From positions 1 through 51,467 of IMG/VR virus record IMGVR_UViG_3300028392_000087: DNA of 51,467 nt; one strand, given 5' to 3'. Numbering within the stretch: the stretch's first letter is position 1; every line of letters begins with the position of its first letter. This document shows positions 1-51,467 of this stretch, in pieces. The translations under genes were made by a program, and so were the position numbers. Source of the DNA: a virus. The notes below the pieces were generated by a model. The model saw only the letters and a list, made by a program, of their open reading frames with translations, had not been told where the DNA came from and did no database searches.

Positions 1-235
1 TTATATTTCTCTTAAAAGAAACAATAATAGGTTTGTCACATCCAGATCTTCTATGACTATCCAGTGCATTACTTGCACACTCACGAATAGTAGATCCTAT
101 TGCATCAGAATATAAATTCTTACTTAGCATCTGCATCAAAACTTGTGCAGAATCTAAGTCTAGTGACATCCCAATGGTGTCTTGGGAATTTCCTTCTTGT
201 AAAATGTGTGCTTCTGTTTGTTTTTCTAAGATCAT
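1..235 (-). CDS. rIIA-like GHKL ATPase, N-terminal part (runs off window)
   Basis: Only the first 78 codons lie in the window; the gene continues beyond base 1. The visible segment SDAIGSTIRECASNALDSHR (about residues 46-65) matches the N-box of GHKL ATPases (E..N..D) and resembles the start of T4 rIIA, where a similar RELITNMIDAH segment occurs. In T4, rIIA is a membrane-associated protein involved in lysis control and exclusion; the role in crAss-like phages is not established. The start at 235 is chosen because the reading frame opens with ATG right after the stop of the upstream minus-strand gene. The remaining GHKL motifs (DxGxG, GxxGxG) are outside the window, so the assignment rests on the N-box alone. 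An Hsp90/MutL-type ATPase of another family is the alternative. Confidence 0.7.
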   Translation of the reverse strand, partial: MILEKQTEAHILQEGNSQDTIGMSLDLDSAQVLMQMLSKNLYSDAIGSTIRECASNALDSHRRSGCDKPIIVSFKRNI

Positions 236-238
236 GTT

Positions 239-598
239 TTAATAATTTACTGTAATTCCAAATTGTTCTAATATTCTCTTTGATTCTTCTATGTTTGTTA
301 AGTCTTCTATATTTGTTATATTGTTCTTATATAATTTCATAAATCTCCATGCAGATGGGCTATTAACATAACTTTTCCATATATGATTAAGTTTGAAAGG
401 TCCTACTTTTTCTGCACCTAAGCTTTTTGTTCTTTCATTATGTCTATATTCAAAACCAGGAGCCGAACCTATACTATAATATTGAACTGTACCTCCTGTT
501 CCTCTTCCATAATATATACCAAGTTCAATCTGACGTTCACCAGCAATAGTAATTAAATCACCTCTTTGTAAATCTTCTCCATTTCTTACTGTGTACAT
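239..598 (-). CDS. Hypothetical protein, possible SH3-like N-terminus
   Basis: I do not recognise this 119-residue protein. Its N-terminus (EDLQRGDLITIAG) is a beta-rich 'RGD-I-I' pattern like that at the start of the protein at 912-1220 (EELEKGDEILIG), so the two may share a small barrel domain. The rest is polar with no membrane segment or signal peptide. Start and stop abut both neighbours, consistent with one operon. Confidence 0.75.
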   Translation of the reverse strand: MYTVRNGEDLQRGDLITIAGERQIELGIYYGRGTGGTVQYYSIGSAPGFEYRHNERTKSLGAEKVGPFKLNHIWKSYVNSPSAWRFMKLYKNNITNIEDLTNIEESKRILEQFGITVNY

Positions 599-915
599 TA
601 GTCTATAGTTTTAATTGTTTTAGATTCCCTTATTTCTATTTTAGCATCTTGAACCATAGTTAATAATACTAATAGCTCTTGTGCTTGTGCATAATCTAAT
701 TTTAACATCTTCTTCTTTCCTGATAACATTATTTCAATACCATTACCATGATCTGACAATGATGCATTAGTCTCATCTGGATTACTCCATTCACTTGATT
801 TTGAATAAAGTAATTGCATTTCAGTTGTAGAATCATTTGTTATTAAATTATAATCATGATCTAAATCATCTGGATGATTAGTGTCATTATTCACCCAAAC
901 TTGTAAATTTTTCAT
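598..915 (-). CDS. Hypothetical acidic protein
   Basis: A 105-residue protein of unknown function. The N-terminal half is rich in N, D and S, and the C-terminal half is a predicted helix (about residues 70-95, LKLDYAQAQELLVLLTMV) that could mediate dimerisation. It shares single bases with its neighbours at both ends, so it is translationally linked to them. There are no catalytic motifs. Confidence 0.75.
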   Translation of the reverse strand: MKNLQVWVNNDTNHPDDLDHDYNLITNDSTTEMQLLYSKSSEWSNPDETNASLSDHGNGIEIMLSGKKKMLKLDYAQAQELLVLLTMVQDAKIEIRESKTIKTID

Positions 916-1220
916 ATTGATGTTTTTTTAATTAATAATATATCACTGTAATTTAAATTTTGATAGATAATCTTATTATGATCTTCTGCTCTAAGTGCCC
1001 AACGCTTGCGATCATATGTATTACTACCATAAACCATTTTATAAGTTTCTTCTGCTGTAGAACATTTTACAGATTTATATAACACTTTATTTGGATCACC
1101 CCAATGTTTTTTAGTGCTAACTTTTGGTTCAGTTAACACTCGCAGGTATTTAAACTTTGATAATGAACCAATCAATATCTCATCACCTTTTTCTAATTCT
1201 TCAACTTTTACTATTGTCAT
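912..1220 (-). CDS. Hypothetical protein, possible SH3-like N-terminus
   Basis: A 102-residue basic protein of unknown function. Its opening EELEKGDEILIG resembles the start of the product of 239-598, suggesting distant paralogy or a shared fold. It overlaps the next gene by four bases (ATGA), typical of tight operons here. Confidence 0.75.
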   Translation of the reverse strand: MTIVKVEELEKGDEILIGSLSKFKYLRVLTEPKVSTKKHWGDPNKVLYKSVKCSTAEETYKMVYGSNTYDRKRWALRAEDHNKIIYQNLNYSDILLIKKTSI

Positions 1221-1229
1221 AAACTTGTT

Positions 1230-1949
1230 TTAAAATGGAGCATCTTCTAGCATCCAATTGATTTTAAAATTGTTATTGTCTTTTAATATCTTGTTCACCT
1301 TTGTAAACACACCTTCTGTTTTCCACTCATCTTGTTTATATGCAGCACTAGCTGGATGACTTATAGGGAATGACCAAGAGAATGGTGAAGCATATTTCTC
1401 ATATTTAGCTGCTTCTTTACCTAGATATATAATAGGTACACCTGTAAGAGCTAATATCTCTTCAAACACATATTTGGTGAATGGTTCCCACAATGTCATA
1501 TGACTACCTGCTTTATTAATCTCTGTAGTGAGAGCAGCGTTAAGCATTAATACACCTTGTCTAGCTAAATAACTTACATCAGGGAATTTATATGCTTTTA
1601 AATTCAATCCTCTATGCATTTCTCTTTCAATAGCATCATAAAACTGTTGAAGAGAAGGCTGTAGATAGTTTGTATTAGAGCAGCCCATCAATAAACCATC
1701 AGCAATAGGTTCACCATTCTTTAATGTGTGATAGGGGCACATGCCTAACATCACCACTTTTAAATCATCTAATGAAGTTTCTTTAAAACACCTATAAACA
1801 TTAGAGGAGAGAGGAGCAATAGTTTTGCCCCTCCCACTCTCTTTTTTTAGGAATTTATAGATTTCATCACATTCTTTGCTTTCAATAAATGGTTGCATCT
1901 TCACATGCCAAGATGGGTGAAAGAAGTCTTGGAACTTTATCCAGTTCAT
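1230..1949 (-). CDS. Uracil-DNA glycosylase-like protein, altered active site
   Basis: The 239-residue length and motif order fit family 1 uracil-DNA glycosylase, which removes uracil from DNA. Visible motifs are GMCPYH at residues 69-74 (family consensus GQDPYH), ADGLLMG at 83-89, LNAALT at 136-141 with the uracil-recognition Asn137, and SHPAS at 197-201 with the conserved His198. The catalytic Asp of GQDPYH is replaced by Cys71, so hydrolysis may be lost or reworked; the protein might instead bind DNA or act as a replisome accessory, as poxvirus D4 does. It lies next to the DUF932-like gene and downstream of primase, in line with a replication role. The family call is firm and the activity uncertain. 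Confidence 0.88.
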   Translation of the reverse strand: MNWIKFQDFFHPSWHVKMQPFIESKECDEIYKFLKKESGRGKTIAPLSSNVYRCFKETSLDDLKVVMLGMCPYHTLKNGEPIADGLLMGCSNTNYLQPSLQQFYDAIEREMHRGLNLKAYKFPDVSYLARQGVLMLNAALTTEINKAGSHMTLWEPFTKYVFEEILALTGVPIIYLGKEAAKYEKYASPFSWSFPISHPASAAYKQDEWKTEGVFTKVNKILKDNNNFKINWMLEDAPF

Positions 1950-1950
1950 A

Positions 1951-2742
1951 TTAAAATAATGAAATTTGACTATGCATTAATTCTTCAAAGTTTACTTCTG
2001 GCATTGGTGCAAGTGTACCAGTGGGTACCATTGTGTAATCAGTGAAGAACTTATGAGCATCAATGTGACTGTCCATCCATAATGTAGGATGTACCTCTCT
2101 CATTGATTGTGTTGTAAATTGATATAGTTCCCAAAGACTATCTGGAGCACCATAGTTATACGTAGGAGCTTTTAACTCTCTAGTGATGATGTTCAATTGT
2201 GTAGATGTGATGAATTGTTCTTCAATCATCATTCTACCAATCAATTCAGCTTTAGTTCTACGTGTAAGTTCTATTTGCTTCATATCTTGTCTCTGTGTCT
2301 GCATCAATTGGAAAGAATCACCTGCTTGCTTTATATAATCTGTGATAGCCTGTGGTGTAAATTCTTGAATTCCTCCTTGATGCTTTTTCTTAAAAGCTCC
2401 ATAATCTCCTGATACACAACCATTTTGACAAATGAATATACGTGTACCAATAGCAAACTTTAATGTAAGCGTTTTATTATAGCTGTTCTGCCAGCCAATC
2501 TCTAATTGCATTTCACTATCAGCAACATTACTAATACTAAATTTACCATTAGCAATTTGTCCATCAATAGCAGCTGAATATGTTTCCTTATCTAATTTGA
2601 AACCAGCTTTCTCAATACCATTTAATGTTAGGTCTATTAATTGACCATGTGTAACAGGCTTATATGTCCTTGTCTGTGCAGGAAGTGTAGCATTAAGCAA
2701 TACACCCTTTGTTGTTGTGTAAGTTGTTTTACTTTGACTCAT
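1951..2742 (-). CDS. DUF932-like phage protein with C-terminal clamp-binding motif
   Basis: The 263-residue protein resembles the DUF932 (phage/plasmid-like) family, recognised from the central segment FAIGTRIFICQNGCVSGDYG (about residues 96-115) and the C-terminal SLWELYQFTTQ...HP..W.DSH block. The function of the family is not known; members commonly sit in replication regions. The last five residues are QISLF, which fits the bacterial beta-clamp-binding consensus QL[SD]LF, so recruitment to the host sliding clamp is plausible. It starts just inside the end of the small upstream gene and is followed closely by the uracil-DNA glycosylase-like gene. Confidence 0.75.
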   Translation of the reverse strand: MSQSKTTYTTTKGVLLNATLPAQTRTYKPVTHGQLIDLTLNGIEKAGFKLDKETYSAAIDGQIANGKFSISNVADSEMQLEIGWQNSYNKTLTLKFAIGTRIFICQNGCVSGDYGAFKKKHQGGIQEFTPQAITDYIKQAGDSFQLMQTQRQDMKQIELTRRTKAELIGRMMIEEQFITSTQLNIITRELKAPTYNYGAPDSLWELYQFTTQSMREVHPTLWMDSHIDAHKFFTDYTMVPTGTLAPMPEVNFEELMHSQISLF

Positions 2743-2905
2743 CGATTGTTAATTTAATTCTCTTGTTAAAAAATAAACCTAAAATTCCTTCTAAATTTTC
2801 TATACTTATGCATTCTATATCATCTTCATCTGATGTAGATAGCCATTCTATATTATCTTGAATAGCTTCTATCAAATCACCTAAATTGTTTTCTCTTTGT
2901 ATCAT
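2729..2905 (-). CDS. Small acidic hypothetical protein (58 aa)
   Basis: A short gene translated as MIQRENNLGDLIEAIQDNIE... and ending IDESK. Its ATG overlaps the TGA of the primase gene (ATGA) and its end overlaps the start of the DUF932-like gene by 14 bases, so it fills an otherwise empty gap in the operon. It is highly acidic and probably helical. The overlaps and the intact frame support a real gene; the function is unknown. Confidence 0.7.
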   Translation of the reverse strand: MIQRENNLGDLIEAIQDNIEWLSTSDEDDIECISIENLEGILGLFFNKRIKLTIDESK

Positions 2906-3906
2906 AAAATACCTTTTTGTTTTAAAATTTGTTCAACTGTTTTCATACCATAAATCTTTGCAAGATCAGCCCAGTCTTTAATACCTTCTGTTAGATATTT
3001 TTTAGGAACATTACAATAGCCAAAATCAAACAGTTTTGTAATCTGTTGACTATTCTGTACACCTGTAACATCACTATCAAAACTCAATATCTGTTGGTCA
3101 CTGTTAGCTTTTAAATATTCTACATTCTCATGTGAGAAACATCCAACACCTTCATTCTGCACAGCACAACTGCAGGGAAATATCTTCTTCATCACCATAT
3201 AATCCTTCTTACTCTTGTTAATGAATGCTATTTTACAATCTTCTACATCTTGTAAACCATCCATTGTTGTAATAGGAACATTATTAGGCATCCATTTGCT
3301 CTTTTTATCAGCAAATGGTCTATATATCTTCCAGCTTGCACCATACAGATAACCAAATCTTAATTCATTCTCTTTAAGAGGAAATTTAGATTTGTTTAGA
3401 TAGAGTGTTTTAATAGAATATATGTTATTGTCTCTAAGATCTTGTATATCCTGATGATATTCAGCCCAATACGCTAATTCTTCTTGTGTAAACTTTCTGG
3501 TGGTAGCCTGGATTAAAGAATATCTCTTACCTATTTCTTCTGGTTGCTTGTATTCAGACACTATTTTCTTATAATCATCTGAATATACACCACTAGCAAA
3601 TCCTAGGTTGAAATCTTTATCTATTAGCTTTAACACTTCACTGTTATCACGAAGATTGAATAGTATTTGTACAAAGTTGAAACAATCACCACGTCTGCTT
3701 GTATCAGCAAAATCAATAAATGATAAATAACCAAGCTTATTACCAATAACAAATGAAGGATTATTCTCTTTTCTGAATGGAGAATATGTCACAACATTCA
3801 ACTTCCAATCATGAGTGGGCATATAATATCTAAATATATCATATTCAGATATTCTACTAAGAATAGCATCCATGCTAAGCATAGTCTTTTTCACTCCTTT
3901 AATCAT
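2902..3906 (-). CDS. DnaG-type DNA primase
   Basis: A 334-residue protein with the layout of a short bacterial-type primase. An N-terminal region (about residues 28-90: SPFRKENNPSF, then GDCFNFVQ) resembles the primase zinc-finger and fold region, although the full set of zinc-binding Cys/His is not present. A Toprim-like segment follows near residues 270-290 (ILSFDSDVTGVQNSQQI), with the DxD that binds metal. It would lay RNA primers for the phage family B polymerase. It sits downstream of a terminator and upstream of the small 2729-2905 gene in the replication module. A CHC2-less, partly degenerate zinc site is the main oddity. Confidence 0.8.
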   Translation of the reverse strand: MIKGVKKTMLSMDAILSRISEYDIFRYYMPTHDWKLNVVTYSPFRKENNPSFVIGNKLGYLSFIDFADTSRRGDCFNFVQILFNLRDNSEVLKLIDKDFNLGFASGVYSDDYKKIVSEYKQPEEIGKRYSLIQATTRKFTQEELAYWAEYHQDIQDLRDNNIYSIKTLYLNKSKFPLKENELRFGYLYGASWKIYRPFADKKSKWMPNNVPITTMDGLQDVEDCKIAFINKSKKDYMVMKKIFPCSCAVQNEGVGCFSHENVEYLKANSDQQILSFDSDVTGVQNSQQITKLFDFGYCNVPKKYLTEGIKDWADLAKIYGMKTVEQILKQKGIL

Positions 3907-3916
3907 AATACAGGTT

Positions 3917-3951
3917 TAATAAAAAAGCCCCACCAAGTTTGATGAGGCTTT
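3917..3951 (-). terminator. Rho-independent terminator after the SSB-like gene
   Basis: On the minus strand an 11-bp stem (AAAGCCTCATC / GGTGGGGCTTT, with G-U pairs) and a six-base loop is followed by a run of T. It lies between the stop of the 3969-4847 gene and the primase start, so it would end or attenuate transcripts coming from the helicase/ATPase genes. Confidence 0.85.
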
Positions 3952-3968
3952 CTTATAATTTTTAATTA

Positions 3969-4847
3969 TTAATAGTCAGCATCATCTTCAGCTATCACCT
4001 TATCCGAAGCTACTAGATTATCATCTGTATTATAGTCTTTAATGTCCTTGAATGTATAATAGTCTCTACAACCATATTCACCAGTGACATTAATTACAAA
4101 CCTTTCATGAGGTTTTAAGTCTTTAGATTTCTTAGCACGTAATTTTTTAAGAACATCTGTTCTGCCATAATCAACCAATCTAAATTGCTTAAGGTTATAA
4201 GCAGGTAAGAAAGCTTTGTTATAAACACCTTGATATTCTTTAACACCATCATCTTTCTCTACAGTTTTCACTGTTGCTAAAGCTAATGTGCTTGTACACC
4301 ATTCTCCATCAATTTGACTCTTCAAATCCTTAACATTACCCTTCATTAACTTGCTCCAATCTAATTGTAATGTAGATTCAGCATTTCTTAAATCAAGATT
4401 ACCTAACCATGTGCGTAAGAAGTTATATAATTCTTCCTCTCCCACAAATGCTACACGATAGTCTCTATTAGAGAACCAGGTTGGTAAGTTGTTTGGATCA
4501 TCAGCCCAAGAGCATTGACCAACATTGTTGATATACTGCTTCTTAGTACCATCTTTATTCTCTTTCTCTTTGTTCTCTAAGAAGAATGTCACCTTAAGTT
4601 TATCCTTCTTTTTGATTTCTTCTAACCAGAAGTCTACACGCAAGGTTTTGTTACCACCTTCTTTACTAGTTCCTAAATACTCAACAGTTTTACTGTCTTC
4701 TTTAAGTTCCATACCTAGCAAGTCCTTATACTCTTCAGCATCAGGATTAATTGCAATTACATTTGCTTCAAACAGTCCTACCTTCTTTACGAATTCTGTG
4801 TTTTCAAACTGCTGTTGTTCTCTTTTTACTCCTCCAATGTTACTCAT
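3969..4847 (-). CDS. Putative ssDNA-binding/recombination partner protein
   Basis: A 292-residue soluble protein without a motif I can name. Three facts suggest a single-strand-binding role. It is rich in beta-strand patterns (for example RVDFWLEEI and FVINVTGEYG). It ends in an acidic tail (AEDDADY) like the partner-binding tails of SSB proteins. It is co-transcribed directly downstream of a Sak4-like ATPase, a family often paired with SSB. The role is inference; it could also be another conserved crAss-like replication accessory. Its transcript would end at the terminator just downstream. Confidence 0.8.
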   Translation of the reverse strand: MSNIGGVKREQQQFENTEFVKKVGLFEANVIAINPDAEEYKDLLGMELKEDSKTVEYLGTSKEGGNKTLRVDFWLEEIKKKDKLKVTFFLENKEKENKDGTKKQYINNVGQCSWADDPNNLPTWFSNRDYRVAFVGEEELYNFLRTWLGNLDLRNAESTLQLDWSKLMKGNVKDLKSQIDGEWCTSTLALATVKTVEKDDGVKEYQGVYNKAFLPAYNLKQFRLVDYGRTDVLKKLRAKKSKDLKPHERFVINVTGEYGCRDYYTFKDIKDYNTDDNLVASDKVIAEDDADY

Positions 4848-4863
4848 TGTTTTCTAGTTTTTA

Positions 4864-5535
4864 TTATTTATAATAGGCATCTACAGAATCTACAATTGTC
4901 TGTAAATTATTTGGGATTTTAACCTCTGGGAACATTCCGTCTGGACTCTTAGCTGGGTATTTCTTATATCTATTAGTTAATAGACTATATGTAGCTGAAC
5001 CATCTTTGTTCTCATCAACATATGTGTACAAACACACAGTGAACAATCCCTCTAGAACAATCTGATTATCAATCAGCTTACCTGCTGTCTTAATCTTATA
5101 TCCTATAATCTCTCCACCATCTTCAATAGTTTCAGGATGTGAGAAATAGAACACTTTTAAATCATCTCTCAATCTACGAGCTTCTCTGAATAAATCTACC
5201 ATATCTCTAGCCATAATACTGAATTTAGTAAATCCAATCTCTGTAGCCTTAGAAACAATACTGAATCCCATAATGTAATTAGAGTCTTCAATAATGATGT
5301 TCTTGATGTGTGGTGCCTTATCAGAAATGTTCCTCAATAAACGAGTGATTTCATTAGCATCATCAATTTCCTTGTAATTCTTGTTTTCAGCGTTATATAG
5401 CTTCTCAGAACCCTTAAACGGTAGTTCCTTTTTTGCTACATTAATAATGTAGGTTTCTGTTGGATCTAGGTGTTTAATAGCAGTGGATTTACCAGTGCCT
5501 GTTTGACCTACAATCCCAATCAATTTGCTTGCCAT
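4864..5535 (-). CDS. Sak4-like / AAA_24 RecA-fold ATPase
   Basis: The 223-residue protein has a clear Walker A (GQTGTGKST, residues 10-18) and a Walker B-like strand NIIIEDSNYIM near residue 79, followed by a sensor-like FYFSHPETI segment. The size and pattern fit the phage ATP-binding family that includes the Sak4 single-strand annealing proteins, minimal RecA-like enzymes. It probably acts in phage recombination or replication repair together with the downstream SSB-like protein. Confidence 0.85.
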   Translation of the reverse strand: MASKLIGIVGQTGTGKSTAIKHLDPTETYIINVAKKELPFKGSEKLYNAENKNYKEIDDANEITRLLRNISDKAPHIKNIIIEDSNYIMGFSIVSKATEIGFTKFSIMARDMVDLFREARRLRDDLKVFYFSHPETIEDGGEIIGYKIKTAGKLIDNQIVLEGLFTVCLYTYVDENKDGSATYSLLTNRYKKYPAKSPDGMFPEVKIPNNLQTIVDSVDAYYK

Positions 5536-5562
5536 AGTTAAATATTTAGTTATTTTATGCTT

Positions 5563-5760
5563 CTAAGATACAATTATTTCTTCAGATTTCAAAATAATTT
5601 TTGTGTCTTTTTCATCATTTTTCCGTTGGTTTACTATTGTTTCATATAGTTCCTCAGCTTTCTCTTTATAACAAGATCCTGATACAAATTTACCATCTTG
5701 TATCACTGAGTAGAAAGTTTCATGTCCTACTTTTTTCTCTTCTATTAATTCAATTATCAT
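5563..5760 (-). CDS. Small hypothetical protein (65 aa)
   Basis: A 65-residue charged protein beginning MIIELIEEKKVGHETFYSV. It ends with a TAG stop, one sign that amber codons are ordinary stops in this phage. It overlaps the helicase stop by four bases and is followed by the ATPase gene. Confidence 0.75.
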   Translation of the reverse strand: MIIELIEEKKVGHETFYSVIQDGKFVSGSCYKEKAEELYETIVNQRKNDEKDTKIILKSEEIIVS

Positions 5761-6839
5761 ACATATTTAATTTTACTTTTATCGAAAAACTCTAGTGCTT
5801 TCTTAAGCCACTTTATTTCCACCTCTTCATTGGAACAAATGATGTATATATGGGCTTTCTTATCTGGAGTGTTATATTCCATAGCCATACATCTGTTTAT
5901 CCTTTGAGCTAAATTCTCAGCATTGCTATCAAAGTAGTTGATAATCACTCTGTTAAGTGGTTTATATGTCACTCCTGTGTTACCTATCTTCACAACAGCT
6001 AAATGATTTCCTTTTCCTTCAGCAAACTCTGCAAACACATCTTTCTCAGTAGATTTACTATGATAAGATGGTATACCAAGATTGTCTGCTATTGCTGTTA
6101 CACCACAGAAAACCAATATACGTTCATCTGTATGCTTTTGTAATAGCTCTCTAGTTGCTTGTAACTTAGCAAGACTGTTCTGGATGATTCTCATTCTAGC
6201 TAGTCTTAAGAACATTGTGTCCTTTCCTTGTGCCTGAACCTTGTTAATCACCCAACCATAAGCATCAAACTGTTGCTTTTCTGTCTTTAGTTTATCCTTG
6301 TAGTTAATCTTTATCTTATTATCTAATGGCACATGCTTTATTGTGATTTGATAATCCACAATAACTCCTTCATTAATAGCCTGTTCTATAGGATATTCAG
6401 CTATTACAGGCAATTCTAGACGCTCTAATAGTTCTAGCTCTGTATCTCTAGCAAGAGTTCCTGTAAGCCCTAGAACATACATGTTTTCAAGCAGGAGTTC
6501 TTCTGCAGCATCTAGCTGTGCATCAGACAATAAATGTATCTCATCTATAATCACCAAATCAAACAACTTATCCTTGTATTTATGTAAAGATAGGTGTGTT
6601 GTATAGGTGATGTTTGGATTGTTATACTTTCTAGCAACAAAATCATGTTCCCAAGATTCTTTAATCTTTACATCTGGATAAGCAATCAATATTGTAGCAT
6701 GCTTATCAAGCTTTTGTAGGATGTTGATTGTTGTAAAGATTTTACCAAACCTTGGACATAGATTAAGAATACCAAACTTCTCTTTTAACCATACATCAGC
6801 AAATTCTGCTTGTCTCTGGTCTCTTATTGTATTACCCAT
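5757..6839 (-). CDS. SF2 DNA helicase with atypical motif I
   Basis: The 360-residue protein shows superfamily 2 helicase motifs in order: motif I CPRFGKIFTT (28-37), motif II DEIH (99-102), motif III-like GLTGTL (124-129), and motif VI QRINRC towards the C-terminus. Members unwind duplex DNA or remodel forks. Motif I normally reads GKT or GKS, but here the Thr that coordinates magnesium is Ile34, so ATP hydrolysis may be weakened. It lies between small genes in the replication module, upstream of the Sak4-like ATPase. Confidence 0.85.
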   Translation of the reverse strand: MGNTIRDQRQAEFADVWLKEKFGILNLCPRFGKIFTTINILQKLDKHATILIAYPDVKIKESWEHDFVARKYNNPNITYTTHLSLHKYKDKLFDLVIIDEIHLLSDAQLDAAEELLLENMYVLGLTGTLARDTELELLERLELPVIAEYPIEQAINEGVIVDYQITIKHVPLDNKIKINYKDKLKTEKQQFDAYGWVINKVQAQGKDTMFLRLARMRIIQNSLAKLQATRELLQKHTDERILVFCGVTAIADNLGIPSYHSKSTEKDVFAEFAEGKGNHLAVVKIGNTGVTYKPLNRVIINYFDSNAENLAQRINRCMAMEYNTPDKKAHIYIICSNEEVEIKWLKKALEFFDKSKIKYV

Positions 6840-7077
6840 AAGCTATTGGTTTACCGTCTTTATCAAGAATTGTTATTACATTAAACTTCTCATCATAACG
6901 AGAACAAATCTCAAAAAATAGATTTGCCAAAGGATTAGCCCACATTCTTATATATAGCTGAAACTCAGAATTTGATAAAAGTTTATGTTTATCACTATCA
7001 CGATGTTCTAAATAATACTCATATAATATAGCATCATTATTTCGTGATCTATATGCTAAGTATGTTTGCTTATCCAT
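6832..7077 (-). CDS. Hypothetical protein (81 aa)
   Basis: An 81-residue protein (MDKQTYLAYRSRNNDAILYE...) with aromatic, helix-rich composition, overlapping the helicase start by eight bases. Function unknown; no cysteine clusters or membrane segments. Confidence 0.75.
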   Translation of the reverse strand: MDKQTYLAYRSRNNDAILYEYYLEHRDSDKHKLLSNSEFQLYIRMWANPLANLFFEICSRYDEKFNVITILDKDGKPIAYG

Positions 7078-7078
7078 G

Positions 7079-7249
7079 TTATGAAATTATAAAAGTTAAT
7101 GACCAAAATAGCCATTCAAAATTAACTGCTGTGTATGGATCCTTCTTTTGGATGTTATTCATCATACTAATCGTTGGTAGAAACACTATCTGCCACCAAT
7201 GATCCTTCTTACTAGGTAAGGTGTTATATACATTTGTTTTAATATTCAT
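7079..7249 (-). CDS. Small hypothetical protein (56 aa)
   Basis: A short intact frame starting MNIKTNVYNTLPSKKDHWWQ that exactly fills the gap between the DnaB-like helicase gene and the 81-aa gene (one to two bases to each). It has several Trp residues and a hydrophobic C-terminus (WLFWSLTFIIS) that could associate with the membrane. Placement supports a real gene; function unknown. Confidence 0.7.
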   Translation of the reverse strand: MNIKTNVYNTLPSKKDHWWQIVFLPTISMMNNIQKKDPYTAVNFEWLFWSLTFIIS

Positions 7250-7250
7250 A

Positions 7251-8315
7251 TTATTTGTTTAAGAAAAAACTTTTATCTATTACTGAATCATAATCTTCTA
7301 TCTCCATATCTCTTTGCTTTTTAAGTTCTTTAAACATACCAATTTGACCTAGAAAACCTAGACCAATACGTACATCATCTTCACCATAGCTATTCTTAAT
7401 CAATCTAAGGCTTCTAAAATACTTAGCACCATAATGATCTGTAAGTTTTGTAAGGTCATATCCACTAGGATCTAACACTTTATATCTTATAGGATCAAAC
7501 AGTGATAGTACAATATCAGCATCATTTTGTGTAGATGAGCTATCAGCAAAATCTTCTAGCTGTGGTTCAACATCTCCATTCTTCTTTCTAATAGGATTAC
7601 TAATGTCTCTATTAAACTGACTCACCACTACAGGACTATATCCATAGAAATCTCTAGCATACCTAAGCTCATCACTCATCTTGTCAATAGCTGCTTTCTT
7701 AGTGGGCTGTGCTGTTGTAGTCTTTAATAGGCCAATATGATCTATAACAACAATAGTTATTTCATTCTCATTATTGGGAATATAAACCTTATTGTATTTA
7801 TCTAACTGTTCTATCCTACCATTCTCTAAAGCATGGTCTTTCAACTCTTTAGCAACTCCCACTGGGTTCTCTGGTCCACTGATAATTGTAACAACCTCTT
7901 TCATTTGTGCAGCATAATCTTCATACATTAGAAACAAATCATGTTCATCTTTGGTCATTTTCTCAGTCCAACCTAATAATTTATTAACAGGAATGATTAT
8001 TCCCTCATCTATGAAGATTTTTCTAGAGATCCATTTAGCTAATTTATATGTTCCACTTCTCTCCATAGAACGATATATAACTCTAAGCTTAATATTTGTT
8101 GTATTAGCTTTGCTTATATACCAATCAAATGGATTAAGAACATATGCATCATCAATGAAGCTAGTCTTACCAGATCCTGTTAATCCACCAACCAGGGTGT
8201 ACATGGACTTCCTGATACCTATATATCTATTAAGCCTGTTAAAGCCCATAGGGATACCATTGTTGCGTCCATCAAGCCCTGCTTGCACTTCATTTTTAAG
8301 GATTTCAAAACTCAT
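7251..8315 (-). CDS. DnaB-like replicative helicase (SF4)
   Basis: The 354-residue protein has the RecA-fold core of DnaB-type helicases: Walker A GGLTGSGKT (43-51), a Walker B strand ITIVVIDHIGLL in the middle, VVVSQFNRDI (H3/sensor-like) and a downstream DADIVLSLFDP strand. The N-terminal DnaB domain is absent, so it is a core-only helicase, as in several phages. It would unwind the fork for the family B polymerase and the primase. It overlaps the next small gene by four bases. Confidence 0.9.
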   Translation of the reverse strand: MSFEILKNEVQAGLDGRNNGIPMGFNRLNRYIGIRKSMYTLVGGLTGSGKTSFIDDAYVLNPFDWYISKANTTNIKLRVIYRSMERSGTYKLAKWISRKIFIDEGIIIPVNKLLGWTEKMTKDEHDLFLMYEDYAAQMKEVVTIISGPENPVGVAKELKDHALENGRIEQLDKYNKVYIPNNENEITIVVIDHIGLLKTTTAQPTKKAAIDKMSDELRYARDFYGYSPVVVSQFNRDISNPIRKKNGDVEPQLEDFADSSSTQNDADIVLSLFDPIRYKVLDPSGYDLTKLTDHYGAKYFRSLRLIKNSYGEDDVRIGLGFLGQIGMFKELKKQRDMEIEDYDSVIDKSFFLNK

Positions 8316-8509
8316 AGTTTTTCTATTTCTTGTTTAACTTCTTGCCAATAATCAGATAAGTAATAATCTTTATCAACAGAATTTATATTCAATATCTCAT
8401 CTACTGCTATTAATGCACATTGTTGAGCATTGTGGACATAGAGATAGTGTGTAGTGTCAGGTTTATTAAATTTTTCAAATAATTCTATTGCTTTTAATTT
8501 TGGCTCCAT
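8312..8509 (-). CDS. Small hypothetical protein (65 aa)
   Basis: A 65-residue protein (MEPKLKAIELFEKF...), amphipathic and probably helical, followed by DnaB with an ATGA overlap. Its first 16 bases overlap the end of the HNH endonuclease gene, suggesting that the endonuclease inserted at its 5' edge. Confidence 0.75.
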   Translation of the reverse strand: MEPKLKAIELFEKFNKPDTTHYLYVHNAQQCALIAVDEILNINSVDKDYYLSDYWQEVKQEIEKL

Positions 8510-8997
8510 ATTAATGTTGTTTTATTATTTCTATTACTTCTAAAGTAATTTTTTAATGTTTGATAATTAATACCTAATTCGATTGATGCATCTTTTAAAG
8601 AATTATATATTATTCCTGTTTTTGTATCTAATACTTTTTTGCTAAATCTTTTTTTAACACCATCTATTTGCTTATTAGTAATAGTTTTTAATCCGCTTTT
8701 AAAAGCGTGTTTTATATTTTCACTTCTTGTAGCCCATTCTAAATTAGAAACATTATTATTTGACTTATTCCCATCAATATGATTGACATCTTTTTTATTT
8801 TCAATGTTATCTATAAATGTTTCAGCTACAAGTCTATGTACTTTTATAGTTTTACTTTTATAGTTTCCTGCATATAAACCTACTCTTTGATAACCTTGTT
8901 GGTCATAACTAAACCTTAAAAATTTGTTTGTTTTAGAACTAAATACTAAACCTTCTTCAGTTATAAAATAATTTGGATATTGTTTTATTTCTTTCAT
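8494..8997 (-). CDS. Free-standing HNH homing endonuclease (NUMOD4-HNH-NUMOD1)
   Basis: The 167-residue protein has the three parts of a phage homing endonuclease: an N-terminal NUMOD4-like segment (YPNYFITEEGLVFS), an HNH core (HRLVAETFI, then VNHIDGNKSNN and NLEWATRSEN), and a C-terminal NUMOD1/IENR-like DNA-reading domain (SLKDASIELGINYQTLKNYF). I choose the ATG at 8997 over the one at 9015 because a TAnnTTTG promoter box lies four bases before it and the intervening codons read through that box. It sits between genes, not inside an intron that I can detect. It would cut an endonuclease-free relative and spread by repair. Confidence 0.85.
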   Translation of the reverse strand: MKEIKQYPNYFITEEGLVFSSKTNKFLRFSYDQQGYQRVGLYAGNYKSKTIKVHRLVAETFIDNIENKKDVNHIDGNKSNNNVSNLEWATRSENIKHAFKSGLKTITNKQIDGVKKRFSKKVLDTKTGIIYNSLKDASIELGINYQTLKNYFRSNRNNKTTLIWSQN

Positions 8998-9001
8998 AAT
9001 A

Positions 9002-9009
9002 CAAATATA
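9002..9009 (-). promoter_or_regulatory. Bacteroidota -7 box abutting HNH start codon
   Basis: The minus strand reads TATATTTG then TATT then ATG. This is an exact TAnnTTTG -7 element placed so that the expected transcription start falls on or next to the start codon. A good -33 TTTG is not visible at 19-21 bp, so this is a partial promoter. The same box and spacing precede the GIY-YIG gene at 14669. Confidence 0.55.
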
Positions 9010-9043
9010 CAACATTTATATTAATAATACATTTCTTTTGGTG

Positions 9044-9670
9044 TCATATATCTGTGCCTCCTTTAACTATTGGTTCTTCTATAACCTTTTTACCCTCTTT
9101 AACTAATTCAATGAATGGTTCAAAGCTTCTTTGATTTAAATAAGTTAGACTATTCTGCATATAAGTAAGTTTGTTAGTCTTCACCTTTACAGAATTCTCT
9201 TTCTTTTGTAACACTTCGTATTCTAATGCTGCTATCATTTCCTTGATAGTATATTCACCTTCAGCTAGAATACTGTTAATCTTCACCTTGCATTCATCTT
9301 TCTTAACTCTCATACTTCTAGTACCTACAAAATTCTGATTCTTGTGTGTGAATGTATCAGTGCCTGGATAGGTTTTCCACCATAACTCAAAATCTTCAAA
9401 ATTTGGTTTCTTCTTAACTAATTTAGTTTCTGCTGTAATTTCCTCATCTAAGAAGCTTAATACAGCTTTACCAATCATAGTGATTTTAAAAGCTTCTGAT
9501 AACAATCCCTTTCTTCTTGCAGATTGACACAACACACTGAGCTTTTCACTCTCACATAATTGTGTTACATCTTCTCCTTCTTCTACAAGCTTTAAGAAAT
9601 ACAATAAATCAAGACTATATCCAGATGATAGTATTTGTTCAAAATGGAAGAGCGTTATGTTTATTTTCAT
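9044..9670 (-). CDS. Putative replication initiation / helicase-loader-like protein
   Basis: A 208-residue protein with an N-terminal helical half and a C-terminal half carrying FELWWKTYPGTD, then RSMRVKKDECK and NKLTYMQNSLTYLNQRSFEP. This arrangement is familiar from phage replisome-organiser or DnaD-like proteins, in which the basic helices bind DNA and load helicase. Its place just upstream of the DnaB-like helicase fits. The assignment is by general pattern, with no catalytic residues to anchor it. It overlaps the upstream 65-aa gene by 32 bases. Confidence 0.7.
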   Translation of the reverse strand: MKINITLFHFEQILSSGYSLDLLYFLKLVEEGEDVTQLCESEKLSVLCQSARRKGLLSEAFKITMIGKAVLSFLDEEITAETKLVKKKPNFEDFELWWKTYPGTDTFTHKNQNFVGTRSMRVKKDECKVKINSILAEGEYTIKEMIAALEYEVLQKKENSVKVKTNKLTYMQNSLTYLNQRSFEPFIELVKEGKKVIEEPIVKGGTDI

Positions 9671-9836
9671 GTTGTTTCTTCAATTTATCTTTGTTAACAA
9701 CTATTATCTGTGCAGGCTGCTTTTTGTTAAATTCTCTACGTATTTTCTCATCTATTAAAGCTTCTTCCTCTAGCAAATATATGAAATCAGTGAGATATTC
9801 TCGCTCAATATCGTAATTAATTATTGAATTATTCAT
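9639..9836 (-). CDS. Hypothetical charged protein (65 aa)
   Basis: I start the gene at the ATG at 9836 (MNNSIINYDIEREYLTDFIY) because the longer frame to 9905 would run through most of the C-terminal half of the upstream 57-aa gene. The protein is strongly charged and ends in a Lys/His-rich stretch. It overlaps both neighbours. Function unknown. Confidence 0.65.
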   Translation of the reverse strand: MNNSIINYDIEREYLTDFIYLLEEEALIDEKIRREFNKKQPAQIIVVNKDKLKKQHENKHNALPF

Positions 9837-10002
9837 GCTCTTTTTCTTTTGTTTTCCAATAATAGTCACAATCTTTCTTTTCATAATCATAAGGAGGATT
9901 TCCAAAATATGATTGCCAATATGGATCAGGTTTCACTGTAAATCTATAACATGTTTCTTTCAATGGACAATCTTGTCCTTTGCAACAACTTATATCTGGC
10001 AT
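9829..10002 (-). CDS. Small cysteine-rich protein (57 aa)
   Basis: A short frame beginning MPDISCCKGQDCPLKETCYR, with a cysteine cluster (C6, C7, C12, C18) that could bind a metal, followed by an aromatic, acidic tail. It overlaps the next gene by eight bases and starts just after the stop of the 34-aa membrane peptide. The cluster resembles small Bacteroidota phage and cellular proteins with a CCxGxxCxxxxxC pattern, but I cannot name the family. Confidence 0.7.
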   Translation of the reverse strand: MPDISCCKGQDCPLKETCYRFTVKPDPYWQSYFGNPPYDYEKKDCDYYWKTKEKEHE

Positions 10003-10007
10003 AAATT

Positions 10008-10112
10008 TTAATTTTTTTCTTCATCATCAACATCATTATATGGCTCATGTGTAATTATATACACAATCCATCCTATGACTGATAGATAGATGGTTAATAA
10101 TATAAATATCAT
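10008..10112 (-). CDS. Single-pass membrane peptide (34 aa)
   Basis: The frame MIFILLTIYLSVIGWIVYII is one hydrophobic helix followed by an acidic tail (VDDEEKN). Its ATG overlaps the TGA of the upstream gene (ATGA), the same coupling used by real neighbours, which is why I accept such a short gene. Function unknown. Confidence 0.6.
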   Translation of the reverse strand: MIFILLTIYLSVIGWIVYIITHEPYNDVDDEEKN

Positions 10113-10618
10113 TTTGTTTCTTCTTTAGGTGTATTATTAGACTTCCAAGCACCCATTGCTCTATCACCACTAGCTATTGCACAATTTCTACAAACTGTGC
10201 TTAACCATCCTGATGTTATCATACCAACATCTTCTCTGGTTCCACAATCTTGACATGTGTTATCAGCTAGATATTCTGCATAATGTATCATACCATCTAC
10301 TTTTCTATCACCATTATTTTCATAGAACCTCAGTCCACCAAACTTTTCTTTCATTTGTGTGCAGGTTACTTGATCAGGATGCTTTTGTATATACCTATGA
10401 GTGGTAACATCATCTAAATTCCATTCAGATCCTATTACATATTCAGGGTTATCAATAGAATGACTGTGTTTATCTATATACTCTTGTATGGCACCACACA
10501 AGTCATCTATTATTGGTAACCAACCATCTGGTACACCATACCAATTACATCTACCTGGATTACCTTCATAATCAGCAAATATCTTTGGATATTTTGCTAT
10601 AACATCTTCTGTTTTCAT
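10109..10618 (-). CDS. Hypothetical zinc-ribbon protein (169 aa)
   Basis: A 169-residue soluble protein. Its C-terminal third has two CxxC pairs (CQDCG near residue 122, and CRNC near residue 143) that look like a zinc ribbon, preceded by a conserved-looking KEKFGGLRFY segment. The pattern is seen in hypothetical phage proteins, with no known function. It lies within the run of small genes between the replication loader and the polymerase. Confidence 0.75.
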   Translation of the reverse strand: MKTEDVIAKYPKIFADYEGNPGRCNWYGVPDGWLPIIDDLCGAIQEYIDKHSHSIDNPEYVIGSEWNLDDVTTHRYIQKHPDQVTCTQMKEKFGGLRFYENNGDRKVDGMIHYAEYLADNTCQDCGTREDVGMITSGWLSTVCRNCAIASGDRAMGAWKSNNTPKEETK

Positions 10619-10619
10619 G

Positions 10620-10964
10620 TTATTTGTTTTTTACTATTTCAATTAATTTTTTAAGACAACCTAGTTCTGCTTCTTCATAAGTAGTACCAATTATCATGAA
10701 ACTATAATCTTTATCTTTTGTAAATTCTCCAATGATTCCAGGTACAGAATTGGTTAATAACCTAACTCCACCAATCCAACCATACTTCTCTCTAAACCAA
10801 CGAAATGCTTGTTGGTAAAGTGGTGCACATAAATGACTTCCATAATTTAGAAACACTATCTTTGGTTTTTCATCAATAACAGCATACCAAGCAATATTGT
10901 AATAATCAAAACCTAACTCTTTAAGTTCTAATGCTTGTTCATAAGGGATAAATTCTTTGTTCAT
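10620..10964 (-). CDS. Hypothetical protein (114 aa)
   Basis: A 114-residue protein beginning MNKEFIPYEQALELKELGFD. That opening is typical of a widespread family of phage and prophage proteins of unknown function that continue with FRWFREKYG, as this one does near residue 72. No catalytic motif is visible. Confidence 0.75.
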   Translation of the reverse strand: MNKEFIPYEQALELKELGFDYYNIAWYAVIDEKPKIVFLNYGSHLCAPLYQQAFRWFREKYGWIGGVRLLTNSVPGIIGEFTKDKDYSFMIIGTTYEEAELGCLKKLIEIVKNK

Positions 10965-10975
10965 ATTGATTTGTG

Positions 10976-11527
10976 TTATTCAGCTGCATAACCAAAAAAG
11001 ATCCACTCACCATCTCTTTCATTAGTGGCTTTCTTATATGTAATTTTAGCCACTGTGTTAGAACCTTTTTCTAAATACTTTTTCATTACAATTGTTGTAC
11101 TAACTTGATTCTTTTCTGTATACTTACGAGCATCTATTAATGCTTCACCTTTTGTAGGCCAACCTCCAATAAAATGATCACCATGTTGTACATCATATCT
11201 AAGTACCCATTTCTTTGTACCTGATTCAACAATGTGTTCCACTTGTGTTTTAATCTTATTGTTATTACCAATAGGTTCTTTAATACATATAGCTGAACAG
11301 TCTCTTTTGTTCATAGTTTCAAATCTATTGCGTATATAAGCATAATCATCATCAAACTTACTTTTCTTATATGCTTCTGTTTCATCTCTAAATCCAGCTG
11401 TAGTGCTGATAGTACCATTATAACCATCTTGATGACCATATTCATCTTCAGCTTCTCTACAAGCTTTTCTATATGCTTCTGATGCTGTTTTACCAAATCC
11501 TCTTGTTTTAAATTGTGTTGCTCCCAT
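10976..11527 (-). CDS. Hypothetical protein (183 aa)
   Basis: A 183-residue protein of unknown function. The N-terminus (FGKTASEAYRKACREAEDEYG) is a charged helix, and the C-terminal half looks like a beta-rich domain (WVLRYDV, TIVMKKYLE, AKITYKKA). Similar proteins occur in other crAss-like and Bacteroidota phages as far as I recall. It shows no metal-binding or nucleotide-binding motif. Confidence 0.75.
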   Translation of the reverse strand: MGATQFKTRGFGKTASEAYRKACREAEDEYGHQDGYNGTISTTAGFRDETEAYKKSKFDDDYAYIRNRFETMNKRDCSAICIKEPIGNNNKIKTQVEHIVESGTKKWVLRYDVQHGDHFIGGWPTKGEALIDARKYTEKNQVSTTIVMKKYLEKGSNTVAKITYKKATNERDGEWIFFGYAAE

Positions 11528-11531
11528 AGTT

Positions 11532-11786
11532 TTAATCTTTAATCCTCAGCCCAAAACCTAAATCAAACCATTGAAAGTTTGCTTCAGCTCTTGTTTTGTT
11601 TATTTTAAATACTTTTTTTATTAATGGAATAGCATATGCTTTAAACGCATCATGTTGTTCCTGTGTCATGGTCCATTTAGTAAACCAGTCTTTGGTCATA
11701 TATGCTTCTTGAGTAGATTTACCAACCATACCTAGTTGATAATCAACTAAATGATCACCTAAATTCTCTCTGTTTATCTTTGCCAT
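11532..11786 (-). CDS. Hypothetical protein (84 aa)
   Basis: An 84-residue basic protein (MAKINRENLGDHLVDYQLGM...) of unknown function. It shares one base with the upstream gene and lies four bases before the next. Confidence 0.75.
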   Translation of the reverse strand: MAKINRENLGDHLVDYQLGMVGKSTQEAYMTKDWFTKWTMTQEQHDAFKAYAIPLIKKVFKINKTRAEANFQWFDLGFGLRIKD

Positions 11787-11974
11787 TAGAATGATAGTAT
11801 TTCAACAACGATATGATTCCACATTAAATACTTATCATTGTCATTAATAAATTGTTTTTGCATCTCATCTGCTAGCTTTACAGCACAATCTTTAGCTGTT
11901 TTTATATCACCAACAATAGCTAAATAGTCTAGTACAAGCTCTGCAGCTTTCTGTCTTTCATTTAATTTTTCCAT
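11786..11974 (-). CDS. Hypothetical helical protein (62 aa)
   Basis: A 62-residue amphipathic protein (KLNERQKAAELVLDYLAIVG). Its start overlaps the stop of the 57-aa gene (TAATG). Function unknown. Confidence 0.7.
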   Translation of the reverse strand: MEKLNERQKAAELVLDYLAIVGDIKTAKDCAVKLADEMQKQFINDNDKYLMWNHIVVEILSF

Positions 11975-12147
11975 TATGTTCTTTTTTCTATGTATTTATC
12001 AAATTTTTCTATATCAAATTTATTATCAAACTTTTCAAACAATATTCTATAAGCCCAATAATAGTCTGAACGTTGGTATTCTATCCCTCTTTCTATGCAG
12101 CTGTCTATTATTATATCAGCTGCAAATTTAAATTGTGATTTCCCCAT
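11974..12147 (-). CDS. Small hypothetical protein (57 aa)
   Basis: The intact frame beginning MGKSQFKFAADIIIDSCIER fills the gap between 11974 and 12151 and shares a TAATG junction with the next gene. It is basic, aromatic and probably helical. Function unknown. Confidence 0.65.
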   Translation of the reverse strand: MGKSQFKFAADIIIDSCIERGIEYQRSDYYWAYRILFEKFDNKFDIEKFDKYIEKRT

Positions 12148-12150
12148 AGG

Positions 12151-12348
12151 TTATTTGTTTTGGTTATAGGTTTGGTTTTCTATTTTTGGCTCACTTCTAA
12201 ACATATGTTCTGACAATTTATTTAATTCCTCAATAACTTCATCAGGTGTTTTATTTGTTCTACATTCAGTAGTAATAATTGCTAACGCTGCCATTAATAA
12301 TCTACCCTCATTAATTGAGTAATTAATTTCATTTAGGTCTTGTATCAT
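12151..12348 (-). CDS. Small hypothetical protein (65 aa)
   Basis: A 65-residue acidic helical protein (MIQDLNEINYSINEGRLLMA). It overlaps the upstream gene by four bases. Function unknown. Confidence 0.7.
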   Translation of the reverse strand: MIQDLNEINYSINEGRLLMAALAIITTECRTNKTPDEVIEELNKLSEHMFRSEPKIENQTYNQNK

Positions 12349-12635
12349 AAGTCTTTTTTATAATTAAAATCTACTGTATATACTTTTACAGATTGTGGTT
12401 CAGGGGTTTCATAATATATAGTGCCTTCAAACTCTGAGGGATATTTACTATTAAATGGTACATATTTAATTCTTACAGCTGAATGCTTATGTTTCTCATT
12501 AGCACCCATATAATCATCTACTATTTCTAGTAGACCTTCCCAAGTATTAGATGCTCCAATAGGTAATGATTCTTCTGCATCACAAGCATAATATATAAAA
12601 CTTAGATTTAGTGCATTTTGTTCTGCTGTTTTCAT
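12345..12635 (-). CDS. Hypothetical protein (96 aa)
   Basis: A 96-residue soluble protein (MKTAEQNALNLSFIYYACDA...), alpha then beta in pattern. ATGA overlaps occur at both ends. Function unknown. Confidence 0.72.
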   Translation of the reverse strand: MKTAEQNALNLSFIYYACDAEESLPIGASNTWEGLLEIVDDYMGANEKHKHSAVRIKYVPFNSKYPSEFEGTIYYETPEPQSVKVYTVDFNYKKDL

Positions 12636-12817
12636 AAGTTATTTATTTTAGGATGACAAAATACTGTTAACAGTGCAACTGGTAAAAGTGTTCCATTCTC
12701 ATCATCTTCATAAGGTTTTTCAATCTGCTGTCCATTTTTTGTTTTATATATGATTACATAATAAGAGTCATCATAATCTTCAGCACATCTTTGAGAAATA
12801 ATTTGATTTTGATTCAT
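12632..12817 (-). CDS. Small hypothetical protein (61 aa)
   Basis: A 61-residue acidic protein (MNQNQIISQRCAEDYDDSYY) directly downstream of the polymerase gene, with an 11-base gap. Function unknown. Confidence 0.7.
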   Translation of the reverse strand: MNQNQIISQRCAEDYDDSYYVIIYKTKNGQQIEKPYEDDENGTLLPVALLTVFCHPKINNL

Positions 12818-12828
12818 TTTTATAGTTA

Positions 12829-13970
12829 TTAAAATAAGGAAAGTTGGTTCTTGTCAATATTGACTTTTCTTTTCTTACCACCTAATTGTATCTTATCTAT
12901 AATACGTTGAGCTTTCTCTATATAATACTCATAGTTGATATTATCAAGAGGATGGTCTTTTGGTAGGAAATTGCATACATGCATTACCCACTCACCTGCT
13001 TCCACTTGGCTAATATCAACAGCATTAGTTATACATTCAGGATTTTTCACCTTTAATAGCTTCTCTCCTGTATTAGAAACATAATAACGAATAAGCTTAT
13101 TATATATGGTCTTATTCTCTTTGCATCTTAAATCTGTATTAACAAAACTTATAGCATTCTCAAAAGAAGTAGCCATTCTATCATATGGTTTTTGCTGGTC
13201 AACCCACTCTTTTTTAATCCATGAATCACCTTCATATTTTATCCAACCATTATAAAGAAGTTCTTCTTCTGTTAATATGCTTAAAGATTTACCTGATTTG
13301 ACTCCTTCATAATGAAAATCCTTACTAGCTTTCTGTCTTAATGCATAATCATAGATGTTAGTATGATTCCTAATAGTAGACTCAATAGGTATATTATGAA
13401 CATAATATTGTTCGAGAGCCATTGGTACAATCCTGGCAGATTTGTTTTTATGTAATTCAAAATCTGTAAGGAAATCACCTTTCTTTTTGATTTCTCCATC
13501 TGTTTTAATTGCTATATAGTCATTCACTGTGCTGAAGATAATCTTCTGATAATCAGTGCGTTCTAACTCATATTGTGTTAGAGTTTGCCACCACTCATTA
13601 ATCTCAAACATTTTCTCCAGCTTTTCTTTATGGATCTCAATAGTAACACCATCTGTATTTGCTGAAATGACATGTATTCCTTCCAATTCATATGCTTCAA
13701 TTAACATCATTAATGATAGTTCACCTGTAATGGTAGTGAACATGGTTAGTTGTCTGTCATAAATCCAGTTTTGCATATCACTAGACTTACCATACACAGA
13801 GTTTACAGCAAGCTTAAGAGCTCCTACAATACCTTTTATTCTTTTATCTTTTTTAGCTAAAGGTTTGAGTTCTAGTCTCTTGTTAAACATTTGCTTGTAT
13901 CCACTTAAGAATTCTTTTCCTAAATGTCCTGGATAGCGTCCATTGTTAATAATGATAGCAGGATAATATG
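12829..13970 (-). CDS. Family B DNA polymerase, exon 2 (palm, thumb)
   Basis: This exon supplies the C-terminal 380 residues of the replicative polymerase. In its frame the exon opens with YYPAIIINNGRYPGHLG, which completes motif A begun in exon 1; motif B follows as KLAVNSVYGKSS and motif C as ANTDGV (usually YGDTDS, so the first metal-binding Asp is Asn and the second is kept). The first exon base is set at 13970 because that gives an in-frame DVSSYYP junction and an intron ending in G. The protein ends NQLSLF, a textbook beta-clamp-binding pentapeptide (QLSLF). Spliced to exon 1 the product is 708 residues. An internal ATG at 13890 would give a useless fragment. Confidence 0.92.
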
Positions 13971-14009
13971 CTTAACCTATAGCCTTTCAACTATAGCTGG
14001 ACTATATCA

Positions 14010-14669
14010 TCATTCAACTTTTAATTCTTTTTTCCAAACAAACCCATAAACTGAAGGTTTGTGACCTGAACAAACTGCATATATTTGCTGCCATTTATAA
14101 TTAGGATTTTGTTCTGTAATTTCTTTTACAGAATTCCATCTTTTTATAAATTGACCATCTTTAGTATACTGATTAATATAATATTTAATTGTAGCTTCTG
14201 AAACTTTCTTTGCCATTTCTTTAGTAGCCTCTGGATTATCTTTCCAATAAGTATGGCTAGATTTTAGTCTTTCTTTTGGATCAGAAAATCTCTTAATTTG
14301 AGCTTCACTAAGTTTTTTTCTTGTTTCTTGAGAAACAATACATCCTGTTTCAGAATCTTCTCTAAAATTATATCCTTTACTTCTATCAGTACATTTATAA
14401 ATTCTTTGCCAATATAACTCTCGTTCTTTTAATAGGTCAACTGGTAAATATTCTACTACAAAGTATTCAAACGATTCCTTTCCATATTTGTGCCAAGCAT
14501 TTATAAAATGTTCATTTTCATCTTTACTCTTCTTATTGAGAAGGTTAATATGTTGTCTGATTCTTCTATAAATGTCAATAGCTTTTCCAATATAGACTTT
14601 GGAATTTGTTTTATTTCGTATACAATATATACCACTTTTGTTTAAGTGTTCTTTTCTATTCAATTTCAT
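14010..14669 (-). CDS. GIY-YIG homing endonuclease in the polymerase intron
   Basis: The 219-residue protein has GIYCIRNKTNSKVYIGKA (13-30) with the GIY and YIG triads, downstream Arg residues (RRIRQH) and the catalytic-type Glu in KERELYW. These are followed by NUMOD3-like repeats (SQETRKKLSEAQIKRF and KEMAKKVSEATIKYY) and a NUMOD1/IENR1-like end (VWKK). It should cut intronless polymerase genes near the insertion site and spread the intron. It does not overlap the exons, and its own promoter lies just upstream inside the intron, so it need not depend on polymerase transcription. Confidence 0.93.
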   Translation of the reverse strand: MKLNRKEHLNKSGIYCIRNKTNSKVYIGKAIDIYRRIRQHINLLNKKSKDENEHFINAWHKYGKESFEYFVVEYLPVDLLKERELYWQRIYKCTDRSKGYNFREDSETGCIVSQETRKKLSEAQIKRFSDPKERLKSSHTYWKDNPEATKEMAKKVSEATIKYYINQYTKDGQFIKRWNSVKEITEQNPNYKWQQIYAVCSGHKPSVYGFVWKKELKVE

Positions 14670-14673
14670 ACTA

Positions 14674-14704
14674 CAAATATATGTAATTACATGGATAGAA
14701 CCAA
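14674..14704 (-). promoter_or_regulatory. Host-type promoter inside the intron for the endonuclease
   Basis: The minus strand has TTG (14702-14704), 20 bases, then TATATTTG (14674-14681), a match to the Bacteroidota -33/-7 consensus. Four bases (TAGT) separate the box from the ATG, so transcription would begin at or beside the start codon and the message would be leaderless. Confidence 0.65.
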
Positions 14705-14924
14705 GACACTTATATTAATTAATTGTTAAATGTTCCCTGTTTAGTCTCTGAACCTTGATCTATTTCACTATAGACCCTTGGCTGCGGATTGTCCAATATT
14801 AACCTTTTTTACCATACCTGAGTAGTTAGTTCAGCCACTATATGTATTTCTACTATAGCTTGGTAGGTTAATCTCTAAGGAGGTTCCCGTCAATTTAAGG
14901 AATTTTAGTTTCGCCATATTGTTA

Positions 14925-15909
14925 ACGAAACATCCCAATCAATGATTAAATGATCTTCATCAGCCTCAAATATTTCAGGTTTGTTTTCTGTGTGAAGACC
15001 ACCCTTCATAAATGAATATACATTGTTATAAAAGCTAATAGATTCTTTGAAATCATCTTTGGTTCCAAGCTTCATCTTCCTAATTCTAATTAAGAATTGT
15101 TGTAGCTCTTTTGTTTTAAATGATACATAACCTGCTATACATTGTTTAACAGCCACTTCTTTTCTAAAAAATCCTTTCTTTGGTAAATCAGTATATGATA
15201 TTCTCTTCTCTTGACAATAGAACTTCTTAATCATCTCATCACCAATCTTACTATCAGAATAGTTTAAACATGGTATACCAAATTCTTCTTGTATATCTAG
15301 TCTCAATCCTATTTGATCATTACCCTTATATAAAGGATGTTCACAATTACCAACAGTCACCTTATAGAATTCATATGTAGCATAAACATCATTACGACAG
15401 TAGTTTCTAGTTATTTCTATTTCCTCTTCTGTCATATTTGTTTTAGTGTGATGAATAGGCATCTCTTCAATGTTCTCAAGATCCATTTCAAACTCTAATC
15501 TCTTCAAACTAACACGTCTGTTCTTATTATCATAGTGATTCACCTTGAAAAGATCTATTTGCTTGAAACTTAATTGTTCCTCTCTATATTCAGGAAACAC
15601 ATCAAAATTAGCATCATGAATTACATCAGCAGCTTTCTGTGCTATTTTAGCACATATCTCTAAATTAGATAGCTCATACCAATTGTCATTGCTTTTAATA
15701 ATCCATTCAACCACCTGACTATCAAAGCGTAAGCTATTATAACCTACAAAATAATATTCATTATGCAGCTCAATGAACTTAATCATACCATCTAAATCAT
15801 TCTGCCAATTGCTCACAATAAACTCATGATGCTCATTTGTCTGAGGATTATAAATATCAATTAGAAACAATTCTTGCATTGTTTCTATGTCATACACTAA
15901 TATATTCAT
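14925..15909 (-). CDS. Family B DNA polymerase, exon 1 (3'-5' exonuclease)
   Basis: This exon supplies residues 1-328 plus one base of the next codon. It holds the proofreading domain with Exo I YDIET (6-10), Exo II GYNSLRFD (56-63) and Exo III YCRND (170-174), and ends in the first half of motif A, DWDVS (324-328). Without splicing, translation would add only LTIWRN and stop, giving a polymerase-less exonuclease. The enzyme should replicate the phage genome together with the DnaB-like helicase and primase in the same arm. The start at 15909 overlaps the stop of the upstream 40-aa gene (ATGA). Confidence 0.95.
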
Positions 15910-16028
15910 TTCTTAAATGTTTTAAAGAATGCTTTTATACACCACCATAACATACTTAATATATAATAGCGTTGTATTCTTTTAGGCAATCTATAGAAAT
16001 TTTCGTACAATGCAAAATATTTGTTCAT
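15906..16028 (-). CDS. Small basic aromatic peptide (40 aa)
   Basis: The frame MNKYFALYENFYRLPKRIQR ends KAFFKTFKK and couples to the polymerase start by an ATGA overlap. It has an amphipathic or weakly membrane-active middle (YYILSMLWWCI) and a basic tail. It is accepted because it exactly fills the space between two genes. Function unknown. Confidence 0.6.
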   Translation of the reverse strand: MNKYFALYENFYRLPKRIQRYYILSMLWWCIKAFFKTFKK

Positions 16029-16030
16029 AA

Positions 16031-16414
16031 TTATTTCATTATAATTGAAACATTTTTGGCTTGTAATATATACCTTCTCATTACATCACCATATGATATA
16101 GATAAATGATAAACACCATCTCTGTATTCTGTAATAGCTAATACACCTATTGATCCTTGTGTAGTGATGCAATGTGATACATATAGTTTATATGCAGGCA
16201 TTGTTGTATCACCCATGTTATCAATTATCTTATATATACTATCACCTACAGCAACAAGAGGATAATTAAATACAACAGGGATATTAACTACCACTGGTGT
16301 ATTAAACTTCCAATCCTTATTAATGTATACACCATCTTCTATTTTAACAGCAGTGTATTGTGCAAATGTAGTAAATGTACTAAATGTAAATAGAATAAAC
16401 ATTATTTTTTTCAT
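16031..16414 (-). CDS. Exported protein with signal peptide (127 aa)
   Basis: The preferred start gives MKKIMFILFTFSTFTTFAQ, a classic Bacteroidota-type signal peptide with likely cleavage after FAQ. The mature protein has about 108 residues and is beta-rich, with no lipobox. The longer frame would begin at 16456, but that ATG lies inside a 9-bp hairpin and would put a charged stretch before the signal, so I reject it. Exported phage proteins can modify the host surface or block superinfection; the role here is unknown. The gene is transcribed towards the polymerase. Confidence 0.7.
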   Translation of the reverse strand: MKKIMFILFTFSTFTTFAQYTAVKIEDGVYINKDWKFNTPVVVNIPVVFNYPLVAVGDSIYKIIDNMGDTTMPAYKLYVSHCITTQGSIGVLAITEYRDGVYHLSISYGDVMRRYILQAKNVSIIMK

Positions 16415-16435
16415 AAACATTAATTTAGGCATTAT

Positions 16436-16457
16436 AATGCACATCCGAATGTGCATT
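16436..16457 (-). promoter_or_regulatory. Hairpin before the exported-protein gene
   Basis: AATGCACAT / ATGTGCATT is a perfect 9-bp inverted repeat with a four-base loop, placed between the stop of the gene at 16467 and the start at 16414. It is not followed by a T-run, so a processing site or translational control element is more likely than a terminator. It contains the rejected upstream ATG. Confidence 0.5.
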
Positions 16458-16466
16458 TATTACTTT

Positions 16467-16724
16467 TTATAATTTTTTACTCTTTTTAGGCAATATATTG
16501 CCCTTTTTAGTGATGATGGTATCTCTAAGTGTACTAGCTGAAATACCAATAGCATCAACTATTATTTTTTTTATACTTGCTTCTTCTTTTCTTTTACTAA
16601 TAATCAATTGAGCAAATGCTGCTGATAATACATCTGTATCACCACATAAATTAACATCTATTTGACCATCATTAATACTCATAAAGAAATAAGCTTGTAT
16701 GTTTGTTCTATTCTTTGTTGTCAT
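16467..16724 (-). CDS. Hypothetical protein (85 aa)
   Basis: An 85-residue protein with a basic C-terminal tail (ILPKKSKKL). The segment IIVDAIGISASTLRDTIITKKG could be a helix-turn-helix, but the evidence is weak. It ends just before the hairpin at 16436-16457. Confidence 0.7.
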   Translation of the reverse strand: MTTKNRTNIQAYFFMSINDGQIDVNLCGDTDVLSAAFAQLIISKRKEEASIKKIIVDAIGISASTLRDTIITKKGNILPKKSKKL

Positions 16725-16726
16725 CT

Positions 16727-16915
16727 TTAAAAGTTTATTTGTGGAGTGATAAGTGAAAATGGTATAGGTTCACCAAGCTCATATATTTTAATATCATTAG
16801 CATAGTTTACATATGCCTCAGAATCTTTAATAAAATCAATCATTACATCTCGTCTTGTACCTGTTACCCATAATTCATTATCACATATCACTATGTATTG
16901 TTTTTCTTTTTCCAT
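16727..16915 (-). CDS. Hypothetical protein of the 'YIV...IYELGE' pair (62 aa)
   Basis: A 62-residue protein whose KQYIVICDNELWVTGTRRDV start and IKIYELGEPIPF centre align with the product of 21435-21695 (KRYIVLDTRKQ, then LAIYELGEIQEI). The two are probably paralogues of one small beta-rich family. Function unknown. The coiled-coil gene overlaps its start by 35 bases. Confidence 0.72.
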   Translation of the reverse strand: MEKEKQYIVICDNELWVTGTRRDVMIDFIKDSEAYVNYANDIKIYELGEPIPFSLITPQINF

Positions 16916-17081
16916 CTTTAATTATTTTATATGGCTTAGTTACTGTTGTTACGTATTCTTGTTCTCCTGCAGGATGTAATTGCTTCATTAAAGCAGCATT
17001 CTCATCCTGTAATTCTTGTATTTTATTCTTTAAAAGCTCTATTTGAGCCTCTTGTAATAAACAATTAGATGTATATTCCAT
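16881..17081 (-). CDS. Small coiled-coil protein (66 aa)
   Basis: I start at the ATG at 17081 (MEYTSNCLLQEAQIELLKNK) because the longer frame from 17111 would run further into the 35-aa membrane peptide gene. Residues 10-32 form a clear heptad-type coiled coil (ELLKNKIQELQDENAALMKQ), followed by a basic tail. It may oligomerise or bind nucleic acid. Function unknown. Confidence 0.65.
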   Translation of the reverse strand: MEYTSNCLLQEAQIELLKNKIQELQDENAALMKQLHPAGEQEYVTTVTKPYKIIKDGKRKTIHSDM

Positions 17082-17082
17082 G

Positions 17083-17190
17083 TTATTTCTTTTTAATATG
17101 ACCATTTTCATCTAGGAATGGTGCCCTATGAAATTCATAGAGCAACCACATCCAAGAAATGAAAACAAAAAATGCAAAATATTTACACAT
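17083..17190 (-). CDS. Single-pass membrane peptide (35 aa)
   Basis: The frame MCKYFAFFVFISWMWLLYEF is one hydrophobic helix with a basic tail (HIKKK). Its ATG overlaps the TAA of the upstream gene, and it ends two bases before the coiled-coil gene. It is similar in design to the 34-aa peptide at 10008. Function unknown. Confidence 0.6.
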   Translation of the reverse strand: MCKYFAFFVFISWMWLLYEFHRAPFLDENGHIKKK

Positions 17191-17404
17191 TTCTTGCTCT
17201 AATGAACTTTGATTTGTTAATCTTGTAATCATCAGATGGTGCATAGAAATATCTATTGTTTGTAATAGATAGTCTTTTTGATGCTGCTCTTAAGAACAGT
17301 TTATCAACAAAGGTATCAACCACTTGGTCTATTTGTGCCATTGGGCTATAGACTAAAATTTCTGTTCTGGTGTAATCTTTGCTTGAATACATTAAAGTTG
17401 GCAT
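17183..17404 (-). CDS. Hypothetical basic protein (73 aa)
   Basis: A 73-residue basic protein (MPTLMYSSKDYTRTEILVYS... SKFIRARNV). No recognised domain. Confidence 0.7.
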   Translation of the reverse strand: MPTLMYSSKDYTRTEILVYSPMAQIDQVVDTFVDKLFLRAASKRLSITNNRYFYAPSDDYKINKSKFIRARNV

Positions 17405-17421
17405 ATATATGTGTTTTTGGT

Positions 17422-17640
17422 TTATTTTAGAAAATCTATTTCTCCTGGAGTTCCTGTTAATTTTTTGTATATAAGTTGAACTTTAGCAGCTGATATTGCT
17501 GTTTTATAAGCATCTAATGCTGTTTGTCCTACTTTTAAATCATTACTTTTGTGATATAGGGTTAATAATTTATCACCCATTTCACGTGTTACTTCGATTA
17601 CTTCTGTAACTGTTGTTGTTTTAATTACTTTACTTGCCAT
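17422..17640 (-). CDS. Hypothetical helical protein (72 aa)
   Basis: A 72-residue protein rich in V, T and K (MASKVIKTTTVTEVIEVTRE), followed by two predicted helices. It starts inside the end of the zinc-ribbon gene upstream. Function unknown. Confidence 0.7.
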   Translation of the reverse strand: MASKVIKTTTVTEVIEVTREMGDKLLTLYHKSNDLKVGQTALDAYKTAISAAKVQLIYKKLTGTPGEIDFLK

Positions 17641-18085
17641 TTGTTTGATTTTTTAATTGTTTTTTTAATTGTTGTTCTTTACGTTTTAATTCTACAAGTT
17701 CTTGTGGTATATCAATACCATTTATTTTAAATGATTTTTCAGATCTACATATTAATATTTTAATATAATAATCACCTAAACTTTCTTTGTTTTTTACCAT
17801 CCATTTTTTGATATGAGCCTTTGATTTTTCAGGATACTTTTTATTATATGCAGTAGCTCTTTCTAAGTTTTTTCTTTTATATCCAATTGTATCTTTAACC
17901 TTATCTTTTGATCTTTTATCTTTTGCTTTTATTTTATCAGGATTTTTATACATCCATTTTTTATTGCTTTCTTTTTTTGCAATAGGACAAGAATAAACTG
18001 CTCCTTTTTTTCTATCAACATATGTATACCACATTGTGCCACCACAATGAGAACATATTCTATTTGGTATGTTAATTGTTGGCAT
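17630..18085 (-). CDS. Zinc-ribbon basic protein, tandem paralogue A
   Basis: The 151-residue protein has one CxxC pair (CSHCGG near residue 11) and a very basic middle. Its C-terminus (YYIKILICRS ... IPQELVELKRKEQQLKKQLK) aligns with that of the next gene upstream (YVKQMLVKRT ... HPELIELKHKQLNLYRQLK). This tail recurs in phage endonuclease-like proteins as far as I recall, but no HNH or GIY-YIG residues are present here. It is probably a DNA-binding remnant or relative of a homing endonuclease. Confidence 0.7.
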   Translation of the reverse strand: MPTINIPNRICSHCGGTMWYTYVDRKKGAVYSCPIAKKESNKKWMYKNPDKIKAKDKRSKDKVKDTIGYKRKNLERATAYNKKYPEKSKAHIKKWMVKNKESLGDYYIKILICRSEKSFKINGIDIPQELVELKRKEQQLKKQLKNQTNGK

Positions 18086-18731
18086 TTTGTTTTAATTGTC
18101 TATAAAGATTAAGTTGTTTATGTTTTAATTCTATAAGTTCAGGATGCATTTCAATTTCCGATATTGATATGTTTGTTCTCTTAACCAACATTTGTTTTAC
18201 ATAAATTTTACTAAGAGTATCTCTATTTATTTTTCTTACAGCATCATGTCTTTCTCTAGAAGATGTTTTATGTTTTATGTATTCATCATAATTAGAATCA
18301 GGAAATTTAGATTTATAAGCTGCCCATCCTAAATATAATCTAGAATTTTTAGAATATTCTTCAACTGTAAGTTCTAATTCTTTAGCTCTTCTTTTATGAT
18401 CTCTAATAAGGGAATATTTACTACCTCTTACAATTTCACATTTTTTACACCAAGCTCTTAGATATTTACATCCTTTTATATCTCTCATAAATCTATAATA
18501 TTCTATTGTATTAGGAAACTCAATATGACAATTTGTACAAGTTTTATGTGTTCTTACAATCTTTTCCTTAGGTGGACCTATATAACAAGGTTTACATTTA
18601 CCTCTTAATGAATGCCTATATGTACCATCTTTATTTTTTTGTCTGGCATGAAAGAAATAATCTGTATTATTTGGAAATTCTTTTTTACATCCTGTACATA
18701 ATTTAAATTCATTGTTTTTTAATGATTTCAT
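18072..18731 (-). CDS. Double zinc-ribbon protein, tandem paralogue B
   Basis: The 219-residue protein has two repeats of a CxxC...CxxC ribbon: CTGCKKEFPN with CKPC (about residues 13-44), and CTNCHIEFPN with CKKC (about 61-97). Phage HNH endonucleases, including the one at 43056 here, carry the same type of ribbon at their N-terminus. No nuclease motif follows; instead there is a basic helical region and a C-terminal tail shared with paralogue A. It overlaps that gene by 14 bases. Confidence 0.75.
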   Translation of the reverse strand: MKSLKNNEFKLCTGCKKEFPNNTDYFFHARQKNKDGTYRHSLRGKCKPCYIGPPKEKIVRTHKTCTNCHIEFPNTIEYYRFMRDIKGCKYLRAWCKKCEIVRGSKYSLIRDHKRRAKELELTVEEYSKNSRLYLGWAAYKSKFPDSNYDEYIKHKTSSRERHDAVRKINRDTLSKIYVKQMLVKRTNISISEIEMHPELIELKHKQLNLYRQLKQNANN

Positions 18732-18733
18732 AT

Positions 18734-19300
18734 TTAAAGTTTAGCAATACAGCACATTGGTGGTCCATTTAAGTCTCTATATGTAGCATATATATACTCA
18801 CCAACGTTAGTTTTAATAATTTTATGGGTAATTTCTTCATATACATCTGTAATAGATATAATCACCTCATCTCTAATTCTAAAGAATTCAGCTATTGTAC
18901 GTTCTGTACCTATTTTTCTAATACAAAATGTCATTAAAAAATTGTTTCTAAATTTAGCAATATACTCAGAGCTTCTATATACACCTAATGTAAAATCACA
19001 TTCATATAATGTTTTCACTCTATTAGGATTAGCTTGTATTATATCACCTATTCTTAATCTTGCTTTAGGGTATTTTATAGTTCTAGCTTGTTTTTTAGCT
19101 GTTGCTGCATCATTCTCCCATATTTCAAATGTATTTATACCAAAACTAGTAAAATTCTTGCACCAAGAATTACAACTTGGACCAGCTAGTCCTATAACGT
19201 GTGTATATTTATATTGTGATATAAGCCTATCGTAAATATATTTATATCTTTTTCTTTTTTGGGGTTTCTTCATGTAATTAGATGGTAATAAGTTTGGCAT
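18734..19300 (-). CDS. Possible Rossmann-fold methyltransferase-like protein
   Basis: The 188-residue protein contains HVIGLAGPSCNSWCKNF near residue 34 and a following FEIWENDAATAKKQA, the spacing of a glycine-rich loop and acidic residue in a class I SAM-binding fold. Later motifs are not clear, so the enzymatic call is tentative. The N-terminus is very basic (KKPQKRKRYKYIY). It is the first gene after a terminator, so it probably opens the transcript that runs towards the polymerase. Confidence 0.6.
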   Translation of the reverse strand: MPNLLPSNYMKKPQKRKRYKYIYDRLISQYKYTHVIGLAGPSCNSWCKNFTSFGINTFEIWENDAATAKKQARTIKYPKARLRIGDIIQANPNRVKTLYECDFTLGVYRSSEYIAKFRNNFLMTFCIRKIGTERTIAEFFRIRDEVIISITDVYEEITHKIIKTNVGEYIYATYRDLNGPPMCCIAKL

Positions 19301-19326
19301 TTTTTATAATTTTTGCTTTCAGAGTT

Positions 19327-19362
19327 AATAAAAAAGCCTCCCTAAATTAATAAAGAGGCTTT
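19327..19362 (-). terminator. Rho-independent terminator
   Basis: On the minus strand AAAGCCTC and GAGGCTTT form an 8-bp stem around a 14-base loop and run into TTTTTTATT. It follows the stop of the gene at 19386 and separates it from the gene at 18734-19300. Confidence 0.85.
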
Positions 19363-19385
19363 ACACATATACAAACTAACCAAGT

Positions 19386-19610
19386 TTATCTTTTGATTCT
19401 ACAACCTTGATCCCACAGACTCATCATATGGGTAGCGTTGTGAATACCTTCTTTTGAATGCCATCTAATACTAACACTATGCTCTTTACACCATTCTTCA
19501 TAGCTTAATTGCTCTTCTGGTATAACAGTTGATTGTACTTTGATGACACACAGTTTTGGTCTATCTTCAAGAGCTTTGTCCTTAAATAGAAAGTTTAATA
19601 CTTCTAACAT
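19386..19610 (-). CDS. Hypothetical protein (74 aa)
   Basis: A 74-residue protein (MLEVLNFLFKDKALEDRPKL) with a W/H-rich C-terminal half. No recognised family. It is the last gene before the terminator at 19327. Confidence 0.72.
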   Translation of the reverse strand: MLEVLNFLFKDKALEDRPKLCVIKVQSTVIPEEQLSYEEWCKEHSVSIRWHSKEGIHNATHMMSLWDQGCRIKR

Positions 19611-19622
19611 AATTGATTAGTT

Positions 19623-20111
19623 TTATTCAGATTCATAATCATATGGATTATAATCCCATTCTTCTTTATCATCCTCATCATCACCATATGGAACATTATC
19701 TGTTGTTCTAATGGTAACAAGTCCTTGGAATAATAAGACTTCTTGTTCATTCTCCATTTCAATAGCTATTTCACCATCATAGTTCTCTAATATATAATTA
19801 ATGGTGTTTACATCAATGTTAGATAGTTCATCGCTATCATCACCCTTATCATACCAACCAATTTCTTCTGGTGTAGCTAGTATAGATTCAGGTTCATCAG
19901 GATTGTTGTTGAACATTGAATATATAACAGGGAGAACAGGAAATCCATTGTTATTAATATATGAATCCATATCCATAGGAATATGATTTAGTTCATGTAC
20001 TGAATAATAATGGTCATTATAACTGTTCTGTTTAATACTCATAAACCACATACCCTTTGTTAATACATCAGGCATATAGTGTAATAGTAAAAGTTTTGCT
20101 TTTGCGTACAT
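19623..20111 (-). CDS. Hypothetical acidic protein (162 aa)
   Basis: A 162-residue protein of unknown function with a very acidic C-terminus (YGDDEDDKEEWDYNPYDYES). Such tails can mimic DNA or bind basic partners. No motif identifies it. Confidence 0.75.
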   Translation of the reverse strand: MYAKAKLLLLHYMPDVLTKGMWFMSIKQNSYNDHYYSVHELNHIPMDMDSYINNNGFPVLPVIYSMFNNNPDEPESILATPEEIGWYDKGDDSDELSNIDVNTINYILENYDGEIAIEMENEQEVLLFQGLVTIRTTDNVPYGDDEDDKEEWDYNPYDYESE

Positions 20112-20128
20112 AACAAATAAGTTTAATA

Positions 20129-20154
20129 AGGACTCTCTAATTAAAGAGAGTCCT
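20129..20154 (-). terminator. 10-bp hairpin, probable terminator
   Basis: AGGACTCTCT / AGAGAGTCCT is a perfect 10-bp stem with a six-base loop between the 45-aa gene and the gene at 19623-20111. The following tract on the minus strand is T-rich but broken (TATTAAACTTATTTG), so termination may be partial. Confidence 0.6.
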
Positions 20155-20163
20155 ATTAGTTAG

Positions 20164-20301
20164 TTAATAGCCTAATGCTTCTAAGGCTTTAATGTCTGCT
20201 TCTATAAATACAGAGCCTTTGAGCACTGTATATGTGAAGATAAAATGTGCCAATTGTTTAAATTGGTAAAATTCGATTGGGGTTAGTTCGATAAGTTTCA
20301 T
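20164..20301 (-). CDS. Small hypothetical protein (45 aa)
   Basis: The intact frame MKLIELTPIEFYQFKQLAHF ends just before the 20129 hairpin and starts 10 bases after the lipoprotein gene. It is mildly hydrophobic but not a clear membrane helix. Function unknown. Confidence 0.55.
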   Translation of the reverse strand: MKLIELTPIEFYQFKQLAHFIFTYTVLKGSVFIEADIKALEALGY

Positions 20302-20311
20302 TAGTTAATTT

Positions 20312-20455
20312 TTATTTGTAAAGAAATGGTCTTACGTTTTGCTGTCTGTAAAAGAAATATTTATCTGTTGTTGGACAACTTCCTCTATATGTAATACAAG
20401 AGGATGAAAATAGGCTAATTATAGCCATTGCTGCGATTAATTTAATTGCTTTCAT
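20312..20455 (-). CDS. Tiny lipoprotein (47 aa)
   Basis: The frame MKAIKLIAAMAIISLFSSSC is a lipoprotein signal peptide with the lipobox cysteine at residue 20, giving a mature lipopeptide of only 28 residues. It is linked by an ATGA overlap to the membrane protein upstream. Small phage lipoproteins are known to block receptors or DNA entry (for example T5 Llp), so superinfection exclusion is a reasonable guess; lysis control is another. The assignment of the signal is good and the role is inference. Confidence 0.68.
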   Translation of the reverse strand: MKAIKLIAAMAIISLFSSSCITYRGSCPTTDKYFFYRQQNVRPFLYK

Positions 20456-20604
20456 TGTTTGTTTTTTAGTTTATATATTAAATAAATAAATATGATTGGC
20501 TCTATAATACAGAATATAACAACATTAATTTCTTTATATGTCATTCCTGTAATACCAGCCAACCATAGTAATAATTGTACACATTTGTCAAATATGTTAT
20601 TCAT
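20452..20604 (-). CDS. Small membrane protein (50 aa)
   Basis: A 50-residue protein with LLLWLAGITGMTYKEINVVI and a second hydrophobic stretch (VIFCIIEPIIFIYLIY), then a basic tail. I recall similar 'LW...GxTYxEIN' proteins in other Bacteroidota phages, without a known function. ATGA overlaps bind it to both neighbours in a membrane-protein cassette. Confidence 0.68.
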   Translation of the reverse strand: MNNIFDKCVQLLLWLAGITGMTYKEINVVIFCIIEPIIFIYLIYKLKNKQ

Positions 20605-20777
20605 AGCTCTTTATTTTTAATAGCATCATCAATTATATAATATGATAATAAATAACCAGAGAATGATATAACAAATAATCCTGTCAATGCCCATAAGTTG
20701 TATGGGAAGAAGAATATATAGCAGAACAACAATATAGTTGTTATATTAGCTATTACCACTCCAAAGAATATTTTCAT
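20601..20777 (-). CDS. Small membrane protein, two TM helices (58 aa)
   Basis: Residues 3-25 and 29-48 are two hydrophobic segments separated by FPYNL, with a charged C-terminus (DDAIKNKEL). The stop overlaps the next start (ATGA). Two-helix proteins of this size include holins, but nothing here proves that role. Confidence 0.68.
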   Translation of the reverse strand: MKIFFGVVIANITTILLFCYIFFFPYNLWALTGLFVISFSGYLLSYYIIDDAIKNKEL

Positions 20778-20783
20778 AATATA

Positions 20784-20996
20784 TTATTTATGTTCTGTTA
20801 GATTATCTGGTTCACAAGCTACTATATATGTGAATATACTAATAATACATGCTAATATCAACCATAACAATGTCCATCCAATATGGCTAATAGCATATAT
20901 AATAGCATGTGCTGATAATAAAGCTATGTAACAAAATAACCATATTGCTGATATAACAAATATACCAACAGATATGAATTTAGCTATTGTTCTCAT
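20784..20996 (-). CDS. Small membrane protein, two TM helices (70 aa)
   Basis: A 70-residue protein with two hydrophobic segments (about residues 7-35 and 41-60) and a charged tail (EPDNLTEHK). It has an ATGA overlap with the upstream gene. Function unknown. Confidence 0.7.
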   Translation of the reverse strand: MRTIAKFISVGIFVISAIWLFCYIALLSAHAIIYAISHIGWTLLWLILACIISIFTYIVACEPDNLTEHK

Positions 20997-21211
20997 ATTT
21001 TCTTAGTTTTAATGTTTGATGGTCCAATAATAGAACCAATAAGAAATAGCACCACACCAATGAAGAACCCTATTGCCCATGTAATACCTATCCAATCTTC
21101 ATTTGGATCAGTGGGTTGATTGTTGTCAAATAATAATGCTACTGTAAATAAAATCATACATACAGAGCATATTGTTCCTCCGATGAGGAATAGAATGTTG
21201 TCTTTTTTCAT
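20993..21211 (-). CDS. Small membrane protein, two TM helices (72 aa)
   Basis: Starting at the ATG at 21211 the protein begins MKKDNILFLIGGTICSVCMI; a start nine bases earlier (21220) is possible but overlaps the upstream stop. Two hydrophobic helices (about 7-27 and 45-62) flank an acidic loop (NNQPTDPNEDW). Function unknown. Confidence 0.68.
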   Translation of the reverse strand: MKKDNILFLIGGTICSVCMILFTVALLFDNNQPTDPNEDWIGITWAIGFFIGVVLFLIGSIIGPSNIKTKKI

Positions 21212-21213
21212 AA

Positions 21214-21432
21214 TTACCATGTTTTAATGTTGTTATTAAAATATTCATCTAAATCCATTATTACTATTACAGATGGTATCCATCCTACTAATAGCATAAT
21301 TAAAAGTGTTCCACCATGTGTTGTGCAAGCTTTGAATGTAGCATCTGAAAGAGTCCATCCAATAAAAGAAATACTCATCCAAGTGAGTAATAATGTTGCT
21401 ATAAAAGCTAACATAATAATTGTGTTTTTCAT
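21214..21432 (-). CDS. Small membrane protein, two TM helices (72 aa)
   Basis: A 72-residue protein with hydrophobic segments near residues 4-26 and 41-60 and a polar linker with Cys and His (FKACTTHGG). It is the first gene of the membrane cassette. Function unknown. Confidence 0.7.
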   Translation of the reverse strand: MKNTIIMLAFIATLLLTWMSISFIGWTLSDATFKACTTHGGTLLIMLLVGWIPSVIVIMDLDEYFNNNIKTW

Positions 21433-21434
21433 AA

Positions 21435-21695
21435 CTAATTGATTTTGTTTCTGTTATTATGAATCTGTTGTAACTTTTCTTTGACAGACATAAATGACAT
21501 AGCTGGTCTTACAAGGTTTATCTCTTGTATTTCTCCAAGCTCATATATAGCTAATGTAATTTCCTCATCTAAAAATGTATAAGGATATTCATCAAACTCA
21601 TATTTAATTTCATCATATGTACCTATCATGATGTAGTCTTGCTTTCTTGTATCTAATACTATATATCTCTTTTGTTTTTTTCCTTTAATAGCCAT
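21435..21695 (-). CDS. Hypothetical protein of the 'YIV...IYELGE' pair (86 aa)
   Basis: An 86-residue protein paralogous to the product of 16727-16915: KRYIVLDTRKQDYIMIGTYDEI at the start (similar spacing) and LAIYELGEIQEI in the centre. It adds a basic C-terminal tail. Function unknown. Confidence 0.72.
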   Translation of the reverse strand: MAIKGKKQKRYIVLDTRKQDYIMIGTYDEIKYEFDEYPYTFLDEEITLAIYELGEIQEINLVRPAMSFMSVKEKLQQIHNNRNKIN

Positions 21696-21698
21696 AAT

Positions 21699-22022
21699 TT
21701 AATCGTTTAATTGTAAATAAGTTGATAAAAATGAGTGTAAATATGCAGCAGATGATCTTTTGATATTAAATGATAAATATGTAATGTCGCCAAGAAATTG
21801 TTTAATACATATATCAATGCCATTCTTGGTAACACTATCATTAATACCAGTGAGAAATTCTATTTCTATTGTATCTAAATATTCATGTTTATTATTATTA
21901 TCTGGAAACAAATGTTCTTCTGAGTTACTTAATATTGTCAGATGTGTCATATCATCTTGTATCTTTTTCATAATTAATTGATTAATAATGTTTTGTAATT
22001 GGTTAATTGTAATTAAATTCAA
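21699..22022 (-). CDS. Hypothetical protein (107 aa)
   Basis: A 107-residue soluble protein (MNLITINQLQNIINQLIMKK) of unknown function; probable helical N-terminus and mixed C-terminus. It lies next to the structured noncoding stretch at 22023-22409. Confidence 0.72.
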   Translation of the reverse strand: MNLITINQLQNIINQLIMKKIQDDMTHLTILSNSEEHLFPDNNNKHEYLDTIEIEFLTGINDSVTKNGIDICIKQFLGDITYLSFNIKRSSAAYLHSFLSTYLQLND

Positions 22023-22409
22023 GGCTTTTCACCTATAGGCTTCTCACCTATTTGTGTGTTTAGTAGTTAACACATAACCTGCATTGACTCATTAATCCTA
22101 TCTATGCTACAGATATTGAACATAACCATTGTTATTCACAATATACTATTCTATGTTCTAATTGCTGATAGTGCAGCTTGGGCTGTTCCCATTTTTAAGG
22201 ACACCAACGATGGACGAAACACCTATTTGGGTTTAAATGGGCAAACCTATTATGTGACTGTAAGACTAGTATTCTGGATGGGCAATAAACCCAAACTCTA
22301 GAGCTAGGGAAAGAGCATTTACTCAATGAACCACATCCATAACAATCACTAATATTGTAATGAAGAACAATAATATATATCATCTCCATATATGTCAAAT
22401 TCTGTGTAA
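22023..22409. other. Noncoding stretch with nested inverted repeats
   Basis: No convincing gene lies here on either strand. Structure is visible between 22227 and 22340: TTTGGGTTT (22227-22235) and AAACCCAAA (22288-22296) are a 9-bp inverted repeat, ATGGGCAA occurs twice as a direct repeat, TGGG/CCCA closes a seven-base loop, and TGGATG/CATCCA bounds a 65-base unit. It has a tRNA-like look but fails as a tRNA. A small structured RNA or a protein-binding array is possible. Confidence 0.45.
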
Positions 22410-22793
22410 TTATCCATTATCATTTGATTTAGAGAGTGATTCAAGATGTTCTTCCATCATTTTATTAGTATTATCCACTATTATAAAATCATCATTTTGG
22501 TACTCGTTTATTAGTAAATGAGCATTAAAGTCATCTAAACCTGAATCTACAACTGCACCTGTTTTTTTATTTACGATTTTCATACCACAATCCATGTTAC
22601 TGTTGTAATCAGGACAATCACATTCTTCATCTACATTATGCATTGTTCCTTGATTACATTCCCATTCTTGTTCAGCCATCATTTGATCTAATTGCTTATT
22701 CATATGATACTCATAAGCAAATTCTAACACTTGGTCAAGACTAATCACTTTTAAATGTATTAGTTTTTCAATTGTTTCATTGTATTGTTTCAT
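22410..22793 (-). CDS. Hypothetical protein (127 aa)
   Basis: A 127-residue acidic protein. A cysteine cluster near residues 43-66 (CNQGTMHNVDEECDCPDYNS, then CGM) may bind metal. The N-terminal 35 residues are helical. No family recognised. Confidence 0.75.
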   Translation of the reverse strand: MKQYNETIEKLIHLKVISLDQVLEFAYEYHMNKQLDQMMAEQEWECNQGTMHNVDEECDCPDYNSNMDCGMKIVNKKTGAVVDSGLDDFNAHLLINEYQNDDFIIVDNTNKMMEEHLESLSKSNDNG

Positions 22794-22851
22794 ATATGTG
22801 TTTTTTAATATGAATGAATAAAGCGAATATACAGCTTAATGTTGCCTCAGC

Positions 22852-22959
22852 TTATATATTCTTATGTATGTCATGTGCAACAAATCCCTCTGTACTCAGA
22901 TGTAATTTTCCTCCACTGCATTTCTGCGTTTCACGCTGTGGTTTATATTTATCGTGCAT
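22852..22959 (-). CDS. Possible small protein (35 aa)
   Basis: An intact frame MHDKYKPQRETQKCSGGKLH ends at 22852. It is polar and has codons (CAG CGT) less AT-rich than its neighbours. The same bases can fold (CCAC...GCGT/ACGC...GTGG near 22912-22940), so this may be an RNA element and not a gene. Low confidence. Confidence 0.3.
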   Translation of the reverse strand: MHDKYKPQRETQKCSGGKLHLSTEGFVAHDIHKNI

Positions 22960-23011
22960 TATTTACATCTGTCTATCCTTGGGAAATAGAAATGGTGCAT
23001 TAAAACAAATG

Positions 23012-23038
23012 AAAAGAGCCCTATTACAGGCTCTCTTT
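23012..23038 (-). terminator. Terminator of the 59-aa gene
   Basis: On the minus strand AGAGCC / GGCTCT (extended by A-T pairs) with an eight-base loop is followed by TTTT. The loop contains the stop codon of the gene at 23024-23203. Confidence 0.7.
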
Positions 23039-23203
23039 AATATCAGCTTGAGGAAAGTATTTAAGAACATCAGCAACACCATCAAATCCATCTCCTGTTA
23101 AATTACCATATTCATCTATAAGAATATATACACCATCTTCACGTAAGAAGAGAGTTGGATATTTCTTATCATTAGTATTGAATAAAACTTTACGATATTT
23201 CAT
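23024..23203 (-). CDS. Small hypothetical protein (59 aa)
   Basis: The frame MKYRKVLFNTNDKKYPTLFL continues with a beta-rich VYILIDEYGNLTGDGFDGV and ends ADIKESL. It stands alone between noncoding stretches, with its own terminator, which suggests a separate transcription unit. Function unknown. Confidence 0.68.
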   Translation of the reverse strand: MKYRKVLFNTNDKKYPTLFLREDGVYILIDEYGNLTGDGFDGVADVLKYFPQADIKESL

Positions 23204-23450
23204 AATAATTGTTATTTAATGCTATATATATTGTTTTGTATTTAGCATTTTGGTTAATCGAAAATATATGTCTTATGTGGAAGGAGTGTATACATCAACA
23301 CTCTAACTCACAGATAATCAATTAGTTATAACAGATTATTTGTAATTAATGTTAATATATTCCCCACCCTAAAGCATATAATGCCCACCCTTATATATAA
23401 TTAAAGAAGAATAACAAGTGGCTATTGCTAACCACCTGTTATTCAATCAA
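23204..23450. other. Intergenic region with terminator
   Basis: These 247 bases hold no gene I can support. The part nearest 23451 contains the terminator at 23411-23444; the rest is AT-rich and presumably holds the promoter of the 59-aa gene, though no clear TTTG/TAnnTTTG pair is visible. Confidence 0.5.
23411..23444 (-). terminator. Terminator of the 139-aa gene
   Basis: AATAACAAGTGG (23411-23422) and CCACCTGTTATT (23433-23444) form a 12-bp stem with one weak pair and a ten-base loop, directly after the stop at 23451. On the minus strand it is followed by CTTCTTTAATT. Confidence 0.65.
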
Positions 23451-23870
23451 TTAAAGACTTACAGCAATTAGATTTTTAATCTTATCGTTTGTAAGAGCCT
23501 CCACTTTGAACTCTTCAACAGCAATAGTATCAAGTGCATAACTAATTAAACCTTGATTACTATTAGGCATACTGATTGAATTGTACAATTCACCTGCTGA
23601 ACTCACTTGTTCTTTAATGTCTAATCCTAATAGTTGATTAAGACTAATTTCTTTGCTTCTAAAACCATCGCTAACAGCCTGTGAACAAGTAACTTGCTCT
23701 TGTGTACCATCTGCTTTTTTTAGAATAACTACTAATCGTCTGTCTGATGCAACTAGATTAGAAGGAATGAACTCAATGTTCCCACCTTTACCAATTGCAT
23801 TTGCTACTGTTCCTAATGATGTAGCGTTCACTGTTGCTTGTGCTTCACGCACTTTGAAATTTAGAGCCAT
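23451..23870 (-). CDS. Conserved-looking hypothetical protein (139 aa), first left-arm gene
   Basis: A 139-residue soluble protein (MALNFKVREAQATVNATSLG...) with a beta-rich centre (FIPSNLVASDRRLVVILKK). It is the first leftward gene next to the divergent control region and has its own terminator, so it is probably transcribed early and strongly as a single-gene unit. It may be a small nucleic-acid-binding or host-takeover protein, but no motif shows this. Confidence 0.75.
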   Translation of the reverse strand: MALNFKVREAQATVNATSLGTVANAIGKGGNIEFIPSNLVASDRRLVVILKKADGTQEQVTCSQAVSDGFRSKEISLNQLLGLDIKEQVSSAGELYNSISMPNSNQGLISYALDTIAVEEFKVEALTNDKIKNLIAVSL

Positions 23871-24216
23871 TTTGTTTGTTTTTTAATTATGAATGAAATA
23901 GTTAATGCGAACAAAGGGTTAAGACTGGAATTAGAAGGGTGTTGCCAAAAGAATAAAGCAATAACAATTGCCATTTTAAATTTGACTTGCTTTCACCATT
24001 CACTGGGGAATGCCCCCAACATCCCAAATTGCTCTGGGGGTTGCGATATGGTGAAGGCTCCCCTCCCATATATAAAGAGCCCCCAGTATTTTGGAAAAAA
24101 TTATTTTTTGAAGGCTCCACGTGGAACATATAGTCTGGTCATACGAAAGTTTTGTATATACAGTGTATGTTATTTCATACAAGCACAATGATAAGGTGTC
24201 TGTAATAACGGACATT

Positions 24217-24246
24217 TGGCTGAGTATAGAAATTTATACCCAGCCA
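24217..24246. other. Strong hairpin in the control region
   Basis: TGGCTGAGTATA and TATACCCAGCCA pair over 12 positions with one A-C mismatch around a six-base loop. There is no T-run, so an operator, origin structure or RNA element fits better than a terminator. Confidence 0.6.
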
Positions 24247-24337
24247 AAACTACTGAATTTGGCTGTGTTTCACTTCCTATGTTGGCAATGTTATCAATCA
24301 ATAAATAGGCATTTGTCAATCTATAGGTTTACTATTA

Positions 24338-24369
24338 TTTGGTTATGTCTTTACTTTTCCCTATCTTTG
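24338..24369 (+). promoter_or_regulatory. Host-type promoter of the GIY-YIG/HTH gene
   Basis: TTTG (24338-24341), 20 bases, then TATCTTTG (24362-24369) match the Bacteroidota -33/-7 consensus exactly. The expected start of transcription is about 24374-24377, roughly ten bases before the ATG at 24387. Confidence 0.8.
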
Positions 24370-24386
24370 TAAAAAAGTAAAGCTGT

Positions 24387-24857
24387 ATGATATATTTTAT
24401 TAAGCACACAGAGTATGTAAAGATTGGATATACAGACAACATTCAAAATAGACTAAGTCAATTACAAATAAGTTGTCCAGTTAAGTTGGATGTATTAGGA
24501 ATAATTGAAGGTACAACAGAGGATGAGTTTTTATATCATTTGAAGTTTGGCTATTTACATTCAAGTGGAGAATGGTTTAGACACACACTAGAACTTGATG
24601 AGTTTATTACCACTCTAAACAAAGATTTAATGTGGAAACATGGATTTGAACAACATGAGTCTAGTCCTATAGGTGTAATTAAATCTTGTAGATTAAAAAA
24701 CAACATAAGCATGGAAGAGCTTGGTAAAAAGCTAGGTGTAAGTAAACAATCCATAATGGATATGGAAACTAGAGATATGCAAGGAAGAATTTCTGTAAAT
24801 AGTATTGTAAAGGCTTTAGCTGCTATGGGATATAAATATCAACATAGAGCTATATAA
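24387..24857 (+). CDS. GIY-YIG (T5orf172/MUG113-like) nuclease fused to XRE-type HTH
   Basis: The 156-residue protein begins with MIYFIKHTEYVKIGYTDNIQ, a T5orf172-type GIY-YIG fold (IYFIK...VKIG, then R22 in NRLSQLQ), and carries GEWFRH near residue 70. Residues about 97-150 form an XRE-type helix-turn-helix (NNISMEELGKKLGVSKQSIM). A nuclease joined to a repressor-like DNA-binding domain, located in the divergent control region behind its own host promoter, suggests a regulator or a self-limiting selfish endonuclease. It could be the genetic switch of the arms. The domain calls are good; the role is inference. Confidence 0.85.
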   Translation: MIYFIKHTEYVKIGYTDNIQNRLSQLQISCPVKLDVLGIIEGTTEDEFLYHLKFGYLHSSGEWFRHTLELDEFITTLNKDLMWKHGFEQHESSPIGVIKSCRLKNNISMEELGKKLGVSKQSIMDMETRDMQGRISVNSIVKALAAMGYKYQHRAI

Positions 24858-25224
24858 CTTTACATATTGTCAGCTTATAGGTTTACATAATGTGTCTTAT
24901 TACACCCATTAAGGTATAATATTGTTCCTTATAGCACCCATTATACCTGAGAAGGTATAGTTTGCACCTATAAATTAAACTTTGCTCTCAATTATAATAT
25001 CTTGTTGTACTTAAATTATAATCCCTTGCAGAAAATAAATTTGGTAGTGTGAATTATATTACAGATTTTTGGGGGGGAATAAAAGGGGGGGCTGGTTAAA
25101 GATGTTGCTTATATATATTGTCTAATTAAATAATAGACAGCATAATATAGCAATAAGTCATTTGAATAATAAGAATAGTTATTTGTTGGTCTATAGATTA
25201 TGTATATCTTTGCATTAACTAATT
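24858..25224. other. Right-arm leader region: repeats, G-tracts, operator-like sites
   Basis: No gene is seen. Notable sequences are two CACCCATTA copies (about 24904 and 24936), ATACCT-GAGA-AGGTAT (a small hairpin near 24945-24960), two ATTATAAT copies, G-runs of seven (about 25065-25091), and the inverted repeat TGTCTA / TAGACA (25119-25139). The last lies about 45 bases upstream of the -33 box of the right-arm promoter and is a good operator candidate. Confidence 0.5.
25182..25212 (+). promoter_or_regulatory. Host-type promoter of the right-arm operon
   Basis: TTTG (25182-25185), exactly 19 bases, then TATCTTTG (25205-25212) is a full Bacteroidota consensus promoter. Transcription should begin near 25217-25220, leaving a leader of only a few bases before the ATG at 25225. 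Confidence 0.85.
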
Positions 25225-25578
25225 ATGGAAACTAAAGTTGTTATAGTACAAAAACTTAAAAAATCTGTTGAAGACAGTTATGCTTTAGCAGAGAAGTATT
25301 ATAGTTTGTTGTCTACATTGAATGAGTTGAAGCTTACACATAGGGAGATTCAGCTTATAGCCTTTACAGCAATTAAGGGTAATATAAGCTATGCTAACAT
25401 AAGAGAAGAGTTTTGTTCTAAATACAACACCACTCCTCCAACAATAAATAATATTATATCAAAGCTTAAGCGAATAGGTGTGTTAGTTAAGGATGGAACT
25501 AAGGTGAAGGTTAATCCAAGAATAATCCTTAACTTCGATAAAGATTTAGTGTTAGATATAAAGATAGTTCATGGATAA
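25225..25578 (+). CDS. Winged-helix (MarR-like) DNA-binding protein
   Basis: The 117-residue protein has the HTH pattern LTHREIQLIAFTAIKG followed by a recognition helix region TPPTINNIISKLKRIGVLVK and a wing (DGTKVKVNPRI), as in MarR-type regulators. The first 30 residues are a long helix suited to dimerisation. It is the first gene of the right arm, so it probably regulates its own promoter or the switch to late genes. It overlaps the next gene by eight bases. Confidence 0.72.
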   Translation: METKVVIVQKLKKSVEDSYALAEKYYSLLSTLNELKLTHREIQLIAFTAIKGNISYANIREEFCSKYNTTPPTINNIISKLKRIGVLVKDGTKVKVNPRIILNFDKDLVLDIKIVHG

Positions 25579-25924
25579 GCCAATAAGCATGTCTGTTAAA
25601 GACTACCTAGTTAGGACATTAGCAGTGAAGATACTTACAAGTGAGAAGATAGTTGAGACAGTGATCAATCATCAGTTTCAATCAGCCAATGAAGCAATGG
25701 ATTTAAACAATAGTGTGGAGATAGCTGGGTTTGGAAAGTTCTTCTTTAACAATAAAAAAGCAATTACACGTCTTAAGTCATTGGAAGTCAAGCTAATAGC
25801 TTTAACAAACATATTAAATGATGTAAATTCTTCTGAGAAAAGAAAGCATTCAGCTAGTGTTACAATAGAAAAGACTATAGCTCAAATTAAGTCACTAAAA
25901 GAAAGGACTAATGAAAAACATTAA
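25571..25924 (+). CDS. IHF/HU-like DNA-bending protein
   Basis: The 117-residue protein resembles IHF/HU subunits in its first 60 residues: helical N-terminus, then the characteristic SVEIAGFGKFFFNNKKA turn (about residues 49-65; GFGxF is the hallmark). A basic helical tail replaces the usual arm end. IHF-like genes beside terminase are a recurring feature of crAss-like phages. It may help genome packaging or compaction, or right-arm transcription. Confidence 0.82.
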   Translation: MDKPISMSVKDYLVRTLAVKILTSEKIVETVINHQFQSANEAMDLNNSVEIAGFGKFFFNNKKAITRLKSLEVKLIALTNILNDVNSSEKRKHSASVTIEKTIAQIKSLKERTNEKH

Positions 25925-26219
25925 CTTCTCTCAGGTGTATGAAGGCTGGAAAAACAACTTGTTTCCTTCTGCTCACATGAAGCCCCTTATTGAACAAGTG
26001 GCTAAAACTAGGTTGGAGATATGTAACGGTTGTTCCTTACATTCTAAGAACCATGGTACAACAAGACCAGATGATCATTGTACAGATTGTGGATGTACAT
26101 TGTCTGCTAAGGTGAGATGTCTATCTTGTGAGTGTCCATTAGAGGTTCCAAAGTGGATAGCAGTGATAGATTCCCTTGATAAAGAACATGAAATTAAAAA
26201 TGCACTCAATGGAAAATAA
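25911..26219 (+). CDS. Zinc-binding hypothetical protein (102 aa)
   Basis: A 102-residue protein with a dense cysteine array (CNGCSLH, then HCTDCGCTLSAKVRCLSCECP, about residues 38-82) that should bind one or two zinc ions. The helix before it (HMKPLIEQVAKTRLEICNGC) is typical of this phage family. Similar proteins lie near terminase genes in Bacteroidota phages; the function is unknown. Confidence 0.78.
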   Translation: MKNINFSQVYEGWKNNLFPSAHMKPLIEQVAKTRLEICNGCSLHSKNHGTTRPDDHCTDCGCTLSAKVRCLSCECPLEVPKWIAVIDSLDKEHEIKNALNGK

Positions 26220-26472
26220 TGATGTTACAATACAGAAGATTCCTTTAGATAATCTAATTGATATCCTCGTAGACTTGTATAACCATGGTGTAGATTATAT
26301 TGACATCATAGGCACTATGGGTGAAGATCAGGATTATATGGCTATAAGCTTTTGCAAAGACTATATGTCAGAAGAAGCTGCAGAGAAATTTGATGAGGTG
26401 CCTAACGTAATAACAGAGAAAGATATAACCAACTATAAACTGTCTGATGAAGACATAAATAATTTAATATGA
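26209..26472 (+). CDS. Hypothetical acidic protein (87 aa)
   Basis: I start at the ATG at 26209 (MENNDVTIQKIPLDNLIDIL), which overlaps the previous stop by 11 bases; upstream ATGs in the frame would overlap more. The protein is acidic, and LDNLIDILVDLYNHGVDYID is a pattern I recall from conserved phage proteins. Function unknown. Confidence 0.72.
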   Translation: MENNDVTIQKIPLDNLIDILVDLYNHGVDYIDIIGTMGEDQDYMAISFCKDYMSEEAAEKFDEVPNVITEKDITNYKLSDEDINNLI

Positions 26473-26648
26473 ACCCAGCAGTAGAAGCATGGATTGTTAT
26501 TGAGAAGCTTGCAGCATTATGTGCTACACCAGGCATTTCAGAAGATGTACAAAAAGAAGCAAACAGCACTATTCAAAAGCTATTAGCTGATGTTATTAAA
26601 CCAGGCTTAAGCAAGTTAGTGGCTACAGGAGCTGGGCTTATTGTATAA
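26469..26648 (+). CDS. Small hypothetical protein (59 aa)
   Basis: The frame MNPAVEAWIVIEKLAALCAT is bound to the gene upstream by an ATGA overlap and ends VATGAGLIV. It is helical and mildly hydrophobic. It fills a gap that would otherwise be empty in the operon. Function unknown. Confidence 0.7.
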   Translation: MNPAVEAWIVIEKLAALCATPGISEDVQKEANSTIQKLLADVIKPGLSKLVATGAGLIV

Positions 26649-26658
26649 ATATAAATGT

Positions 26659-26940
26659 ATGAACAAGAGGAACCATTATAATGAGGTGATTCATATTCTC
26701 CAAGAACTGCACAAAACCTATCCAACATACAACTTGGGTAAGCACCTTGCAACAGCTCTTGATGAATATGGGGATGTATGGGGAATGACAGACAAGGAGT
26801 TAGAATATGCTTTGTATAAGTATAAGTCACAATTAGAAATGGATGTTCCACATACAGATGAGAGTGAACTTGATAAGATTATAAAAGATGGAATGGATTT
26901 GGATAACATCCTTAAGCAGGATGACGAAGAAGAATATTAA
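26659..26940 (+). CDS. Hypothetical acidic protein (93 aa)
   Basis: Starting at the ATG at 26659 (MNKRNHYNEVIHILQELHKT), the protein resembles a type of small helical protein with the phrase LGKHLATALDEYGDVWGMTD, seen next to terminase genes in Bacteroidota phages as far as I recall. The C-terminus is strongly acidic. Function unknown. Confidence 0.75.
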   Translation: MNKRNHYNEVIHILQELHKTYPTYNLGKHLATALDEYGDVWGMTDKELEYALYKYKSQLEMDVPHTDESELDKIIKDGMDLDNILKQDDEEEY

Positions 26941-26950
26941 TTAATTACAT

Positions 26951-27283
26951 ATGGCAACAGCTAAAAAAGCTCTTCTCATTGAATATGAGTTGGAGTTTCT
27001 AGAAACGAAACTACAAGAGCTAAAAGATTATATACAAGCAAACCCTTTTTCTGCACTAGCTGATAGAATGGCTTGGAAGGAAACAAAAGGGGGAGGAGCT
27101 ATTCCTATTTGTATAGCTAATAAGGAAGCTCAAAGAAAAGATCTTACACAAGCTCTTAAAGACTATGCTGAAATTCTTAGAACAGTGGATAGTATGAGAG
27201 AGAAAGAAGAATCAAAGGTGGAAGTGAGAGGTAAAGGAGAACTTAGCACAATGGCTGAAGACTTCTTAAAGAATAGAAAATGA
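26951..27283 (+). CDS. Candidate small terminase subunit (110 aa)
   Basis: The 110-residue helical protein (MATAKKALLIEYELEFLETK) lies immediately before TerL and overlaps it by four bases (ATGA), the usual position of the small terminase, which recognises the packaging site. A long coiled-coil-like first helix and a basic middle fit, but no HTH is clear and I do not recognise a TerS family. The position is the main support. Confidence 0.55.
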   Translation: MATAKKALLIEYELEFLETKLQELKDYIQANPFSALADRMAWKETKGGGAIPICIANKEAQRKDLTQALKDYAEILRTVDSMREKEESKVEVRGKGELSTMAEDFLKNRK

Positions 27284-29301
27284 GTCTACAGAGTATAGAT
27301 TATAAAGATTGGTTTATAAATCAGAAGCGTATTCCTGATAAAAATAGTGAAGAGTTCAAAGAGTTCTTTGACTTTCATAAAAGTTTATGTTTAGATGGAG
27401 CAATGATGGATGGGGTTTATATTAACCCCTTTTTGTATTGGCACCTAAACATGTGGCACACAGAGGTGGATGTTATAGATGATAGAGGTCGTATATCTCA
27501 GAAGTATGCCAATCCCTTTCTTAGGGACAATGAGTGGGTGATTACCAATGAGATAGATAGGGCACAGAATGAAAAGAAAGGACTATTAATACTTGGTATT
27601 AGACGTTTGGCTAAATCTGTTATAGAAGCATCGTATGTATCTTGGGGTGCAACATTTGATGAGAACTCACAGAACATCATATCAGGCTTAAATGCCCCAG
27701 ATATTAAACTAATTACAGATAAGATTGATAAGGGCCTCAACTTCCTTCCTGAAGCTTGGAGGTGGCAAAGAATTGAAGATAACTGGAAGAACCAGGTGAC
27801 ACTTGGTATAAAGACTAAGTCTGGTGAACGTATTCCTTTCTCTTCCATTCTTATTCGTAACCTTGATGAAGGTAATAATGAGGAAGCAATTGCAGGTACA
27901 AAACCACGTAAACTAATTATAGATGAAATTGGTAAAGGATCTTTCCTTAGAGGTTTACAAGCTGCCATTCCAGGTTTTACAACACCTTATGGTTGGGGAT
28001 GTTCTCCAATTCTTACTGGTACTGGGGGTGATATGAAGAAATTCATGGATGCTAAATCCCTTATGTTTGATGTAGAGAATTTCAACTTCCTGCATTATAA
28101 TAATGAGAAAGATACACAGAGAGTTCATGGGCTGTTCATTGGGCACAAGTATAGAATGGAAGCTAAGGAAGAATCTACACTAGGAGCTTTCTTAAATAAA
28201 GACCAAGATTCAGAGCTTCATAATGTAAAGATGTTAGTCTCTAATGAAGAGAAAGCTACAGAGATTACAGAGAACAACTTAAACAGACTTAAAAAAGCTG
28301 GAGATAGAATTGCCTATTTAAAAGAGAAGATGTATTACCCACAGGAAGTGGATGATATATTCTTAAATGAAGATACCAACATCTTCGATATTGAGATAGC
28401 AAAAAGACAGAAGTCTAGATTGTTACAGCAAGAGCGTACAGGTACACCTGTTATTCTATTTGCTGATGAGACAGCTATTAAGCATGAGTTTACAGATAAG
28501 CTTCCTATATCCAATTTCCCTTTAAAGAATAGTGATGCAAAGGATGCTCCTGTAGTTATATATGAGTTTCCTATAGAAAACCCTCCTTATGGATTGTATG
28601 TAGCTGGGGTGGATCCATATAGACAGGGTAAGTCTGCATATTCAAGTTCATTAGGATCTGTCTATGTATATAAAAGAATGCATGATCTCACTGGTGAGAA
28701 ATACCAGGATATGTTTGTAGCTTCTTATTGTGCTAGACCTGATAAGAAAGAAACTTGGGAAGAACAAGCTAGATTGCTTATTAAGTATTATAATGCTAGA
28801 ACACTGTGTGAGAATGATGATATATCATTTATTGAATATATGAAAGCTAAAGGAGATGCTCACTATCTAGAGAAACAACCTCAATGGCTTATGGAGATTG
28901 TTCCTAACACAACAGTTAAAAGAGAATATGGAATTCATCGTTCTAGTCAGAAGATAATTGACTACCTTCACACATGCTTGAAGAAGTATATGGAAGAAGT
29001 TATATTTAAAGATAAGGATGAGAATGGTAATATTATAAGAGAGGTGATGGGTGTTCATAAGATATTTGATCCTGTTCTTCTTGAAGAGATTATACAATAT
29101 AATGATCAGGGTAACTTTGATAGGATCATTGCTGCAGAACTAGCTATTGCACAAGCACTTAAGATGGATCCTATCATGGGTAGGATTGGAGGATCAGGAG
29201 ATGAGAGAGTAAAAGCAATGTTTGTTAAGAATAAAAACAATCAATTGTTCACAGAGTCTAGAGGACTATTTAATACTAAAAAACGTAAACTGTTTACATA
29301 A
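27280..29301 (+). CDS. terL: Terminase large subunit (TerL)
   Basis: The 673-residue protein has an ATPase domain with a variant Walker A GIRRLAKSV (106-114), Walker B KLIIDEIG (211-218) and coupling motif TGTGG (246-250), followed by an RNase H-type nuclease domain beginning YVAGVDPYRQGKSAYS (first catalytic Asp), with CENDD further on. It drives DNA into the prohead through the portal and cuts the concatemer. The R-rich Walker A is of the kind seen in crAss-like phages. It sits between the candidate TerS and, after one small insert, the portal. Confidence 0.95.
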   Translation: MSLQSIDYKDWFINQKRIPDKNSEEFKEFFDFHKSLCLDGAMMDGVYINPFLYWHLNMWHTEVDVIDDRGRISQKYANPFLRDNEWVITNEIDRAQNEKKGLLILGIRRLAKSVIEASYVSWGATFDENSQNIISGLNAPDIKLITDKIDKGLNFLPEAWRWQRIEDNWKNQVTLGIKTKSGERIPFSSILIRNLDEGNNEEAIAGTKPRKLIIDEIGKGSFLRGLQAAIPGFTTPYGWGCSPILTGTGGDMKKFMDAKSLMFDVENFNFLHYNNEKDTQRVHGLFIGHKYRMEAKEESTLGAFLNKDQDSELHNVKMLVSNEEKATEITENNLNRLKKAGDRIAYLKEKMYYPQEVDDIFLNEDTNIFDIEIAKRQKSRLLQQERTGTPVILFADETAIKHEFTDKLPISNFPLKNSDAKDAPVVIYEFPIENPPYGLYVAGVDPYRQGKSAYSSSLGSVYVYKRMHDLTGEKYQDMFVASYCARPDKKETWEEQARLLIKYYNARTLCENDDISFIEYMKAKGDAHYLEKQPQWLMEIVPNTTVKREYGIHRSSQKIIDYLHTCLKKYMEEVIFKDKDENGNIIREVMGVHKIFDPVLLEEIIQYNDQGNFDRIIAAELAIAQALKMDPIMGRIGGSGDERVKAMFVKNKNNQLFTESRGLFNTKKRKLFT

Positions 29302-29537
29302 TGGAATTTACATATAATGGTTGGATGAAATATACTCCTAACTGGAATGGTGTTAAAGATTATACAGAAAAAATAGAGAGTATAGAAGATTTTTTAGAAG
29401 AAGATATTTTTTCTATAATAAATAGAGAATTTTACCAAACACATGGATCAAAAGAAATATGTAATTTTTTATACAAAGAAACTTTTTTAAAAAAATTAAT
29501 TAAAGGTTTTAAAAAAATAATTAAATGGCAATTATAA
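29301..29537 (+). CDS. Hypothetical protein inserted between TerL and portal (78 aa)
   Basis: A 78-residue protein (MEFTYNGWMKYTPNWNGVKD) with a basic, Phe/Leu-rich C-terminus (FLKKLIKGFKKIIKW). Its codons are almost purely A/T at third positions, more so than TerL or portal, and it overlaps both by one and 13 bases. This looks like a late acquisition. Function unknown. Confidence 0.65.
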   Translation: MEFTYNGWMKYTPNWNGVKDYTEKIESIEDFLEEDIFSIINREFYQTHGSKEICNFLYKETFLKKLIKGFKKIIKWQL

Positions 29538-32104
29538 GATATACGAAAGATGCAACAATTAGGTATGCCTATTTGAACATATTTCCTGATCAGTTTAAAA
29601 CTGACAAAGAAAAACAAGATGAGAGCTGGGTGAAGAACACAATGGATTATTTTGCAAACAAAGCTTACGCTGAGTATGTAAAGAACAGAGATACATTTGT
29701 AAAGAACTATGATCTTATTAAAGGTATTCTTCGCCCAGAGGATTTTTATCAAGATGCTCAGGTGAGAAGCTTTACAGATGTACTTACATCTGATTTAGAA
29801 CTACCAGCCTATGTGAAGATGTATTCCATCATCACAACACCTATTAATGAACTGATTGGGGAAATATCTAAAAGACCTGATGCATTTCGTGTAAAAGCTT
29901 TTGATAGTGATAGTCAATCTGAAGAGCTTGAATTTAAAACAGGTATATTACAAGAATATGTAATTAATCAAGCTAAACAACAGATTCAAGAAAAAGCTGC
30001 ATTACAAGGACAACAAATAGATGATGAGCAGTTACAGCAAATGACAATGGATGAGGTGAAGGATGAACTTGATTCATATACATCTATTGCTGAGAAGTGG
30101 GCTAACCACGTACTCACTGCTGAGAAAGCTGAGTTTAACACAAAAGAAAAGAGTGAAGATAGCTTTAGGGATCTTTTAATCTCTGCTAGAGAGTTCTTTC
30201 ATATATATGAAGACAACTCAAAGACTGGATTTAATATAGAGGTGGCTAACCCAAAGAATACATGGTTTCTTACAACACCAGATAGAAAATATGTTTCAGA
30301 TCCTACAGGTAGAGCACAAGGAGCATATGCTGCTGGTATAGTTCAAGTGATGGAGCTTTCTGAAATCATTGAGAGTATTCCTGATTTAACTAAAGATGAG
30401 ATAGATCACTTACGTTCTTCTCTTCAGGATTATGGTCTTATTAATGTACGTGAGTCTAACCTTGGTAATCCAGATGCAGTTCCTGGACAAGATTCAGTGA
30501 TGTATGACACATATGATCCTCTTGTTCTACAGACAAGAATGATGATTGAGTCTGAGATGAAAGAGAACAACGATGGACTTAAAGACTTCTTAGGACTAAC
30601 GTCTAATGTTAGTAGCTTTGGTTATAAGTATGTTGTTGTAAGAGCTTATTGGATTAGTAAGAAGAAGATAGGTAAACTTATCTATTTAGATGAAATGGGC
30701 AATGAGCAATCTATGCTTGTTGATGAGAATTATAAGAGTAAGACTCTTCCTACAGAACAATCATTAGAATGGGGATGGATTAACCAATGGTATCAAGGAA
30801 TAAAAATTGGACCAGACATCTATCATATTAAACCATATAAACTTTTAAACTATTGCCCTATTATAGGACTAGTTCATGAGGTGAAGAATACAGAAGCTAA
30901 AAGCTTAGTAGACTTAATGAAACCTTTCCAAGTGTTATACAACGTTTGTATGAATCAGTTATACAAGCTTCTTGAGAAAGAGGTGGGTAAAGTTTATCTT
31001 ACATCTATCAGACACATCCCTATTCCAAAAGATGGTGATGCCCAAGATGCTTTAGATATATGGGAAATGGAAGCTCGTAATAGAGGAGTGATGTTTATTG
31101 ATGATAGTCCTGAGAATTTAAAAAGTCCTAGCTCATTTAATCAATTTAGAGATATTGATCTTACACGTACGCAGGAGATTCAATCTAGATATAATCTAGC
31201 TATGCAATTAAAGAATGAGTGTTGGGAACTAATTGGTATGTCCAAGCAAAGACTAGGATCTGTATCAGCTAGTGAATCAGCCACAGGAACTAATGCTGCT
31301 ATTACACAAAGCTATTCTCAAACAGAACCTTTGTTTGTAGCCCATGAATATGTTCTTGGTCAATTATATCAAGCAATGATTGATGCTTCTTTATATATAG
31401 AGAGTCAAAAGCCTCAGTCTACTATTTCTTATATTACATCTGAAGGAGAATCTGCTTTTGTACAGGTGAATGGTTCTGAGCTTAAGTTCAGAGACCTTAA
31501 AGTGTTCTTAACTAACAGACCAGAAGATAAGAAAATGTTTGATGAGATTAGAGGATTGTCTCAAGCAGTTATACAAAATGGTGGAAGTCTTCATGACATC
31601 ATTGAATTATACACAACTAACTCTGTACGTCAGATGAAGAAAGTGTTTAAGACATTGAAAGATAAGCAAGACCAAATGCAACAACAACAAGCTCAACAGC
31701 AACAACAGCAGCTTGATCAACAGCAAAAACAATCTGAAGCTCAAATTGCAGCTGCTCAACAAGCTCAACAAGAGAAACAAGCTCATGATGATTATCAGAA
31801 TGAACTTGACAGAATCAATAAGGTGCAGATAGCAATGATTGCTGCTGAATCTAAAGGAGCTGCTCTTCCAGATTTAAATGCAAATGCAACACCTGATGTA
31901 TTGGAAACCAGCAAGTTAGCTCATGACCAAATGAAAGCTGCTAAAGATTATGAGATTAAAATGTCTCAGATCCAAGCTCAGAATAAGCAGAACAATGACA
32001 AGATGCAAATAGAAAGAGAGAAGCTACAAGTGGCTAGAGAGAATCAGGCAAACGATTTAGCAGTGGCTAAAGAGAATGCCAAGGGTAGGAATAAAACTAA
32101 ATAA
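29525..32104 (+). CDS. Portal protein
   Basis: The 859-residue length, the position after TerL and the composition fit a crAss-like portal. The N-terminal half contains ITTPINELIGEISKRPDAFR (about residues 101-120), and the core has a typical VLYNVCMNQLYKLLEKEVGK helix. The C-terminal 150 residues are glutamine-rich coiled coil (about residues 718-755 and 815-855), which may line the inside of the capsid. It forms the ring through which DNA enters and leaves. Confidence 0.88.
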   Translation: MAIIRYTKDATIRYAYLNIFPDQFKTDKEKQDESWVKNTMDYFANKAYAEYVKNRDTFVKNYDLIKGILRPEDFYQDAQVRSFTDVLTSDLELPAYVKMYSIITTPINELIGEISKRPDAFRVKAFDSDSQSEELEFKTGILQEYVINQAKQQIQEKAALQGQQIDDEQLQQMTMDEVKDELDSYTSIAEKWANHVLTAEKAEFNTKEKSEDSFRDLLISAREFFHIYEDNSKTGFNIEVANPKNTWFLTTPDRKYVSDPTGRAQGAYAAGIVQVMELSEIIESIPDLTKDEIDHLRSSLQDYGLINVRESNLGNPDAVPGQDSVMYDTYDPLVLQTRMMIESEMKENNDGLKDFLGLTSNVSSFGYKYVVVRAYWISKKKIGKLIYLDEMGNEQSMLVDENYKSKTLPTEQSLEWGWINQWYQGIKIGPDIYHIKPYKLLNYCPIIGLVHEVKNTEAKSLVDLMKPFQVLYNVCMNQLYKLLEKEVGKVYLTSIRHIPIPKDGDAQDALDIWEMEARNRGVMFIDDSPENLKSPSSFNQFRDIDLTRTQEIQSRYNLAMQLKNECWELIGMSKQRLGSVSASESATGTNAAITQSYSQTEPLFVAHEYVLGQLYQAMIDASLYIESQKPQSTISYITSEGESAFVQVNGSELKFRDLKVFLTNRPEDKKMFDEIRGLSQAVIQNGGSLHDIIELYTTNSVRQMKKVFKTLKDKQDQMQQQQAQQQQQQLDQQQKQSEAQIAAAQQAQQEKQAHDDYQNELDRINKVQIAMIAAESKGAALPDLNANATPDVLETSKLAHDQMKAAKDYEIKMSQIQAQNKQNNDKMQIEREKLQVARENQANDLAVAKENAKGRNKTK

Positions 32105-32106
32105 TT

Positions 32107-32637
32107 ATGTTTGATAAACTCGTTGAACTATTAATCAATTGGTGGATAGAAATTAAGCCAATAGTTATTATTAGAGATTATGAAGAAGCTGTATTGCTCA
32201 GGTTTGGTATCTTTAAAAGGGTATTCAAACCTGGGCTACATTTCAAGATACCATTCTTTGATGAGGTGATAGATCAGCATGTGGTTATTACAACACTTAG
32301 TCTTGATGCTCAATCTTTATATACTAAGGACAAACAAAATATTGTTGTCAAAGGATTAATCAAATATAGAATAGCAGATGTTAAAATATTTCTATTAGAA
32401 GTGTGGGATGCACAAGATGCTCTATCAGATATGTCTGCAAGTATTATAAAAAATGTTATAATGTCTATGACCTTAGATGAGTGTACAGATTCAGAGATTG
32501 ATAACCTATTAACTAAGAAGGTGAGGGTTGAAGCAAAGAAATGGGGAGTTGAGGTACAACAAGTTACACTTACAGATCTTGCCCCAATCAGAAGTTTTAG
32601 GCTTATAAATGATACATTTACAAACAAACTTGATTAG
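32107..32637 (+). CDS. SPFH/band-7 (stomatin/prohibitin-like) protein
   Basis: The 176-residue protein matches the SPFH/band-7 domain: a hydrophobic, membrane-facing N-terminus (LVELLINWWIEIKPIVII), then YEEAVLLRFGIFKRVFKPGL and IPFFDEVIDQHVV, a TKDKQNIVVKGLIKYRI strand pair, and a C-terminal EAKKWGVEVQQVTLTDLAPI. Cellular members form membrane-bound rings or cages and guard proteases. Why it sits between portal and scaffold is unknown. It could act in assembly at the membrane or against host FtsH-type proteolysis. The family call is strong. Confidence 0.88.
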   Translation: MFDKLVELLINWWIEIKPIVIIRDYEEAVLLRFGIFKRVFKPGLHFKIPFFDEVIDQHVVITTLSLDAQSLYTKDKQNIVVKGLIKYRIADVKIFLLEVWDAQDALSDMSASIIKNVIMSMTLDECTDSEIDNLLTKKVRVEAKKWGVEVQQVTLTDLAPIRSFRLINDTFTNKLD

Positions 32638-32695
32638 AGTAAAAAAAGTTAATGCTATATTATACAAAATAATCATCTATATGGAATACTATCTC

Positions 32696-32726
32696 TTTGC
32701 TATTAACTTAAACTAATATACTTTTA
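32696..32726 (+). promoter_or_regulatory. Promoter before the scaffold and capsid genes
   Basis: TTTG (32696-32699), 19 bases, then TACTTTTA (32719-32726) match the Bacteroidota consensus at all positions but the last. It would start transcription near 32731-32734, ahead of the scaffold gene at 32758, giving extra expression of scaffold and capsid protein. Confidence 0.65.
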
Positions 32727-32757
32727 CACCAATAAACCAATTTTAAAACAACTACAT

Positions 32758-34008
32758 ATGGCTGAAAATCTAGATAGTCAACCGTTTGGGAACTTTAGTA
32801 TTGAGAATACTATGGAAATGGGATTGGGTAATGCAGAACTTTTAAATGATTTGCTTGCCCCTGAAACATCAACAACTAATCCTGATGATATACAGGATAT
32901 CAATAAAGCAGATGAAATCCCTCCGAATGGTTCAAAGAAAAAAGTTGTTGCACAAGCTCCTGTAGAGGAAGATGCTGTTGCAACAGAGAAAAAAGACAGT
33001 GCTACTTCTATTCAAGATTTCCTTTTAGGAGGAGATGATGAAGATGAGGAAGAAGAGGACAATGCTCCTGCTGTTAAAACTACTAGTAAGCCAACATCTG
33101 AACCAGAGGTTGAAGAGGGTGAAGAAGAGGTGAGTAGATTCTCTGCTCTATCTAAAGACCTATTCAAACTTGGTGTGTTCTCTAAAGATGAAGATGAAGA
33201 AGATGTTGCTATATCAACTCCAGAAGAATTCTTAGAAAGATTTAATTCTGAAAAAAAGAAAGGAGCTATTGAAGTGGTAAACAACTTCATTGGTCAATTT
33301 GGAGAAGACTATCAACAAGCATTTGATGCTATCTTTGTTAAGGGTGTTGATCCTAAAGAATATTTCGGTACATATGGAAACATTCAGAGTTTTGCTGAAA
33401 TGGATTTGTCTCAGGAAGCCAATCAAGTTAATGTTTTAAAACAAGCACTAACTGATCAAGGTTTTGATCCTGAAGATGTTACAACAGAAATTGAAAGACT
33501 TAAAAATTATGGTGACCTTGAAACAGTTGCTGCAAAACACCATAAGGTTTTAATAAAGAAAGAAGCTGCAAAGCTTCAACAACTAGAGCAACAAAGGAGT
33601 TCAGAGTTACAACAACAACAAGCTGTTAAGCAACAATACTATCAGAATGTTCAGAATGTATTGCAAGATAAGCTAAAAGCTAAAGAGTTTGATGGTATAC
33701 CTCTTAATCCAAAATTAGCAAGTGAACTACAAGATTTCCTTATTACAGATAAGTATAAAACAAACTCTGGTGAAACTCTCACAGACTTTGATAAAACTAT
33801 TCTGGAACTTAAGCGTCCTGAGAATCATGAGAAGAAAGTAAAACTTGGTCTATTATTAAAAATATTAGAAAAAGATCCCACTCTCTCTACGATTCAAAAG
33901 AGTGGTCTCACTAAAAAGTCAAACGAGTTATTTGGTGAAGTGGCCAGACAGGCAAGTAAAAGTTCAGTGAAATCTAGCAAGCCTGCTCAAACTTCATGGT
34001 TTACATAA
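32758..34008 (+). CDS. Scaffold-like protein
   Basis: The 416-residue protein is very acidic in its first third (GDDEDEEEEDNAP near residue 92) and coiled-coil and Gln-rich in the middle, as phage scaffolding proteins are. It lies directly before the major capsid gene. It would nucleate and template the prohead and then leave or be degraded; no protease motif is visible in it. The basic C-terminal end (SSVKSSKPAQTSWF) is of the kind that contacts the capsid protein. The call rests on position and composition. Confidence 0.72.
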   Translation: MAENLDSQPFGNFSIENTMEMGLGNAELLNDLLAPETSTTNPDDIQDINKADEIPPNGSKKKVVAQAPVEEDAVATEKKDSATSIQDFLLGGDDEDEEEEDNAPAVKTTSKPTSEPEVEEGEEEVSRFSALSKDLFKLGVFSKDEDEEDVAISTPEEFLERFNSEKKKGAIEVVNNFIGQFGEDYQQAFDAIFVKGVDPKEYFGTYGNIQSFAEMDLSQEANQVNVLKQALTDQGFDPEDVTTEIERLKNYGDLETVAAKHHKVLIKKEAAKLQQLEQQRSSELQQQQAVKQQYYQNVQNVLQDKLKAKEFDGIPLNPKLASELQDFLITDKYKTNSGETLTDFDKTILELKRPENHEKKVKLGLLLKILEKDPTLSTIQKSGLTKKSNELFGEVARQASKSSVKSSKPAQTSWFT

Positions 34009-34043
34009 ATAATTTATATAACAAAAATTAAAAAAATAACAAA

Positions 34044-35597
34044 ATGGCAATTCAAACAATTCCAGGTTTAACTGGTTTTACTTACGCTAGAGTAGCTTCT
34101 ATGGATAAGCGTGCTGTAGGTAAGTTAACAGATTCAAACCACTTGGAGAGCTTTCACTCTACAGAGCCTGCAGATTATGATAAGAAAATTATCAGCTTGT
34201 ATACTCAGAGTTCTCTTTACAGTAATGATTTCTTAGACATGATTAACAAGTCTACTCCTTACTATATTGATAACAATAGTGATGCTTGGAAGTGGCAAGT
34301 ACAAGTTCCTTACAAGTTCCCTAAGATCATTGACATCCCAACTACCACTTTAGAGTTATCTAAGCCTGGTATTGATGGTCAAGAGTTTCAAGCAATCTTG
34401 GATACAAATGAGTTCTCTAAGAACGCAATTGTTTCTGTAGGTTCTCGTCAATATGGTCCTAGATTCTATGTAATCAAAGATCCTCAACCATGGAATGTAG
34501 GTTATCTTTACACATTCAATTTAATTACCGACAACCCACAAGTTGATTTTGTAAGCCCTGTGTTCTTACAAGTTGGTATTGAGCTTGAATTAGTTGATGC
34601 TGCAATTGGTGAATTTGATCAAGACTTATTAGGTCTTCCTCGTTTGGGTGAGCAAATCACAATGTTTGAATCTTTAGGTTCTGCATATGGATATGAGCAC
34701 AAAATTACTGAGTGGGCTGATGACAAAATGATGGTTGATGCTTCTGGTAAAGCTTTGGATATCTTGGTTTATGCTCCTCAAAGACGTAACCAATTACCTT
34801 TAACTCGTAATGATGTTAAATGGGAACCATTTATTGAGTTCTGGATGCGTAAATCTATGTTAGAATTAAAAGTTAAGCGTATGATCTGGGCTAAGCCTGG
34901 TACTGTGAAGACTAATGGTTCTAAGCAAGAATTAAAAAGAACTTCTGCTGGTGTTTACCACAGAATGCGTAATAACGGTAACTTAGTTCAATACAATCGT
35001 GGAGAGTTCACTGCAAACTTGATTCGTTCAGTGTTTGGTGATTTATTCTATCGTAGGGTTGATGTTAAGGATCGTAGAGTTAAAATGTACACTAATGAAG
35101 CTGGATTCGATGTATTCCAACAAGCTTTAAAGAATGATGCATTAAACTCTGGTCTTACTTTCATGGCTGATTCTGGTAATCGTTATATGCAAGGTGAAGG
35201 TCAGCATATCACTTATAACTTTGCTTTCGATGCAATGGTTACTCGTGAGACTGGTCGTGTTGAATTGATTCACTTGAAAGAGTTGGATCTTCCTCAAACT
35301 AACCTTGAATTTGGTCAGAACAAAAAGAGCACTCCTGTATTCATGGTATTTGATGTAAGCCCTATGAGCGATGGTTCTATGGTTAACAACATTCGTGAAG
35401 TGAGAATGAAAGGTGCTCCTTCAATGACTTGGGGTTATATCGATGGTACTCGTCACCACTTAGGTTTTGCTAAATCTCAAGGTATGTCAAGTGCTAACAA
35501 GTTCCCTGGTTATGAAATCTGGATGAAAGATCGTTGTGATGTATTTATTGAAGATTTATCACGTACAGTATTGATCGAAGAGATTCCACAATTCTAA
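34044..35597 (+). CDS. Major capsid protein
   Basis: The 517-residue protein has the length and position of the crAss-like HK97-fold capsid protein. Visible landmarks include YYIDNNSDAWKWQVQVPYKF near residue 72 and RVDVKDRRVKMYTNEAGFDV near 345. Codons such as GGT, CGT and AAC are used more than in flanking genes, which fits high expression. It builds the icosahedral shell. The A-rich leader just before the ATG (AAAAATAACAAAATG) is typical of strong Bacteroidota translation starts without a Shine-Dalgarno sequence. Confidence 0.9.
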   Translation: MAIQTIPGLTGFTYARVASMDKRAVGKLTDSNHLESFHSTEPADYDKKIISLYTQSSLYSNDFLDMINKSTPYYIDNNSDAWKWQVQVPYKFPKIIDIPTTTLELSKPGIDGQEFQAILDTNEFSKNAIVSVGSRQYGPRFYVIKDPQPWNVGYLYTFNLITDNPQVDFVSPVFLQVGIELELVDAAIGEFDQDLLGLPRLGEQITMFESLGSAYGYEHKITEWADDKMMVDASGKALDILVYAPQRRNQLPLTRNDVKWEPFIEFWMRKSMLELKVKRMIWAKPGTVKTNGSKQELKRTSAGVYHRMRNNGNLVQYNRGEFTANLIRSVFGDLFYRRVDVKDRRVKMYTNEAGFDVFQQALKNDALNSGLTFMADSGNRYMQGEGQHITYNFAFDAMVTRETGRVELIHLKELDLPQTNLEFGQNKKSTPVFMVFDVSPMSDGSMVNNIREVRMKGAPSMTWGYIDGTRHHLGFAKSQGMSSANKFPGYEIWMKDRCDVFIEDLSRTVLIEEIPQF

Positions 35598-35610
35598 AAT
35601 AAGAACAAAG

Positions 35611-35742
35611 GGTAGGACTAATGTTCTAAACTTACCGAGAAGAATTACCCCTCAGGCAACCCCTGGGGGAGTCTTCTCAAACCACAGATGATTGAATTAA
35701 GTCTAATGCTTAATTGCTAGTTCTTCGATGGACATTCATCTG
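35611..35742 (+). ncRNA. Three-hairpin structured element after the capsid gene
   Basis: Three hairpins follow one another between the capsid stop and the next start. H1: GGTA (35611-35614) / TACC (35633-35636) around GGAC/GTTC. H2: GAGAAGA (35637-35643) / TCTTCTC (35672-35678) enclosing CCCC-CAGG / CCTG-GGGG. H3: CAGATGA (35685-35691) / TCATCTG (35736-35742) enclosing the perfect 7-bp AATTAAG / CTTAATT. No T-run follows, so this is not a simple terminator. RNA processing, 3'-end stabilisation of the capsid message or a cis-regulatory RNA are possible. Confidence 0.6.
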
Positions 35743-35768
35743 CTAATAAACCAAATAAAAAACTACAT

Positions 35769-36737
35769 ATGGGTAAGACAGGAAAAATCTCCACTTTAAA
35801 AAAGGAGTACAATAATTCTCAGTTACAGACAATGCAAGGTGGTCTTGCTGCTAAAGGCATGACAAGAATTCCTGGTACAGGTGTTTTCAAATATCCTTAC
35901 AAGGAACTTGATGGACAATATAGAACAGGACTTGATGTAAATGCTTCTTATATCAGAAGAATCTCAGATCCTTTGGAAAAAGAATTAGAGACTGAAAGAG
36001 TGGGTAATTTACGTACTAAGTTAGAAGCTGCATTAGGTGATATTGATTTAGGACCAAGATCTTCATTTTGGAACTATGGTTTATCAACTTCTACAAATGA
36101 TGTTCTTCATGTTCAACCAGTTAAGCTTATGGATGGTGACAATTATTATGATTTGTCTATTCCATTCCAAGAATTAGCTTTTGCATGGTTAAGGGTACAT
36201 CCTACAATTGCTTCTAGCTATCAAGCTTGGGAGCGTGGTGACTATCCTGCTGATATACAATTCTATGTAGCAGATGATGAAATTGAGAATGCAGTTATAT
36301 TCAAAAAGAAACAATTGATTAATAAAGCAATTGGTAAGTTTGATGGAATGACTCCTGAGAAGAAAAAGAAAGTTGCAAGACTTTTAGGACTTCCTGTTAC
36401 AGAAGAAACCAAAGAAGAAGTTATATATAATCAAGTGGACAACCTCTTGAAACAAACTGAATTCAAATCTGGTAAATTCCAAGGATCTTCAACAGTAGAA
36501 ATCTTTAATAGATTTGCTGACATGAAGGAAAACTTACTCCATATTAAAGACTTAGTAAAACAAGCTATTACACATTCTGTTTACAGAATCAAACCTAATG
36601 GTAAAGTTTACGAAGGTGAATTTGAAATAGCAAGCGATGAAGATGATTTAGTCAAATTCTTAGCTGATGAAGATAATCAAGACCAACTATTAACACTAGA
36701 AGGTAAATTAAAAACTAAAAAACTAGCTTCTGTATGA
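35769..36737 (+). CDS. Virion-associated protein, conserved in crAss-like phages (322 aa)
   Basis: The 322-residue soluble protein lies directly after the capsid gene. It has a mixed N-terminal domain (GVFKYPYKELDGQYRTGLDV) and a helical, Lys/Glu-rich C-terminal half. Its place suggests a head or head-tail completion protein. I recall proteins of this type in the same slot in crAss-like phages but cannot give a specific role. It overlaps the next gene by four bases. Confidence 0.7.
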   Translation: MGKTGKISTLKKEYNNSQLQTMQGGLAAKGMTRIPGTGVFKYPYKELDGQYRTGLDVNASYIRRISDPLEKELETERVGNLRTKLEAALGDIDLGPRSSFWNYGLSTSTNDVLHVQPVKLMDGDNYYDLSIPFQELAFAWLRVHPTIASSYQAWERGDYPADIQFYVADDEIENAVIFKKKQLINKAIGKFDGMTPEKKKKVARLLGLPVTEETKEEVIYNQVDNLLKQTEFKSGKFQGSSTVEIFNRFADMKENLLHIKDLVKQAITHSVYRIKPNGKVYEGEFEIASDEDDLVKFLADEDNQDQLLTLEGKLKTKKLASV

Positions 36738-37465
36738 TCCCTGTAGATAGTTTATTATACAAGATAGATCAGAAACTAAATAAACTATCAACTAACGAGC
36801 ATCAACAAATTAACCTTGAAGATAAAATCCTAGCTTTAAATGAAGCTCAGATTAAGTTAATTAAGCAAAAGGTTGATGGTCAAAATACAATTTCTGGTAT
36901 GGGCCTTGATGCTTTTAAAAAGCGTTATGAAGACCTACAAAGTTTGGTTATAACTTACAATAACCAACCTCTTGATTTAGCAATCAAGAATGCTGAACTA
37001 AATCAATGGTCTGCAAACATACATCTTCTTAATCCTAAATACATGTTCTATATAGATAGTTATGTATTAGCAGATAAAGGAAGATGCGTAGATAGAAAGA
37101 TATGGATAAATAGAGATTTGGCTAAACATGGTGATGTTTCTTTAATATTAAACAACACACATTATAAACCATCTTTTGAATATCAAGAAACATTTAACTT
37201 TCTATCTTCTGATGAGATCTCTATATTTACAGATGGTACTTTTATACCAACTAGAATATACATCTCATATATGAGGTATCCCAAATATATTAATAAAACT
37301 GGCTACATAATGCTTGATGGTGAACCATCATTTGATGAAGACTGTGAACTAGAAACATATTTAGAAGATGAGCTTTTAGATATTACAGTTCAATGTCTTG
37401 CAATGTATACAGAAAACCAGTCTGCTGTTCAATCTGCTCAAATGAGGATACAGACAAATGAATAA
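36734..37465 (+). CDS. Head-tail connector-like protein (243 aa)
   Basis: The 243-residue protein begins with a helical region (LYKIDQKLNKLSTNEHQQIN) and continues with a beta-rich domain (RIYISYMRYPKYINKTGYIM) and an acidic ECELETYLEDELLDITVQCL-like helix (about residues 205-222). The pattern, in particular 'R.Y..Y.RYP..I...GY', resembles crAss-like ring/connector proteins and the product of 43615-44346. It probably forms part of the neck. Confidence 0.65.
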   Translation: MIPVDSLLYKIDQKLNKLSTNEHQQINLEDKILALNEAQIKLIKQKVDGQNTISGMGLDAFKKRYEDLQSLVITYNNQPLDLAIKNAELNQWSANIHLLNPKYMFYIDSYVLADKGRCVDRKIWINRDLAKHGDVSLILNNTHYKPSFEYQETFNFLSSDEISIFTDGTFIPTRIYISYMRYPKYINKTGYIMLDGEPSFDEDCELETYLEDELLDITVQCLAMYTENQSAVQSAQMRIQTNE

Positions 37466-37493
37466 GTTATTTAACAATTTAAAATAAAACAAA

Positions 37494-38633
37494 ATGGCAG
37501 ATTTTTCGTTAACTACCCTCTTTGTAGTACCAGTAGGAAATACACTTCCTAGCTCTGGATCTACACAAGACTTGACCGCTGGTCAATTTGGAATCTTTGG
37601 CAGTGATTATACAGTTGCAACAGCTGGTAACATTGCAGGTTTCCCTTATTTTTATTTAGCTCAAGGACGAGTTAATACTTATTTACAAGGCTCTAAGCGT
37701 TCTGATAAGATTGCTTCTAGTAAAGTGAGTGAGTGGTATAAAGTTGTAGGTAATCCTATTGCTGCTAACCAAGTAACTGAAGTAGGTAATTTCACTGTTA
37801 AACCAGGAGAAGTTGTTACATTAACTTTACGTGCTTTCTCTAGCTACATTAACACCTTGTATTTCAATGGTTTCACACGTTCAGTAACAGTGAATGCTCC
37901 ATGTCTAGCATGTGGTGGTGATCCTTGTACTGATGTTGATGTACCAGCTTTAATTGATAATTTGATTTATCATTTAGAATTGAAAGCTCCAGGTAACAAT
38001 CCTGACAACATTTCTTTTAGCACTTTCTATCAATTCCAACGTATTGGTGATGATCAAGATGCTAAATTAGTTATCTCTGGTAAACCATTGACTCAATATG
38101 GACAACCATGTGATGTTGCTGCTTTCCCTTGGGAGTATGACCGTATGTGGTTCCGTACCTTTATTTATTCTGGTCCAGCTACCACTGCTGACTTCATTGT
38201 ATTTGATCCTTGTAATTTAGTTGCTGAACCTGTAGTTACTCAACGTAGCTCTTATGTTTCTGGTACATCTGCAGAGATTCAACAATTAGAAAAGAACTTC
38301 TACAGCTATCAAGCTGGTTATTTGAAGCATCTTTACAGAATGGTTGGTTACAATGAAAACTTTGAAAGCTGGGTAACTGATGGTACTTCATATACCACTT
38401 ATTACATTAAGTTTAATGAGTATGATAAATCAGCTTACCAATGGGGTGATTACATCATGGAAGATAGCACAGTGATTCTTGCTGTTCCTTATGGTGCAAC
38501 TTCTGCAATCCAAGCAGTTTTAGTAGCAGCTTTAGGTACTCCAGTTGATGATAGTGGTGATACTACTGTTACAACTAGCACTACTACCACTGTATGGCCT
38601 TCTACTTCAACAACAACTACCTTGCTTCCATAA
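37494..38633 (+). CDS. Abundant virion protein with poly-Thr C-terminus (379 aa)
   Basis: The 379-residue protein is beta-rich (FTVKPGEVVTLTLRAF and similar strands), has a CxxCGGDPC turn near residue 137, and ends in a Thr/Ser-rich tail with TTTT blocks. Codon use is like that of the capsid gene, and a strong terminator follows, so it is probably made in large amounts. An auxiliary capsid or head-decoration protein is the best guess; a tail-surface protein is the alternative. The Thr tail recurs in several later genes. Confidence 0.65.
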   Translation: MADFSLTTLFVVPVGNTLPSSGSTQDLTAGQFGIFGSDYTVATAGNIAGFPYFYLAQGRVNTYLQGSKRSDKIASSKVSEWYKVVGNPIAANQVTEVGNFTVKPGEVVTLTLRAFSSYINTLYFNGFTRSVTVNAPCLACGGDPCTDVDVPALIDNLIYHLELKAPGNNPDNISFSTFYQFQRIGDDQDAKLVISGKPLTQYGQPCDVAAFPWEYDRMWFRTFIYSGPATTADFIVFDPCNLVAEPVVTQRSSYVSGTSAEIQQLEKNFYSYQAGYLKHLYRMVGYNENFESWVTDGTSYTTYYIKFNEYDKSAYQWGDYIMEDSTVILAVPYGATSAIQAVLVAALGTPVDDSGDTTVTTSTTTTVWPSTSTTTTLLP

Positions 38634-38658
38634 GAAGAAAGTAGTTATTATATAACCT

Positions 38659-38710
38659 ATGCCAGAGGGTGAGAGGATTAATTCTCAAATCCTCTGGCAT
38701 TTTTATTTTA
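38659..38710 (+). terminator. Strong rho-independent terminator
   Basis: ATGCCAGAGG (38659-38668) and CCTCTGGCAT (38691-38700) form a perfect 10-bp stem, with GAGA/TCTC inside the loop, followed by TTTTATTTT. It ends the capsid-region transcript. It also shows that the longer frame beginning at 38669 is not the start of the next gene. Confidence 0.92.
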
Positions 38711-38716
38711 AAGAAT

Positions 38717-39277
38717 ATGACTTTAGACATACTGGTAATACCTACTTACAACACACTTACATTAGGAATCGCAGATGCTTCAACATATGATACAGATCCT
38801 CCTGTTGTCACTGCTCCTACAATAGAAATTACTATTCCTGGATTTACTACACCTGTATTTTTACCATTTGTAGTAAATGATTTTAATATATTTAATTCAA
38901 CATCATTAGGACTTAGTGGTGTAGGAGATCCATTGATTCCTTTACCAGATGGTATATATTATTTAAGATATACAGTTACTCCTGCATATATAAATTATGT
39001 AGAAAAGAATATAATGCGTACTGAATTAATACAAGAAAAGTTTGATAGTGCTTTTATGAAGCTTGATATGATGGAATGTGATCTTGCTATTAAAACACAA
39101 TCAAAAGTGAATTTAAATAGTATATACTATATGATATCAGGATCTATAGCTGCAGCCAATAACTGTGCTGTAGATACAGCTAACACATTGTATATACAAG
39201 CAAATAATATGTTGAATAACTTTATAAGAAACAACTGTGGTTGTTCTGGTAACAATTATCAAATTAACTTTGTTTAA
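38717..39277 (+). CDS. Hypothetical virion protein (186 aa)
   Basis: Start set at the ATG at 38717 (MTLDILVIPTYNTLTLGIAD), after the terminator. The N-terminal half is an Ig-like beta domain (about residues 1-95: IEITIPGF, LRYTVTPA); the C-terminal half is helical and ends in a CGCSG turn. The 'ILVIPTYN.LTLGI.DAS' opening resembles Bacteroidota phage baseplate or tail-appendage proteins. Probably an adaptor carrying the cysteine-rich proteins that follow. Confidence 0.7.
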   Translation: MTLDILVIPTYNTLTLGIADASTYDTDPPVVTAPTIEITIPGFTTPVFLPFVVNDFNIFNSTSLGLSGVGDPLIPLPDGIYYLRYTVTPAYINYVEKNIMRTELIQEKFDSAFMKLDMMECDLAIKTQSKVNLNSIYYMISGSIAAANNCAVDTANTLYIQANNMLNNFIRNNCGCSGNNYQINFV

Positions 39278-39278
39278 A

Positions 39279-39413
39279 ATGGCAAACTGTAAAAACTGTA
39301 GAGCTAAGGTGGGATGTGGTTGTCAATTAATTAATGGCTTATGTTCAGCATGTAACTATGCTGTTCAGCAAGCAGCTAAACTAGCTAAAGATGTTATCGC
39401 CAAGATTAACTAA
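39279..39413 (+). CDS. Tiny zinc-ribbon-like protein (44 aa)
   Basis: The frame MANCKNCRAKVGCGCQLING continues with CSAC and a basic helix. The CxxC ... CxC ... CxxC layout should bind zinc. Similar tiny Cys proteins occur in the tail region of other Bacteroidota phages as far as I recall. It follows the previous stop by one base. Confidence 0.72.
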   Translation: MANCKNCRAKVGCGCQLINGLCSACNYAVQQAAKLAKDVIAKIN

Positions 39414-39657
39414 CTGTATAGAATGTGCAAGCATTCCTGTGTTACTAAAAGATATTGATGCAAAGCTAACAGAGTTGGCTAAAATTCAATATAATAATAT
39501 TATATTTTCTATGAACTATAACCTTGGGTGTAGTCCAATTGGTGATCTATTAAATTACAAAAGAATATTAACATATAAGTATTGTAATCCAGATTATGCT
39601 AAAAGGTACACTGTAAAAAGAATAGCTAGTAGAGTTAAACTTTTAATTAATAAATAA
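39391..39657 (+). CDS. Hypothetical protein (88 aa)
   Basis: The 88-residue protein (MLSPRLTNCIECASIPVLLK) overlaps the previous gene by 23 bases. LLKDIDAKLTELAKI resembles the LQKIDAKLDPTALA segment of the 40825 gene. The C-terminus is basic. Function unknown; probably part of the tail-appendage set. Confidence 0.68.
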   Translation: MLSPRLTNCIECASIPVLLKDIDAKLTELAKIQYNNIIFSMNYNLGCSPIGDLLNYKRILTYKYCNPDYAKRYTVKRIASRVKLLINK

Positions 39658-39665
39658 CTTATAAG

Positions 39666-40805
39666 ATGCCAGAAACCACCACTACAACAACCACAGCATA
39701 TCACAGTTCTTGTGATGCTTGTTATAATGGTTGTGTATCAGTAACTCCTGATGCGTGTGTTAGATATACAGGGATTGATCAACCTGCTTTAGGTATTGCT
39801 ACAGGAGATTCATTACTCACTATAGAAAATATATTGATTACTAATGTTATCTCTTTTTTAGATGGAACAGGTATTGATATCACTATAGATCCTTCATACT
39901 ATTGTACACTTGTTAGTCAATATTTAATAGATATACCAGTTCCTAATGTACCTCAATTATTTGGAGCATTAGTAAGAGCTGCTTGTAGTTTACAAACTCA
40001 AGTGACAGCAATTGATGGAACACTAGCTATATTAAATGCTGATTATGATGTAGACTGCTTAATTGGTGTAACAGACTCTAGTGATACACATGCTGTATTA
40101 CAAGCTGTTATAACAAAGCTTTGCTTAGTAAGTGCTAACTTAGATGCATTTGAAGCTTATGCAGATCTTACATATGTAAAACTTGCTGATTTAAATGCTC
40201 TTATAGCTGCTTATTTATCTAGTCAACTTCCTTCTACACAACAGTATGTAAAGATGATTCCTTACGCTGCTATAGAGTATTATGGACCTCTTTCAAACTT
40301 TGATGGTACAGGTGCTGGTATAAGTGCATTAGGATGGGATAAGGTGTATCTATGTAATGGTTCAAATGGCACTCCTGATAAAAGAGGAAGAGTTGGTGTT
40401 GGTGCAATAGTTGATGTACCAGGTGGTCCATTATCTTCTGCTGTAAGTCCTATATACGCTGGTAATCCAAATTATGATCTTGGAGATTTAGTTGGTGCAA
40501 ATACAGTGGGATTAAATGTTTCACAACTACCTAGTCATACACACACTGCAACAGCAAATGCTTCTTCAATTGTTACTGATCCTGGACATACACACTATGC
40601 AGGACATACTCCTGATCAATGGGGAGGAAGTGGTACTATTGGTATTACTACTAATAGTCCTCAGAATGTATTAACAACATCATCACGTACCAATATCACT
40701 GTAGCAACTACAGTGAATGTAAGTAATAGTAATACTGGTAGTGGTGAAAATCATGCAAACATTCAACCTGTTATTGCTGCATATTATATAATGTATATTC
40801 CTTAA
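39666..40805 (+). CDS. Tail fibre with phage tail-collar domain (379 aa)
   Basis: After a poly-Thr start (TTTTTTT, residues 4-10) comes a cysteine module (CDACYNGCVSVTPDACVRYT), a linker, and a C-terminal tail-collar domain: GWDKVYLCNG, DKRGRVGVG, the hallmark SQLPSHTHT (near residue 290), and GSGENHANIQPVIAAYYIMY at the end. Tail-collar domains form trimeric short fibres that contact the receptor. It is the best candidate for a host-range protein in this window. Confidence 0.88.
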   Translation: MPETTTTTTTAYHSSCDACYNGCVSVTPDACVRYTGIDQPALGIATGDSLLTIENILITNVISFLDGTGIDITIDPSYYCTLVSQYLIDIPVPNVPQLFGALVRAACSLQTQVTAIDGTLAILNADYDVDCLIGVTDSSDTHAVLQAVITKLCLVSANLDAFEAYADLTYVKLADLNALIAAYLSSQLPSTQQYVKMIPYAAIEYYGPLSNFDGTGAGISALGWDKVYLCNGSNGTPDKRGRVGVGAIVDVPGGPLSSAVSPIYAGNPNYDLGDLVGANTVGLNVSQLPSHTHTATANASSIVTDPGHTHYAGHTPDQWGGSGTIGITTNSPQNVLTTSSRTNITVATTVNVSNSNTGSGENHANIQPVIAAYYIMYIP

Positions 40806-40824
40806 TATTATAAATCAACTATAA

Positions 40825-41133
40825 ATGGCTTGCCTACCTGGAACTCCATGTTATAATGCTTACTATCATCCAAGTGAAAACTGTGGATGCAGTGAGTGTA
40901 TAAGCACATCTAATAACGTAACCTATATTGGTCCTAATCTACCAAATACAGATGTAAGTACAGGAGAATGTCTTACAACAGTATTACAGAAAATAGATGC
41001 TAAATTAGATCCTACAGCACTTGCTCATGAGATATTATCAACAATAGCATTGAGTCAGTCTCTATCTTTATTATTTTGTACTATAGTAAGTAATTGTACA
41101 TCAACTACTACTACCACTACAACAACTCCTTAA
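40825..41133 (+). CDS. Cysteine- and threonine-rich appendage protein (102 aa)
   Basis: The 102-residue protein has an N-terminal cysteine module (CGCSEC at about 20-25), then NVTYIGPNLPNTDVSTGECL, which aligns with the CVRYTGIDQPALGIATGDSL segment of the tail-collar fibre, and it ends in STTTTTTTTP. It looks like the N-terminal module of the fibre used alone, and may anchor or cap fibres. Confidence 0.72.
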   Translation: MACLPGTPCYNAYYHPSENCGCSECISTSNNVTYIGPNLPNTDVSTGECLTTVLQKIDAKLDPTALAHEILSTIALSQSLSLLFCTIVSNCTSTTTTTTTTP

Positions 41134-41143
41134 AACCAAACCA

Positions 41144-41626
41144 ATGACAGTATTAATAACATTAACTTTAGCAGGTGCAGATACAGGTCCTTTTGACTTA
41201 TATTCAGATTTAGATGGATATATTACACCTTTTGAAACAGGTGTATCTAAAGCTGCATTACTTGCTGGATATTTATCATCATTAGTTCCTGATGGAACAA
41301 TTACTATTCTTGTACAATCTACAGGAGTTTGTGATAGAGATTTATATTTAACTGTTGAAGGTTACCCAACCACAACAACCACTACAAGCTCATCTACTAC
41401 AACTACAACTAGTACATCTACAAGCACTACAACTACAACAACTACAGCACTTCCTTGTACAAACTATTATAACAATACAGAAACTACATATACAATAAAT
41501 TATGTTGACTGTCTTGGTGGACCAGCAATTATAGGATATGAAATTCTTCCAGGATATGGAGTGTGTGTATCATCAATAAGTGGTGACTATGGATATCTAT
41601 TAGATCTAGGAGCCTGTGTTGCATAA
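41144..41626 (+). CDS. Modular appendage protein: TGPF domain, Thr linker, Y.DC domain (160 aa)
   Basis: Three parts are visible. Residues 1-72 form a 'TGPF' domain (LAGADTGPFDLYSDL ... LVQSTGVC) that also starts the gene at 50731. Residues about 75-103 are a Thr/Ser linker. Residues 104-160 are a small Cys domain (INYVDCLGGP ... YGVCVSSISG) that resembles the C-terminal module of the giant gene at 45810. It is probably displayed on the tail. The gene is followed by two terminators. Confidence 0.72.
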   Translation: MTVLITLTLAGADTGPFDLYSDLDGYITPFETGVSKAALLAGYLSSLVPDGTITILVQSTGVCDRDLYLTVEGYPTTTTTTSSSTTTTTSTSTSTTTTTTTALPCTNYYNNTETTYTINYVDCLGGPAIIGYEILPGYGVCVSSISGDYGYLLDLGACVA

Positions 41627-41633
41627 TTAATCA

Positions 41634-41697
41634 AAAATCTTGTTTGTTGGTTTACAAGATTTTCCCCTTGAGTTTCTACTTAGGGGGTTTTTTGTTT
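41634..41697 (+). terminator. Tandem terminators
   Basis: AAAATCTTG / CAAGATTTT (41634-41663) is a perfect 9-bp hairpin, followed directly by CCCCTTGAG / CTTAGGGGG (41664-41687; nine pairs, two wobbles) and TTTTTTGTTT. It closes the appendage gene transcript. Confidence 0.92.
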
Positions 41698-41746
41698 AAA
41701 CTCTAATCAAGTTGATTAAAGTGAATAATCAAATAAGTTAATTAAA

Positions 41747-41779
41747 TTTGGTAGATATCAAAATAAATACCTATCTTTA
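41747..41779 (+). promoter_or_regulatory. Promoter of the phosphoesterase/ring/muzzle operon
   Basis: TTTG (41747-41750), 21 bases, then TATCTTTA (41772-41779) match the Bacteroidota consensus except for the final base. It lies just after the tandem terminator and before the gene at 41806, so it starts a new transcription unit. Confidence 0.72.
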
Positions 41780-41805
41780 CTCTAATTTTAACCAAAAAAG
41801 ACCAT

Positions 41806-43056
41806 ATGTCAGAAAACAACAACCTGTTGAACCAGCTTCAACAAATGTTACATTGGAAGAAAAGCAAAAAGTTTTATGCAGAAAAATTAGGAATTACAGA
41901 GTTTGAAATTGATGAGCTGTTATCAGACATCAGAAGAAGAGAGCAGGCTGAAGAAGCTGCTGAGATAGGAAACTACATTAGTGAATTAGAAGATGTAGTG
42001 GTTAAGTTTGAAGAAGATTTAGTTAAAGGAATAGGAGAAATTGTAATCAATACAAAAGAAGAGATTAAAAGCTTGGAAGAGCTTATAGTCAAATGCAAAA
42101 TAGATACAGATAAGTGGGAGATAACTAAATATGTACAGAATTTCTGGGGTAATAGTGATTCACCACACTGGCAGGTTAAAGCTTGGTTAGGTAAAAAGAA
42201 AGATGAACAGGTATTCCAAGATTCATTCATTGACTTCCTAGCTTCATATGAACCTATCTCTCAAGAAATAATGAGTCCTAAGTTTGCTTTGAATAAAGCA
42301 TTTGGTTCATTAATCATTAATAAACAAGACTCTCATCTAAACAAATATGATATTGATGGAAATAATGACATCAATGAAAGATTAGGAGATATTCTATACA
42401 AGGTAGAATTAATTGCTACACAAGCAGCTCTTTCAAACAATCTAGAGAACATCACATACATTATTGGTTCTGATGAATTTAATAGTGAATATTCAGGAGC
42501 TACAACCAAGGGTACCCCCCAAACTAATACACATACATATCAACAATCATTTGAATATATATGTAACCATGAGGTGTTAATGATTACAATGTTATTACAA
42601 TATGCTGAAAATGTCAATGTTGTATATGTAGCAGGTAATCATGATGAGTATGTAGGATGGCATATGGTTAATTGGTTACAAAGTTATTTCAGAGGAACAG
42701 CTAGATTAGAATTTGATTGTTCTCCTAAATATAGAAAGTATATAAGTTATGGTATTTCTGCTATGATGTTTAATCATGGAGATGCTATTAAGCCTGCTAA
42801 GTTAGCAGCAATATTCCCAATGGAATTTAAAGATGGTTGGTCTTTTCATAAAAACTTTTACATCTTCACAGGAGATAAGCACCATGAGGTGAGTCACGAT
42901 TTTAATGGTATTAAATTTTACCAAATTCCAGCATTCTCTAATGCTAAAAGTCTTTGGGATGATAAGAATGGTCATACATGCTCTAAAGCTGAAGTGACTG
43001 GATTCTTAATAGATGAGAATGATGGGATGACAAATATATTCAAACAATACTTATAA
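41806..43056 (+). CDS. Calcineurin-like metallophosphoesterase (416 aa)
   Basis: The metal-binding motifs of the family appear in order: DSHLNKYD (D.H), YIIGSDEFNSEY (GD/GS-D variant), VYVAGNHDEYVGWH (GNHD), FNHGD and FTGDKHHE (GH.H variant). The N-terminal 60 residues include a DNA-binding-like segment (KSKKFYAEKLGITEFEIDEL) and a coiled coil. It should hydrolyse phosphodiester bonds in a nucleotide or nucleic acid. It heads the ring/muzzle operon, so it may be packaged or act late. Confidence 0.9.
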   Translation: MSENNNLLNQLQQMLHWKKSKKFYAEKLGITEFEIDELLSDIRRREQAEEAAEIGNYISELEDVVVKFEEDLVKGIGEIVINTKEEIKSLEELIVKCKIDTDKWEITKYVQNFWGNSDSPHWQVKAWLGKKKDEQVFQDSFIDFLASYEPISQEIMSPKFALNKAFGSLIINKQDSHLNKYDIDGNNDINERLGDILYKVELIATQAALSNNLENITYIIGSDEFNSEYSGATTKGTPQTNTHTYQQSFEYICNHEVLMITMLLQYAENVNVVYVAGNHDEYVGWHMVNWLQSYFRGTARLEFDCSPKYRKYISYGISAMMFNHGDAIKPAKLAAIFPMEFKDGWSFHKNFYIFTGDKHHEVSHDFNGIKFYQIPAFSNAKSLWDDKNGHTCSKAEVTGFLIDENDGMTNIFKQYL

Positions 43057-43613
43057 TGAGTAGTAATATAATAAGTGATGAAAGAAGTAAGGAAATAAAT
43101 AGTCCAAATTATTTATATGAATGTAAAAAATGTAATGAGTTAAAACCAAACTTTGAATATTCAAAAGATAATAAAAAAGGAAAAGGTAGAGGGTATGTTA
43201 CTCAATGTAAAAAATGTAGAGTTATACATTCTCAAACAGAAAAATCTAAAGAGTGTAGAAAAATAACAAGAATTAATCAATCTAAAAAACATAGATTAAA
43301 TATAATATTTCATTCATCCATAGGAAATGCTAAAAAAAGAGGACTAGAACATTCAATATCTATAGACTATTTAGAAAAATTATGGAACAATCAAAAAGGA
43401 TTATGTTACTATACAAATAAAGAAATGTTAAAAGACTTAACAAAAAGTGATAGTAATAATAATTCAGTATCTATTGATAGGGTAGATTCTAGTAAAGGAT
43501 ATATAGAAGGAAATGTAGTATTGTGCAGATGGATAGTTAATAGAATGAAAAATGATATATCTCATATTGATTTTTTAACTATTATATCTGATATAAATAA
43601 AAAATTTAAATAA
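43056..43613 (+). CDS. HNH-family endonuclease with zinc ribbon (185 aa)
   Basis: An N-terminal zinc ribbon (CKKCNELKPN, then CKKC) is followed by a basic linker and a nuclease core with GLCYYTN, SIDRVDSSKGYIEGNVVLC and a final WIVNRMKND, the arrangement of endonuclease VII/HNH-like homing enzymes. It overlaps the phosphoesterase stop by one base and its codons are far more A-rich than those of its neighbours, so it is a recent insertion in the virion operon. It probably targets an endonuclease-free junction in related phages. Confidence 0.85.
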   Translation: MSSNIISDERSKEINSPNYLYECKKCNELKPNFEYSKDNKKGKGRGYVTQCKKCRVIHSQTEKSKECRKITRINQSKKHRLNIIFHSSIGNAKKRGLEHSISIDYLEKLWNNQKGLCYYTNKEMLKDLTKSDSNNNSVSIDRVDSSKGYIEGNVVLCRWIVNRMKNDISHIDFLTIISDINKKFK

Positions 43614-43614
43614 A

Positions 43615-44346
43615 ATGTCAACAGGAAGAAAACTTGTAAGTGATATAAGAAGTATGCATAAATTGCTTTCTACTGATAATTTAATAACAGATAGAGTAAT
43701 TTTTGCTGAAATTAAAAACAACACACAGTTATTGATTAAACGTGAGACAAATCTCAGAAAGCTTTGGGCTACTGATACTGTATTCACTACCATCCCTTGT
43801 TTAGAGATGATAGAAGTTCCTATCTCTGAGTGTTGTGAATATGTTGATCCTTGTAATGTAGCAAGAACTAGATTTAAAATTCCTCGTATATCTGAAGGAA
43901 ACTACCAATATCTTATTCAAGGTGTTTATTCTATAAATGCTATGGGTGGACAGGGTAAAAGATTTAAAGAGATTACAATCAATAGGTATTTAAACTTATT
44001 GAAACTTCCTATTATAAAGAAAGAACAATATTATTGGATAACTAATGGTTATCTCTATATTAATAATCCTTTGTTAAAAGCTGTTAGAATAGCTGCTTTC
44101 TTTGAAGAAGATGTTCCTAATGAGATTATGTATCCAGAATGTGGATGTGGACCAGGTCCTCTTGTTAGTACAGAAGACTGGTGCAAGAATCCATTGGATA
44201 AAGAATATGGATGTCCAGGTTATTTAGAAAAACAAGTGTTAGAACTAACATCTCAAAAGTTATTATCTACTTATTTCAGAATTAAAACAGATATGACATT
44301 TGATGGTGTAGATGGTCAAGCACCAAATGCACAACCAAATCACTAA
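43615..44346 (+). CDS. Ring/neck protein, crAss-like (243 aa)
   Basis: The 243-residue protein has KNNTQLLIKRETNLRKLWAT at about 40, a beta domain (IPCLEMIEVPISECCEYVDP), and RYLNLLKLPIIKKEQYYWIT. It fits the ring proteins that stack in the crAss-like tail barrel. Cysteines occur in pairs (CGCGPG). It is the same length as, and perhaps distantly related to, the protein of 36734-37465. The role is inferred from place and pattern. Confidence 0.72.
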   Translation: MSTGRKLVSDIRSMHKLLSTDNLITDRVIFAEIKNNTQLLIKRETNLRKLWATDTVFTTIPCLEMIEVPISECCEYVDPCNVARTRFKIPRISEGNYQYLIQGVYSINAMGGQGKRFKEITINRYLNLLKLPIIKKEQYYWITNGYLYINNPLLKAVRIAAFFEEDVPNEIMYPECGCGPGPLVSTEDWCKNPLDKEYGCPGYLEKQVLELTSQKLLSTYFRIKTDMTFDGVDGQAPNAQPNH

Positions 44347-44825
44347 TGCCTAGAGTTCATATAGAGTGGAGAAGCTCCAGTAAAGATAACTACAATAACT
44401 TCTGTAAAAAGAATCCTGATATCAAACTTACATTTGATGAATGGAGAAACATTATATATTCCTATAATGAACACTTTAAGAATTATATATTAGAAACTGG
44501 AGAGAAGGCTAGATTACCTTTTGGATTTGGTGAGTTTTCAATTAACAAAAAGAAGAGAAAGAAAATAAAGAACATACAAGGTAAAGAGTATGTTAATCTA
44601 CCTGTCAATTGGCAAAGAACCAAAGAGAAGGGAAAGATGATATATAATTTTAATTACCATACAGAAGGCTATTTCTTTGGCTGGATGTGGTTCAAAGAAT
44701 CAACTAGACTAAAGAATGTAAACCTTTGGTATTTTAAACCTTCACGTACTACATCACGATTATTATCACATTACATAAACACAAACGATAAATATCAACA
44801 TATCTATCTGGAGTGGAAAAAATAA
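44346..44825 (+). CDS. Hypothetical structural protein (159 aa)
   Basis: The 159-residue basic protein has a LPFGFGEFSINKKKRKK segment near residue 57 and an aromatic C-terminal half (YFFGWMWFKES). Its position between two ring proteins suggests a structural or assembly role. The 'FGEFSI.KKKR' turn recalls IHF-like GFGxF but the context differs. Confidence 0.7.
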   Translation: MPRVHIEWRSSSKDNYNNFCKKNPDIKLTFDEWRNIIYSYNEHFKNYILETGEKARLPFGFGEFSINKKKRKKIKNIQGKEYVNLPVNWQRTKEKGKMIYNFNYHTEGYFFGWMWFKESTRLKNVNLWYFKPSRTTSRLLSHYINTNDKYQHIYLEWKK

Positions 44826-44830
44826 AATAA

Positions 44831-45799
44831 ATGTCATACTATTACAAGTATAATTTCATCTCTCCTGAACCAGTTTATTCAACTGTCAAGGAAGAGTTAA
44901 AAAGCTATTTTGATACAGGAGCTGTAGATGATTTGCTTTTTCCTACCTATCTAGACAAATGTCTTAAGAAGTTAGGCAGAACAACTTTTGTAATTGCTGA
45001 GCAACCTCTATATATTGAGGACTTTCAAGCTAGACTTCCAGATAACTTTTATGCTGTAAGAGAAGCTTGGATGTGTACAGAGATTCCACAATATCCTTAT
45101 CAATCAGCTAATTCATTTTATTCTCAAGCTGCTACACAAACCACAATACAGGTGAGTCCTGTTACTATTGGTGGTGCTCCTTGTGTTAATCCTACGTGTG
45201 TAACAGGATGTCCTGATTGTATGCCTGAGCTTATACAAGCTGTATATAAAACAAACAATTCCATAGCTAGAGCATATCAACAAAACTATTTGCTAAAGCC
45301 AGGTAATATATCTGCAAAAGCAAACTGTAATGTAGATTATAACAATGCTTGGGAATTCGGACAATATGCTCCTCCTTTACATGAGTTCACTCCAGGAGCT
45401 GCTAGTTATGATTCATTTGATATTAGGGATAATAAGTTTGTTACTAATTTCAGAAATGGTATAGTTCATTTAATATTCTATGCCACTGAGTATGATTGTG
45501 TTGGTAATCAAATGGTTCCTGATAACTATCGTATTAGAGAGTATATAGAAGCATTTATTAAATATAAAGTGTTTGAAACTCTATCTAACCAACTCACTGA
45601 TGAGACCTTTCAACAAATACAGCAAAAGCTAGTATATTACAAAGGTTTATCTGATGAAGCATTTATTATGGCTGATATTGAAATCAAGAAACAAACTCCT
45701 TGGGAAAAGCAAAGAAGGATAAAGAATGATCTAAACAGAAATAATAAGTACGAATTACCAAATAGAACCAATCGTTATAGTTGGAGAAGAAATGGATAA
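44831..45799 (+). CDS. Ring/neck protein, crAss-like (322 aa)
   Basis: The 322-residue protein has an N-terminal helical DDLLFPTYLDKCLKKLGRTT segment, a beta domain (IEDFQARLPDNFYAVREAWM), a cysteine-rich loop (CVNPTCVTGCPDC) and a C-terminal helix pair (RIREYIEAFIKYKVFETLSN). The sequence of features is that of crAss-like ring proteins that connect the portal to the tail barrel. It is followed after ten bases by the muzzle-like gene. Confidence 0.74.
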   Translation: MSYYYKYNFISPEPVYSTVKEELKSYFDTGAVDDLLFPTYLDKCLKKLGRTTFVIAEQPLYIEDFQARLPDNFYAVREAWMCTEIPQYPYQSANSFYSQAATQTTIQVSPVTIGGAPCVNPTCVTGCPDCMPELIQAVYKTNNSIARAYQQNYLLKPGNISAKANCNVDYNNAWEFGQYAPPLHEFTPGAASYDSFDIRDNKFVTNFRNGIVHLIFYATEYDCVGNQMVPDNYRIREYIEAFIKYKVFETLSNQLTDETFQQIQQKLVYYKGLSDEAFIMADIEIKKQTPWEKQRRIKNDLNRNNKYELPNRTNRYSWRRNG

Positions 45800-45809
45800 A
45801 ATTTAATAA

Positions 45810-48800
45810 ATGGCAGATCAAGAACAAGGGAATGTTAGACAAGAAACCAATTCTGGACAGAGTGGTTTAAATATGGATTCATCTATAGGACAAGTTCCTA
45901 AAGGTGCTCTTACATATGCATTAAACGCTGCTGTAGAAAACTTTGATGCTAATTCTGTAAACTATCAGAATGAGCCAGGTAATGAGTTATGTCTAAACTT
46001 TCCTAGAAACTTTCATAATATAGGTAATCATTTTATTCCAGAACAAAACAAACATATATTCTTTTTGGTTAATCCTGAAACAGGAGCTTCACAAATAGGA
46101 TATATGGAAAATAATGATTGTATATATGTCCAATATATTCAAGGAGACTGTCTTAATTTTAATATTAATAATCCAATTCATAAAGCTGTACACAAGATTA
46201 CAAACTGTGTAACAGAAATATATTGGACAGATGGTTTAAATCCTAGAAGATATTTAAATCTAAATAATCCACCATGGGTTACAACTTATGTTGAGGGAAT
46301 TATATGTGATCCTGTTGTAGAAGAAGGTGTAATTGATTGCAATAAATTAAACATTCAACCTAATTTCTCTATACCAGAATTAGTTATAGCAGATATAACT
46401 ACCACTGGAGATTTAACTGCTGGTACATATCAATTTGCTATTCAATACGCTAGTGCTATAGGAGATGGTTATACATCTTATTATTCAGTTACTAATCCAA
46501 CATCTATTGCTAATCCACAACTTACAACATTAGATTTTAACTATGCTGTAGGTAGATCTATTATAATAAATATTGATAACTTAGATCTTACAGGATATTT
46601 TCAATATTATAACTTAGCTGTAATTAAAACCATAAATGGTGTAGCATCTGTAGAACTTGTAGGTACATATTTCATTGATGGTTTATCAAGACAAATAACA
46701 TACACAGGACAGAACCTAACACAGATTCCTCTTAGCACTGCTGATATATTTGAAAAGTTTCCATATTATGATATAGCTCAAGACTTAACAGCAGTTCAGG
46801 ATATATTAGTTTGGGATAATCTTACATCTATTGATAAAATTAATTATCAAAATATTGCTAATAAAATTGATCTTCAATGGGAAACTTATAGACTTCCTAA
46901 TACAGACAATTATGCAAATGCATTAAACACTGTAAATCTAAGAGGTTATCTTAGAGATGAGGTGTATGCATTTGAAATAACATTCTTATTAAAGAATGGT
47001 AAACAAACAGATAGTTTTCATATTCCTGGTAGAGCTAAGAATTCAAATGAGGATTATCCAGATGTACCATCAACTAATCCTGATTTTATTGGTACAGGAA
47101 CAAGTGCTCCATATTGGCAGATATATAATACAGCATCTGTAACTGGAACTGCTATAGGACCTCCTATTGGAAATGCTACACCATATCAATATGGTGACTT
47201 TGCTTATTGGGAATCAACAGAACTATATCCATGTAACAATCTTGTATGGGGATCTCTTGCTGATACACATATTAGACACCATAAGTTTCCTGATGTATTA
47301 GTTTCTCCTATATTTGAAAATCCTCCAATAGAATATAATCCAGATGGTACATATAAAACCATAATGCAGAATGATGCCATTTATCCAATTGGTGTTAAAG
47401 TGGAAACAGATCAAATTATTCAATTAATAAATCAATCAACTCTTACACAACAAGAGAAGAACAATATAGCTGGATATAAAATAACAAGAGGAGATAGAGG
47501 TACAAATAAATCTATTGTAGCAAAAGGTATATTAAGAAATGTAGGTAAATACGAAAGAGAAAAAACTGAATACTACTATCCTAACTATCCTTATAATGAT
47601 CTTAATAAAGATCCATTTCTTCTTAAAGAGAATAATGGATTTAATGCTCAATGTGGTACATTTAAAATACTTGTTTATGCTGCTGGTACATTACAATATA
47701 CAGATTGTAACACTGGTGAATTAACAGTGATCACTGTAGGTTTTTATACACTTACACAATGTTCTATGACTATTCCTGTTATGTTAACAGGAGCAGCAGT
47801 TATTGAAAATGTAACAGGTATATCTTATACATTGTCTGCATTTTTTGATGGTGCTACTAGTTGGGCAAACTTTCAATACACTATTCCTGGTGGATCTTCT
47901 GCCACTGCATATGTACTTGTTAATGAACCACAAACTATAAGTTCTAGTACAGTTCCTACATACACTAATGGTACAGATAAATATAGTATTACACGAGCTA
48001 ATAATATAAATATAACTTGTTATCCTCATGAATTAGAAGGATTTAATGAAGATGCTTCTAAATACAGACAAGTATTTAATTCTCCTGAAACATCTTTTGG
48101 ACAACCTATTCTAGGAAATATCCTTAAGTTAGAAAGTGCAATATATGGTGCTGGTAAATCTCATTTTGTACAAGTGAAGAAACACGCATTATACAAACTT
48201 ATTAGTGAGCAAGCACAAGTGGAAGCATTAACATCTAGTTATAACATTGCTTTCATTACAGGCACACTTGATTCAACAGCAATGTTTACTGCTTACCAAG
48301 CATATCTACAAATATACATTAATGGTATAAGTAGAAAGAACTTTGCATACTCATTTAACTCTATAGCTAGTTATGACTATAGTGCTGATATAGCTAATAA
48401 TCTAGGAGTTAAACAAAGAGAACTTGATATATATCAATATCTTATCCCTGGTGTACAATCAGTGGGAGATCTTCATAATGTTAATAACTTTCAAAGAGAA
48501 TCTTCTGTTTATTTAAAAACAAAAGAAGCAGTACAACCCTTACCTTTTCCAAACCAAACACCAAGTGTTGTAGTTGCTGGTAAGAGTTTAATTTCTGATA
48601 ATTCAAGATTTACACTATCTCAAAGAAGTAACTGTGCTACTCCTGAGATGCAAGAACATATTGATACAATTTGTTACTATGCTTCACTTAAAAATACATT
48701 TGTAAACCAATGGGGGCAAATGTATTCTTATAGTACAATTGATACAGGATTCCAAAGAATCTTTGACAGTCGTAGCAACAGTCAACCTAATGTTGTGTTT

Positions 48801-50714
48801 GGTGGAGACACATTTATTACTAGGTTTGCATTTAAAACTAAACTACCATTCTTTATAGATAATAGAGTGGGAGCTCCTGATGATAGTGATGTATTCTATG
48901 ATGAGATAGGTAATGTTGCCTATCCTCAATACTGGTATTCAGCTAGGTCTGTATTAAGTAACTATATAGCAGGAACAGTTACACTTAGAAATATTATATC
49001 TATAAAAGCTCACAACCTTGATTGTGCTAATGATGCCACTGTGTTAGTAGGTACAACAACTACCACTACCACTAATGCTGGAACATTTGTTACATCAAGT
49101 TCTACAACAATGTCTTATGATGGTAAGATGTATTTATTTGCTTATGGTATTCCTTCTTTCTATGTAGAGAGTTCTATTAATGTAGATTTACGTCAAGCAT
49201 TTAATAACCTAGAAGGTGACTTCTATCCTCACGTGAGTACAGGTATTCCTGATAACTGGTTACAACAATCTGTTGTTCCTATTCAATTTGATAATACCTA
49301 TCATTATAATGTAACATATTCTAGACAGAATAAAGAGAACTATTTCTCTCATCTACCTGTAGATTGGGATGGTAATCAATGTTATACAAACTTTCCTTTT
49401 AGAGCAATCTATTCTGAAGCACAACTAAATGATCCTAGTGTTAAGGTGAATAACTGGTTAACCTATGCTCCAATATCATTCTTTGATTTTCCTCAAACAT
49501 ATGGTAATATTACATCACTAGATGGTATTCAAAATAAAGCTATACTAGCTAGATTTGAAAACAAGAGCTTGTTATATAATACAATGCTTACAGTTCAAAC
49601 TAGTAACCCACAAGCTGCCTATTTAGGAAATGATACATTGTTTAGATCTTCTCCTCCAATTGATTTTGCTGATACAGATCTTGGTTACATGGGAAGTCAA
49701 AATAAAATGTTATTAAAGATTCCTAATGGACAAATAACAATTGATGCTAAAAGAGGACAAATATTCTTAGTTGCTGGTAATCAAGCACAAGAGATATCTG
49801 CATTTGGTTCTGGATTGAATAGGTTCTTTACAGATCATTTAGCATTTGAGATTCTTAGATATTATCCAGATACATATGCAACAATAGATGGACAAAGAAT
49901 ATTAATACCAGGAGTAAATACAGATAATAACTTTAATGGTTGTGGTTTACATGGTGTATATGATAGTAAATATGATAGAGTTATTATATCAAAACTTGAT
50001 TATATTCCTCAACCAGAATATGTAAATATTATAAAATATAATTCTACTTTACAAAAATATTATATAGAACACACATTAGGAGAAAGTGTATTAATAGAAT
50101 ATATAGACCTAACAAATAGAAAGTATTTCTGTAATAAAAGCTGGACACTATCTTTCAATTTTAGTACAAGAACTTGGATTAGTTTTCATAGTTATATCCC
50201 TAACTGGTATATAGCTGAGAACAACTTCTTCTATTCTGGATTAAATGAAGGATGTGATTTAGAAGCAATTGCTGTTCAGGAGATTCCTACACCAACAACA
50301 ACTACTACCACTACAATTGTATTAGATTGTGCATTAGCAGGATTTGCTGTTATAGGACCATGTGAGTTAGATGGAACTGCATATACAAATGATCCAGTTC
50401 CTACCACCACCACAACCACATCAACTAGCACATCTACAACTACTACCACTACAACAGTAACACCTACAACTACCACCACAACAACTATTGGTATCATTTG
50501 TGAAAATTGGAACTTACAAGCATTATCAGGTACAGTGGATACCGTTATTCAATATTATGATTGTACTAATATTTTACATACAGTTACATTAATGCCAGAA
50601 GAATTTTTAGGATGTACACCAATTAATGCACATGGATTTGGACCAGGTAATTTAGGATCAGATAGATGGCTTATAGTTTCTGGACCAGGATATGGTGGTG
50701 AAACTCCTTGTTAA
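45810..50714 (+). CDS. Giant tail muzzle/stabilisation-like protein with poly-Thr insertions (1634 aa)
   Basis: The largest gene in the window. The start (GLNMDSSIGQVPKGALTYAL) and the long beta-rich body resemble the large crAss-like protein that forms the tail muzzle. A Thr tract near residue 1090 (GTTTTTTTNAGTF) sits in what looks like a surface loop. After about residue 1485 (YIAENNFFYSGLNEGCDLEA) come three Thr tracts that separate two small Cys modules, one of which (VIQYYDCTN ... CTPINAHGFG) resembles the end of the 41144 product. The expected C-terminal part is absent and seems to follow as a separate gene at 50731. Confidence 0.82.
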   Translation: MADQEQGNVRQETNSGQSGLNMDSSIGQVPKGALTYALNAAVENFDANSVNYQNEPGNELCLNFPRNFHNIGNHFIPEQNKHIFFLVNPETGASQIGYMENNDCIYVQYIQGDCLNFNINNPIHKAVHKITNCVTEIYWTDGLNPRRYLNLNNPPWVTTYVEGIICDPVVEEGVIDCNKLNIQPNFSIPELVIADITTTGDLTAGTYQFAIQYASAIGDGYTSYYSVTNPTSIANPQLTTLDFNYAVGRSIIINIDNLDLTGYFQYYNLAVIKTINGVASVELVGTYFIDGLSRQITYTGQNLTQIPLSTADIFEKFPYYDIAQDLTAVQDILVWDNLTSIDKINYQNIANKIDLQWETYRLPNTDNYANALNTVNLRGYLRDEVYAFEITFLLKNGKQTDSFHIPGRAKNSNEDYPDVPSTNPDFIGTGTSAPYWQIYNTASVTGTAIGPPIGNATPYQYGDFAYWESTELYPCNNLVWGSLADTHIRHHKFPDVLVSPIFENPPIEYNPDGTYKTIMQNDAIYPIGVKVETDQIIQLINQSTLTQQEKNNIAGYKITRGDRGTNKSIVAKGILRNVGKYEREKTEYYYPNYPYNDLNKDPFLLKENNGFNAQCGTFKILVYAAGTLQYTDCNTGELTVITVGFYTLTQCSMTIPVMLTGAAVIENVTGISYTLSAFFDGATSWANFQYTIPGGSSATAYVLVNEPQTISSSTVPTYTNGTDKYSITRANNINITCYPHELEGFNEDASKYRQVFNSPETSFGQPILGNILKLESAIYGAGKSHFVQVKKHALYKLISEQAQVEALTSSYNIAFITGTLDSTAMFTAYQAYLQIYINGISRKNFAYSFNSIASYDYSADIANNLGVKQRELDIYQYLIPGVQSVGDLHNVNNFQRESSVYLKTKEAVQPLPFPNQTPSVVVAGKSLISDNSRFTLSQRSNCATPEMQEHIDTICYYASLKNTFVNQWGQMYSYSTIDTGFQRIFDSRSNSQPNVVFGGDTFITRFAFKTKLPFFIDNRVGAPDDSDVFYDEIGNVAYPQYWYSARSVLSNYIAGTVTLRNIISIKAHNLDCANDATVLVGTTTTTTTNAGTFVTSSSTTMSYDGKMYLFAYGIPSFYVESSINVDLRQAFNNLEGDFYPHVSTGIPDNWLQQSVVPIQFDNTYHYNVTYSRQNKENYFSHLPVDWDGNQCYTNFPFRAIYSEAQLNDPSVKVNNWLTYAPISFFDFPQTYGNITSLDGIQNKAILARFENKSLLYNTMLTVQTSNPQAAYLGNDTLFRSSPPIDFADTDLGYMGSQNKMLLKIPNGQITIDAKRGQIFLVAGNQAQEISAFGSGLNRFFTDHLAFEILRYYPDTYATIDGQRILIPGVNTDNNFNGCGLHGVYDSKYDRVIISKLDYIPQPEYVNIIKYNSTLQKYYIEHTLGESVLIEYIDLTNRKYFCNKSWTLSFNFSTRTWISFHSYIPNWYIAENNFFYSGLNEGCDLEAIAVQEIPTPTTTTTTTIVLDCALAGFAVIGPCELDGTAYTNDPVPTTTTTTSTSTSTTTTTTTVTPTTTTTTTIGIICENWNLQALSGTVDTVIQYYDCTNILHTVTLMPEEFLGCTPINAHGFGPGNLGSDRWLIVSGPGYGGETPC

Positions 50715-50730
50715 AATATAAAATAAAAGT

Positions 50731-51467
50731 ATGTCTAAGGTAATAATAGTAAAATTAACAGGAGCTGGAAACAGAACTGGACCATTCACAATCTATGATG
50801 ATTTGGAGAATGTTCTAGCTACAGATGTTCCTAAAGAACAACTCATCATAGGAGTTGTGTACACTGTAGATGATGCAGTGACTACTATTATATTACAATC
50901 CACTGGTAAATGTCACACTGTTATATCAATAACAATAGGAACAGCAACAGTTGAGGAGTTAGCAGCTATTACATTTACAGAAATCAATACATCTAGTTTA
51001 TGGAGACATTTAACTAACACATTGATTTACAATACATATTATGATAATATAGAACCTTACATAATTGAATATCCATTCTTCTATCAATATCATGATGAAA
51101 TTCTTCAGAATGTAAAAGACTTCTCAAGAGTGTATAAATATCTTCCTATACCAGATGGTGTATTTAATGATAATGCACAGATACAAACTGATAACCAATA
51201 TTTCAATAAAGCTATTCTTTATAATGGTCAGCAGTCAACTGGTATATTAGAACTAGTTGCTAAACCAATTAATAACTTAAAGGAATATTTGAAGTATCCT
51301 TTATATAACGTTGAGAGTAAGACAATTACGTACACTAAGAATGATAGTTTCTATCAATATAATACGTTCTGGAGTCTTGTTAAAAATAAATCCATACCTT
51401 TGTTTGTAACTGATTGTGAATCATTATCAATAGATAAGATTATAAATCAAGCAAATATGGATTATGG
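50731..51467 (+). CDS. TGPF domain fused to muzzle C-terminus-like region (runs off window)
   Basis: The visible 245 residues start with a TGPF domain (LTGAGNRTGPFTIYDDL ... LQSTGKC), paralogous to the N-terminus of the 41144 product. From about residue 88 the sequence (SLWRHLTNTLIYNTYYDNIE, then IEYPFFYQYHDEILQNVKDF and PLFVTDCESLSIDKIINQAN) resembles, from memory, the C-terminal part of crAss-like muzzle/stabilisation proteins. It therefore looks like the detached end of the preceding gene with a new N-terminal module. The stop is outside the window. Confidence 0.78.
   Translation, partial: MSKVIIVKLTGAGNRTGPFTIYDDLENVLATDVPKEQLIIGVVYTVDDAVTTIILQSTGKCHTVISITIGTATVEELAAITFTEINTSSLWRHLTNTLIYNTYYDNIEPYIIEYPFFYQYHDEILQNVKDFSRVYKYLPIPDGVFNDNAQIQTDNQYFNKAILYNGQQSTGILELVAKPINNLKEYLKYPLYNVESKTITYTKNDSFYQYNTFWSLVKNKSIPLFVTDCESLSIDKIINQANMDY

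Follow-up and report, generated by a model that had tools for sequence, protein, structure and literature searches.

The window, i.e. the whole stretch of 51,467 nucleotides of DNA from a Bacteroidota-type phage that was analysed, contains two homing endonuclease genes (HEGs) of different families (Table 1). The first, of GIY-YIG type, lies in a probable group I intron of the DNA polymerase gene, whose boundaries were inferred from the reading of the exons, exon 1 ending with ...DVS and exon 2 resuming with YYPAIII... As in most relatives, the endonuclease gene is located between the R and S elements of the intron. Related introns are found in other phages, and the 5' half of this one is 83% identical to the sequence that separates the fragments of the DNA polymerase in Bacillus phage SIOphi; a search of Rfam with the intron gave no match. 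The second gene is a free-standing HNH endonuclease gene, as indicated by its domain (PF13392) and by the existence of uninserted relatives of its target gene. It sits within the start of this target gene, which is cut after codon 5 and now begins with MEPKLKA... in place of MTPKEKA... At the five inserted loci, ATGACACCAAAAGA is conserved, and the empty alleles start with ATGACACCAAAAGAAAAAGCA; when the insertion site of the HNH element was used as a DNA pattern in another scan, no new loci emerged. An in-frame ATG at 9015, 18 nt upstream of the one at 8997, was considered as the HNH start, which would place the box described below within the coding sequence, but it is not conserved in the relatives and was rejected, 8997 being therefore the likely start.

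Table 1. Features of the two endonuclease loci (positions in the window).
Feature	Position	Strand	Basis or remark
DNA polymerase exon 1	14928-15909	minus	PHROG 1252 DNA polymerase, E 3e-47
Probable group I intron in DNA polymerase gene	13971-14927	minus	boundaries inferred from reading exons
Intron R element TTCAGAGACTAAACAGGG	14735-14752	minus	sequence; 5' of the ORF in most relatives
Predicted hairpin, 5' arm	14695-14712	minus	hairpin would enclose box and AUG in read-through RNA
GIY-YIG gene, putative -33 element TTG	14702-14704	minus	20 bp 5' of the box, unchanged in 11 aligned relatives
GIY-YIG gene, putative -7 box TATATTTG	14674-14681	minus	followed by TAGT, then ATG at 14667-14669
GIY-YIG homing endonuclease gene, 219 aa	14010-14669	minus	Pfam PF01541, E 3e-11; loop L8
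Predicted hairpin, 3' arm	14643-14659	minus	codons 4-9 of the GIY-YIG gene
Intron S element GATATAGTCC	13999-14008	minus	immediately 3' of the ORF stop
DNA polymerase exon 2	12829-13970	minus	PHROG 1252 DNA polymerase, E 4e-67
Minigene MTPKEMYY*	9021-9047	minus	5' remnant of the target gene after insertion of the HNH element
HNH gene, putative -7 box TATATTTG	9002-9009	minus	followed by TATT, then ATG at 8995-8997
HNH homing endonuclease gene (HNH_3), 167 aa	8494-8997	minus	Pfam PF13392, E 8e-13; PHROG HNH endonuclease
Target gene (phrog_21441 family)	8312-8509	minus	3' end of the HNH element provides a new start

According to a first-pass annotation of this DNA, both genes are preceded by TATATTTG, four bases and ATG, with a TTG 20 bp further upstream in the case of the intron, and the box corresponds to the -7 element of Bacteroidota promoters. 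All these elements are indeed present. The window contains the motif TATATTTGNNNNATG exactly twice, compared to 0.14 copies expected, and none of 100 shuffles reaches two; among about 72 likely gene starts of the window, only those of the HNH and GIY-YIG genes have the box at a spacing of four, although this pattern was picked post hoc, after inspection of the sequence. Over-representation of the motif itself was considered and rejected, since TAnnTTTG is found 86 times against 79 expected, so that the unusual feature is the position of the box. In the promoter maps of F. johnsoniae (T-12 A-11 T-8 T-7 T-6 G-5) and F. psychrophilum, the sigma-A element lies at -12 to -5 (PMC6847099, PMC9723704), and both copies in the window match it; such a position puts the predicted +1 on the A of each ATG. 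The similarity with Bacteroidota sigma-A promoters concerns the box sequence, the predicted start distance and, for the intron copy, the TTG about 20 bp upstream, whereas the boxes of the window abut the ATG and only about 4-6% of the mapped host mRNAs are leaderless or nearly so (PMC6847099, PMC9723704, PMC7366714). The HNH copy has ATG at the -33 position, where two relatives (L004 and L006) have TTTG.

The pattern among relatives supports the view that the box is a real promoter. In the GIY clade, TA..TTTG is constant while the two central bases vary, the TTG 20 bp upstream is also constant, and this spacing is kept even when the box lies 12 bp further from the ATG. A box within 50 nt of the start is found in 8 of the 18 intron-GIY clusters (0.9 expected), six of them with a TTG at 18-21, and the exact box is missing from the other ten; its distance to the ATG ranges from 4 to 38 nt in this family. 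A survey upstream of HEGs, as proposed by the first-pass annotation, revealed that the box is 5-8 times commoner in HEG families than in other genes of the same contigs, these contigs having been fetched through these very HEGs and their hosts being known for a minority. The same comparison gave odds ratios of 7.9 (p 2e-7) for TTG-N18-21-TAnnTTTG and of 8.1 (p 6e-5) for a box at a spacing of 3-6, compared to 1.5 (p 0.39, not enriched) for the reversed-box control. For the HNH gene, the box evidence is weaker: the reversed-box control is also raised in one HNH stratum, and the box is intact in L003-L005 but degenerate in L006 (TATAATTG) and L007 (TATATTTA), i.e. in two of five relatives.

As regards the breadth of this layout, the box spacing spikes at exactly four, in non-HEG genes as well, and an unbiased viral scan returned 55 matches of at least 60 aa, mostly before ordinary phage genes, so that an HEG-specific architecture was rejected. 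A general rule for Bacteroidota HNH genes was discarded too, since none of 20 HNH relatives in Bacteroidota chromosomes has the layout. It is also absent from the free-standing GIY genes examined in crAss-like phages. In phages with known hosts, TATCTTTG-N4-ATG is present in Fpv1 of F. psychrophilum; no HEG was recognised in phage FCL-2 with the models applied.

In the read-through RNA, the start of the GIY-YIG gene is predicted to be enclosed in a hairpin. Across relatives, 95.8% of the cells of the helix are paired, compared to 37-59% when it is slid, and two pairs show double changes, amounting to few events. Predicted structure over the start reaches a mean z of -2.40 in GIY introns against -0.03 in other genes (p 2e-11), and the predicted unpaired fraction of the AUG region (-6 to +6) is 0.36 against 0.54 (p 6e-7). 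Low z values could also reflect the structure that intron RNA has in any case. The start-hiding hairpin is predicted at the family level, but the window's own copy (z -0.46) is not more stable than shuffles. The accessibility of codons 1-4 (+1 to +12) in the read-through RNA is not lower than in other genes (0.49 vs 0.50), and the accessibility gained with the gene's own transcript is marginal compared to other genes (p 0.053). In the dnaB intron of the B. cellulosilyticus phage frurule, a hairpin of 14 bp (z -4.2) has TTG-N20-TATATTTG in its 5' arm and the AUG in the opposite, 3' one. In the clade of the window, the 5' arm would be missing from a transcript begun at the box. At HNH starts, no family-level hairpin signal was found, and the window copy has a z of -1.14; the two HEGs differ in this respect.

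Taken together, these data make it probable that both boxes are -7 elements of host sigma-A promoters, combined with an AUG-hiding hairpin in the GIY-YIG gene and acting alone in the HNH gene. The sequence statistics cover box conservation, spacing, enrichment and RNA structure; from there, we infer promoter activity, the start site, the translational block and the effect on splicing. The host Bacteroidota sigma-A RNA polymerase would read both boxes and produce private, leaderless or nearly leaderless transcripts of two HEGs inserted in the minus-strand replication operon, which might render them independent of this phage operon, although promoters of this type serve the operon too. For the GIY-YIG gene, the promoter would act together with the hairpin in a control of two parts. 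Within the long pre-mRNA of the polymerase, the hairpin formed by L8 and the first codons would enclose the AUG, so that the gene would be poorly translated and splicing undisturbed, while the RNA from the internal promoter would begin at the AUG, without the 5' arm, and be translatable. For the HNH gene, the private promoter alone is proposed. The earlier suggestion that leaderless, host-driven expression is selected in selfish genes holds in part: the box and the leaderless spacing are enriched in HEG families, but the distance of 4-38 nt and the occurrence of the layout before ordinary genes speak against it. As the distance of the box differs in the relatives, the hairpin still containing it in most cases, loss of the 5' arm rather than leaderlessness seems to be selected. 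What appears conserved in the intron GIY family is not the leaderless spacing but a host-type promoter inside loop L8, within an RNA structure predicted to bury the AUG.

That the boxes arose by chance in AT-rich DNA, both genes being translated solely from the read-through operon RNA, is improbable: although TAnnTTTG is at background frequency, the N4 pattern was spotted after the fact and the HNH box is degenerate in some relatives, chance accounts poorly for the constant TA..TTTG and TTG-N20 around varying bases in the GIY clade, for the excess in the intron-GIY clusters, for the HEG-family enrichment with a flat reversed control, and for the spike at exactly four. For the HNH gene, ribosomes translating MTPKEMYY* on the read-through RNA might terminate 23 nt short of the HNH ATG and then reinitiate, the box adding little. 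The minigene and its stop are conserved in 5/5 insertions, not all of which have an intact box, but insertion after codon 5 of the target gene automatically creates such a minigene, and the L004 box with TTTG-N20 fits a promoter, so that reinitiation is considered rather unlikely.

That the box is read not by the host enzyme but by an RNA polymerase of the phage, as happens in crAss-like phages, is in turn very improbable. The terminase relatives do include crAss-like and Cellulophaga phages and the window is an incomplete genome, but the box equals the sigma-A element as mapped in host bacteria, with the same position from -12 to -5 and the TTG at N20, and no gene for such a polymerase was recognised among those window proteins covered by a partial search. 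Finally, the conserved spacer motif (TTGGNTNNTAYCC) might mainly be an operator, the endonuclease binding a homing-site copy over its own promoter and repressing itself as I-TevI does. Operators of this kind are present in the intron endonucleases of T4 (PMC2988022), and L8 of several lineages contains almost perfect copies of the lineage's own exon 2, either inverted (14/14 in L367, 13/14 in L359, 12/14 in L370) or direct, at a different insertion site (13/15 in L387). This role is nevertheless unlikely to be the main one, since the permutation of own against other exons is not significant (p 0.067), the window copy matches poorly and the orientation varies between lineages; besides, an operator could add to the promoter-hairpin model without replacing it.

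Textbooks illustrate with I-TevI how a selfish intron silences its own nuclease in the pre-mRNA, and the scheme proposed for the window looks like an independent version of this control. In the T4 td intron, I-TevI is governed by an internal late promoter, a hairpin hiding the RBS and an autorepressor operator (PMC2988022). Both systems have a group I intron, probable in the window, that encodes a GIY-YIG endonuclease (here PF01541, between R and S), a promoter, putative in the window, inside the intron just 5' of the gene, and a start-region structure in the read-through RNA that is predicted to be absent from the private transcript. However, the window has a host sigma-A-type promoter instead of a late one, the AUG itself would be enclosed in the absence of a Shine-Dalgarno sequence, the transcript is predicted to begin at the AUG, the operator is only suggested, and both the intron and the interrupted gene (DNA polymerase motif A) are different. 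Somewhat tentatively, Bacteroidota phages may have reached the I-TevI strategy independently through the host sigma factor, with the -7 box inside an AUG-hiding hairpin, a leaderless or short-leader transcript as the only translatable one and, in some lineages, a homing-site-like spacer operator, a combination that would recur in introns of polymerase and dnaB genes as well as in phages of Flavobacterium and Bacteroides. If true, this second version, with host promoters, in another phylum and without Shine-Dalgarno sites, would show that intron endonucleases generally need to conceal their start in read-through RNA, would explain why such genes benefit from a start signal directly adjoining the ATG, and would offer simple leaderless expression modules for Bacteroidota.

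Two other systems resemble parts of this scheme. The leaderless transposase mRNAs of B. thetaiotaomicron also belong to selfish-element genes with 5' UTRs below 10 nt, as predicted in the window, although they are chromosomal, do not encode phage endonucleases and are reported without a hairpin (PMC7366714). In phage Aeh1, the HNH gene MobE is inside an essential gene (PMC2988022) and, like the HNH gene of the window is predicted to have, it has its own transcription control; in the window, by contrast, the element interrupts the target gene after codon 5 and provides it with a new start codon.

The first-pass annotation had noticed that the HNH and GIY-YIG homing endonuclease genes start alike, and rightly so: the 15-mer pattern made of the box, four bases and ATG is restricted to these two sites in the window, for 0.14 expected, and among the ~72 likely gene starts no other carries the box at this spacing, TAnnTTTG alone occurring at background frequency. 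The boxes are likely promoters, and those of the plus-strand operon are of the same type, but with ordinary leaders. As the -7 element was mapped to T-12 A-11 T-8 T-7 T-6 G-5 in F. johnsoniae (PMC6847099) and to -12 to -5 in F. psychrophilum (PMC9723704), a four-base gap puts +1 on the A of the ATG. Few host mRNAs are leaderless, 5.5% in F. psychrophilum (PMC9723704) and, for leaders under 10 nt, 3.7% in B. thetaiotaomicron, including transposases (PMC7366714). The virus itself, an IMG/VR record, likely infects a Bacteroidota, given that the nearest relatives of its terminase are from Leptolyngbya phage Lbo-JY46, Cellulophaga phi4:1 and crAss-like phages.

Selected features of the window
Feature	Position	Strand	Details
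HNH gene start box	ATG at 8997	minus	TATATTTG + 4 bases + ATG; from sequence
GIY-YIG gene start box	ATG at 14669	minus	TATATTTG + 4 bases + ATG; from sequence
Ordinary leadered promoter, host type	25205-25212	plus	TTG-N18-TATCTTTG; precedes 25225, rightward structural operon
Ordinary leadered promoter, host type	24362-24369	plus	TTG-N20-TATCTTTG; precedes 24387
DNA polymerase exons	15909-14928 and 13970-12829	minus	both match PHROG 1252
Split target gene and HNH element	8312-9047	minus	remnant upstream, re-supplied start codon downstream

The proposed enrichment of the box at homing endonuclease genes holds in a survey of proteins clustered at 60% identity, with one value per family (86 endonuclease vs 1202 other families). 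TTG-N18-21-TAnnTTTG lies within 45 nt in 13.5/86 vs 28.6/1202 families (OR 7.9, p 2e-7) and the box at spacing 3-6 in 8.4/86 vs 15.4/1202 (OR 8.1, p 6e-5), on contigs retrieved via these endonucleases themselves; the reversed box gives an OR of 1.5 in the same families (p 0.39), with none at spacing 3-6, and is also somewhat raised within the HNH stratum. The spacing histogram peaks at exactly 4 among endonuclease and other genes alike, so that starts with no leader at all seem to form a genuine category in this group of phages. The box precedes 0/20 HNH genes of Bacteroidota chromosomes, and in an unbiased scan of viral contigs the full layout stood ahead of 55 reading frames 60 aa or longer, only a few of which encode endonucleases.

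Selection for leaderlessness as such was not borne out. Close GIY-YIG relatives show the variants TATATTTG, TACATTTG and TATGTTTG, with TA..TTTG constant, nn variable and an invariant TTGG 20 bp upstream; one locus (L027) and its kin have the box 12 bp farther from the ATG, at an unchanged TTG-box distance. Among 80 GIY-YIG loci, box-ATG spacings of 4, 5, 11, 14, 16, 18, 19, 23-25, 28 and 38 occur, and, against an expectation of 0.9, 8/18 intron clusters carry a box no more than 50 nt away, 6 of these with TTG at the correct distance. The spacing thus varies where box and TTG are kept, so that, at the sequence level, the conserved feature is the promoter, leaderless spacing being one form among several. 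Of the five loci in the HNH subfamily, three keep an intact box, and two have TTTG at N20. Among phages with named hosts, the F. psychrophilum phage Fpv1 has TATCTTTG-TTTT-ATG ahead of its intron GIY-YIG gene, and frurule, a crAss-like phage of B. cellulosilyticus, has TTG-N20-TATATTTG-N16-ATG ahead of a GIY-YIG gene between two dnaB pieces; no box was found at the free-standing GIY-YIG genes of crAss-like phages examined.

The window's intron splits the DNA polymerase gene between DVS and YYPAIII, with boundaries read from the sequence and no match to Rfam models. Since the R element lies upstream of the GIY-YIG gene and the S element, GATATAGTCC, immediately 3' of its stop codon, the gene fills loop L8, an arrangement found again in relatives. 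The intron 5' half (14777-14895) is 83% identical, across phyla, to a stretch separating the DNA polymerase I pieces of Bacillus phages, e.g. SIOphi, with weaker similarity in Staphylococcus, Vibrio and crAss-like phages. Related introns at two loci (L383, L387) occupy a second site resembling a later polymerase motif (NNY/IA) rather than motif A. At three others (L372, L374, L376), the GIY-YIG frame is open only with TGA read as Trp, and these phages probably recode TGA, as each of the six in-frame TGAs occupies a Trp position.

When -60..+30 of 30 intron GIY-YIG genes was folded against 150 other genes, the predicted mean z was -2.40 vs -0.03 (p 2e-11), and the predicted unpaired share at -6..+6 around the AUG 36% vs 54% (p 6e-7). 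Such a signal is absent from HNH genes (mean z -0.33) and from other box-bearing genes (z -0.49; +0.40 at spacing 4). In many lineages of low sequence similarity, the 5' arm holds the box and the AUG lies within or beside the 3' arm, as in the 14-bp hairpin predicted for frurule (z -4.2), whose 3' arm contains the AUG. The clade of the window has an outer helix between L8 (14695-14712) and codons 4-9 (14643-14659), with 95.8% of cells paired vs 37-59% if slid, and two pairs have changes on both sides. The signal is strong at the family level as structure only, its effect on translation being a prediction, because shuffled versions of the window's own sequence fold as stably as the original (z -0.46), accessibility over the first 12 coding bases is no lower in intron GIY-YIG genes than in other genes, and the accessibility gained from an own transcript is marginal against other genes (p 0.053). 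The two genes have a start box in common and not the rest of their control, a predicted start-hiding structure being added in the intron gene and none in the HNH gene.

The closest precedent is I-TevI of T4, whose ribosome site is hidden by RNA structure on early and middle transcripts, whereas a late promoter just upstream yields an RNA too short for the hairpin; loss of the hairpin also reduces td splicing (PMC2988022). The intron GIY-YIG genes would differ in using a host-type promoter instead of a late one and in hiding the AUG instead of a Shine-Dalgarno site. Several lineages also carry near-exact copies of their own exon 2, which suggest a T4-like operator resembling the homing site over the GIY-YIG promoter (14/14 in L367; 13/15 in L387, whose intron sits at a different insertion site), although the overall test of such copies gives p 0.067. 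At four loci (L359, L361, L365, L367), a separate hairpin, TTATCCTAA...TTAGGATAA, lies upstream of the GIY-YIG gene, both arms matching the own exon 2.

Uninserted alleles are common for phrog_21441, the small conserved gene (MTPKEKAxEL...) that the HNH gene interrupts behind codon 5; the insertion leaves a nine-codon remnant (MTPKEMYY*) upstream and provides a new start (MEPKLKA...) at the 3' end of the element. Five insertions (L003-L007) split the target and re-supply its start codon, in different ways.
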